Source: a virus
Reading direction: 5' to 3' (one strand)
Virus record (IMG/VR): IMGVR_UViG_3300021963_000392
Coordinates: 1-34,009 of that record
Length of the DNA stretch: 34,009 bases
Numbering within the stretch: position 1 is the stretch's first letter; each line of letters begins with the position of its first letter. This document shows positions 1 to 34,009 of the stretch, one piece after another. The notes under the pieces were generated by a model. That model saw only the letters and a list, made by a program, of their open reading frames with translations, was not told the origin of the DNA and ran no database searches. The position numbers and the translations under genes were made by a program.

Positions 1-23
1 GTTCGTGTGCGCCAACGGGTCTG

Positions 24-61
24 AGAAAAAAACCCACCCCCCGTTATGGCGTAGGGGGGGT
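24..61 (-). terminator. Intrinsic terminator at the end of the leftmost operon
   Basis: Read on the minus strand, a run of C (positions 60-54) pairs with a run of G (42-37) around an 11-base loop and is followed by TGGG and seven T residues. The stop codon of the HNH gene (46-44) lies in the loop, so the hairpin ends the leftmost transcript. Stem and T-run are seen directly; termination is inferred. Confidence 0.75.
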
Positions 62-349
62 ATTTCCCCTGCGACTATTGCACGATCTGTGTGCTGCAAT
101 CAGTGGACTTGCTGGATCACCGGGGTAGTAGTGGTCTGCCGTAAAGGGGTCATCCAGCCTTCTGCCTTGTCCACATAACCAACAGACAGTAGCTGTATCC
201 CTGACGATCTTTGCTTGCTTCTGGTAGTTGCCCTTGTAGTGCGGTCTAGTGGCGTTACGCTCTAGGTCTGCCATACGCTGGCAATCATTACATAATGACG
301 GATTACGATGCAGTGCCTTGCACTTAAGACATGGTTTGTTAAATGCCAT
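44..349 (-). CDS. HNH endonuclease
   Basis: A 101-residue HNH nuclease. Two Cys pairs (CLKC near residue 8, CNDC near 20) precede the core: CWLCG near 56, the DHYYPG catalytic His region near 72, and AHRSCNSRRG near 86. This matches the zinc-stabilised HNH fold with a C-terminal H...N/C...R pattern. In many cos-type phages an HNH protein works with the terminase in packaging. Here it is the last gene of the window while the terminase genes are near the other end, so the two would be neighbours if the genome is circular or permuted. The start overlaps the end of the preceding gene by 11 bases. The nuclease call is firm; the role in packaging is inference. Confidence 0.85.
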   Translation of the reverse strand: MAFNKPCLKCKALHRNPSLCNDCQRMADLERNATRPHYKGNYQKQAKIVRDTATVCWLCGQGRRLDDPFTADHYYPGDPASPLIAAHRSCNSRRGNTPPTP

Positions 350-902
350 TTGCTCTAGCGATTATCTTGCCGTTGCCATAGGAGCGGTACTGGTCTAGTG
401 TCCCCCTAGTGTTGGGGTCGTGCATTGAAGCTGCTTCCATTGCTCGCAGTGCTGATAGGTCATGGTTCTTATGCCAGTCAGGTTTGTATTGCTTATCAGC
501 TAGTGACCCTAGTGCTAGGTCTGCGCCTGAACCGATAGCCCAGTAAGGCGCGGCAGTTAGCACACTAAAGTCCTCACCTATTAGGAATGCTTTGCCATGT
601 GTAATCAGTAAGGCTTCAGCATCCATGTCGGTATCTTTAACGGTGTCATCTATTAGTGGAATCACCTTAGTAACAATCCACTTCATCCACTCGCCAGACT
701 TAACTACTTCTGCCGGTGGCTTAGGGTATTCAATCGAATACTGCAACTGATCGCAGACTCTTGCGCTCCCGGCTACACCAATAAGCCAAGTGTCTTGCTG
801 AACGATCTTAGGCATGTCATGGTGAATAACGTTAGAGGTAATCCCTTGATCTGCTGTAAGCGTGCAGAAGTTGTTGCCTGTTGTCGTAACTATCGTGGTC
901 AT
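339..902 (-). CDS. HslV/proteasome-beta-like Ntn hydrolase
   Basis: 187 residues resembling the peptidase T1 family. The protein starts MTTIV, which after Met removal gives the same Thr-Thr-Ile-Val N-terminus as HslV, with Thr as candidate nucleophile. In mature numbering Asp17 (ADQG) and Lys31 (MPKI) stand close to the catalytic Asp17 and Lys33 of HslV and proteasome beta subunits. GVAGSA near residue 43 and LLITHGKAFLI followed by WAIGSGADLALG in the second half match conserved HslV blocks. No ATPase partner (HslU, ARC or Clp type) is encoded in the window, so the protein would act alone or borrow a host unfoldase. It is joined by an ATGA overlap to the preceding gene. Fold assignment is fairly confident; activity and substrate are unknown. 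Confidence 0.7.
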   Translation of the reverse strand: MTTIVTTTGNNFCTLTADQGITSNVIHHDMPKIVQQDTWLIGVAGSARVCDQLQYSIEYPKPPAEVVKSGEWMKWIVTKVIPLIDDTVKDTDMDAEALLITHGKAFLIGEDFSVLTAAPYWAIGSGADLALGSLADKQYKPDWHKNHDLSALRAMEAASMHDPNTRGTLDQYRSYGNGKIIARANGI

Positions 903-1195
903 CTATCTAGCCCATCGCTTAGGTGTATGCCGTATCTAACCAAGTCCACTGCTGACTGTAAGCCTGCTAAGTATTCCAGCGTAATGCTTGGGTCACCTAG
1001 CACTCTATAAGTAACCATTGCTTCTAGTTCTGCTTCGATAACGTCAGCTATTGCGTTGCGAGTTATCCCAACACTTAGCGACAGATTGACAACGCTTTTC
1101 TCTAGCTTCTCAAGGTCTGCATCTGGCTTATTCTTTAACGCTGAACGCACAAGGTCATTGTGAATAGTCACGCCAACAGTGTCAGTCCAGTTCAT
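899..1195 (-). CDS. Hypothetical protein, mostly helical
   Basis: 98 residues not recognised as any named family. The composition (alternating Leu, Ala, Glu and Lys, with LEKLEKSVVNLSLSV near residue 30 and EAELEAMVTYRVL near 53) suggests a small alpha-helical bundle. There is no Cys pair, signal peptide or membrane segment. The ATG start follows a 12-base gap after the short gene at 1208-1324, and the stop overlaps the start of the HslV-like gene as ATGA, so the two are probably co-translated. Function unknown. Confidence 0.65.
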   Translation of the reverse strand: MNWTDTVGVTIHNDLVRSALKNKPDADLEKLEKSVVNLSLSVGITRNAIADVIEAELEAMVTYRVLGDPSITLEYLAGLQSAVDLVRYGIHLSDGLDR

Positions 1196-1207
1196 GCGCC
1201 TAGTCTA

Positions 1208-1324
1208 TTAAGGTCTAAGACTTGATTTATCTATTGACACGTTGGCAGCCTGTAAGCATTCCCAGTAACTCTCGTGGTCTTGTGTATCACAACCAGCGCG
1301 ACAGATGCCGTTAGGTTCAGTCAT
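1208..1324 (-). CDS. 38-residue Cys/His small protein
   Basis: A short frame starting ATG at 1324 that overlaps the TAA of the HNH gene as TAATG. The product begins MTEPNGICRAGCDTQ and contains C-x3-C, then HESYWECL, a Cys/His arrangement that could hold a metal ion. Comparable short 'H-E-S-Y...C-L' proteins occur in actinobacteriophage early regions (recalled, not searched). The tight coupling and otherwise empty gap support it as a real gene. Function unknown. Confidence 0.6.
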   Translation of the reverse strand: MTEPNGICRAGCDTQDHESYWECLQAANVSIDKSSLRP

Positions 1325-1605
1325 TAGTCATCCCAACTATTCTTTAACCAGCCTTCAGCCTTACCGATTGCCGGGTTCTGCGTTATGTAAGTGTGGCAAG
1401 GTCTACAAAGCAATGCAAGGTTGTCCATGTCCGTAATGCTTCCACCTCTAGCCCGTGTCTTGATTTCGTGTACATCTGTTGCATAAGCCACAGCGCAACG
1501 CTGACAAGGTGGGAAGTCCCGTAGCAACTCTTGGACTAACTTACGGCGTTCAGTCGCGTACAGGCTTTCCATCTTCTTGGAGCGTGGTCTTATTGGCTTA
1601 GTCAT
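1324..1605 (-). CDS. HNH endonuclease
   Basis: 93 residues with a compact HNH core: CQRC near residue 34, VHEIKTRARGG near 45 carrying the first catalytic His, DNLALLC near 61 with the Asn, and CRPCHTYIT near 67 with the final His. The basic N-terminus (RPRSKKMESLY) likely contacts DNA. It overlaps its upstream neighbour by 8 bases and hands over to the 38-residue gene through TAATG. It sits between small zinc-finger-like genes and not beside the terminase, so it may be a free-standing nuclease. The family is clear; the target is unknown. Confidence 0.85.
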   Translation of the reverse strand: MTKPIRPRSKKMESLYATERRKLVQELLRDFPPCQRCAVAYATDVHEIKTRARGGSITDMDNLALLCRPCHTYITQNPAIGKAEGWLKNSWDD

Positions 1606-1855
1606 TAAACGGTAAGTCCCTTACTGTGGCGATACAGTGCTGCTTCATTACCTGCATTGCAACATGAAGTGCAGGCTCTTGGTCAGTAATCTTAATGGCT
1701 TCTAGGGCTTCAATGATCGTGTCACGGTGAGCGATCAGGCTCTTGTTCCTGTAACAGCTAGGGCACAAGGAATACTGCCGTTGTAACTCGTACACAGTCC
1801 ACCAGCCATCCGTTTGACTGGATGACCGGTGGCACTTGTGGCATTTACTTTTCAT
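1598..1855 (-). CDS. Small four-Cys zinc-finger-like protein
   Basis: 85 residues. CHKC at residues 5-8 and CPSC near 31 form two CxxC knuckles spaced as in a zinc ribbon. The C-terminal half is helical (DTIIEALEAIKIT, ALHVAMQVMKQ). No named family was recognised. The start lies inside the end of the small membrane-protein gene (overlap 11 bases) and the end overlaps the HNH gene by 8 bases, so it is part of a translationally coupled string. It may bind nucleic acid; that is inference from the Cys pairs. Confidence 0.65.
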   Translation of the reverse strand: MKSKCHKCHRSSSQTDGWWTVYELQRQYSLCPSCYRNKSLIAHRDTIIEALEAIKITDQEPALHVAMQVMKQHCIATVRDLPFND

Positions 1856-2060
1856 CAGTAAACGGCTTATTTAGTTCTTCAGTGTAAAGCCACTCTCTGT
1901 CTAGAGCTGCAAAGATTGGCTCACCTGTTGAGTTGTCTGCGTTTAGCATTTCAAGAAATGCTTGCTGTTGATCAGAATGATGCTTGCAAGCTAGTCGATA
2001 CCCGGCAAGGAATACCAAGATGCTTACTGATGCTGTTGCTAGAACTAGGGCAATAATCAT
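1845..2060 (-). CDS. Small single-pass membrane protein
   Basis: About 71 residues beginning MIIALVLATASVSILVFLAG, one hydrophobic segment followed by a polar tail rich in Asp, Glu and Gln. I chose the ATG at 2060, which overlaps the SSB stop as ATGA; an in-frame TTG at 2066 would add two residues. The charge pattern predicts a short outer N-terminus and a cytoplasmic tail, or a non-cleaved signal anchor. Function unknown; tiny membrane proteins recur in this operon. Confidence 0.6.
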   Translation of the reverse strand: MIIALVLATASVSILVFLAGYRLACKHHSDQQQAFLEMLNADNSTGEPIFAALDREWLYTEELNKPFTDEK

Positions 2061-2431
2061 AACCAAGGGTCACTTTCTAGGTTTACTTCTTTGGACTTGT
2101 TTGCTTTGACTACGGCTGCGATTTCATCAGCTGTAATTTCTACGGATGTGCGCTCTACACCGTTCTTATCTTCATACTTTGATACGCGAACCTTACCGAT
2201 AACTAGAATCGGCTGACCCTTTTTGAACTGGTCGGCTGCTGCATCTGCTAGACCACGCCACAAAACAATGTCGAAGTAGCTTGTTTCGCCGTCTGTCCAT
2301 GTGCCGTCTTGATTCTTACGGCGTTCGTTACACGCAATGCGCAACTTACAACGGCTAATGCCTGATGCTGTTACTTGAAAGTCTGGCTCAAAGACCAGAT
2401 TTCCCTGCGCTGTGATTGTTGGTAGTGCCAT
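2057..2431 (-). CDS. ssb: Single-stranded DNA-binding protein
   Basis: An OB-fold SSB of 124 residues from MALPTITAQGNLVFEPDF. Family blocks are visible: RCKLRIACNERR near residue 25, TSYFDIVLWRGLADAAADQFKKG near 47 to 70, and GKVRVSKYEDKNG near 75. The C-terminus ends ESDPWL, an acidic and hydrophobic tip that may play the partner-binding role of the bacterial DDDIPF tail. I preferred ATG 2431 over an in-frame ATG at 2461 because AGGA lies seven bases upstream and the longer form would run into the WhiB gene. It sits with RusA and the annealing protein, as expected for a recombination and replication module. Confidence 0.9.
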   Translation of the reverse strand: MALPTITAQGNLVFEPDFQVTASGISRCKLRIACNERRKNQDGTWTDGETSYFDIVLWRGLADAAADQFKKGQPILVIGKVRVSKYEDKNGVERTSVEITADEIAAVVKANKSKEVNLESDPWL

Positions 2432-2435
2432 TTTT

Positions 2436-2762
2436 TTATCCTGCTTCCTTTTGTCGCTCACGATAAATTCGTGAGTTTCTTGCTTCTTTTGTTTCTGGTT
2501 CTAACTTTCTTTTGTAATCTTCGTCAATCCTTACGGGTTCTATGTGAAAGAATCTACGAAGTTCTATGCGCTTTGCTTCTGTTGTGCCTGCCCAGTAGCC
2601 ATTAACTTTGACTTCTAGCGCGTATTGCAGGCAGTCATCGAACACATCACAGCTAAGGCAAATGCGCTTCAGCGTTGCTTCTGTGCTTGGAGCAATAGCC
2701 CCGGTTGGGAAAAACAACTCAGGGTCTACGCCTAAGCAGTTAGCCCGTGATGTATCAAACAT
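2436..2762 (-). CDS. WhiB-like iron-sulfur regulator
   Basis: 108 residues. The WhiB signature is complete: one Cys in ANCLGVDPELFFP near residue 8, then CLSC and a fourth Cys in DVFDDC near 35-44, and a GYWAGTTEAKR turn in place of the usual G[VI]WGGT. The C-terminal tail is strongly basic. WhiB proteins hold a 4Fe-4S cluster, bind the host principal sigma factor and are limited to actinobacteria and their phages. ATG 2762 was chosen because GAGG lies six bases before it; a longer frame to 2795 is less likely. It overlaps RusA by 8 bases. It probably redirects host or phage transcription. Confidence 0.9.
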   Translation of the reverse strand: MFDTSRANCLGVDPELFFPTGAIAPSTEATLKRICLSCDVFDDCLQYALEVKVNGYWAGTTEAKRIELRRFFHIEPVRIDEDYKRKLEPETKEARNSRIYRERQKEAG

Positions 2763-3174
2763 CTTGCACCTCACTTGCAATGACCTGACAACCAATACGA
2801 TCTGTGGCGTATTGCTTTGATGCGCTTAAAGCTATAACTAAGGCATCGTCTGTATAAAGTCCACCAGTTGTAAGCCCGTCAAAGGTGCTGCGAACTAACT
2901 TATCTAGGTCAGGTTTAACGGCAGGCCACTTACGAGTCACGGTCTTAGGTCTAGGCAAATGAAACACAAGGGCAATCTCTACCGGGGTAGTTAGTGTCCA
3001 CTGCTCAGCCATAGGCCATTTACTTGCTCTGTATTCCTGTGTAGCTGATGCAACGGCTTCGCGCCAAGGCTTAACCTTTTTGCTAGACTCAACCATGACC
3101 ACGCGACCATTCTTAACAAAGCCATTCTTTGAACCTTGCGGTGCTGGCTCGCCGTCAATCCAAAAGCTATACAT
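2755..3174 (-). CDS. rusA: RusA-like Holliday junction resolvase
   Basis: 139 residues. The N-terminus FWIDGEPAPQGSKNGF and the block KPDLDKLVRSTFDGL near residue 86, followed by YTDDALV near 107, are the RusA hallmarks; the clustered Asp residues coordinate the catalytic metal. RusA resolves branched DNA before packaging or during recombination, consistent with an annealing protein and SSB in the same operon. The start overlaps the previous gene by 8 bases, implying coupled translation. Family assignment is confident. Confidence 0.92.
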   Translation of the reverse strand: MYSFWIDGEPAPQGSKNGFVKNGRVVMVESSKKVKPWREAVASATQEYRASKWPMAEQWTLTTPVEIALVFHLPRPKTVTRKWPAVKPDLDKLVRSTFDGLTTGGLYTDDALVIALSASKQYATDRIGCQVIASEVQDV

Positions 3175-3463
3175 TGCCCACCCAGATCGCTAGAACTGCG
3201 CCGTGTGATTCTTTGCGCTTTGCTTTGCCGTAGCCAACTTTGCGAATCCAACCTGCACGCGCTGCCTTGTTCATAATTGCACCTGATGCGTTGTTCTTAT
3301 GCTGACCAACTCCACCGCTAGGAAGTCCAGTCATTGCTAGAACATCCTCGCTAGTGAACTCAGTGCCACGCTTTGCCAGTTGCAAGATCGCTACAAGTGC
3401 TTGGTCTGACCAATCAGGTTGAGCATCTAAAGCTAGTTGCATCCCTTGTTCTTTACTTGTCAT
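3167..3463 (-). CDS. Hypothetical, possible winged-helix protein
   Basis: 98 residues from MTSKEQGMQLALDAQPDW. TEFTSEDVLAMTGLPSGGVGQHKNNASGAIMNKAARAGWIRKVG resembles a small winged-helix arrangement in which GWIRKVGYGKAKRKESHG would be the wing. Similar proteins occur next to RusA in actinobacteriophages (recalled). The ATG at 3463 was preferred to an in-frame start at 3523, which would lie across the small membrane gene; GGGCGG precedes it. It may bind DNA in the recombination module, but this is inference. Confidence 0.65.
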   Translation of the reverse strand: MTSKEQGMQLALDAQPDWSDQALVAILQLAKRGTEFTSEDVLAMTGLPSGGVGQHKNNASGAIMNKAARAGWIRKVGYGKAKRKESHGAVLAIWVGNV

Positions 3464-3596
3464 CGCGCACCGCCCTAAGTGCCGGGTGGTTATCTGACGG
3501 TGGCAAGTTATCGCGTACTGCAAAGGCTAGAGCCATAAGAATCATGCCTAAGAATCCACCTAGTAGGAATAGGACTGCGCCTAGTAGAAATGTCAT
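3453..3596 (-). CDS. 47-residue single-pass membrane protein
   Basis: A short frame with start ATG 3596 overlapping the annealing-protein stop as ATGA, and a stop 11 bases inside the next gene. The product begins MTFLLGAVLFLLGGFLGMI, a strong membrane helix of about 25 residues, and ends in a soluble tail with Pro, Asp and Arg. Precise coupling on both sides supports it. Function unknown. Confidence 0.65.
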   Translation of the reverse strand: MTFLLGAVLFLLGGFLGMILMALAFAVRDNLPPSDNHPALRAVRDDK

Positions 3597-4156
3597 GCTC
3601 CCAACTCAACTTTCTTGTTGTCAAAGATAATGCGCAAGTTGCGCTTCTCTGCATCTGTAAATTCACCTGACTGAATCAACGGCACGATCTGGCTTAGTTC
3701 AACCAGTGATGCTGCGGTGTTGATGCGCTCAATCATTTTCTGAGTAGCTGTGCTTAAGTCTTTAGTTGCTTTAGGTGCTGGTTTTGTTTCCCCCGGTGCT
3801 TCCTTAGCCCAGAGATCAAGTGCTACGCCAAAGCGCATTGCTGCGTTTCTGATTGCGTTACCGATTGCGCCTTTAGTCATGTCGAACTTGTCACGACCCT
3901 GTGGTTCACCGTAGCCGTAGCGAGTAACACCACAAACCGTTAGTTCAATCCATAGACCGCCGTTTGAGTCAAAGGCTGGTAGTCCTGATTCTGTAAATGC
4001 TAAAGGCTTCCAAGTCCACATAGGGTCTACCTGAAGCAAGCGATCAGTTACCCAAGCGTGGCTAACGTAATCTAGTTGCAATCCGCCAGTTGGCAGTTTC
4101 TGTATTTGTTCTTTTGGAAATGGTGCGCGTAACGCATCCTGTTGTTCTTGCTTCAT
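3593..4156 (-). CDS. Rad52/ERF-like single-strand annealing protein
   Basis: 187 residues. The core runs from LRAPFPKEQIQKLPTGG through LQLDYVSHAWVTDRLLQVDP and WTWKPL to ELTVCGVTRYGYGEP, and ends in KGAIGNAIRNAAMRFGVALDLW near residue 95-116. This last block (K-x-A-x-x-x-A-x-x-x-A-x-x-R-x-G) is characteristic of Rad52-superfamily recombinases found in phages. The C-terminal 60 residues are a separate helical tail. It would pair complementary single strands with the SSB during replication-linked recombination. The superfamily is fairly sure; the exact subfamily cannot be set by eye. Confidence 0.8.
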   Translation of the reverse strand: MKQEQQDALRAPFPKEQIQKLPTGGLQLDYVSHAWVTDRLLQVDPMWTWKPLAFTESGLPAFDSNGGLWIELTVCGVTRYGYGEPQGRDKFDMTKGAIGNAIRNAAMRFGVALDLWAKEAPGETKPAPKATKDLSTATQKMIERINTAASLVELSQIVPLIQSGEFTDAEKRNLRIIFDNKKVELGA

Positions 4157-4374
4157 CGTGTTTCCTTTTCTGCTTTGATTTTGTTTAGCTTTTCGATAAT
4201 CGTTATAGCGTTCTGCTTACTCATTTTGTTAGGGTCTATTTCTCTATTGACTAGAGCGTTCATAAACTGCTTCTGGCTTGCATCTTCTTTAATCCCAATG
4301 CTCATTAGAAGTCGGTAGATAAGAAACTTCTGATCACGGCTTGCGTACTGCATACCTAAAGGAACGTAGCCCAT
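4153..4374 (-). CDS. Small helical hypothetical protein
   Basis: 73 residues. The middle reads SRDQKFLIYRLLMSIGIKED and KQNAITIIEKLNKI, the layout of short 'Q-x-x-x-L ... A-x-x-x-I-x-x-L' two-module helical proteins that lie beside phage recombinases. A good ribosome site (AGGTGG, six bases before ATG 4374) sets the start. The stop is coupled to the annealing protein by ATGA. A partner role for the annealing protein is suggested only by position. Confidence 0.65.
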   Translation of the reverse strand: MGYVPLGMQYASRDQKFLIYRLLMSIGIKEDASQKQFMNALVNREIDPNKMSKQNAITIIEKLNKIKAEKETR

Positions 4375-4496
4375 TAGTTACCACCTAGCGCAAACCAAGT
4401 GCCAACGAATAAGACGTACGCAATACCGATAACGGCGAGTGCTTGCAATAGTGCGCCGATCATTTTGGCGCGTGGTGTCCAGTTCCAGTTACGCAT
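4374..4496 (-). CDS. 40-residue membrane protein
   Basis: A short frame starting ATG 4496 with GGAG seven bases upstream. The product starts MRNWNWTPRAKMIGALLQAL and continues through a hydrophobic stretch (AVIGIAYVLFVGTWFAL) to the end: one membrane helix with a basic cytoplasmic-like head. The stop overlaps the next ATG as TAATG and the start overlaps the previous stop. The sequence, ribosome site and junctions all support a real gene. Function unknown. Confidence 0.7.
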   Translation of the reverse strand: MRNWNWTPRAKMIGALLQALAVIGIAYVLFVGTWFALGGN

Positions 4497-4695
4497 TTTG
4501 TAACTCCATTTCTAAAACGTATTTGAACGCATACTCTTTTGCTTGGGCGTAGCTGTTGGCATAAGCAACTGTTTCAATTTGTGCTTCGTCAAAGACGTAC
4601 CAGCAACAACGGCATTCATTCTGTCGCGCCCATAGAACGTCAGTTCCAGCTACTCGATAGCCACCGATTGAGTCTTTAACTGCTTTAAGTTTCAT
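4489..4695 (-). CDS. Small hypothetical protein
   Basis: 68 residues, not recognised. It begins MKLKAVKDSIGGYRVAGTD, contains a Cys cluster NECRCCWYV near residue 27 and ends in a helix (AQAKEYAFKYVLEMELQNA). It resembles short beta-beta-alpha host-takeover or double-stranded-RNA-binding-like folds only loosely. It is coupled to the preceding gene by an ATGA overlap. Function unknown. Confidence 0.6.
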   Translation of the reverse strand: MKLKAVKDSIGGYRVAGTDVLWARQNECRCCWYVFDEAQIETVAYANSYAQAKEYAFKYVLEMELQNA

Positions 4696-4955
4696 TGTGC
4701 ATCTACCTTTGTTGCTTTGCGTTCTGCTTGTTTTTTAGTCAGTTGTGCCTTACATTTGGAACACTCAGTTAAAGCTAACAACTGGGTAAAAGTTGCTTTT
4801 TCTAAAGCTTTGACATGTAGGGAACGACTACCGAAATTCATTCCTGATTTGCACTGCATTTCGCCTGCAATAACAGCGTGGGTCTTGCCACTTGACATAG
4901 AACCATCATTACAAATAGTGCCCGTTAAATATTTACCTTGATAAGTTAATTTCAT
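4692..4955 (-). CDS. Hypothetical protein, first gene of a promoter-led unit
   Basis: 87 residues, family not recognised. The N-terminal two thirds are polar with Gly and Ser (KYLTGTICNDGSMSSGKTH), and a CSKC knuckle near residue 66 precedes a very basic tail (KKQAERKATKVDAQ). It follows a 120-base non-coding stretch containing a good promoter, so it is the first gene of a transcript that runs through the recombination genes. The AAGGAAAC sequence before the ATG acts as ribosome site. Confidence 0.6.
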   Translation of the reverse strand: MKLTYQGKYLTGTICNDGSMSSGKTHAVIAGEMQCKSGMNFGSRSLHVKALEKATFTQLLALTECSKCKAQLTKKQAERKATKVDAQ

Positions 4956-4995
4956 TGCTTTGTTTCCTTAATCCTAGAACCTTGCGGTTCGCTTA

Positions 4996-5024
4996 TGTAT
5001 AACGCTACTGCATATGGCAGACAA
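4996..5024 (-). promoter_or_regulatory. Sigma-70-type promoter before the recombination operon
   Basis: On the minus strand TTGTCT (5024-5019) and TATACA (5001-4996) are separated by exactly 17 bases, in the only AT-rich non-coding stretch of the left arm (4956-5075). Transcription would start near 4989, about 34 bases before the ATG at 4955. A short hairpin (GAACC-GCAA-GGTTC) lies in the leader. Both hexamers match four of six consensus bases; spacing is ideal. Confidence 0.55.
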
Positions 5025-5075
5025 TTTTTACCATTTCAGCTATCTTTTTTTATTTATTTTCTTCGTACATTTGTT

Positions 5076-5465
5076 CTAATTTGTATAGGCAAAAACCCTT
5101 AGAAATCGGCGTTTTTCTAGTTTCTCTTTAGGGACTTTGCCAGATTTGCTTAGCTTGTAGCGTTCTTCAGGGGTCATACCGCCCCACATACCCCATTTTT
5201 CTTCTAGCCCGATCTCTAGGCAGAAGCCCACAACTGGGCATTCTTCACACAATCGCCGGGCTATGTCGTAAAGGTGGGGTTCGTCATCTTCAGGAAAGCA
5301 AGTATCCGGGTGAGCATCGTTGCACGCTGCCTTATGCATCCAGCCTTCAGGAGCAGAACAGATTAGGCACATGCCTGAATCTAGCCACTCCTCATGCTCA
5401 CAGTCTTTAATCATTAGACCATTATGGTCGCTTGAGTCCCATTTCCACCAATTTGGCGCGTACAT
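5076..5465 (-). CDS. WhiB-like regulator with N-terminal Cys/His extension
   Basis: 129 residues. The WhiB core starts at MHKAACNDAHPDTCFP near residue 43, with CEECPVVGFC near 73 and GMWGGMTPEERYKL near 91, the standard cluster-binding and sigma-contact motifs. The first 40 residues are an extra module with C-E-H-E-E-W and C-L-I-C, a likely zinc knuckle. ATG 5465 overlaps the previous gene by 44 bases with only AAGG 11 bases upstream; an in-frame ATG at 5414 would keep the Cys/His module and avoid overlap, so the start is uncertain. This is the second WhiB protein of the window. Confidence 0.88.
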   Translation of the reverse strand: MYAPNWWKWDSSDHNGLMIKDCEHEEWLDSGMCLICSAPEGWMHKAACNDAHPDTCFPEDDEPHLYDIARRLCEECPVVGFCLEIGLEEKWGMWGGMTPEERYKLSKSGKVPKEKLEKRRFLRVFAYTN

Positions 5466-5763
5466 CGTCAGGCATACCTTGTGACTTAGGGCTTGAACCT
5501 AGCTCTTTAGCCTTAGTCTTTTCTAGTTCACGCTCACGTTCAGACTTCCATTTAGCCACAACATTTACAGGCATAAACACTTCAGATGAAACCCGGTAAT
5601 GCTCTTTAGCGCACTTAGCAGCGAATGCGTAAGGCACTTCATCGCCAACAATAACCAGCCAAGCTTTAGCCATCAGTTCTTTCTCTGTATCGTCACGCCT
5701 TGAAACTCTAGGGTCAATCAAACTAATCGTGCCTAGCAGTTGCGCCATCTCAGCTGCGTTCAT
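5422..5763 (-). CDS. Helicase-loader-like protein
   Basis: 113 residues from MNAAEMAQLLGTISLIDPRV. The arrangement of a short N-terminal helix, AWLVIVGDEVPYAFAAKCAKEHY near residue 35 and VFMPVNVVAKWKSERERELE near 63 resembles the N-terminal domain of phage helicase loaders of the G39P type and similar small proteins next to replication initiators in actinobacteriophages. No replicative helicase gene is present, so it would load a host DnaB. ATG 5763 overlaps the previous stop as ATGA; an upstream in-frame start at 5814 lies inside the replication gene. Role inferred from motif layout and position. Confidence 0.6.
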   Translation of the reverse strand: MNAAEMAQLLGTISLIDPRVSRRDDTEKELMAKAWLVIVGDEVPYAFAAKCAKEHYRVSSEVFMPVNVVAKWKSERERELEKTKAKELGSSPKSQGMPDDVRAKLVEMGLKRP

Positions 5764-6539
5764 TGCCCTAGTTCCTTTGACTGATTTGAGAGTTTGTTTA
5801 TGACATTCGCCCAACCTGATAAGCCACTGCCACTAGATTTCATCTTCAGTTGCAATGCGCCAAATTGTTTGCGTAACTTTGCCGGGCTTAACACGTTAGA
5901 TCGCCAGAACGAATCCTGCTGCACCCAGCGAATCGTTTGCTCAATCTGTTCGTAGCTGTAACCATCTAAGCGGTTAAGGCGTTCAATCTCTTGATGCCAT
6001 TTGTCAGTCACGTCAGGTCGCTTAATGCCGTTGGCTTCAATTAGGTCTGCTAACAGATTTGAGAGTTGAGTTATCTCGACACCGTAGGTGCGAGTAGTAA
6101 GTTCTTTGGTTCTAAGTTCTATATGGTTATTAGTTTGTGCATCGTTTTTGGGGCTACCCGTAGCATCATTTTTGGGGCTACCTACCCTCGTTTTTGATGC
6201 TAGGTAGTTGCATAAATGAGTGCTGGCTGTGTGCATGTGATACAGGTTAGAAGTCCAGTCACCTGTTTCATTCTTGCGCTTGATGTAGCAGATAGCACCA
6301 ATGGCTATCAGTTCTGTTTTTGCTCTATCAACTGTTGCGATAGATGAACCCATTTGCTCTGCAAGTTTTTTGCGTGACCAGTAACTTGTGCCGCGCTTGT
6401 TATCGCCGTTCTTGCGTAGCACTAAATAAAGTTTTATGGCCGTAGCTGATACGTCAGACTCAAATACCCAGTTAGGTATCTGTTGGAACGGAAGTGGTTC
6501 AACGTGTATTTCGTCTGTGTCTTGACTAAGATTGTGCAT
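5760..6539 (-). CDS. Winged-helix replication initiator-like protein
   Basis: 259 residues. The first half has a winged helix-turn-helix: SATAIKLYLVLRKNGDN near residue 30, SRKKLAEQMGSSIATVDRAKTELIAIGAI near 55 to 85, then a wing. A linker carries a tandem SPKNDATGSPKNDA repeat. The second half (YSYEQIEQTIRWVQQDSFWRSNVLSPAKLRKQF) matches the DnaD C-terminal pattern seen in phage replisome organisers. ATG 6539 was chosen because GAGAGG is five bases upstream. It is followed directly by the loader-like gene, as in lambda O-P type modules. The repeats that encode the linker are candidate origin iterons. Confidence 0.8.
   Translation of the reverse strand: MHNLSQDTDEIHVEPLPFQQIPNWVFESDVSATAIKLYLVLRKNGDNKRGTSYWSRKKLAEQMGSSIATVDRAKTELIAIGAICYIKRKNETGDWTSNLYHMHTASTHLCNYLASKTRVGSPKNDATGSPKNDAQTNNHIELRTKELTTRTYGVEITQLSNLLADLIEANGIKRPDVTDKWHQEIERLNRLDGYSYEQIEQTIRWVQQDSFWRSNVLSPAKLRKQFGALQLKMKSSGSGLSGWANVINKLSNQSKELGQ
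6139..6207. repeat. Iteron-like direct repeats inside the replication gene
   Basis: Two 24-base units (6139-6162 and 6163-6186) share TTTTTGGGGCTACC and the preceding CATC. A third, degenerate copy follows (TCGTTTTTGATGCTAGG, 6188-6204), spaced 22 bases. They encode the linker repeat of the winged-helix protein. Origins inside initiator genes with iterons are known from lambdoid phages and plasmids. The repeat is seen directly; origin function is inferred. Confidence 0.55.
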
Positions 6540-6561
6540 AAGCACCTCTCACTAGGTGTTT

Positions 6562-6599
6562 GAATAGGCTCACGTTGTCGTAATGGCGTGAGCCTATTC
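6562..6599. repeat. Perfect 13-bp inverted repeat before the replication gene
   Basis: GAATAGGCTCACG (6562-6574) pairs perfectly with 6587-6599 around a 12-base loop. On the minus strand no T-run follows, so it is a poor intrinsic terminator. It lies in the 71-base gap upstream of the replication initiator gene and could be an operator, an RNA processing site or a leader hairpin. Structure certain, role unknown. Confidence 0.7.
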
Positions 6600-6610
6600 C
6601 TATTCTACTA

Positions 6611-6916
6611 CTAGATGTTCTCTTGGAACTCGACCTTAGACCACTTAAGGCGCAAAGCTTCTGCTACTGCTTGACGTTCAATCTCAGGCAGGTTAGCAAT
6701 TTCATCTAGGCTAACTTCAACCATTTCAGAACCGCAAAGGAACTCTAGAACGGCAACCATTACTAGCTGATGTTCGTCAAACTCAGGTTCGTCAATGTTG
6801 TCTATAACTTCCCAGACCTTAGCCCAATCAACCGGGGTAACGGCATCGTGATTCTGGAATAGCTTGTGTTCAGCCATCCACGTTGTCTGCACCAACTGTT
6901 CGCTTGGTGTTCTCAT
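6611..6916 (-). CDS. Acidic hypothetical protein
   Basis: 101 residues from MRTPSEQLVQTTWMAEHKLF, very acidic in its middle (VIDNIDEPEFDEHQLV) and ending in a helix with ALRLKWSKVEF. No family recognised. ATG 6916 overlaps the ribbon-helix-helix stop as ATGA and has GGAG six bases upstream, so the longer frame starting at 6991 is rejected. The coupling to a DNA-binding regulator could mean the pair works together, but there is no toxin-antitoxin motif to prove it. Confidence 0.65.
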   Translation of the reverse strand: MRTPSEQLVQTTWMAEHKLFQNHDAVTPVDWAKVWEVIDNIDEPEFDEHQLVMVAVLEFLCGSEMVEVSLDEIANLPEIERQAVAEALRLKWSKVEFQENI

Positions 6917-7071
6917 TGCTTTGCTCCTGTCATTAGTTCTATTGCTGATCTGATCACTTGACTTACATTTGCGTTGTGTTGATGCGCCCACTGTCTAACT
7001 GCAAGCATCTGCTCATTGTTAAGCCGCAGAGCAATTAGATTCTCTTTTGTTTCTTTCTGTTCGTCAGCCAT
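6913..7071 (-). CDS. Ribbon-helix-helix DNA-binding protein
   Basis: 52 residues starting MADEQKETKENLIALRLNNE. The strand LIALRLNNEQ, a first helix MLAVRQWAHQHN, the turn ANVSQV and a second helix IRSAIELMTG give the ribbon-helix-helix pattern of Arc/CopG-type repressors, which bind DNA as dimers through the N-terminal strand. ATG 7071 has a strong AAGGAAGGG site; a longer frame from 7155 would lie within the Mom-like gene and is rejected. It may repress the early genes or the neighbouring modification gene. Family fairly sure, targets unknown. Confidence 0.78.
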   Translation of the reverse strand: MADEQKETKENLIALRLNNEQMLAVRQWAHQHNANVSQVIRSAIELMTGAKQ

Positions 7072-7729
7072 TGCTAACCCTTCCTTTTGGATACGGCTGT
7101 ATTTCATACCGCAAGTCTTTAAGCATTTGTTTGCGTTGTGTTTTAGAACCAACAAAGATTATGTAACGGTGCTTTCTAGATCGCTCAATAAAGTAAACGT
7201 TGTCCTCGCCGTACTTTTCTTTCAGCTGCGCGTTAGTCAATCCATGAGCATAAGTTGCATGATGCTGATGTTCTAGGCCGCGTACTACTGGGTCAAGAAA
7301 CTTGCTACTCAATCCCGTATAGAGAAAGTTTGTAGCTTGATAAACAATGCCTTCATGGTTCTGCTTTGTGTCTGCATAACTAACAATGATGCTGGGCTTA
7401 GGCAGTAACTTTAATGATGCGCCAACTAATCTGCTGGCTTCATGTGGTTTGTTATTAACTAATACAAGGCGGTTCAGTTCTAGAACGTGCTGCGCCCATT
7501 GCTCACCGCAGACACCGCGCAACAATGTTGATGAAGCTGGCGTGCCATAAGTAACTACGCCAACTAATGCGCCATGCTCAAACAATCCAAAGGCGTAAGT
7601 TATTGAAGGCTTGCGGCGTGCGTAATGCACATTCAGTATTAGATGCTCTGCATCTTGAGTCTGGATAGGCTGCACTGCGTAGCCTTCTAGCACGTCAAAG
7701 AAACTTGACTGCCATTCCATCTGCTTCAT
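7064..7729 (-). CDS. Mom-like DNA adenine modification protein
   Basis: 221 residues resembling the Mu Mom family, GNAT-fold enzymes that convert adenine in DNA to N6-carbamoylmethyladenine and so protect phage DNA from restriction. Visible blocks: HYARRKPSITYAFGLFE near residue 35, LVGVVTYGTPAS near 55, VLELNRLVL near 83, EASRLVGASLKLLPKPSIIVSYAD near 96 to 120, then HEGIVYQATNFLYTGLSS. The ELNRL and S-x-A-D segments are the most diagnostic. The C-terminal part (YFIERSRKHRYIIFVGSKTQRKQM) is basic. It starts a transcript after a weak terminator and is coupled to the ribbon-helix-helix gene. Family by recalled pattern; activity untested. Confidence 0.72.
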   Translation of the reverse strand: MKQMEWQSSFFDVLEGYAVQPIQTQDAEHLILNVHYARRKPSITYAFGLFEHGALVGVVTYGTPASSTLLRGVCGEQWAQHVLELNRLVLVNNKPHEASRLVGASLKLLPKPSIIVSYADTKQNHEGIVYQATNFLYTGLSSKFLDPVVRGLEHQHHATYAHGLTNAQLKEKYGEDNVYFIERSRKHRYIIFVGSKTQRKQMLKDLRYEIQPYPKGRVSNG

Positions 7730-7760
7730 AGTTTGAGGTTATACAGGTTGTATGACAAAT

Positions 7761-7791
7761 GCAAACAGCCCCACCGTGTTGGCAGGGCTGT
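7761..7791 (-). terminator. Possible intrinsic terminator
   Basis: ACAGCCC (7765-7771) pairs with 7785-7791, with a further CC/GG pair inside a small internal loop. Minus-strand reading gives the hairpin followed by TTTGCATTTG. It lies between 7806 and 7729. The stem is short and the T-run broken, so efficiency is doubtful. Confidence 0.45.
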
Positions 7792-7805
7792 CGCTAAATT
7801 GTTTA

Positions 7806-8048
7806 CTAGCTTTCACAGTCATCTACTAAACCATCTTCTATGTCGTTCATAACTTCATCCCAGAGTTCAGCTTTAGTCATGCTGTGACGATCAAATTCAT
7901 AACATAAGACTCCACATAAATTAGATTCCCAGAATTTGCCCTGCGGTGCGAGTATTTCAATTTCTTCAAAATCGTATTTACCGGGATCTTGCGTTAGCAA
8001 TGCACCTAGCTTATCTAGTGCTTTTATGACTTGTTGCTTTGTTGCCAT
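7806..8048 (-). CDS. Acidic hypothetical protein
   Basis: 80 residues, family not recognised. It begins MATKQQVIKALDKLGALL and continues with a strand-rich centre (KYDFEEIEILAPQGKFW) and an acidic end (ELWDEVMNDIEDGLVDDCES). The acidic charge would suit a DNA-mimic or a partner-binding protein, but nothing specific shows this. It is the only gene between two hairpins and directly follows a promoter-like sequence, so it could be separately expressed. GGAGCAAGACA before the ATG is a good ribosome site. Confidence 0.62.
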   Translation of the reverse strand: MATKQQVIKALDKLGALLTQDPGKYDFEEIEILAPQGKFWESNLCGVLCYEFDRHSMTKAELWDEVMNDIEDGLVDDCES

Positions 8049-8092
8049 TGTCTTGCTCCTGTCCTAGTTGGTTTCCCAACGCCTATGTAAAT

Positions 8093-8121
8093 AGTTTAGC
8101 ATACTTTGTTATACAGTGCAA
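8093..8121 (-). promoter_or_regulatory. Candidate promoter after the 8150-8191 terminator
   Basis: On the minus strand TTGCAC (8121-8116) and TAAACT (8098-8093) are 17 bases apart. The -10 fits the actinobacterial TAnnnT pattern; the -35 is weak. It lies just downstream of a strong terminator and upstream of the gene at 8048, where a new transcript would be expected. Confidence 0.4.
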
Positions 8122-8149
8122 ATCCCGCGTGTCCATAGGGTTTTTTGGC

Positions 8150-8191
8150 AAAAGTAAACCCACCGCACAAAGCATAAGACGGTGGGTTTAC
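8150..8191 (-). terminator. Intrinsic terminator
   Basis: A perfect 12-bp stem, GTAAACCCACCG (8154-8165) with 8180-8191, encloses a 14-base loop and, on the minus strand, is followed at once by TTTTGCC. It ends the transcript that carries the metallophosphoesterase and the two short genes before it. Confidence 0.8.
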
Positions 8192-8205
8192 GGTTTAGGG
8201 GTTAC

Positions 8206-8427
8206 CTAAAGCTGCGCAAGTCTGCTCAGTCTAGCGCGTAAGTGTGCCAAATACACAATCGCATCGTCAAGTTCTTCTAGCGTTTCTTGTACAACCTGAC
8301 CGCCAGACTTTGTTTCTATGGATTGCTGGTTGCCCCGGCTGTATTGTTCATCGCCTGTACCTATGATTCTTGAGCGTAGCGACTCAACGCACGCGGTAAC
8401 TTGGTCAGCTAGTTCTTCACTTGTCAA
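8206..8427 (-). CDS. Small helical protein, possibly MazG-like
   Basis: 73 residues with a TTG start at 8427; GAGG lies nine bases before it. The C-terminal QETLEELDDAIVYLAHLRARLSRL recalls the E-x-x-D-x-x-x-Y helix of all-alpha nucleotide pyrophosphohydrolases, but the protein is too short to hold the complete MazG site, so this is only a suggestion. It is the last gene before the terminator at 8150-8191 and overlaps the 34-residue gene by 11 bases. Confidence 0.6.
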   Translation of the reverse strand: MTSEELADQVTACVESLRSRIIGTGDEQYSRGNQQSIETKSGGQVVQETLEELDDAIVYLAHLRARLSRLAQL

Positions 8428-8521
8428 TTTCCATCACCTCGTAACACTTTCGACATTCAACAACTGAATAAAGTGCATAACGAATTTCAATCCATTCGTG
8501 CTTACAAAACTTTGAGGTCAT
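8417..8521 (-). CDS. 34-residue zinc-knuckle-like protein
   Basis: A short frame starting MTSKFCKHEWIEIRYALYSV and containing C-K-H then C-R-K-C, a treble-clef-like metal-binding spacing. AAGGG lies eight bases before ATG 8521. It overlaps the metallophosphoesterase stop by 20 bases and the next TTG start by 11 bases, the same coupled architecture as certain genes nearby. It resembles the C-x-H-E-W...C-x-x-C module at the N-terminus of the WhiB protein at 5076-5465. Function unknown. Confidence 0.6.
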   Translation of the reverse strand: MTSKFCKHEWIEIRYALYSVVECRKCYEVMEIDK

Positions 8522-9680
8522 CCCATTTCCCTTCGCCTACGGTGAGTGTCACCATTCCTGCTGGTGCTTCTGCGCCACTTGTATTTGAAAACCACTGACT
8601 ACCGCCATCAAGCGCAGGCATCTGGATGTGAGTCTTGCGACCTGACTGTTCAACCTTTAGGTGATGGTAGTGACCACTAAGTAGCAACGTAGCCTCGCCA
8701 ATGTCTTGCTGACCGTGTGCCATGTTCTTCCACCACTCAACCGCCTTACCCCTGCACTGATGCCCATGCACTAAACCAACCACAGTGCCAGCCATGTCTA
8801 GAGTCACGGTCAATGTGTCGTACTTAGGGAACACAAATGAAACATGCTTAAAGTCAGGATGATCTGCCAGCGCATCTGCAACTGCTGAAGCAGCATCCAG
8901 CGCGAATGAATCCGTGTAAGTAGTTGCCATTGAATTACCAACGCGCACCGCTTCATCGTGATTACCGGGAACGCAAGGCACAATAACCTTGTCAGCTAGT
9001 GGCGCAAATGCTTTGACCATGTGCAATAGCAAACGGCGATAGACACGAATCTGAGCAGTTAGGTCTAGGTCTGTACGCCAGATGTGCTTGCCATTTTGTG
9101 AGTTCATGCCTTCGATGCAATCGCCAAGCTGTGGCAGGTAGACGGTTCCAATGTCGCGCCCTGCCTTGCGTAGTTCTTTGAGTCTGGCAACGGCTAAATC
9201 TGTCTTATGTAATACGTTCTGGATAATCTGCTCAGAGCCACCACCGTCAATTTTCCCGACTTGGGTATCGGCTAGTACCACAACGTAGGCTAAAGAGCCT
9301 GTGCGTTGCGCTGTGGGCTTCCTAGAGGGTGTTTGTGGCTTCCACTTCGCAACTATCTGCAATAGGTCATCTATTGGCACTGCGTTAGAACCACTATGTG
9401 GAACGAACGTAGCCCTAAAGGACTCTAGCCATTCCCCATCCCAACGCTGCCACTTGCTACGCCGTAGACCTGTTATACGCCACTTAGCAGGGTCTAGTTC
9501 AAACTCAGCTAAGAGTTCAGCGTGATCAGGTTCATCGCCTGCTGGTCTAGGTACTGAGCGCAAAACGCCACCGCTTGAGTCGTATTCAATGCCGGGTTCA
9601 AACCCTGCTGGAATACTTTTGGCAACGCGCTTTCTTTGTTCATCATCGCCTAACTGACTTAGATCATCTTTAAGACTCAC
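8502..9680 (-). CDS. Metallophosphoesterase
   Basis: A calcineurin-like phosphoesterase of about 392 residues. Counting from the longest frame (ATG 9752) the metal-binding motifs are ADTQVG near 161, LGDCIEG near 209, VPGNHDE near 261, VHGHQC near 336 and SGHYHH near 370. The first motif is D-x-Q instead of the usual D-x-H. The N-terminal 120 residues are a separate region with a Trp-rich block (SKWQRWDGEW). I prefer GTG 9680, 12 bases after GGAAG, because ATG 9752 would overlap the upstream gene by 83 bases and lacks a ribosome site. Related phage enzymes may act in DNA processing; substrate unknown. Confidence 0.85.
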   Translation of the reverse strand: MSLKDDLSQLGDDEQRKRVAKSIPAGFEPGIEYDSSGGVLRSVPRPAGDEPDHAELLAEFELDPAKWRITGLRRSKWQRWDGEWLESFRATFVPHSGSNAVPIDDLLQIVAKWKPQTPSRKPTAQRTGSLAYVVVLADTQVGKIDGGGSEQIIQNVLHKTDLAVARLKELRKAGRDIGTVYLPQLGDCIEGMNSQNGKHIWRTDLDLTAQIRVYRRLLLHMVKAFAPLADKVIVPCVPGNHDEAVRVGNSMATTYTDSFALDAASAVADALADHPDFKHVSFVFPKYDTLTVTLDMAGTVVGLVHGHQCRGKAVEWWKNMAHGQQDIGEATLLLSGHYHHLKVEQSGRKTHIQMPALDGGSQWFSNTSGAEAPAGMVTLTVGEGKWDDLKVL

Positions 9681-9918
9681 AAGCGCAACCGACTTCCTTT
9701 TGTCCACGTTTTCTATGACGTAGTAATGACTTCCTATGGATGTTGTAACCATGCTTTTCTAGAACTCTGGCAAGCATCGCCATTGAGGTATCAGAACTAT
9801 CTATTGCTTTGAGTAAGGCTTCTGATTCTTTAGCAGGTAATTGCTTTAGTAATGTGCCAACAGTGCAGGCGTTTACATTTGTCTTAACACTGGCTATGTC
9901 ATCTAACAGCGACACCAT
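9670..9918 (-). CDS. Small helix-turn-helix-like protein
   Basis: 82 residues. The second half (SMAMLARVLEKHGYNIHRKSLLRHRKRG) has the form of a helix-turn-helix with a basic recognition helix, ending in a C-A-C Cys pair. Proteins ending H-R-x-G-x-C-x-C stand next to metallophosphoesterase or terminase genes in other actinobacteriophages (recalled). GAGAGG six bases before ATG 9918 gives a strong start. A dyad motif at 9935-9958 precedes it. It may control the operon it heads. Confidence 0.68.
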   Translation of the reverse strand: MVSLLDDIASVKTNVNACTVGTLLKQLPAKESEALLKAIDSSDTSMAMLARVLEKHGYNIHRKSLLRHRKRGQKEVGCACES

Positions 9919-9934
9919 AGACCACCTCTCGGAT

Positions 9935-9958
9935 AGGTTAAGTCAAGCGTAACCTAAA
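9935..9958 (-). promoter_or_regulatory. Dyad motif shared with 24756-24778
   Basis: AGGTTA (9935-9940) and TAACCT (9950-9955) form a perfect 6-bp dyad around AGTCAAGCG. On the minus strand it contains TAGGTT, which fits TAnnnT, 33 bases before the start codon, and TTGACT. A near copy stands 34 bases before the glycosyltransferase start at 24737. It could be a promoter or an operator. Confidence 0.5.
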
Positions 9959-9964
9959 GGTAAG

Positions 9965-10243
9965 TCAGTTTGTGGATTTCTTAGCGCGTGTTGGTCTAGT
10001 AACGTGATTCTCAACAGCTACAAGGCGGTCATCAACTTCAGACAGTTTGCTTTCAATACGGTTCACAGTTGCTGCAATATCCGGGAGCGACTTGCCGCCG
10101 TTAGCGTGTGGTTGCAATGGGTAAGTCATGGTATCTATGTACGCCTTAATAGGTTTAACAATGCCCCACTTGATAGCCATACCTGCAAGCAATGCAATCG
10201 CGCTTAAAGCTCCTGCGTATTGCCCTAGTTCAATTAGTCCCAT
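9965..10243 (-). CDS. Membrane protein with coiled-coil tail
   Basis: About 92 residues from ATG 10243, which overlaps the previous stop as TAATG (an in-frame GTG at 10258 would add five residues). One hydrophobic segment (YAGALSAIALLAGMAIKWGIV) is followed by a linker and a heptad-like stretch (AATVNRIESKLSEVDDRLVAVENH) and a basic end (RPTRAKKSTN). This layout matches small membrane proteins found downstream of endolysins in actinobacteriophages and is compatible with a holin or spanin-like accessory role. Assignment to lysis rests on position. Confidence 0.7.
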   Translation of the reverse strand: MGLIELGQYAGALSAIALLAGMAIKWGIVKPIKAYIDTMTYPLQPHANGGKSLPDIAATVNRIESKLSEVDDRLVAVENHVTRPTRAKKSTN

Positions 10244-10701
10244 TACGGTTGCCACCACTTAAATTGTCTTTGGTCTGAGTAACACTTTCCGCCTACAACT
10301 TTATACTGAGCAACGATTGGGTAAGTGGTTTTGGATTCCCACCACATCGTGCCTTGCCAGTCTTTTGTAGTTTCGTCTGTAAATGAAAACGTGGTTGTGC
10401 CAGTTGTGTCTTTAGTGCCGTCAGGATGTAACCGGGCTAAACGCAACTTGACATACTTAGGTCGTTTCTCACAGTTAATGTGTAGCTGAACAAAGAACAA
10501 AGAACGCTCACCACCAAGAACAAATGGGTCACAGTTCTTAAATGTCTGCCACTTGCCAGTAACGCTTTGATTGGATTCAACCTTGCACAGCCCAGACTTT
10601 TTAGCCATAGGAACTAGATAAGGTTCAACCGCTTCCGCGTGAACTTGTGACGTAAAGACTAAAGATAAAGCGATAGCGCAGGCTGCTAATCGCCTAAGCA
10701 T
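10243..10701 (-). CDS. Secreted protein of unknown function
   Basis: 152 residues with a clear Sec signal peptide (MLRRLAACAIALSLVFTSQV, cleavage probably after HA near residue 22). The mature part is beta-rich, with four Cys residues (LCKVES, KNCDPF, INCEKR, GKCYS) that could form two disulfides, and repeated aromatic strands. It is joined to the M23 peptidase gene and to the next membrane gene by TAATG junctions, so it is expressed with the lysis genes. It could act outside the membrane during lysis or in superinfection exclusion; neither is shown. Confidence 0.7.
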   Translation of the reverse strand: MLRRLAACAIALSLVFTSQVHAEAVEPYLVPMAKKSGLCKVESNQSVTGKWQTFKNCDPFVLGGERSLFFVQLHINCEKRPKYVKLRLARLHPDGTKDTTGTTTFSFTDETTKDWQGTMWWESKTTYPIVAQYKVVGGKCYSDQRQFKWWQP

Positions 10702-11090
10702 TACTTCGCTAAGATCGCAGATGGGTCAATGTCTTTGCCGGCTGACCAACGAATGTTGTCGCGCATTTCAAAGTGAAGATGCGGCCCGGAAGAATTGCCT
10801 GTGTTACCTGACTCAGCAATATGCTGACCCTTGGTGACCTTATCGCCAGCCTTAACAAGTGCTTTAGAAAGATGCGCGTAGATTACCCAACCGCCATCAA
10901 CTTTCTGAACCAACGCTGTGCCGTATGCCTTGCCCCAAGATGCGTTTTCAATCTTGCCGTCAGCTACTGCAACAATGTCTGTTCCCTGCGGAACTGCAAA
11001 GTCTACGCCTGTGTGATAGCCCTTGCTCCACATCTTGCCTTTTTTGCCGTATGCGGTTGTAATCTTTCCGCCGTTAATTGGTAAGCCCAT
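10701..11090 (-). CDS. M23-family peptidoglycan endopeptidase (endolysin)
   Basis: 129 residues forming one LytM/M23 domain. GYHTGVDFAVPQGT near residue 24 supplies the H-x-x-x-D zinc ligands, IYAHLSK near 71 the catalytic His region and GPHLHFEMRDN near 100 the H-x-H ligands. The N-terminus PINGGKITTAYGKKG is typical of these enzymes. There is no signal peptide and no cell-wall-binding domain, so export would depend on a holin. It lies among small membrane proteins and is the only cell-wall hydrolase in the window, hence the probable endolysin. Confidence 0.9.
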   Translation of the reverse strand: MGLPINGGKITTAYGKKGKMWSKGYHTGVDFAVPQGTDIVAVADGKIENASWGKAYGTALVQKVDGGWVIYAHLSKALVKAGDKVTKGQHIAESGNTGNSSGPHLHFEMRDNIRWSAGKDIDPSAILAK

Positions 11091-11092
11091 TG

Positions 11093-11272
11093 TTAATCCT
11101 CATCATCTTGTCTTAAAGGCAATGTTACCAGCCAGACAAAAGCACCGATCATAATTAGCAACCCAGTAACCCGCTTAGCTGAACCGTCTAACGTAAAGTA
11201 TGCAATGAGCATGCCTACGAATGTCCATGTTTCACCAGTTACTTCACGCAGGTATGTCTTTAACCATTTCAT
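11093..11272 (-). CDS. 59-residue holin-like membrane protein
   Basis: A short frame with ATG 11272 immediately after the stop of the Pro/Thr-rich gene (TAAATG) and a stop two bases before the endolysin start. The product starts MKWLKTYLREVTGETWTFVG and carries two hydrophobic segments (TFVGMLIAYFTL and VTGLLIMIGAFVWLVTL) separated by DGSAKR, ending in the acidic tail RQDDED. Two membrane helices, small size and position directly before the endolysin fit a holin. Seen: frame, hydrophobicity, spacing. Inferred: pore formation. Confidence 0.72.
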   Translation of the reverse strand: MKWLKTYLREVTGETWTFVGMLIAYFTLDGSAKRVTGLLIMIGAFVWLVTLPLRQDDED

Positions 11273-12382
11273 TTATTTCATCCTTCTAGGTAGTGCTAGT
11301 TGTCCTACGATTACGGCAGCCACAACGACTGACTGTGATTCTTCTCTTTGTTCAGGTGTCATGTCTGAGCCAATGTTCATAAACGCTTCAGCAGCTTCAA
11401 ACAGTGCAACGATTCCCGGCACGCTTGCCAAAGCACTAGGCACTTCTAGAGCTACGACCTGCTCATTTATAGGCTCAGGCGTTGGCTCAGGTGCTGGCAC
11501 TAAATCTGGCACTAAATCTGGTGCGATAGGTGTTGGCTCTATAACAGGCACAGGAGCAACCTCAGGCACGATAGGCGTAGGTTCAGGTTCAGGGACTACT
11601 ACGGGAATTGGTGTAGGCTCTGGTGCTTGTGTGGCTTCGATTGTGGGTTCTGGCGTTGGCAGTGATGTATCTGTCGGTTCTGGCATTGGCATTGCAGTTT
11701 GACTAGGCGTTGGCTCTGGGTTCAGGCTTGGTACAACGCTTGCAGTCGGTTCAGGCTCTGGAGTTTGTGTCGGTACTGGCGTAGGTATAACAGGCGCATC
11801 AGTAAATGAACTTGGTACTGGTGCAGGCGGTACTTCTATTGGCACTCCACCGTTCACATCAAAAGCAGCTTCAATAGGTACGACTGCTTGACCTTGTTCA
11901 AAGCGAATACCCCGGCGCAAGTTATTAGGCAACCAACCAAAGGTGACGATCTCGCCATGCCAGCCACCGTCATCAGCGCGGTTAATCACTAGACGTATTT
12001 GAGTTAGTTCCCCAGTTGATCGTGGGTACGGTCTAACGCTCCATTCAGCGCAGAATGTGTTAGCAGTTGAGCCGTAGCTTAGATACGCGCCTTCACCAAA
12101 TGAAACCCAGTCATAACCTGCAACAGATACAGACGGGGTTTGTGGATAGTCCCAGTAGTTGCCGTCAGGTGTTCCAAACGTCATAGTCCCATTCGTTGAA
12201 ACATAGACGTTGCTGTATTCAGTTGCACCTAGAGCAAGTGAGAATGGCAGATTAGCGTTAAACGCAGAATCGTCATCGCCTGTATAGGTGTAGGTATTGC
12301 AGACAACATTGGCCTGAACAGGCGTTGCCAGCATAAAGCCACCAACTAAGAGCGCAGTTACAGCTAGACGTAACCGCTTCAT
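11273..12382 (-). CDS. Secreted Pro/Thr-rich surface protein
   Basis: 369 residues. A Sec signal peptide (MKRLRLAVTALLVGGFMLA, cleavage probably near residue 24) is followed by a beta-sandwich region of about 150 residues with VYVSTNGTMTFG near 58, the signature of nidogen-like (NIDO) extracellular domains, then some 140 residues of P-E-P-T-type repeats, and a C-terminal hydrophobic segment (SVVVAAVIVGQLAL) ending RRMK. The plan of signal, adhesion-like domain, wall-spanning Pro-rich spacer and membrane anchor suggests display on the infected cell. No LPxTG motif is present. It lies between two holin-like genes. A virion location cannot be excluded. Confidence 0.75.
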   Translation of the reverse strand: MKRLRLAVTALLVGGFMLATPVQANVVCNTYTYTGDDDSAFNANLPFSLALGATEYSNVYVSTNGTMTFGTPDGNYWDYPQTPSVSVAGYDWVSFGEGAYLSYGSTANTFCAEWSVRPYPRSTGELTQIRLVINRADDGGWHGEIVTFGWLPNNLRRGIRFEQGQAVVPIEAAFDVNGGVPIEVPPAPVPSSFTDAPVIPTPVPTQTPEPEPTASVVPSLNPEPTPSQTAMPMPEPTDTSLPTPEPTIEATQAPEPTPIPVVVPEPEPTPIVPEVAPVPVIEPTPIAPDLVPDLVPAPEPTPEPINEQVVALEVPSALASVPGIVALFEAAEAFMNIGSDMTPEQREESQSVVVAAVIVGQLALPRRMK

Positions 12383-12625
12383 TTACTTCTTGCCGTTAGC
12401 CTTACCAAAAGCATCGTTGATTTCTGCTTCATCAAGTTTGCCGTCTGCAATGTAGGCACGCGCTAGACCTTCAAGCACGATAGCCACACCAAGAATCGCA
12501 GCCATGCTTGCTGACTTCCACAACTCAACGCCGATGATCGAACCAGCACCGATTGTTCCCATAACAGATGCCACAACTACTGCGACCATACGGGTAATTA
12601 TGTCTTTGACTTGCTTGCGCTTCAA
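12383..12625 (-). CDS. Holin-like membrane protein
   Basis: 80 residues with TTG start 12625 preceded by GGAG at five bases. A basic N-terminus (KRKQVKDIITR) leads into one or two hydrophobic segments (MVAVVVASVMGTIGAGSIIGV, SMAAILGVAIVLEGLARAYI) and a polar tail DGKLDEAEINDAFGKANGKK. This is a usual layout for actinobacteriophage holins. With 11093-11272 and 9965-10243 it makes three candidate lysis membrane proteins; which one sets lysis timing is unknown. Confidence 0.72.
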   Translation of the reverse strand: MKRKQVKDIITRMVAVVVASVMGTIGAGSIIGVELWKSASMAAILGVAIVLEGLARAYIADGKLDEAEINDAFGKANGKK

Positions 12626-12666
12626 TGTAACTCCAAAAGATTTAAGCGCAGGTTGTTAGAACAAGT

Positions 12667-12885
12667 TTACAGTGCAGCCACTTCGTCAGCAGTTAGACCA
12701 AGTGCAGCCAACTTAGCAAGTGCAGATTCACGCGCTGCAACTTTGGCTTCTGCTTCTGCTTGACGTGCTTCTGCTTCTGCTTGTATTGTTTCGCGTGCAG
12801 CAATTTCTTCTACTGTAAGTGAACGTTCTGTTACTTGTCCTGTTTTGCCATCAAATTCTAGGGCAATAAATGTTTCTTCACTCAT
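12667..12885 (-). CDS. Small tail-fibre partner protein, copy 2
   Basis: 72 residues: a short beta-like head (TFIALEFDGKTGQVTER), then LTVEEIAARE, a long charged helix of Ala, Glu and Arg, and a C-terminus ARESALAKLAALGLTADEVAAL. The last 22 residues nearly match those of the protein at 13609-13815. It is joined by TAATG to the fibre-like gene just before it. Such small helical proteins after fibre genes may act as assembly chaperones; that is inference from position. Confidence 0.7.
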   Translation of the reverse strand: MSEETFIALEFDGKTGQVTERSLTVEEIAARETIQAEAEARQAEAEAKVAARESALAKLAALGLTADEVAAL

Positions 12886-13577
12886 TAAAATTTAATTCCT
12901 GTCAATGTATAAGTGCCAGTTGCAGTTCCTGTTGCTGGGAAAAAAGTAAAGCCGTTGAAATTTGTCATGCCTAAAACAGAGCCGCTATTGTGATAGCCCT
13001 GCACATTAGTATCGTCATATCCAACGGTGTGAATATTCATTTGCGTTGCGCTTGGGCGATAAATAGTGGTAACTATTGAACTAAAGTTTGTTGAGTTGTG
13101 ACTGCCTGCTAAAAATGCAGCACCTGCGTTTTGTGTTCCATACGCACTAGTGCCACCCAAACGTGTACCAGCGTTGCCGCCAGCATAATAGGTTGAACTA
13201 GAGTAATCCGTTGTATTTTGTCTACCTCTTAGATATGCATCAGTAGTGTTTGAACCTTTCCACAATAGGTAAAAACGATATGCTTTGTATGTATCTGTCA
13301 AAACACTTGAGAGATTTAACGCGCTTACTGTTGTAAAAGTTCCTGATGAAATAAATTGTTCGCCACCTACACCAAGCCAAGATGAACCATTGTAAAGTTC
13401 AATATTGTCAATGTCAGAACGATACGAAACCATACCCTCAGACGGTGTAGGAATAGCTGATGAACGTGCAGCCGTACCACCAAAGACCATAACGGATTGC
13501 TCCATTAGAAATGTGTTCACATCACTAGCAGTTAATACTTCACCTGCTGTGAATGTCTTTTTACCAGCACCAGCCAT
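12885..13577 (-). CDS. Tail fibre-like virion protein, copy 2
   Basis: 230 residues. The N-terminus FTAGEVLTASDVNTFLMEQS and MVFGGTAARSSAIPTPSEGM is a recurring module of phage tail or adsorption proteins, followed by a W-x-x-V-G linker. The C-terminal 130 residues are beta-rich with TYKAYRFYLLW, many Tyr, Asn and Ser, and end in FNGFTFFPATGTATGTYTLTG. The same end pattern is present in the protein at 13824-14471, which suggests a shared receptor-binding or carbohydrate-binding domain. Ribosome site TTTAGGAG precedes ATG 13577. Confidence 0.75.
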   Translation of the reverse strand: MAGAGKKTFTAGEVLTASDVNTFLMEQSVMVFGGTAARSSAIPTPSEGMVSYRSDIDNIELYNGSSWLGVGGEQFISSGTFTTVSALNLSSVLTDTYKAYRFYLLWKGSNTTDAYLRGRQNTTDYSSSTYYAGGNAGTRLGGTSAYGTQNAGAAFLAGSHNSTNFSSIVTTIYRPSATQMNIHTVGYDDTNVQGYHNSGSVLGMTNFNGFTFFPATGTATGTYTLTGIKF

Positions 13578-13608
13578 TTTGTTTTACTCCTAAAGTTCTA
13601 TTCTTAGT

Positions 13609-13815
13609 TTACAGCGCGTTGATTTCATCTTGAGTTAAACCAAGAGCAGCGAGTTTTGCAAGGGCAGATTCACGAGCATCGGCTTTGGCTTGTGCTTCTG
13701 CTTCACGTTCTGCGCGTGCTTGTGCGGTTTGTTCTCTGTCTGCAATTTCATCAGCAGTCAAAGGGCGTTGTGTTGTTTCACCAGTTACGGCATCAACTTC
13801 TGTTACTTTCGTCAT
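13609..13815 (-). CDS. Small tail-fibre partner protein, copy 1
   Basis: 68 residues with the same plan as 12667-12885: short head ending in TTQRPLTADEIADRE, an Ala/Arg/Glu helix, and ARESALAKLAALGLTQDEINAL. A 15-residue block (ARESALAKLAALGLT) is identical between the two. It follows its fibre gene with an 8-base gap. Tandem duplication of the fibre and partner pair is the simplest explanation. Function unknown; chaperone-like role inferred. Confidence 0.7.
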   Translation of the reverse strand: MTKVTEVDAVTGETTQRPLTADEIADREQTAQARAEREAEAQAKADARESALAKLAALGLTQDEINAL

Positions 13816-13823
13816 TTTAATCC

Positions 13824-14471
13824 TTATGAATTTCTATAACCAAAAACGGATACAGTGCCAGTCATTGTGGAAGCACCGGGATAAATTGTAAAACCATCGT
13901 ATGCAGTTGCAGTTGTATGAATCATTGACAAACCAACGCCATATAAATTGCTACCATCGTAATAATTTCTTTGATTTTGCATAGTAGTTGCTACTGCCAA
14001 TGCTGGATTTTGTAATTCTGTGACCGAACCAGCCCTGTGAGTGGCATTAACAGTTGAAAGAATTACCTCAGCAACAGCAGAGTTACCAGCAAACGCTAGA
14101 ACTGAACCCGGTATGTAAGATACATATCCAGATTCAAAATAGTTTGAAGCCGCATTGACTCCTGAAACTCTTAAACGCATAAATATATTCTGTGAACTAC
14201 TGCCACAACTCATGTTACTCAAAACAATCTTGTATGCCTGATAGGTTGCAGAGAATACATTGTTTATATTTACGCCTGAAGATGCAGAAAAACTTGTTGT
14301 ATTTAGATGCGCAAAACCAGCACGACCATTGCCATTCAGCAAGTAATCTTCAACGGCTTCAATGGCATCGTTGGCGTTTGCGTGTTGCGTTGAATGTGAA
14401 GGCAGGTTCAGCGAATCATTGGCAGTTGGATTCGTAAAGTTGTCCACACTAGTTGGAAAATTAGTTGGCAT
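13824..14471 (-). CDS. Tail fibre-like virion protein, copy 1
   Basis: 215 residues. The N-terminus (FPTSVDNFTNPTANDSLNLP, then HSTQHANANDAIEAVEDYLL) is the attachment module common in phage fibre proteins, distinct from that of copy 2. The rest is a beta-rich domain with FSATYQAYKIVLSNMSCG, a Tyr/Asn-rich centre and an end YDGFTIYPGASTMTGTVSVFG that parallels copy 2. The two proteins thus share a C-terminal domain on different N-terminal anchors. Probably part of the tail tip and host recognition. Confidence 0.75.
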   Translation of the reverse strand: MPTNFPTSVDNFTNPTANDSLNLPSHSTQHANANDAIEAVEDYLLNGNGRAGFAHLNTTSFSASSGVNINNVFSATYQAYKIVLSNMSCGSSSQNIFMRLRVSGVNAASNYFESGYVSYIPGSVLAFAGNSAVAEVILSTVNATHRAGSVTELQNPALAVATTMQNQRNYYDGSNLYGVGLSMIHTTATAYDGFTIYPGASTMTGTVSVFGYRNS

Positions 14472-14479
14472 TGTTCACC

Positions 14480-15787
14480 TTAGAAAGCAAGTATGTATCC
14501 GAATTCTTCTTGTCCATCGTATCGTACAAGGTCATCATCGTACGAAGCAGTGATTGCATCGTATAACGGCAACGCGCCACCTAGTCTGCCGTAGATCGGA
14601 TCATCCAGAACAATAGGGAAGTCCTGAACCGAACCAAAGTCAAACGTCACAGTATGAGTGTCAATCCCAATGCTGTGCTTAATGCCTGTAACTAAGCCGT
14701 ATCGCTCAATGGCATCGCCTACGCCGTTAGGGGTAAAGACAATCTTGATTACGTCTTGAATCTCAACGGCTAGAAGTTCAGCCTGATCTGCTGTGTTCTT
14801 ATCGTGCAGGGTTACTTGCAGACTGCTAAAGCGTAGTTCTGGCTGATCGTAGCGACCAAGCAAGTAATCAGCTAGAACCAGTGAGTCAGCATCGCTAGTT
14901 AAAAGCAGACCGTCTAGGGATAAAGTCTGTACGCCGTAGATGTCTTGCGATAGCAAGTTGTCAGCTACCTGTGGCGTTCCACCCTCACGAGTAATTACCA
15001 CCCGGTTGTATAGGTTCTCTGAGCCGTAGATGACTTGAATGTTGTTGTATCCAACAGACTCAGCGCGTTCATCGTCAGCAAAAATCAGGGTATCTACAAG
15101 TGGTGGAATTGTGATGCGGTCACGGAATGTAAGCGCACCAGACTTAGACATAAACAATGCGCCGGGTTCTGTGGACTCCACTAGCTGTAAGTATTGAAGC
15201 GCGTTGGTGTTCTCAGCTACGGTGTCTGCTTGCAATGTTTCTTGACCAGTATCAATGTCGCGCTCACCAGCAGGCCAAGCAACTTCAGGGCGGTTCAGAA
15301 TCGTGTTGATACGCTCGCCAGATAACTGCTCAACGTTTGTAAATGAGTCAATCTGCGTAGCCGATAACTGCAAGAAACCGTCTATGCAGGTAATCGAAGC
15401 GTAAGACTTACCGCCTAGCTCGTAGGTTAAATCCCAATCGTCAATGTATCCAGTGAACTGACGGATGCCGTTTGTTTCAATAACGACTTGCTTGCGTGGC
15501 AGAATCTGGGAACGGTACGGGCTGTTCTCATAGAACGGGTCAAAGGTTCTATCGTCATTGTGCAGGGTAACTGATGCGTTGCCTGCGGTGTAGCGGTCTA
15601 ACTCCCGTGACTTGCCACGAGAAATAGAAGCACTAGCGACATAGTTAGTAACATCAACCAGAACATCGCCACCAAGAACGTACTGGCTATCAAGAACGCC
15701 GCGCAACGGGTCATCGAGAGCAAAGAACGAACCACCTGATGCTGTGAGGTCAAAGGCAATGTAGACCTTAGTTTGTGGGTTAGACAT
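14480..15787 (-). CDS. Minor tail (tail-tip) protein
   Basis: 435 residues following the tape measure gene with no gap (stop TAA then ATG). The N-terminal half contains VDVTNYVASASISRGKSREL and AGNASVTLHNDDRTFDPFYENSPY, the beta-barrel pattern of hub or distal-tail proteins of actinobacteriophages; the second half holds GLVTGIKHSIGIDTHTVTFDFGS, as in phage hub proteins. A motif of the form LDDP-x-x-G-x-L occurs near residue 23 and again near 397. It likely anchors the fibres to the tail tip. Function by position and motif layout. Confidence 0.8.
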   Translation of the reverse strand: MSNPQTKVYIAFDLTASGGSFFALDDPLRGVLDSQYVLGGDVLVDVTNYVASASISRGKSRELDRYTAGNASVTLHNDDRTFDPFYENSPYRSQILPRKQVVIETNGIRQFTGYIDDWDLTYELGGKSYASITCIDGFLQLSATQIDSFTNVEQLSGERINTILNRPEVAWPAGERDIDTGQETLQADTVAENTNALQYLQLVESTEPGALFMSKSGALTFRDRITIPPLVDTLIFADDERAESVGYNNIQVIYGSENLYNRVVITREGGTPQVADNLLSQDIYGVQTLSLDGLLLTSDADSLVLADYLLGRYDQPELRFSSLQVTLHDKNTADQAELLAVEIQDVIKIVFTPNGVGDAIERYGLVTGIKHSIGIDTHTVTFDFGSVQDFPIVLDDPIYGRLGGALPLYDAITASYDDDLVRYDGQEEFGYILAF

Positions 15788-18046
15788 TTACGCGCTCGCA
15801 AATACCGGGCCACTGGCACGCTCGTATCTCTTAATGGCATCTACAATTTCACGACCAATAGAAGCACCGTCTGCGCCCATACCTGCGTTCACGGTTAGGT
15901 TGATTGTGTTGCCCATACCTGCATTGCGACCTGATAACGGCACAACAGCTTCAGGCCCGGCTTCACCGATAAGTGCAAGCGTTGGCCCGGTAACAATGCC
16001 ACCCTTAGCAAAGGCAGGGACTTCAACTCCAAGAGATGCAGCAAGGGCTTCAATGTCTTTGCGTTCACCAGCACTGATCTTTGTGCCCTTTTTGGACTTC
16101 TTGCTTCTAGCCTTTTCGATTGCCTTATTGACTTGATCTATGCCAGCCTGATTTACGATTGTGCCAGTTGCAGAAATGCTAAACCCAGCAGCAGCGATAG
16201 CCGCCTTGACACCTTCAACTAATGCTTCACCTGATGTAACGCCTGCTTGATAGAACTGAGTAGCAGCAGATTCACCAACGGCATCAGCTACGGATTGTGT
16301 GGCACTAACTAAAGTATTGACTTGATCTACTACGGTTGCGCCACCGGCAATGATTTCATCTGCAATCTTTATGCCTGCATCTGCACCAGCCGATAGCACC
16401 TGACTAATGGCAGATTCAGACAGACCCATTGCTAGTAACTGCCTGACCTTAGTTCCAAAGTCAGCAGCCTTAGCAGCTTGAGCAACAAGGTTCTCTAAGA
16501 ATGTTCCAGTTTCTGCACCAGCAGCAGAAGTGAAACTTAAGACTGAGGTAATAGAACTTGAAACTGAACGAGCATAGTCAGAGAACTTAGCCTTTGCTTC
16601 ATTCAAGATCGCGCCAGCATTGCTTAGGGCTTCAGTTAATTTAGCAATCTTTTCAGCAGCGTTCTTGCTTGCACCACCAACAGATTTGCCAGCCTTGCCA
16701 CCGCCACCACCGGGAGCGTCAATCGCTTCAGCTAGTGATTGTGCTTCAGCAGCAATAGCCGAAAGATTAGTTTGTTCTTCTTTTAACTTATTGCTGAAAT
16801 TAGTAAAGCCAGCAGCAGCTGAATCAACAGTTGAAACTAAGCCACTAAAGTTCAAGGTGAGTTCATTTATCTTTGGGTTCTTTAAGATGCCTGTGAATAA
16901 GGCATTGTAGCCCTTGATGAATCCGTTAATTACAAAGATAAAAGCGTTGCCAACTTTAGATAGACCAACTGCAATAGTTCTAAAGACCTTGAGAGTAGCT
17001 TCACCCCAAGTCATAGTGGCATCAGTGCCTTTGACCATAGCCGTTACAATTCCCAAAATAACCAGAGGAATCAACACAACTCTTTTAGTTAAAACTTGGA
17101 ACGCAGTTGCTAACCCATTAACCATCTTGATCATGTAACCAACGGCGATCATTGCCGGGCCAAGTGCAGCAGCAAAGAAACCAATTTGTACGCCTGTAAC
17201 AATGGCGTTAGGTGAAAGAGTCTTAAAGGCTTCGATGAACTTCTGCATCTGTGGCAATACCTGATTACGGATAACGCCGACCACGTTGATCATAATAGGC
17301 ATGAACACTGCGCCGAATGTTCCAGATAAGTCCTCAACCTGTGCAGCCAAGAATTTCTTTTGATTAGCAAGACCGCCAGCAGTACGCGCTACGTCACCCT
17401 GCTGAAGTGCAGTATCTCTAAGAATCAAAGCGTAAGCAGCCTGTGACTTTTGTGCCACAGTTAAAACGCCTTGACCGTCATAAATCTTTAGGTTCAATGC
17501 TTCTTGACGTAGGCGCACATCGTTAAGAGCTACACCAAATCGCTTTAGTGGTTCTGTTTCCCCGGATAGACCAGATCGCAAAGCAGTCAATGCTTCTTCG
17601 ATAGGTACGTTATTGAACGATGCCATGTCAGCAGCAAGTTCGACAAGTTTCCTAGACATCTTTGCGGCTTCAACTTCACCAATGCCAAAGGCTTGGAATA
17701 AGTTGCCATAAGTTCCAGCAGCTTCTAAGGCTGAACGTGCAGAAACGCCAAAGGATGCAGACATTGTTTTAGACCAAGCAGTAACAGTGGCAGCCTGTGA
17801 CTTGAAAACAGCATTTACCTTTGACTGTGCTTCGCCCAAATTAGATGCATCGTTAATTGACTTGTTAATAACAACGGCAGCACCAGCCAGAGGAACGCTG
17901 ATGCTTTTAGTTAAAGATTGCCCAGTGCTTGTCAGGCTAGTTGATAACTTACCTGCTGATCTTTGTAGCTTTTGAATTGAGTTAGTCAGGTCAGTGGTGT
18001 TGCCAGTAAATTTGACTTCAAAATTCTTGCTTGCGGTGTTTGCCAC
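15788..18046 (-). CDS. Tail tape measure protein
   Basis: 752 residues, the longest tail gene, with GTG start 18046 and an ACTTAGGAG ribosome site. The N-terminal region has LTNSIQKLQRSAGKLSTSLTS and the NFEVKF start of phage TMPs, then an Ala/Ser-rich helical body, a hydrophobic centre (VVLIPLVILGIVTAMVKG; AIVTGVQIGFFAAALGPAM), a Gly-rich linker (GGGGGKAGKSVGG) and the C-terminal FAKGGIVTGPTLALIGEAGPEAVVPL motif typical of tape measures. At roughly 0.15 nm per residue the tail would be near 110 nm. Siphovirus assignment rests mainly on this gene. Confidence 0.93.
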   Translation of the reverse strand: MANTASKNFEVKFTGNTTDLTNSIQKLQRSAGKLSTSLTSTGQSLTKSISVPLAGAAVVINKSINDASNLGEAQSKVNAVFKSQAATVTAWSKTMSASFGVSARSALEAAGTYGNLFQAFGIGEVEAAKMSRKLVELAADMASFNNVPIEEALTALRSGLSGETEPLKRFGVALNDVRLRQEALNLKIYDGQGVLTVAQKSQAAYALILRDTALQQGDVARTAGGLANQKKFLAAQVEDLSGTFGAVFMPIMINVVGVIRNQVLPQMQKFIEAFKTLSPNAIVTGVQIGFFAAALGPAMIAVGYMIKMVNGLATAFQVLTKRVVLIPLVILGIVTAMVKGTDATMTWGEATLKVFRTIAVGLSKVGNAFIFVINGFIKGYNALFTGILKNPKINELTLNFSGLVSTVDSAAAGFTNFSNKLKEEQTNLSAIAAEAQSLAEAIDAPGGGGGKAGKSVGGASKNAAEKIAKLTEALSNAGAILNEAKAKFSDYARSVSSSITSVLSFTSAAGAETGTFLENLVAQAAKAADFGTKVRQLLAMGLSESAISQVLSAGADAGIKIADEIIAGGATVVDQVNTLVSATQSVADAVGESAATQFYQAGVTSGEALVEGVKAAIAAAGFSISATGTIVNQAGIDQVNKAIEKARSKKSKKGTKISAGERKDIEALAASLGVEVPAFAKGGIVTGPTLALIGEAGPEAVVPLSGRNAGMGNTINLTVNAGMGADGASIGREIVDAIKRYERASGPVFASA

Positions 18047-18054
18047 TAAAACTC

Positions 18055-18780
18055 CTAAGTGGCAGAAGTACCTGCCATCAACTCCAAGAACTCTCGGCGT
18101 ATGTCCTGCCGTATTTCTTTCTGACTCATACCATTGTACCTAGACAAATCTAAGTCTTGAAATTCTATTTCACACTTCTGGCATCTCTTAGTAAGAGTGC
18201 AGGTACAAGCCCAGTAATCGGTCTGACGGTTTGACTCACGCCTTGTGGTGTTTACAGGTGGTCTATCTGAGTAGCGATGCTCAGGTGCTTGCATAATCTC
18301 GCCATGTCCACGCAAGGTATGAAACACGGAATCAGGTGCGTGCTGTGGTGCGAAGAAAATACGGGCAGGGTCGCTGGTCTGTGGGTCACCAACAATGTCT
18401 AGGAACTCGTGCATCTGCTTCCAGACTGAATACCACTGGTGGCTAGGTACAGGTTCATCAAAAGGAATTACAATGTGCCAGTGCTGGTCATCTTCCTTAT
18501 GGCTGTAAGTCGTGTAGGCAATGTATTCATAGCCTTGCAGTTTGTCTAACGTATTGGCTAAGGCTTCGCCGTCAAGGTCAGCAACAAAGGCATTGATCTC
18601 TATGACGTTCTTATTGCCACGATAACCGTTCTCAACGTAGGTAACTGGGCTGTATAGATAGCCCTTGTACTTATCCTCACGGCAGGCGTGATGCGAAAGT
18701 AGCTGAACAAAGTCAGCCCACGATTCGGCATAAGGCTTTGGCTTGTTGTCTTTGACAGACCACCACTTGACTGCGTACAT
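18055..18780 (-). CDS. Archaeo-eukaryotic primase-like protein in the tail operon
   Basis: 241 residues, not a known tail-protein type. AFVADLDGE (Asp68, Asp70) matches the h-D-h-D metal motif of the AEP superfamily; YTTYSHKEDDQHWHIVIPF (residues 89-107) matches the second His-containing strand, and SDPARIFFAPQH near 136 matches the 'D-P-x-R-hydrophobic-P' block of plasmid and phage RepB/primase-type proteins. C192, C194, C200 and C203 form a possible zinc knuckle in the C-terminal tail. No helicase domain follows. The HWH could also recall HUH Rep proteins, but the rest fits AEP better. It sits between tape measure and gp10-like genes; the window has no other primase. Confidence 0.65.
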   Translation of the reverse strand: MYAVKWWSVKDNKPKPYAESWADFVQLLSHHACREDKYKGYLYSPVTYVENGYRGNKNVIEINAFVADLDGEALANTLDKLQGYEYIAYTTYSHKEDDQHWHIVIPFDEPVPSHQWYSVWKQMHEFLDIVGDPQTSDPARIFFAPQHAPDSVFHTLRGHGEIMQAPEHRYSDRPPVNTTRRESNRQTDYWACTCTLTKRCQKCEIEFQDLDLSRYNGMSQKEIRQDIRREFLELMAGTSAT

Positions 18781-18799
18781 ACTCCAGAGGTTAGCAGAT

Positions 18800-18830
18800 G
18801 TTATACGCTAAATCAACTACATTCTTTCAA
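18800..18830 (-). promoter_or_regulatory. Candidate promoter before the primase-like gene
   Basis: On the minus strand TTGAAA (18830-18825) and TATAAC (18805-18800) both match five of six consensus bases, but are 19 bases apart, which is long. Transcription would start near 18793, leaving a very short leader before ATG 18780. This would allow the primase-like gene to be expressed apart from the tail genes. Confidence 0.35.
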
Positions 18831-19359
18831 GCCGTTTTGTTATGGAATCTAGGGCTTTTATGTATTCAGAGTTGATCTTTGGAGCCATAGCTTCGATAGT
18901 AGGCCAGAACCAATAACCCCGGTTTCCGTTGCCTAATTTAGGCGATCTGCGTGGGAATTGGCGCAGGCGGTCAGAACCAAATTCAGAGCCAAAGAATACA
19001 TCGCCACGAGTAACCTTCTGCTTACGCTTGCGATTAGGTCTGCTCTTAGATACAAACCCACCAGAAGCGTTTAACTTGATAACCGGGATACGGTCTGGTC
19101 TAGCTCTAAAACCCTTGGCAGCTTCCATTGCCTGACGTGGATTATCAGCGTAAGTTGCATGTGTTTGAACCTCTGTAACCACTTGACCAATCAAGGCAAC
19201 AGATGCTTTACGAATCTCTTGGTTAAACATAGGGTCAGCAGCAGCGGCACGCTTAAGGAATTCTGGCAAGCCAACTATTTGAACTTGAATCTCTGTGCCA
19301 CGATGGGGTACTAATGAAGCACCACCAGCGCGACCAGTTAGTAACTGACTAGATGCCAT
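18817..19359 (-). CDS. HK97 gp10-like tail completion protein
   Basis: 180 residues. IQVQIVGLPEFLKRAAAAD near residue 25, a long helix with EIRKASVALIGQVVTEV, and the end block GDVFFGSEFGSDRLRQFPRR followed by GNRGYWFWPTIEAM are the pattern of gp10-like minor structural proteins that join head and tail. It is normally placed before the major tail gene; here it follows the tail assembly chaperone by two bases, an unusual order. Basic C-terminal portion (RPNRKRKQKV). Family likely, exact position in the particle inferred. Confidence 0.75.
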   Translation of the reverse strand: MASSQLLTGRAGGASLVPHRGTEIQVQIVGLPEFLKRAAAADPMFNQEIRKASVALIGQVVTEVQTHATYADNPRQAMEAAKGFRARPDRIPVIKLNASGGFVSKSRPNRKRKQKVTRGDVFFGSEFGSDRLRQFPRRSPKLGNGNRGYWFWPTIEAMAPKINSEYIKALDSITKRLERM

Positions 19360-19361
19360 AA

Positions 19362-19759
19362 CTACCCCTGACTATTTCGCCAACGCAGGTACATACCCAT
19401 AGTGAAAAGCATACGCTCAGACTCTTCCATTAAAACTGATGGAGCAATACCAGTTTCACATGAAAGATAAGCCAAGTACCAGTGTTGGGATGAGTCACCC
19501 AACCCGATTATTTTGGGCTTTCTTCGCTCGCTTCAATTTCTTCAACTTCATCACACCAATCTTCAAACGTCTTGTTGGTGTTACCTTGACGTTCTAACCA
19601 GTGCCATGCCAGCCACAACATGTCAGTAATAAAAAAGTTGGTGCTAAGAGAAGTGATACTTTTGCTGAACTTGTCCTCAAATGCCACAAGATCACGCGCA
19701 GTAGCAGATACTTCTTTAACTGACTTATCGTTAAAAGTAACGCGCAGGTTGATCTTCAT
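19362..19759 (-). CDS. Tail assembly chaperone, -1 frameshift fusion form
   Basis: 132 residues made from the upstream 83-residue frame and a 49-residue -1 frame joined at the CCCAAAA slip site (19517-19511). The extension begins IIGLGDSSQHWYLAYLSCET and continues GIAPSVLMEESERMLFTM to YLRWRN, ending at TAG 19364-19362. The HWYLAY...ETG...P-S-x-L pattern is the T domain of actinobacteriophage chaperones. This mirrors lambda gpG/gpGT: the fusion, made at a set ratio, guides tail polymerisation on the tape measure. The -1 frame has no start of its own, is open from slip site to stop and lies in otherwise empty DNA, which supports the shift strongly. Confidence 0.9.
19508..19759 (-). CDS. Tail assembly chaperone, short form
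   Basis: 83 residues read without frameshift. It begins MKINLRVTFNDKSVKEVSAT, with DLVAFEDKFSKS near residue 23 and FFITDMLWLAWHWLERQG near 42, the G-type chaperone layout that precedes the tape measure in siphoviruses. An acidic end (CDEVEEIEASEESPK) leads straight into the slip site; the stop TAA follows the second slip codon at once. It starts three bases after the major tail gene ends. Binds tape measure and tail protein by family analogy. Confidence 0.9.
   Translation of the reverse strand: MKINLRVTFNDKSVKEVSATARDLVAFEDKFSKSITSLSTNFFITDMLWLAWHWLERQGNTNKTFEDWCDEVEEIEASEESPK
19511..19517 (-). other. Programmed -1 ribosomal frameshift site CCCAAAA
   Basis: The minus-strand heptamer C-CCA-AAA has the canonical X-XXY-YYZ form in the zero frame, with both tRNAs able to re-pair after a one-base slip. 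The zero-frame stop TAA follows directly. The -1 frame is then open for 49 codons. The site and frames are seen directly. Confidence 0.92.
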
Positions 19760-19762
19760 GAG

Positions 19763-20170
19763 TTATGCCGTAGCCCGTGTGACTGTGCCAGATACAGGCC
19801 AAGTAACAGACAAGGTTGCGATATCGCCAACGCTTGATGCAAATGGTGAGTAGCTGTTTACCAAGCAAGTTGCTGTGTATGAAGGGTTGGTTGCAGTAAC
19901 AGAACCAGAAGTTGGAACGATTACAACGGTAGCCAAAGTGTTAAGCAATGGGTACAGAGTTGCATCTACTGAGGATGAACCAAAGTCCTGCATGAACTGA
20001 AGTGTTAAAGAACCGGACTTTAGACCGCCGATACGGGTGCGCCATTCGCCACCGAAAGCAGTTGTTTCTAGATCGTCTGATTCAATAGACAGCTCAACGC
20101 TGTTTAAGTTTGTAGAGAAGTTAGTACCGTTTACAGTTACCTTGTAATCAGTGGCGGCAAATTTAGCCAT
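19763..20170 (-). CDS. Major tail protein
   Basis: 135 residues, a small tail-tube protein. VTVNGTNFSTNLNSVELSIE near residue 10, DDLETTAFGGEWRTRIGGLKSGSLTLQFMQDF near 32 to 60 and PSYTATCLVNSYSPFASSVGDIATLSVTWPVSG near 97 to 129 match tube proteins of the siphovirus/HK97 gp6-like fold (beta-barrel plus loop). Position between tail completion and chaperone genes agrees. GGGAG nine bases before the ATG sets the start. It is expected to be one of the most abundant virion proteins. Confidence 0.85.
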   Translation of the reverse strand: MAKFAATDYKVTVNGTNFSTNLNSVELSIESDDLETTAFGGEWRTRIGGLKSGSLTLQFMQDFGSSSVDATLYPLLNTLATVVIVPTSGSVTATNPSYTATCLVNSYSPFASSVGDIATLSVTWPVSGTVTRATA

Positions 20171-20184
20171 TGTGTGTTGCTCCC

Positions 20185-20592
20185 TTAGTCTGCGTAGCAG
20201 AGAACTAAAAACTCTGCTGCTAAATAGTTTACTTCACCGACAGCGATACTCGCATAAGCTCTCATATCGGTAACTCTTAAATCATACACTTTCCCACCAA
20301 GTGTCTTATCTCGCTCAATGGCTAACTTGATGCTGGATGCACCAGTGCTAGAACAGAACGCATCTATGGCATTTTGGGCTGACCGTTCAGCTACGCGACC
20401 AACAAGAACCACAACTGTAAAGGTGTAGGTCTGCATTCCACGCTGAAACGTATCGTCATAGGCAATCGAGTCAGGCTGCACAATGGCAATCGGTGGACTT
20501 GGATTGTCAGGCATAACGGCTGCTGTGCGTAGCCCGGTAATGCTGGCAAGGTTAGTGGCAATCCCTGTGCGGATTTCAGATAGTGAAGCCAT
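20185..20592 (-). CDS. Tail terminator / completion protein
   Basis: 135 residues. The N-terminus SLSEIRTGIATNLASITGLR, the centre PPIAIVQPDSIAYDDTFQRG and the C-terminal VYDLRVTDMRAYASIAVGEVNYLAAEFLVL follow the tail-terminator (gpU-like) pattern of an alpha-beta fold with a final strand pair. TAATG couples it to the connector gene. Comparable genes sit in the same place in most siphoviruses. Assignment by layout and context. Confidence 0.75.
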   Translation of the reverse strand: MASLSEIRTGIATNLASITGLRTAAVMPDNPSPPIAIVQPDSIAYDDTFQRGMQTYTFTVVVLVGRVAERSAQNAIDAFCSSTGASSIKLAIERDKTLGGKVYDLRVTDMRAYASIAVGEVNYLAAEFLVLCYAD

Positions 20593-21197
20593 TAGGCAAA
20601 GTTTCTCAATCGGCGGTAAGGCGCGACAAGTTGCGCAACGTCTGGGTCAATGTCGCGTGTAACTGAAATGGCTCCAAGATCGCCAAAGCCTGCAACACCA
20701 AGCGGCGAATCTAAACGCTTAAAGATACGGCTTGCCTGAATGATGCAAGCCTGAGTGATAGCGATTGGCACAGATGCCCAACCGAATACGGCAGTGACTT
20801 TAACTAGAGCCTGATCTGCTTCTACCGGGAACAAGTAATTTTCAACAGCGCGAATGCGTGTGTATGGAACAGCAAGCCCGTCTACGTTTCCGTTAAGCGG
20901 TTCTAGCTGATAATCACCAACAGCCCAAGTCGTATCAAAGACACCATCGCCACCAGATGAAGTTTCAAGAGTTAGGGCAGTTCCAGAAATGTCATCTATT
21001 TGAGTAATAAAAGAATCTTCTGCTGCGTAGTAGCGCGTGGCTGTACCTGTTGAGTAGAAGTAACGCCCAGCGTGACCGTCAATGGCTCTGGATGCAGACT
21101 CAACAGCCATCTCTAGCAATGAGTCATCTACGTTGTCAGAAATGCGTAAAGCCGATTTCACCTGTGCAAGTGTGGCGTAGCCGTTTGTGATTGCCAA
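20592..21197 (-). CDS. Head-tail connector protein (gp6-like)
   Basis: 201 residues with TTG start 21197 and AGGAG six bases upstream. The N-terminal GYATLAQVKSALRISDNVDDSLLEMAVESASRAIDGHAGRYFY is the diagnostic helical block of gp6-like connector proteins that sit under the portal. The later part includes VPYTRIRAVENYLFPV and VPIAITQACIIQASRIFKR, also usual in the family. It is the first head-tail gene after the sugar cassette, which separates it from the capsid gene. Confidence 0.88.
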   Translation of the reverse strand: MAITNGYATLAQVKSALRISDNVDDSLLEMAVESASRAIDGHAGRYFYSTGTATRYYAAEDSFITQIDDISGTALTLETSSGGDGVFDTTWAVGDYQLEPLNGNVDGLAVPYTRIRAVENYLFPVEADQALVKVTAVFGWASVPIAITQACIIQASRIFKRLDSPLGVAGFGDLGAISVTRDIDPDVAQLVAPYRRLRNFA

Positions 21198-21223
21198 TGG
21201 AAACTCCTAAGTCTAGGTCTATT

Positions 21224-22084
21224 CTACTTGCGTTCTGCTAATGCCCTACGGATACCTTCACGCAAACTAATCTGAGGTTTGAAGTAATGATGCGACTGAT
21301 AAGGATTACCCACACGATACTGAACCCCAACTGGCGCAGTAAGGATGTGGTTAAAGATTGGCTTGATTCCTGCTTCCTCACAGACCATAGAAGCCAAGTC
21401 ATTAAAGCTAGTAGGTACGCCTGAGCATAGATTCCAAGTACCGTCATACCCAGTCTGAACGTGCCAAAGCACAGCTTGAACAATGTCCTCAATGTGTATG
21501 AAGTCGCGTACCTGCTCACCGTCACCCCAAATGTCAAAGACTTCTACCCCGGCTAGAGCGCGGTCAATGAAACTAGGAAACGGGTAATCAGCATCTTGGT
21601 CTGAGCCGTAGCCGCTAAACGGTCTGAAGATAAACATCTTGGAATCAGTTACAAATTGGGCAAGGTACTCCCCGGTTAATTTTGCCCAGCCATAAGTTAG
21701 ATCAGGATTACTAACTGCATCTAGGCGAATGTCTGACTCTGCTAAACGGTATCTGTGTTCTGGCTTTTGTAGCTCGATTGGGTAAGCAGCAGAACTAGAG
21801 AAGTAGACCACGTTTTTAGGCTTAGTCTTTTGCACCCAGTTAAAGAACTCTGCATCTATGGATAAGTCTGTGGCTACGCTTAGTGGCTCACCTTCGATAG
21901 TTGCGCGACCACCAACAATGGCGGCTAGATGAATTACTAGATCAAACTGTTCTTCGTTGCGCTTAAAGAAATCTCGGCAATCGTGTCCGTCTTTTAAGTC
22001 AATGCCCCTAATCTTGCTATTAGGTAAAGCCTTTACAAAGTTACGACCAACAAAGCCCTTATGCCCAGTGATAAGTATGTTCAT
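21224..22084 (-). CDS. NAD-dependent sugar epimerase/dehydratase
   Basis: 286 residues of the short-chain dehydrogenase, extended type. MNILITGHKGFVGRNFV gives the G-x-x-G-x-x-G nucleotide loop, VIHLAAIVGG near 52 follows, and YGWAKLTGEYLAQF near 144 is the Y-x-x-x-K catalytic pair; FIFRPFSGYG and WGDGEQVRDFIHIEDIV are sugar-binding motifs of GDP-fucose synthase/UDP-sugar epimerase types. ATG 22084 overlaps the previous stop as TAATG; a TTG two codons upstream is less likely. It probably prepares a nucleotide sugar for the three glycosyltransferases transcribed with it. The exact sugar cannot be told. Confidence 0.88.
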   Translation of the reverse strand: MNILITGHKGFVGRNFVKALPNSKIRGIDLKDGHDCRDFFKRNEEQFDLVIHLAAIVGGRATIEGEPLSVATDLSIDAEFFNWVQKTKPKNVVYFSSSAAYPIELQKPEHRYRLAESDIRLDAVSNPDLTYGWAKLTGEYLAQFVTDSKMFIFRPFSGYGSDQDADYPFPSFIDRALAGVEVFDIWGDGEQVRDFIHIEDIVQAVLWHVQTGYDGTWNLCSGVPTSFNDLASMVCEEAGIKPIFNHILTAPVGVQYRVGNPYQSHHYFKPQISLREGIRRALAERK

Positions 22085-22758
22085 TACCAAGCCTTTACGT
22101 TCTCAACATCGTTAGCAAATTCAGTGGCAAGGTACTCAGTAAAAATAGCCTGATCGCCGTTGTGCATCTCTGGGTTATTTACAGCTGCGTATCTGTCATC
22201 GTGTTCAGCCTTGCCGTTTGTGTAGTGCAAGTGTTCAATGATTACATCTGGCAAGTAGTTCACGTTCTCTAAAGCGTGACCCATTGCAAGCCAGTAGTTG
22301 TCTAGGAACAAATGCTTTAGGGCTGGCGGTGACATAAATCCAGTAGCCCTAATGATCTTGCTAGACATAACTACGGCAGTTGGCAGGTTCTCGCCTTGCA
22401 GTAAATCGTTACCGTAAGCAATGCCGGGCTGATCGCCAATGGCTTCTGCAAGTTTCGTATCCCAGCCACCAGTGCGCGGTAGGTGGTCATCACCCATAAA
22501 GCAGATGTAGTCATAGTCAGGCGCAAACCATAAAGCCCAGTGGTTAAGAGTGCCGTTCATTCCCATTCGATTAGCAATGCAGACTTTGACGTTATCTAGC
22601 CCAGCCGTTTCTGCCATAAGTCCGTTATAGGTTTTCACGTCATCTGCATCTATTGCAAAGACAACTTCTGTAAAGTCTGCCGTTGCGTTAATAGCTTCAA
22701 ACAAACGAATCGCATTATCGTTGCGACCACGAGTAGGAATAATCGTAAGCATTCTCAT
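22084..22758 (-). CDS. Glycosyltransferase, GT-A-like
   Basis: 224 residues. MLTIIPTRGRNDNAIRLFEA is the start of a GT-A nucleotide-sugar fold, VVFAIDADDVKTYNGL near 33 and YDYICFMGDDHLPRTGGWD near 81 supply the acidic metal-binding motif, here D-D-H instead of D-x-D. NRMGMNGTLNHWAL near 62 is typical of phage glycosyltransferases of this type. ATGA overlaps tie it to both neighbours in the cassette. It would add a sugar to a virion protein or wall polymer; acceptor unknown. Confidence 0.82.
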   Translation of the reverse strand: MRMLTIIPTRGRNDNAIRLFEAINATADFTEVVFAIDADDVKTYNGLMAETAGLDNVKVCIANRMGMNGTLNHWALWFAPDYDYICFMGDDHLPRTGGWDTKLAEAIGDQPGIAYGNDLLQGENLPTAVVMSSKIIRATGFMSPPALKHLFLDNYWLAMGHALENVNYLPDVIIEHLHYTNGKAEHDDRYAAVNNPEMHNGDQAIFTEYLATEFANDVENVKAW

Positions 22759-23558
22759 TGTTGTACCAATCTCCAGAAGGTGTCCCCGGCTTTATCTATC
22801 ATGTGTCTTAAGTGATCTGCATCTTGCCAATCTTCAACTGACGTAATGCCTACGTTCTCGTTAGTGTGAATCCTGCAACCTGAAAGTACGGCTTCCATAA
22901 CTGCGCGACATTCAGACTCAAACGCTAACGGTAAATGCACAAACCATTCACACCTTGCCATAGCATCTAGGACTTGTTCACGCGGTACATCTGTAAGAGC
23001 CTTGAACTCATAACCTGCCTGCGCTGCCCAAAGTTCTGCTTTAAGTCTGCCTTTAAGTGGGTGGTTACGCGCTGCCCATAATGCAAACGGTTTCTTGTCC
23101 ATGTGGTCATAGCACTTAGAAGTATCAAAGTAACTAAGAACCTGAGCAGTCTTGCGTGGCTTTGACCATTGCAACTCTCTGCGCATGTGTGCTGGCGTAT
23201 GGGTTACGAATAAGCGACTGCCTGCAATCAAAGCTAGAAGCCCTGCGCGTGGTGTCTGTAAGTGATGCACAAATACGAACGGGTCATGCTTGCTTAATTC
23301 GTATAACTGAACATCTGAGAACGCATCTGTGCCAGTGACTATGACTGAATCAAATTGACTAGGTTCATACACATCGAATGTGTACGGCGTGACAATCTGT
23401 ATCTCAAAGCCCAAAGGTGCTTGCAAGCGGTATTCGTAGTCTGACATTTCTGCGCCACCTGCGAACTGCCCACTGAATAGCCCTGTGGGACTCACAGAAG
23501 CACCGTGAGCCACTTTAGGGTCATTCTCTATGTGATGTGTATACCAGCCTATCTTCAC
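22755..23558 (-). CDS. Glycosyltransferase, GT-B-like
   Basis: 267 residues. The N-terminal half has FAGGAEMSDYEYRLQAPLG and VFVHHLQTPRAG, the second half KPFALWAARNHPLKGRLKA and the donor-site region FVHLPLAFESECRAVMEAVLSGC followed by RIHTNENVG. The E-S-x-x-R-A-V-M-E-A-x-L-S-G-C segment corresponds to the E-x7-E motif of retaining GT4-type enzymes. It is shorter than a full two-domain enzyme (usually 350-400 residues) and may be a minimal version. Genes on each side act on sugars, which supports the role. Confidence 0.78.
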   Translation of the reverse strand: MKIGWYTHHIENDPKVAHGASVSPTGLFSGQFAGGAEMSDYEYRLQAPLGFEIQIVTPYTFDVYEPSQFDSVIVTGTDAFSDVQLYELSKHDPFVFVHHLQTPRAGLLALIAGSRLFVTHTPAHMRRELQWSKPRKTAQVLSYFDTSKCYDHMDKKPFALWAARNHPLKGRLKAELWAAQAGYEFKALTDVPREQVLDAMARCEWFVHLPLAFESECRAVMEAVLSGCRIHTNENVGITSVEDWQDADHLRHMIDKAGDTFWRLVQQ

Positions 23559-23561
23559 GCT

Positions 23562-24737
23562 CTACATCCGTTCTAGGGCTTTGGACTCCAGAACCTTTAG
23601 TGCAGGTTTCCAGTGTTCCTCAAAGACCGTGTCTGCGTTATACGCCTTAGCAAACTCCTGTGCCTTTTCTGACCTGCCACGACCACGCTGGTACGCCTGC
23701 TCTAGCGCATCGACAATGCTCGGAACGCTAGGCATGTGAAACCAACTGGCCTGCGGTGCATCCCATAGTGGCTGGCCTTCAATTAACCACCCGTCACCCA
23801 GTAGCTCGCTTGAAGCCGCAAAGTCAGAAACGATAACTGGCGTGCCACAGGCTTGCGCTTCGATTGTAGGAATACCAAACCCTTCGCCGTATGAGGTAGC
23901 AAGTAGCACATCCATAGCTGTGTAGATCGTCGCTAGGGTCTGCTGTTCAATTCCTGTGCGATAGGTGTAGGGATCAACAAACCTAAACTTTTCCTCTGGT
24001 ACTCCACAGGACTGAAGCAGTTGCATTAACTTGATTCCACCGAGTGCGCCTAGCTGATCGGTGTGCAGATAGAGAACTACATCATCGTGCTGCTGGGCAA
24101 ACATAGAAAACGCCAAAATGTTCTCACCGAATGCTTTGCGGTTAGGGCTAACGCCCTTATTAGCGGCGTTCATCCCGACAACAAACTTATCTTCGTCGAT
24201 GCCTATGTAGTCACGCCCAGTAGTTCCCTTGTGTCGTTTCATTGGCTTAAAGACTGACTCGATACCGTGTGGCACATAAAGGGATTCGATACCTACGTTC
24301 TCAATCATTGCCTGACCGTATTGGCTCATGGCCACAGGAGTTACAAAGTCATTTCGCAACCACTTAGTTACTTCTGGGGGTGCAGGAATGTGATCAACCG
24401 GAACCCAAGAAGCTACGTTCCAGTCGCTCCACCTTTCCCCTTTGAATACCCAGACGTCATATAGCGTGAAAAGAATGTGCGGTTGCTTTGGATGGCGCGA
24501 AGTCCAGTCGTGCATATGTGCTGGAACTACGTCGTTTGAGTAAAGGTCTGCGCCACGTTGATAAACGGGCATCCCTTCCCAATCGGTGTTAGAACCTTCT
24601 AGTCCGTAGTTGTTAAAGATTGCAACATCGTGACCTAGTGCTTTGAGTCGTTGAGTGACTTGCGCTGTTTGTGTGCCGTAACCAGTCGCAGCCCACGGCG
24701 CGTTAGAGTTCCAGCCAATACATAGGGGTTTAGACAC
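23562..24737 (-). CDS. Glycosyltransferase family 4
   Basis: 391 residues with GTG start 24737 and AAGGA six bases upstream. The N-terminal SNAPWAATGYGTQTAQVTQRLKALGHDV and the C-terminal ATSYGEGFGIPTIEAQACGTPVIVSDFAASSELLG (E-x7-E motif at GFGIPTIEAQACG) are classical for GT4 enzymes; VGMNAANKGVSPNRK lies in the linker. First gene of the sugar cassette, right after the capsid terminator, and preceded by a dyad motif like the one at 9935-9958. It probably transfers sugars onto virion proteins or the host envelope; this is inference. Confidence 0.9.
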   Translation of the reverse strand: MSKPLCIGWNSNAPWAATGYGTQTAQVTQRLKALGHDVAIFNNYGLEGSNTDWEGMPVYQRGADLYSNDVVPAHMHDWTSRHPKQPHILFTLYDVWVFKGERWSDWNVASWVPVDHIPAPPEVTKWLRNDFVTPVAMSQYGQAMIENVGIESLYVPHGIESVFKPMKRHKGTTGRDYIGIDEDKFVVGMNAANKGVSPNRKAFGENILAFSMFAQQHDDVVLYLHTDQLGALGGIKLMQLLQSCGVPEEKFRFVDPYTYRTGIEQQTLATIYTAMDVLLATSYGEGFGIPTIEAQACGTPVIVSDFAASSELLGDGWLIEGQPLWDAPQASWFHMPSVPSIVDALEQAYQRGRGRSEKAQEFAKAYNADTVFEEHWKPALKVLESKALERM

Positions 24738-24755
24738 AGGTAGTCCTTTGATCGC

Positions 24756-24778
24756 AGGTAGTCAAACCTTAACCTAAA
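24756..24778 (-). promoter_or_regulatory. Dyad motif shared with 9935-9958
   Basis: AGGT, AGTCAA and TAACCTAAA occur in the same order and nearly the same spacing as in the 9935-9958 motif. On the minus strand TAGGTT (24776-24771) is 34 bases before the GTG start, against 33 at the other site. It could drive the sugar cassette independently of the capsid transcript. Confidence 0.5.
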
Positions 24779-24790
24779 ACCTGCTGAAAT

Positions 24791-24832
24791 AAAAGCAGAA
24801 CCCCACCAAGCCTGCGCTCCCGGTGGGGTTCT
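24791..24832 (-). terminator. Intrinsic terminator after the capsid gene
   Basis: An 11-bp stem (24797-24807 with 24822-24832; AGAACCCCACC) with a 14-base loop is followed on the minus strand by GCTTTTATTTC. It lies 20 bases after the capsid stop. It would isolate the capsid message from the sugar cassette. Confidence 0.82.
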
Positions 24833-24851
24833 ACGTTTTGGGGTGCTATTA

Positions 24852-26045
24852 CTAGCTGGCTGCACCTGCAAAGTACTTCACATGTGAAGTCTGAATTAGG
24901 TTGCCGTCAACGCGCATAGTCGCTCTGAACGTGATCAAGTCGTTCTGGAAGGCATAGTCATCCGAACGATCTAGACGTAGTCCACCAACGGTGCGTGCGA
25001 AGTAGCTTGGAAGGTGTCCGAAGATAACCGACTTTGCACTTGTTGCTGGTGCTGCCATTGCTGGGTTCTCAAAGATTGGGTAACCAAGCAATAGATCGCG
25101 TGCATCAGCAGATAGGGATGGGCTGAACAAGTACTGTCCTGCTGAATCCTTTAGCTTACGAACAGCAGCGATTGACTGAGCGTTCATCTGCCATCCTGTA
25201 CCCGGAAGGGTGCGACCTGCGGTGTCTACTGAGTAAACCAAGTCAATTAGGTTGTCAGCAGTGAATGCGCCAGATACGCCAGTTCCACCAGTGATGCCTG
25301 AACCTGCAGCAGTTACGATACCTGTTGGCTGTACTGTTCCAGTTCCAGTTGTTAGTGCGCCATTGACTGCGTAGCCAAGAGCGTTACCTGTTTGCTGTGC
25401 AAGGAATCCAAGAATGTCCACGCCTGCATCTTCAACCATTTCACGGCTGATCTGAGTTAGGAATGAGTACTTGTAAGCACCAAGTGTCTTGAATGCGTTG
25501 AATGTTGGATCGCTTTCACCGATTGCAGCGGCTTCAGCAGATACTGTACCTGTGCTGTAAGCAGACAAGCTAGGAATCTGAAGGTTTTCGCCACCAGCGG
25601 TGTTAAGGATTGTTGATGTTTCTAGCATCGGGCCAACGAACCGGGCTAGTTCAATTACGCGATCATAAAATGATGTCGGGATCGGAGCTCCCGTACTTCC
25701 CTTGGTCAGGTCGCGCTTCTCGAACGAGTGGGAACGAATCTCACCGCGTGCTAGGGAACGGATAAGTTCAGCTTCGTTGATTTCTGGAACAGATGCAACG
25801 GCTGGCTTAACTTGTGCTTCAAAACCCTTCATGGCTTCAGCAGCGCGTTCTTCGCGTTCTGCTTGTGCCTTCATGGTTTCCATTGCTGCTGAACGCTGAT
25901 CAAGGTCTGCCATGATGCGGTCATAGGTTTGGTTTTCTTCTGCGGATAGATCGCGCTTTTCAGCTGCTGCTGAGTCGAGAAGAGCCTTTGCTTCTTCCCA
26001 AGCCTTTGCGCGTGCTTCCGCTTGCTGACGGATGTAGTCAGACAT
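24852..26045 (-). CDS. Major capsid protein, HK97 fold
   Basis: 397 residues. Residues 1-85 form a charged coiled coil (the delta or scaffold domain), removed by the prohead protease in HK97-type phages. The fold proper contains FYDRVIELARFVGPMLET near 124, LQIPSLSAYSTG, KYSFLTQISREMVEDAGVDI near 195, ALGYAVNGALTTGTG near 220 and LLGYPIFENPAM near 318, all diagnostic. AGGAG six bases before the ATG and a structured leader suggest heavy, separately tuned expression. Terminators stand on both sides. Confidence 0.95.
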   Translation of the reverse strand: MSDYIRQQAEARAKAWEEAKALLDSAAAEKRDLSAEENQTYDRIMADLDQRSAAMETMKAQAEREERAAEAMKGFEAQVKPAVASVPEINEAELIRSLARGEIRSHSFEKRDLTKGSTGAPIPTSFYDRVIELARFVGPMLETSTILNTAGGENLQIPSLSAYSTGTVSAEAAAIGESDPTFNAFKTLGAYKYSFLTQISREMVEDAGVDILGFLAQQTGNALGYAVNGALTTGTGTVQPTGIVTAAGSGITGGTGVSGAFTADNLIDLVYSVDTAGRTLPGTGWQMNAQSIAAVRKLKDSAGQYLFSPSLSADARDLLLGYPIFENPAMAAPATSAKSVIFGHLPSYFARTVGGLRLDRSDDYAFQNDLITFRATMRVDGNLIQTSHVKYFAGAAS

Positions 26046-26089
26046 AGTGGACTCCTAAAGTCTTAGATTGGATTGGGTCTAACAATTCT

Positions 26090-26130
26090 GCGTGGCTCCA
26101 CGACAGATAAGCGCAACGGTGGCTCCACGC
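26090..26130 (-). repeat. Direct repeat and hairpin in the capsid leader
   Basis: GTGGCTCCACG occurs at 26092-26102 and 26119-26129, 27 bases apart. Each copy is nearly self-complementary, and together they can fold as an outer 6-bp and an inner 4-bp stem with an AG/AG internal loop. The element lies in the 162-base gap between protease and capsid genes, in the capsid leader. It may stabilise the mRNA or bind a regulator. Confidence 0.55.
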
Positions 26131-26154
26131 AATCGCACACTCTAATTATGGCAC

Positions 26155-26196
26155 AAATAAAAACAGACCTACACCCTTCCCCTGATGTAGGTCTGT
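26155..26196 (-). terminator. Intrinsic terminator between protease and capsid genes
   Basis: A perfect 11-bp stem (ACAGACCTACA, 26163-26173, with 26186-26196) and a 12-base loop are followed on the minus strand by TTTTATTTG. It stops or attenuates the portal-protease transcript before the capsid gene, which then needs its own promoter; CATAAT at 26150-26145 is a possible -10. Confidence 0.88.
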
Positions 26197-26207
26197 CTTG
26201 AGAAAGT

Positions 26208-27725
26208 TTAGAACGCTTTTAGCATTAGGTCAAGTTGCTTGCGCTTGATCTCTAGCAGTTCCATTTCATTTGGCTTGTCAGCACGCAACTTAGAAACAAC
26301 CTCGCTGATTAAGTCTGCGTGATCTGGCTCTAGCGTTTCGCCTGCTTCTAGCCGGGTGATTGCATCGCTTAGAGCATCTACGTCAACAGCAGTACGGGTT
26401 GCAAGAATGTCTAAAGAACGAACGCTTGCGGTTGTAGCTTCATAGGCAGGGAATCCAGTAACAATAGAAACCTCATGCAAACGCACCTGATGAAGTTCAC
26501 GGGTTGCGCCGTCTTGACTCCACTTGTCACCCTTTGGTGGAACGCTGAAACCAAATGACATAGAGCTAACATCGCCACGCTTCATAAGAACCGATAGGTC
26601 GCGCCCTGCGCTAGTGTCTGGCAATTCAGCCTGAGCAAGTAGACCGCGTGAATCCTCAGTAAGTTTCAAAGTTCCTGCGCGTGTAGAACCTAGAACAACG
26701 TCTGTGTTGTGGTTCATGAATAACTTGATTTCGTTGCGTGACTTTAGAGAACGCTTGAATGCGCCTTCCTTAATTACCTCAGTGAAAGGTAGTGGTTCAG
26801 AAGGTGAATTGAATACGGCTGCGTAGCCTGTAAAACTCATGCCATCGCTGGATGCTTCGCCATTGCGAACGTCAAACTCAACGGTATTAACGCGGCGTTC
26901 TACTTGGGTTGTCATTTGTTGCCTTTCGTCTTTGTTTAAGTTTAGCGCGATTGACTTCCATTTATCGTTTTGCAAAGTGTTGCGATCTTCTTCTTGTGCG
27001 CGAATGCGCTCAACTACTCGCTCTGCGTACTCCATAGTTCTGCGAGCTTGCGTTTTAGTTGCGCCAGAACCCCACAGAAAGTGAGCCACAACGCCTGCAC
27101 TTGGATAGTTATCATTAGAAGGATTAGCAGCAGGAGCTTCCAGATCAGGCAAATGGCGAGCAATCCAAGCAGCAATACGAATCCACTTCTCATCTGAAAC
27201 CTTGCCTTCTGCCATTAGTCGTGCTTCGCGCACAGTCTTTTCAGTTAGACCGTCACCGGCTTTACCGTCTGCATAGAACTCTAGACCGCGCCTTGCAGCA
27301 GCACGCATGAAGTTAGGCGCATCTTGATTTACTGCACGAACTAAATCGTCTAGATCATCCTCAATGTCATCTTCATCTTCCATGTCATCGTCAGACTGCC
27401 AAGCGTTGCAGTAGTAACCGCCATCAACAAATTCATCCCACTTACGGCAATAAGCCTTAGTGCCATCATCATTAACAACGTCATCGTCATAAAAGAAACA
27501 GTTGCCACAGGCACGACCTTCTGGAACATCCTGCGCTAGTGCTGGTCTGTAATTATCAGGCAAAGCACGCTCACCGCCGGGTTCCATGTCCTCAGCTATT
27601 GAAACGGCAACCATTTGGTCTATTGCATCCTGCTTAGTTGTATGGCATCCAATAATTTCGCCATCATCTTTGATAGTTGCCCAGCCTGAGCAACCCTGCG
27701 CTTTATCTGTTATGAAGTATGGCAT
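26208..27725 (-). CDS. Prohead protease with long N-terminal extension
   Basis: 505 residues, about twice the usual length. The C-terminal 235 residues from MTTQVERRVNTVEF (residue 271) are the HK97-type (U35) protease: GYAAVFNS, EGAFKRSL, NHNTDVVLG with the catalytic His near 339, and GDVSSMSFGF with the Ser near 388. Ahead of it come a CSGWA...GCH domain (residues 1-50), a four-Cys knuckle CGNCFFY...YCRKW...YYCNAW (75-110), an acidic linker, and a helical ARRGLEFYADGKAGDGL...WIARHLPDL...AHFLWGSG domain (145-240) found in capsid-maturation proteins of other actinobacteriophages. The internal ATG at 26915 has AAAGG six bases upstream, so the protease may also be made alone. Confidence 0.9.
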   Translation of the reverse strand: MPYFITDKAQGCSGWATIKDDGEIIGCHTTKQDAIDQMVAVSIAEDMEPGGERALPDNYRPALAQDVPEGRACGNCFFYDDDVVNDDGTKAYCRKWDEFVDGGYYCNAWQSDDDMEDEDDIEDDLDDLVRAVNQDAPNFMRAAARRGLEFYADGKAGDGLTEKTVREARLMAEGKVSDEKWIRIAAWIARHLPDLEAPAANPSNDNYPSAGVVAHFLWGSGATKTQARRTMEYAERVVERIRAQEEDRNTLQNDKWKSIALNLNKDERQQMTTQVERRVNTVEFDVRNGEASSDGMSFTGYAAVFNSPSEPLPFTEVIKEGAFKRSLKSRNEIKLFMNHNTDVVLGSTRAGTLKLTEDSRGLLAQAELPDTSAGRDLSVLMKRGDVSSMSFGFSVPPKGDKWSQDGATRELHQVRLHEVSIVTGFPAYEATTASVRSLDILATRTAVDVDALSDAITRLEAGETLEPDHADLISEVVSKLRADKPNEMELLEIKRKQLDLMLKAF

Positions 27726-28000
27726 TAGTCCTGCTTAACTACTAGCACTTGAATTTCAACTCCGCTTGTATCAGCTACCGCCCAAAGATCATCACCCGGG
27801 CCAATAGTAATCATTGAAGTTTGAGTTGCCACAGCGTGAATACCTGTTGAAGTTGTAACACCAGAATTGCCAATGTAGATTTCACTATTCTGTGAGTGTT
27901 CGTGATTGTGAATGCAAACGTGCTGATTCATGCGATCAGGTGGCACTATCTGGTGCGGCGTGTTTGCAGTTAGTGTGAATTGCGCTGTTGAGATTGGCAT
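27725..28000 (-). CDS. Small beta-rich virion protein
   Basis: 91 residues, all strand-like: FTLTANTPHQIVPPDRMNQH, VCIHNHEHSQNSEIYIGNSG, TSMITIGPGDDLWAVADTSG. The pattern is that of small beta-sandwich decoration or fibre proteins in phage head operons. AAGGA five bases before ATG 28000. It is joined to the protease by TAATG. Virion role inferred from position. Confidence 0.65.
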   Translation of the reverse strand: MPISTAQFTLTANTPHQIVPPDRMNQHVCIHNHEHSQNSEIYIGNSGVTTSTGIHAVATQTSMITIGPGDDLWAVADTSGVEIQVLVVKQD

Positions 28001-28008
28001 TAAAATCC

Positions 28009-28830
28009 TTAGAGCATGAGAAGCAGTTCTGCTTCATCTTCTAGTATTGACCATTCTACTTGCGCTTGAACGCTAACAAAGAATGCTGGAGTTAGTGTGG
28101 ATGTTGTTGCCGTGATCGTTGCAGGAACTTTAACAGGTCGCGCTGGTGGCGTTTCTACGATTACAGGTGTTGGTGGCTGTGGTACTGGCTCAACCCTTGG
28201 CTGGCGTAACGGCGGTGCAGGGTATGGGCGATTAGAGCCGTAGCCGGGTATCTCAGGTTCTGGCGGTGTTGGCGGTATAACAGTTGCAGTAGCCGTAGCT
28301 TCTAGCGTTCCAAGAGAACCCATAAATACGGGTTTGATTGTTGGCGTTGTAGTTGCTGTTGCTAGTAACTCGCCTAGAACCGCTTGTGCCGTCGCAACGT
28401 GCGTAACGGTTGCCTGAACTACGTTAGCAAGATCACCAAGCGGAGCATCAAAAGTTGGCAGAATTTGTGGAATAGTTGAAGCTGTGGAATTCATAGACCC
28501 TAGCGATGCAGCCGATGAAACTAAATGGCCAACTGAGGAACTGCTAGAACTGGTCAATGCGCCTAAAGCAGATGCAGCAGAAACCACAACATTTGGCGTA
28601 GATGCAATGCTTGCGCTTAAACCATTGAGATTAGCTGAACTACTTGCTAACTGATTAAACGTGCCGTCATAGGTTGATACCGCTGAGTCATAAACCAAGT
28701 CATTTGCGTTATACGCAGACTTGCCACCTACGGCAGATGAATCTAAGGCGCGTTGGTCTAAGACCATTTGCGCAAGTCGCGCTAAACGGTCAGCGTTTAA
28801 CTGAAAGTCATTGAGTTCTGACGAACCCAT
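28009..28830 (-). CDS. Repeat-rich structural protein
   Basis: 273 residues. A helical start (ELNDFQLNADRLARLAQMVL) is followed by imperfect repeats of about 25-30 residues built on A-x-L-G-x-L and A-T-A-T-x-P (residues 60-190), a Pro-rich stretch (PTPPEPEIPGYG, PVPQPPTPVIVETPPARPVK) and a hydrophobic acidic end (SILEDEAELLLML). Composition is unlike its neighbours. The layout suggests a fibrous virion protein, perhaps a head or neck appendage. No family recognised with confidence. Confidence 0.62.
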   Translation of the reverse strand: MGSSELNDFQLNADRLARLAQMVLDQRALDSSAVGGKSAYNANDLVYDSAVSTYDGTFNQLASSSANLNGLSASIASTPNVVVSAASALGALTSSSSSSVGHLVSSAASLGSMNSTASTIPQILPTFDAPLGDLANVVQATVTHVATAQAVLGELLATATTTPTIKPVFMGSLGTLEATATATVIPPTPPEPEIPGYGSNRPYPAPPLRQPRVEPVPQPPTPVIVETPPARPVKVPATITATTSTLTPAFFVSVQAQVEWSILEDEAELLLML

Positions 28831-28833
28831 AAC

Positions 28834-29217
28834 TTAGCTCGCTACGGTCAGGGATGTTACGAAAGAACCAGAAGTGATCGTGTAGGTATCGCCTGCGGTG
28901 TAAGGGTTACCTGTGATAGTTCCAGAGAATAAGAAACTGCCAGCATCTAAGGAATCCCAAGCGGTAAAGAAAGTTGCATCTTGACTGCCACTGATGTTTG
29001 TCCAAGTTACGTCAGCATCAGAAGCAATAGAACCAGCAGATGCGCCAGCAAAGGAAACAGCCTTGCGAGTTGTTTCAGTAGCAGCATTGGCTGTGCCTGC
29101 TGAGCCGGGATCGCCAACGTGTAATTTTACATAGACATTGGTTACGGCGTATGCAGTGTTATTGCCTAAAGCGTTAAGCAAACTGTTTGCTAGATACGCG
29201 CTCATTCCAGTTGCCAT
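28834..29217 (-). CDS. Conserved virion protein
   Basis: 127 residues. YVKLHVGDPGSAGTANAATETTRKAVSFAGAS near residue 29 is a recurring phage motif (L-H-x-G-D-P-G-x-x-G-x-x-N-x-x-x-E-x-x-R) in small structural proteins coded near portal or fibre genes; the rest is beta-rich, FFTAWDSLDAGSFLFSGTI and DTYTITSGSFVTSL. TAATG links it to the portal gene. Probably a head- or fibre-associated protein; the precise place in the particle is not known. Confidence 0.7.
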   Translation of the reverse strand: MATGMSAYLANSLLNALGNNTAYAVTNVYVKLHVGDPGSAGTANAATETTRKAVSFAGASAGSIASDADVTWTNISGSQDATFFTAWDSLDAGSFLFSGTITGNPYTAGDTYTITSGSFVTSLTVAS

Positions 29218-30752
29218 TAGCCCTCAACTCTTTCAATGATGTTTACAATGTGTCCGTTATCGTCACGCTCAACGGTGCGAATAGTTGTCTTTTGTGCAGG
29301 TGCTTCAACCGTAACGTTAGGCGGTGCAACGTTGATAATCGCTGGCGGTACGTTTACAACTGTTTCAGGCATTTGAACGTTTACGTCATGCGTGCGCTGA
29401 ACGTCATAGACAGACTCTGGATTTTCAGGGTCAATCTGTGTGATACCTTGCAACATAACGCTTGGAACGCCAGTGTGTTCTATTGCTGGTAAGCCCAAAG
29501 CAGCAAGCACAGAAGAAGGATTGAAACCAGTAGTAATAAGCCTTTGAGCCATAAGAACTTTGCGGTCAGTTTCAACGAGTGCAGCAGCAGCCAAATCCAC
29601 ATTAGCCAAAGGCACGCGATAAACGTCACCACCTTCAACAGGTCGTAAGTCCTCAAAACGTCTAATGTCATTAACACTTAAGAATCCTGCTTGTGAACCG
29701 ATTGAGTACCCGTTCATTCTAGTAGCGAAGTCACCGCGTAGTAAGCCGTCTACGTTGAAGCGAATAAATGCACCGTCAGGCAGAAGTGCGCTGTAAGCAT
29801 CTTCAATCTTTGCAACGTATGGGCGTAGCGTATGAGTTACGAAGTTAATGTTGTTTTGCTCAACGGAAGCATAAGACATTGCACCCGGTGTAGTAACGCC
29901 GATCATGTGTGGTGGAACGCGGAAGATACGAGCTACTTCTTCAATGGCTAACTTACGGCTATCAAGCATCTGAGCTTCGTCAGGGTTTACGCCAGTGCGT
30001 ACAAACTTTGCGCCACCTGTTAGCAGACCAGTCTTGTGCGCTTTCTTGTAACCCTTATGGCGTGAGTCGAAGCCGTCAATTAGTTGCTTAGCCTGTTCGC
30101 TGTTTAGTCCCATAGGGGTTTCGATAATTCCAGAGGTAGTTGCGCCCTGACCAAAGAAACGTGCTGCAAAAGATTGCAATGCGCTAGATAGACCTAGATT
30201 GTCTTTTAGCTCTGTAACCCTAGACATACCGCGTAGTTCGCCAGCCTTGCGCATCTCTGTAATGTGAAGCATGTCTTGCTTACTGACTGCGCCTTGCATG
30301 TTTTCGTCAATGATGTATTCGACTTCGCGTGTGATCTTGTTGCGAGTAACGCGCACACGGTATGGGTCAATTACAACTAGGTTAATTACTTGACCTGAGT
30401 TATCGCGGAACACACGCACAAAAGCGTTGCCGTCTAGCAGTAAGGAAATTAGAACCTGTTGGTAATGCTCTGAACGTAATAGGTCTACATCTGGTCGCTG
30501 AATCCATGCAGGCTGTGGCCGATAAGGTACGCGGTCACCGTCACGGCGAATGAATGAATCTACTGGCAAGGTAGAGATAGTGTCAGAGATTAAAAGCACG
30601 CAAGAGTAAAAGGCATTGATCTTCATTGCCTGAATTTGATCTATGTTTGTACCGGCTTCAGTTGTGAATGCGAATGAATCGCCAGCACCCCAGATAGATT
30701 GAAAACTTATGGCGCGTTCTTCCTTTGCGCCACCTGTTAGATTGCCAAGCAT
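29217..30752 (-). CDS. Portal protein, HK97 family
   Basis: 511 residues. MKINAFYSCVLLISDTISTLP near 45, QVLISLLLDGNAFVRVFRD near 99, LRGMSRVTELKDNLGLS near 178, FFGQGATTSGIIETP near 199 and EEVARIFRVPPHMIGVT near 271 are portal signatures. The C-terminal 90 residues are a Val/Pro-rich beta tail (VNVPPAIINVAPPNVTVEAP) beyond the usual family end. It forms the twelve-fold packaging ring. Coupled to a 45-residue membrane gene by TAATG. Confidence 0.95.
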   Translation of the reverse strand: MLGNLTGGAKEERAISFQSIWGAGDSFAFTTEAGTNIDQIQAMKINAFYSCVLLISDTISTLPVDSFIRRDGDRVPYRPQPAWIQRPDVDLLRSEHYQQVLISLLLDGNAFVRVFRDNSGQVINLVVIDPYRVRVTRNKITREVEYIIDENMQGAVSKQDMLHITEMRKAGELRGMSRVTELKDNLGLSSALQSFAARFFGQGATTSGIIETPMGLNSEQAKQLIDGFDSRHKGYKKAHKTGLLTGGAKFVRTGVNPDEAQMLDSRKLAIEEVARIFRVPPHMIGVTTPGAMSYASVEQNNINFVTHTLRPYVAKIEDAYSALLPDGAFIRFNVDGLLRGDFATRMNGYSIGSQAGFLSVNDIRRFEDLRPVEGGDVYRVPLANVDLAAAALVETDRKVLMAQRLITTGFNPSSVLAALGLPAIEHTGVPSVMLQGITQIDPENPESVYDVQRTHDVNVQMPETVVNVPPAIINVAPPNVTVEAPAQKTTIRTVERDDNGHIVNIIERVEG

Positions 30753-30889
30753 TACTGACCCTTCTCAATCGCAATACCGATAAGCAAGCAAGATGCACCA
30801 GCAGCGACAATACCTAATGGCAGGATAAACAAACCAAGTCCTATTGAGATTGTTGCTAGACCTACAACTTGCAGGATAGTTGGGATCAA
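30752..30889 (-). CDS. 45-residue membrane protein before the portal
   Basis: A short frame with TTG start 30889, AGGAG six bases upstream, filling the gap between large terminase and portal and ending in TAATG with the portal ATG. The product IPTILQVVGLATISIGLGLF continues ILPLGIVAAGASCLLIGIAI and ends EKGQ: two membrane segments with a Pro-Leu-Gly turn. Ribosome site, coupling and complete fit in the gap support it. Small membrane proteins at this site are known from other actinobacteriophages (recalled). Function unknown. Confidence 0.75.
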   Translation of the reverse strand: MIPTILQVVGLATISIGLGLFILPLGIVAAGASCLLIGIAIEKGQ

Positions 30890-30898
30890 CGCAAACTC

Positions 30899-32413
30899 CT
30901 AGAAACTAAAGAACTGGGGTACAACGGGTTCTTCTCTTGAAACAGTTGCCCTATCAAATCCTATGATACTAGCAACTGCCGCATCTATCTTTCGTGGCGA
31001 GCCGCGATGCTCTTTAACAATTCGTGGCCCTAGGCGATCTGTCTTAACTACTGCGTTTTGTAGGTGTCTGAGTAATAGCGGATTACCGTCATGTGTCAGC
31101 TTGTTAGATACAACTGCATCATAGAATTTGGCACAGGCTGGAACCATGCGAGCAGGTGAAGTAGACGGCCATTCAACAATCGGGAATCCTGCTTCATCTA
31201 AGACCTGCATTGTGCGTTGCCAACGGAATGGATCACAGGCTATCTCTTTGACGTTGTGAGTTGAGCAGAATTCAATGATTGTATTTTCTACATCCAGAAT
31301 GTCTACGCGCCATTCATCATCATCTTCAGGTTGTTTTTCCCAAGCCTTGACCATAAAGACATAGGGCTGTTCTTCTACGGTTACGCCAATGATTACGGAA
31401 GCGTCACCGCTAAACGAACCGTCAAAACCTAAGACCACTGGTGTATCTGGCAGAATCTCACGCTGAATCTCTAGCTGTTCCCAAGCACCGTTAGGTAGCC
31501 AAGCGGTCTGGCTACTTACCCACTGATTGCAACGCTTAGTTCTAAACTCTGCTTCTGGGGTTCGCTTAACCATAGCTTCAAAATCTTTAGGGTCATTCAA
31601 ATCGCCATAGGCAGGATTAGCATCTTTCCAAGTTTGCTCTAAGTGGTGATCTGCATCCGCTTGCGCTTCCCACCAAGCCATGAAGAAACTAGGGTCATCT
31701 ATTTCTTTTTGAGCAACGCGCTTGCCGTACTGATAAAGGTTATACGCGATTGAGTCTTGTCCAGATGAATCTGCTTTTACCCCGGCAGTAGTTACACCAA
31801 TAAGCATTGGCTCACGTCTAGCACCCATACCAAGTTGCATAACGTCAAACAGTTCACGATTAGGCGCGGCGTGTAGTTCGTCAAAGATAACCATTGTTGG
31901 CGATAAGCCTTCTTTGGTAAATGATTCACTAGATAGAACGCGATACACAGACCCAGTAGCAGGGACTTCAATAGCATCACGGTAGACGTTGCAAAGTTCT
32001 TCTAGTTCAGGTTCAGCCTGAATCATTTTCTTAGCATCACCAAAGACAATGCGTGCCTGCTCTTTGTCAGCTGCACAGGAATAAACCTCACCACCATTAG
32101 GCCCCATGATTAGCGACCAAAGACCGATGCCAGAACCGATTGCAGACTTGCCGTTCTTTCGAGCCATACCAATTAGCGCGGTGCGGTGTCTAAACTTTCC
32201 ATCTGCACCTACTGCAAACAGGTGGCGCATGAGTTCGTGTTGCCATGCACGCAGTTGCATCTTGTCACCTGAGTAACCAGCAACAGTTTCCTTAGTCTGA
32301 ATAGCAAAGGTATCTATGAACTCTGATACTTCCCAGCCACGCGATTTAGTAAGCGCGGCTTTGTTTACAGGAGTCAGCCAAGTTGGTGGCCAAGATTCAA
32401 TTTTGGCTGGCAC
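30899..32413 (-). CDS. terL: Terminase large subunit
   Basis: 504 residues with GTG start 32413. ATPase domain: GMARKNGKS (82-90) is the Walker A-like motif, MVIFDELHA (174-182) Walker B with catalytic Glu, GVTTAG (206-211) the coupling motif. Nuclease domain: VVLGFDGSFSGDAS near 326 holds the first metal Asp, IACDPFRW near 400 a second, and GSPRKIDAAVASIIG near 475 the last. This is the Terminase_1/HK97 type. It overlaps the small subunit by 17 bases, a common arrangement for a co-translated packaging complex. Confidence 0.97.
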   Translation of the reverse strand: MPAKIESWPPTWLTPVNKAALTKSRGWEVSEFIDTFAIQTKETVAGYSGDKMQLRAWQHELMRHLFAVGADGKFRHRTALIGMARKNGKSAIGSGIGLWSLIMGPNGGEVYSCAADKEQARIVFGDAKKMIQAEPELEELCNVYRDAIEVPATGSVYRVLSSESFTKEGLSPTMVIFDELHAAPNRELFDVMQLGMGARREPMLIGVTTAGVKADSSGQDSIAYNLYQYGKRVAQKEIDDPSFFMAWWEAQADADHHLEQTWKDANPAYGDLNDPKDFEAMVKRTPEAEFRTKRCNQWVSSQTAWLPNGAWEQLEIQREILPDTPVVLGFDGSFSGDASVIIGVTVEEQPYVFMVKAWEKQPEDDDEWRVDILDVENTIIEFCSTHNVKEIACDPFRWQRTMQVLDEAGFPIVEWPSTSPARMVPACAKFYDAVVSNKLTHDGNPLLLRHLQNAVVKTDRLGPRIVKEHRGSPRKIDAAVASIIGFDRATVSREEPVVPQFFSF

Positions 32414-32846
32414 GCGACTTCAGCTCCTCTAGCTTTGACTGACGTTTAACTTCAGCCACACCTAGCCGGGAGCGATCTGTTGGGGTGAATCCTAGAAGCG
32501 ACAAGTTAGCAACTAACTGACGGTCTAGATCGCGCAGGGCTTTTCTTTCGTCTGGTCTGTTGTTTTGTAATACTTGGATTCTAAGGTTACGGCGTTCGTC
32601 TAACAACTCGCAAGTCATAAGCAGAATCTCAATGTCGGTCAGTGGGCTTAACCATGTTTGACCCATGCCCCAGATGCGTTCCCAAAGTTCTGTGCCTGCG
32701 CTACCTAGTGGGCGGTTAGGTTCTGGAATGTCGTAAGCAGACGGCAACAGCACAAGTTCTTTCTGGTCTGGCAATGTACGTTTGCCGGGGTTGCCAGTCA
32801 ATCGTTTTTGCTCAATAGGTTTTGGTGGTCTGCCACGCGGAGCCAT
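32397..32846 (-). CDS. terS: Terminase small subunit
   Basis: 149 residues. MAPRGRPPKPIEQKRLTGNP is the basic start of P27-type small terminases, followed by EPNRPLGSAGTELWERIWGMG near 44, SPLTDIEILLMTCELLDERR near 67 and ALRDLDRQLVANLSLLGFTPTDRSRLGVAEV near 105 to 136, all typical of this family. It recognises the packaging site on phage DNA and presents it to the large subunit. GAGGA seven bases before the ATG; overlap with the large subunit 17 bases. Confidence 0.92.
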   Translation of the reverse strand: MAPRGRPPKPIEQKRLTGNPGKRTLPDQKELVLLPSAYDIPEPNRPLGSAGTELWERIWGMGQTWLSPLTDIEILLMTCELLDERRNLRIQVLQNNRPDERKALRDLDRQLVANLSLLGFTPTDRSRLGVAEVKRQSKLEELKSRASQN

Positions 32847-32849
32847 TGT

Positions 32850-33932
32850 TTAGTCCTCTAACAGTTGTGCTTCTAGACCAGTTTGTTTTTCTAATCTATC
32901 AAGTATGACATCAACGTACTTTGGATCAAGTTCAATTCCAAATCCTTGTTGACCGTTTCTGTCAGCAGCCAACAATGTTGAACCACTGCCTGTAAACACA
33001 TCTAAAATCTTTGCACCTTTATCAATAAAAGAAACACACCAATCCATAACTGGTGATGGCTTCATCGTCATGTGCTGTTTTTGTTCACCTGACCAATGAT
33101 GCGAAAGATGCCTGCACTGCTTTCCTAAATTAGTCCAAGCAAGTTCAAATTCAGAGAATGTTCTATCGTCATTTTTCTTGTGCCAGCAAAGCCAGTCATT
33201 TGTAACTGGTAACTCATCGGTGAAGTAATTTCCACCCCAGATAATTGCAACTGGTGCTAGATCCAAAATCCATGCAATCGGTGGTTTTGAATTATCCCAC
33301 TCAGATACGTTGTTATTGATTCTTCCTTTACCTAAACGTGTCCACGAACCTGCTCCAATACCGTATGGAGGATCAGTTACAACTGCGTCAAATGAAGTGT
33401 TAAAACGAGCAATTAAACTTAGGTCAGTTGAGTCACCACAAATTACATGGTGCTTACCAACTATCCAATGATCACCTAGCTTTGCTCTTGTAGGTGCATC
33501 ATCAAAAGATAAAGGTTCTTCATCTTCATCCTGACCTAATGGTGGTTCTAAATTCTCAAAACCTAGTTCTTCAAGTTCCCAACCGTTTGCATCTAACTCA
33601 AGCAACTGGTCAGCAAGAACCTTGTCATCCCATTCAGCAAGTTCAGCAGTGCGATTATCTGCAAGTGCAAAGGCGCGTATCTGTTCCCACGACCAACCAA
33701 CAGGAGTGCGAGCAATTACAATTTCAGTCCAGCCTAAAGACTTCGCAGCTTCAAGCGTGCCGTTGCCAGCAACAACGATTGAGTCAGGCGTTACGCAAAT
33801 TGGTTTACGTTGCCCAAACTTTTCTAGTGAATGAGCTATTGCCTGCAAGTTCTTGCCGTCATGCTTGCGTGCATTCGCCGGGTCAGGCGTAAGGCTGTTG
33901 ATGTTTACAGTTTCGATTCGCAGTTCAGTCAT
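32850..33932 (-). CDS. ParB-like domain fused to DNA methyltransferase
   Basis: 360 residues from ATG 33932. Residues 1-110 are ParB-like: INSLTPDPANARKH, LEKFGQRKPICV, IVVAGNGTLEAAKSLGW and RAFALADNRTAELAEW. The rest is an N4/N6 methyltransferase: HHVICGDSTD near 161, VVTDPPYGIGAG with the catalytic DPPY near 187, IIWGGNYF, and DVFTGSGSTLLAADRNG near 325 (the AdoMet-binding F-x-G-x-G). It is the first gene of the window's packaging operon; the fusion is common upstream of terminases in phages. A longer frame from GTG 34004 has no ribosome site. It probably methylates phage DNA, perhaps the packaging site. Confidence 0.92.
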   Translation of the reverse strand: MTELRIETVNINSLTPDPANARKHDGKNLQAIAHSLEKFGQRKPICVTPDSIVVAGNGTLEAAKSLGWTEIVIARTPVGWSWEQIRAFALADNRTAELAEWDDKVLADQLLELDANGWELEELGFENLEPPLGQDEDEEPLSFDDAPTRAKLGDHWIVGKHHVICGDSTDLSLIARFNTSFDAVVTDPPYGIGAGSWTRLGKGRINNNVSEWDNSKPPIAWILDLAPVAIIWGGNYFTDELPVTNDWLCWHKKNDDRTFSEFELAWTNLGKQCRHLSHHWSGEQKQHMTMKPSPVMDWCVSFIDKGAKILDVFTGSGSTLLAADRNGQQGFGIELDPKYVDVILDRLEKQTGLEAQLLED

Positions 33933-34009
33933 GCAAACCAGTCTACGCAAAAACCGCACAAATCCGCCATTTTCCAAAATCGGGAATTTCGCGGAACTGC
34001 ACACTGTGC

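Follow-up and report, generated by a model that had tools for sequence, protein, structure and literature searches.

A gene coding for a stand-alone AEP (archaeo-eukaryotic primase), a protein of the primase-polymerase fold, is fixed at one tail-gene site across a large lineage of uncultured aquatic actinophages. We describe it from a viral sequence of 34,009 nucleotides (IMG/VR record IMGVR_UViG_3300021963_000392; this whole stretch is referred to as the window), in which sequence profiles and structure models support the gene product as a member of the AEP superfamily, and it is predicted to be a minimal stand-alone nucleotidyltransferase. The reading that we favor, and to which we give close to an even chance, is that the gene encodes an auxiliary AEP under its own regulation, probably expressed early, with a permanent place in the tail operon, and that this AEP is not the sole replicative primase. 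The features of the window that bear on this are collected in Table 1.

Table 1. Coordinates of features in the window
Feature	Position	Strand	Remarks
Stand-alone AEP CDS (primase-polymerase fold)	18055..18780	-	Single-domain, 241 aa; ATG start
D68-L69-D70 codons, AEP motif I (metal ligands)	18571..18579	-	Invariant; counterpart of S-2L E85/D87 by order and spacing
H100-W101-H102 codons, AEP motif II position (nucleotide binding)	18475..18483	-	Both His invariant; placed by alignment and hhalign
D132 (motif III) to R140 (motif IV) codons	18361..18387	-	Within GDPQTSDPAR; invariant residues
C192-x-C194-x5-C200-x2-C203 codons, putative Zn knuckle	18172..18207	-	Near clade only
Predicted AEP promoter	18788..18816	-	-35 TTGATT (18816-18811), 17-nt spacer, -10 TAACCT (18793-18788; TAnnnT); ends 7 nt before ATG
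GTATAACA in AEP promoter spacer	18799..18806	-	Right half of TAKAC-N5-GTATAAC; left half degraded in window
Conserved 180-aa tail-operon protein	18817..19359	-	Always directly upstream of AEP gene
Tape measure gene	15788..18046	-	Directly downstream of AEP gene; phrog_1535 E 3.8e-34; GTG start
Mom-like DNA modification gene	7064..7729	-	PF25680 E 2.5e-39; upstream element in common with AEP promoter
Related inverted repeat CATAC-N5-GTATAAC	7738..7754	-	Upstream of Mom-like gene
GTATAACA-N5-TGCTA	8097..8114	-	Within TTGCAC-N17-TAAACT promoter-like pair, upstream of early gene 7806-8048
O/DnaD-like replication initiator of the window's clade	5760..6545	-	phrog_391 E 1.3e-22
SSB	2057-2461
RusA	2755-3174
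SSAP	3593-4156

Family assignment and active site

The reading frame is real: it has relatives in 37 other viral contigs at 80 to 100% identity, the alignment of 23 near relatives (80 to 97% identical to the window protein) has a mean column identity of 90%, and the gene is under strong purifying selection, with a median dN/dS of 0.10 compared with 0.17 for its 180-aa upstream neighbor. The initial annotation had proposed a primase of the AEP type from D-L-D (residues 68-70), HWHIVIPF (100-107), and SDPARIFF (136-143), which are present in the order claimed, and the profile searches and structure predictions that it recommended both agree with the proposal. Four PHROG families of phage primases or primase-helicases match the protein, the best being phrog_9765 (DNA primase; E 8.5e-18, residues 34-154), which is matched by 40/40 members of a diverse alignment of the family. 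No PHROG tail family matched, and there was no full-length match of the kind that the annotation had named as evidence to the contrary. When the family is aligned by hhalign with the N-terminal domains of five phage primase-helicases, residues 2-164 match with 99.5% probability (E 1.1e-22), and tblastn against cultured phages returns, among the records listed, mainly primase, helicase, and primase-helicase genes at ∼25% identity, none of the 196 records covering 80% of the query.

Several other searches gave no match. Pfam has none for the window protein and nothing convincing for 40 family members; the PF09250 (Prim-Pol) profile matches 0/40 members, though it does match the replicases of the same genomes; PDB chains searched with the single sequence and with the profile gave no sequence match, and PADLOC defense-system profiles gave none to the AEP protein. 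An hhalign comparison of alignments A4 and A6, which bears on whether the gene is a recent duplicate of the phages' own Prim-Pol, also gave no match, A6 consisting of only four partly truncated sequences.

An RRM-like AEP catalytic fold is present in both AlphaFold models (m661e572add6a and mc5111961e95b), one of a near member (built from 40 sequences, mean pLDDT 81) and one of a far member (built from 11 distant sequences, mean pLDDT 72). The AEP domain of the cyanophage S-2L PrimPol (PDB 6zp9) is the top match and closest solved fold to both, at Z 9.1, rmsd 3.5 Å, and 135 aligned residues for the near member and Z 8.6, rmsd 3.3 Å, and 126 aligned residues for the far one. The next matches are mainly RepB', CAPP, and LigD-Pol, with Pri1 for the near member; the non-AEP protein HP0184 (2atz) is also among the leading matches of both models, the other leading rows being mostly AEPs, and the tool itself cautions that a Z below 8 does not decide the matter. 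The assignment is also carried, independently of the structure matches, by the sequence tests. In a viral structure library the closest relative carries only the annotation "uncharacterized."

Among 37 representatives clustered at 90% identity and spanning down to 37% identity, Y48, D68, D70, T91, S93, H100, H102, D132, D137, and R140 are invariant (37/37). The AEP motif I pattern hhhDhD/E is thus present as AFVAD68LD70, and at the motif II position H100-x-H102 is invariant, with a loose fit to the sxH consensus; D132 fits motif III (hD/E) and R140 the Arg of motif IV. The S-2L PrimPol, the AEP domain of which is by itself an active polymerase, has an active site of Y63 (a steric gate), E85/D87, T112, H118, D146, and R157 (PMC8065100). 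Y48, D68/D70, T91/S93, H102 (with H100), D132, and R140 follow in the same order and at nearly the same spacing, a mapping made by sequence order and alignments as distinct from coordinate superposition. The catalytic motifs appear intact, and metal-dependent nucleotidyl transfer is predicted. An HUH endonuclease (Rep or relaxase) was considered for the H-x-H pair and rejected, as no downstream Tyr is conserved in the 37 representatives.

The phage primase-helicase N-termini (PHROG 9765, 256, 2135, and 3228; replicative proteins of the VirE and Guernseyvirinae types) are homologous to residues 2-164 and share the pattern R54, D68, D70, Y89, D132, and R140, with D132 and R140 invariant in this comparison also. 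They differ in having Arg where the AEP family has the invariant H102, as seen in both the alignment and hhalign, and in being mostly fused to or beside a helicase in the replication block, whereas the AEP described here stands alone among tail genes. The motif II His is known to vary among AEP families, with Gln, Arg, or Lys in its place (PMC5862659). The S-2L PrimPol is also distinguished by its PriCT-2 and helicase parts, by being its phage's only polymerase, and by an identity of only ∼11 to 17% to the AEP. Stand-alone AEPs of C48C1 (314 aa) and Vibrio phage 2.058.O (308 aa) are separate genes related by sequence, but they are longer and sit in blocks together with genes for polymerase, helicase, or repair functions. 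Human PrimPol and the LigD polymerase domain have the fold in common with the AEP, and any likeness to human PrimPol as an auxiliary repriming enzyme is one of role, by analogy only.

The C-terminal third of the family varies freely. The four-Cys knuckle noted initially (Cys 192, 194, 200, and 203) is present and is invariant in the near clade, but it is confined to that clade and absent from distant relatives. A C-terminal Zn knuckle is needed for priming by human PrimPol (PMC10415149).

Position among the tail genes and transcription

Loci were gathered via the AEP itself, via the upstream 180-aa gene, and via the tail terminator gene (four genes upstream), the last being the least biased of the three collections. 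The same 180-aa gene stands in front of the AEP for 148/148 distinct AEP sequences, a long ORF in the tape-measure position lies directly downstream in 135 of the 136 with enough contig, and the AEP gene is present in all 63 of the sufficiently long loci collected by way of the tail terminator gene. This ORF is a recognizable tape measure gene in the window and the near clade; in distant relatives the call is made mostly by position and length, with weak similarity in a few. In the window the AEP gene is 36 bp from the 180-aa gene, and its stop codon is 8 bp from the tape measure gene. The initial annotation placed it correctly between these two genes, although the "gp10-like" label given to the upstream one is unsupported by PHROGs or Pfam.

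IMG/VR holds more than 480 relatives of the AEP, and scans of GTDB genomes by short peptide patterns found no prophage or host copies. Two WhiB genes (PF02467) at 2436-2795 and 5076-5465 indicate that the window phage is an actinophage, WhiB having been used as a marker of such phages (PMC6802176). In the open-access literature we found no paper that describes an AEP next to a tape measure gene, and a tail-operon family of stand-alone AEPs has apparently not been described previously. We note that the genes at the two ends of the window (1 and 34009) adjoin one another in relatives such as G002; the window is therefore probably a circularly permuted genome that is almost complete. Within the structural operon, genes for a sugar epimerase and a glycosyltransferase (21224-24737) separate the major head protein gene from that of the head-tail adaptor, and a gene for an HslV/proteasome-like peptidase is present at 339-902 (phrog_1040 E 3.7e-21; Pfam Proteasome E 1.3e-4).

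In the near clade and in most of the far ones, the AEP gene is immediately preceded by a -35/-10 pair that keeps a fixed place within each clade, with boxes of actinobacterial type (TTGACT, TTGATT, TAGACA, or TTGCAT, 16 to 18 nt, and TAnnnT). Of the 81 unique regions upstream of AEP genes, 52 have a -35 with at least five of six matches together with TAnnnT, compared with 0/89 upstream of the neighboring gene and 2 to 5% of shuffles. When a PWM is trained on near-clade promoters, the AEP site is by a wide margin its best-scoring site in each of the near genomes, a partly circular result in that the AEP sites trained it. The promoter proposed initially (TTGAAA/TATAAC) has a 19-nt spacer and is not the conserved pair, which is TTGATT-N17-TAACCT. 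Both TATAAC as a -10 box and GTATAACA-N2-TGCTA as a promoter were dropped, the -10 of distant relatives sitting further downstream. Because a predicted dedicated promoter lies directly before it, the AEP gene is probably its own transcription unit and not just another member of the late operon.

In one far subgroup, the AEP gene is preceded by a small variable ORF and a gene for a 46-aa RHH protein (RHH_1 E 4e-6), and a promoter-like region carrying TTGTCTTAC twice lies in front of all three. An operator search of far RHH-type genomes located the paired TTGTCTTAC solely ahead of the RHH/AEP unit. At eight loci (L172, L184, L185, L189, L193, L202, L206, and L219) this appears as a small cargo unit in the tail operon, no more than ∼400 bp upstream of the AEP gene, made up of one of two unrelated small ORFs and the 46-aa RHH protein behind the paired TTGTCTTAC.

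The near-clade AEP promoters also share an element with early-region genes. This element is the inverted repeat TAKAC-N5-GTATAAC, of which exact copies occur at 10 sites in the six near genomes (window excluded) and nowhere else in them; six are the AEP promoters, and the other four are early-region intergenic sites, three before DNA-modification genes (Mom or C5-methyltransferase-like) and one before a small early gene. Allowing up to two mismatches brings the counts close to the chance level, and so only exact matches are counted; in the window the element has one mismatch at the Mom site and two at the AEP site. This common element, which is an argument for the near clade, suggests a link of the AEP to early expression there. 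The gene directly after Mom (6913-7155) has a weak profile match to RHH proteins, and its product is a candidate regulator of the element. The DNA-modification gene is itself a site of exchange in the window (7064-7729) and in G001, G004, G005, and G006, being Mom-like in the window and G006, N-methyltransferase-like in G001, and C5-methyltransferase-like in G004 and G005, with a similar upstream region close before each.

Replication modules and possible roles of the AEP

The AEP gene is far from the replication genes of the window (SSB, RusA, SSAP, and O/DnaD-like, all within 2057-6545), as claimed initially, and searches of the window for a second AEP, Prim-Pol, Toprim_2, or DnaB found none, also in line with the initial annotation. 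All seven near records (the window and its six near relatives) encode an O/DnaD-like initiator (phrog_391), and none of them has a Prim-Pol. The distant records of at least 25.8 kb have the reverse, with a Prim-Pol elsewhere in 7/7 (PF09250, E 1e-41 to 1e-46; for two of them, fusion with an AAA_25 domain was shown) and no O-like initiator; shorter records have neither, as expected of fragments. Since the AEP is kept in all 7 near and 7 distant records while the type of initiator is swapped, the replication module has been exchanged, with the AEP remaining in the structural module. The suggestion that the AEP is the phage's own primase, relocated to the late operon, is supported as regards the AEP type, but it is weakened by the Prim-Pol in the distant records, where the AEP is not the only primase of the lineage, and by the O/DnaD-like initiator in the window's clade.

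These observations, with a Prim-Pol in distant records, an O-like initiator in near ones, and the AEP in all, argue against a role as sole primase, and the early link of the auxiliary enzyme that we favor comes from the promoter element of the near clade. The gene would form its own, probably early, transcription unit between the 180-aa and tape measure genes, and the enzyme, presumably active, would be synthesized either ahead of the tail proteins or without dependence on them. Acting in the cytoplasm, it would serve phage DNA as an auxiliary primase-polymerase (in repriming, gap filling, or end repair), alongside whatever replication system a given phage has. Such a role does not account for the strict linkage to tail genes. 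In ORF904 and NrS-1 PrimPol, moreover, a helix-bundle/PriCT domain is needed for priming but not for extension (PMC8718748), and the AEP family, which lacks this domain, may therefore be a polymerase or transferase and not a primase.

It is unlikely, in our judgment, that the near-clade AEP is a relocated replicative primase that primes O/DnaD-started replication in place of host DnaG. No other primase is present in the window or the six near relatives, the active-site residues are intact, the relatives of the AEP are N-terminal domains of replicative primase-helicases, and the window's clade has a putative Zn knuckle as in human PrimPol. However, distant relatives keep the gene in place despite their Prim-Pol replicase, O/DnaD-type initiators normally recruit host DnaB and DnaG, and the AEP has no helix-bundle domain. 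The small size of the protein and the lack of helicase and helix-bundle domains could also fit an idle fold that only binds DNA, for example as a regulator, yet the catalytic motif residues are invariant in the 37 representatives while the C-terminal third varies freely, and we consider this highly improbable. A host-takeover or counterdefense protein with an AEP fold, made early with the DNA-modification gene, would fit the promoter element common to the AEP and Mom/methyltransferase genes, and the RHH regulator and variable small ORFs before the AEP in some relatives are typical of accessory early genes. Unlike typical accessory genes, though, the AEP is strongly conserved and present in every lineage member examined, and the lack of a PADLOC defense-family match also speaks against this reading, which is quite unlikely.

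Another reading is an enzyme carried in the virion, as the initial annotation had also suggested; it would be packaged with the tail beside the tape measure protein, injected, and act on the incoming DNA (e.g., in end fill-in or repair). The fixed site between two tail-operon genes and the presence at every tail-terminator locus are in its favor, as is the fact that the AEP goes with the structural module when the replication module changes; a structural protein, however, would have no need of a dedicated promoter (a mild objection) or of the near-clade early-region element, and we regard it as decidedly unlikely. More broadly, there is a small chance that the AEP is tied functionally to the virion, whether it is packaged or acts as the DNA enters or leaves, and that for this reason it is passed on with the tail module instead of the replication module.

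Phage AEPs are usually regarded as replication enzymes of replication blocks. The AEP of this lineage has been kept through a complete exchange of replication machinery, which sets it apart from bulk replication. A role in the virion would be the most interesting reading of its strict tail-gene site, and its retention points to an undescribed auxiliary step of DNA synthesis in phages of abundant aquatic actinobacteria.
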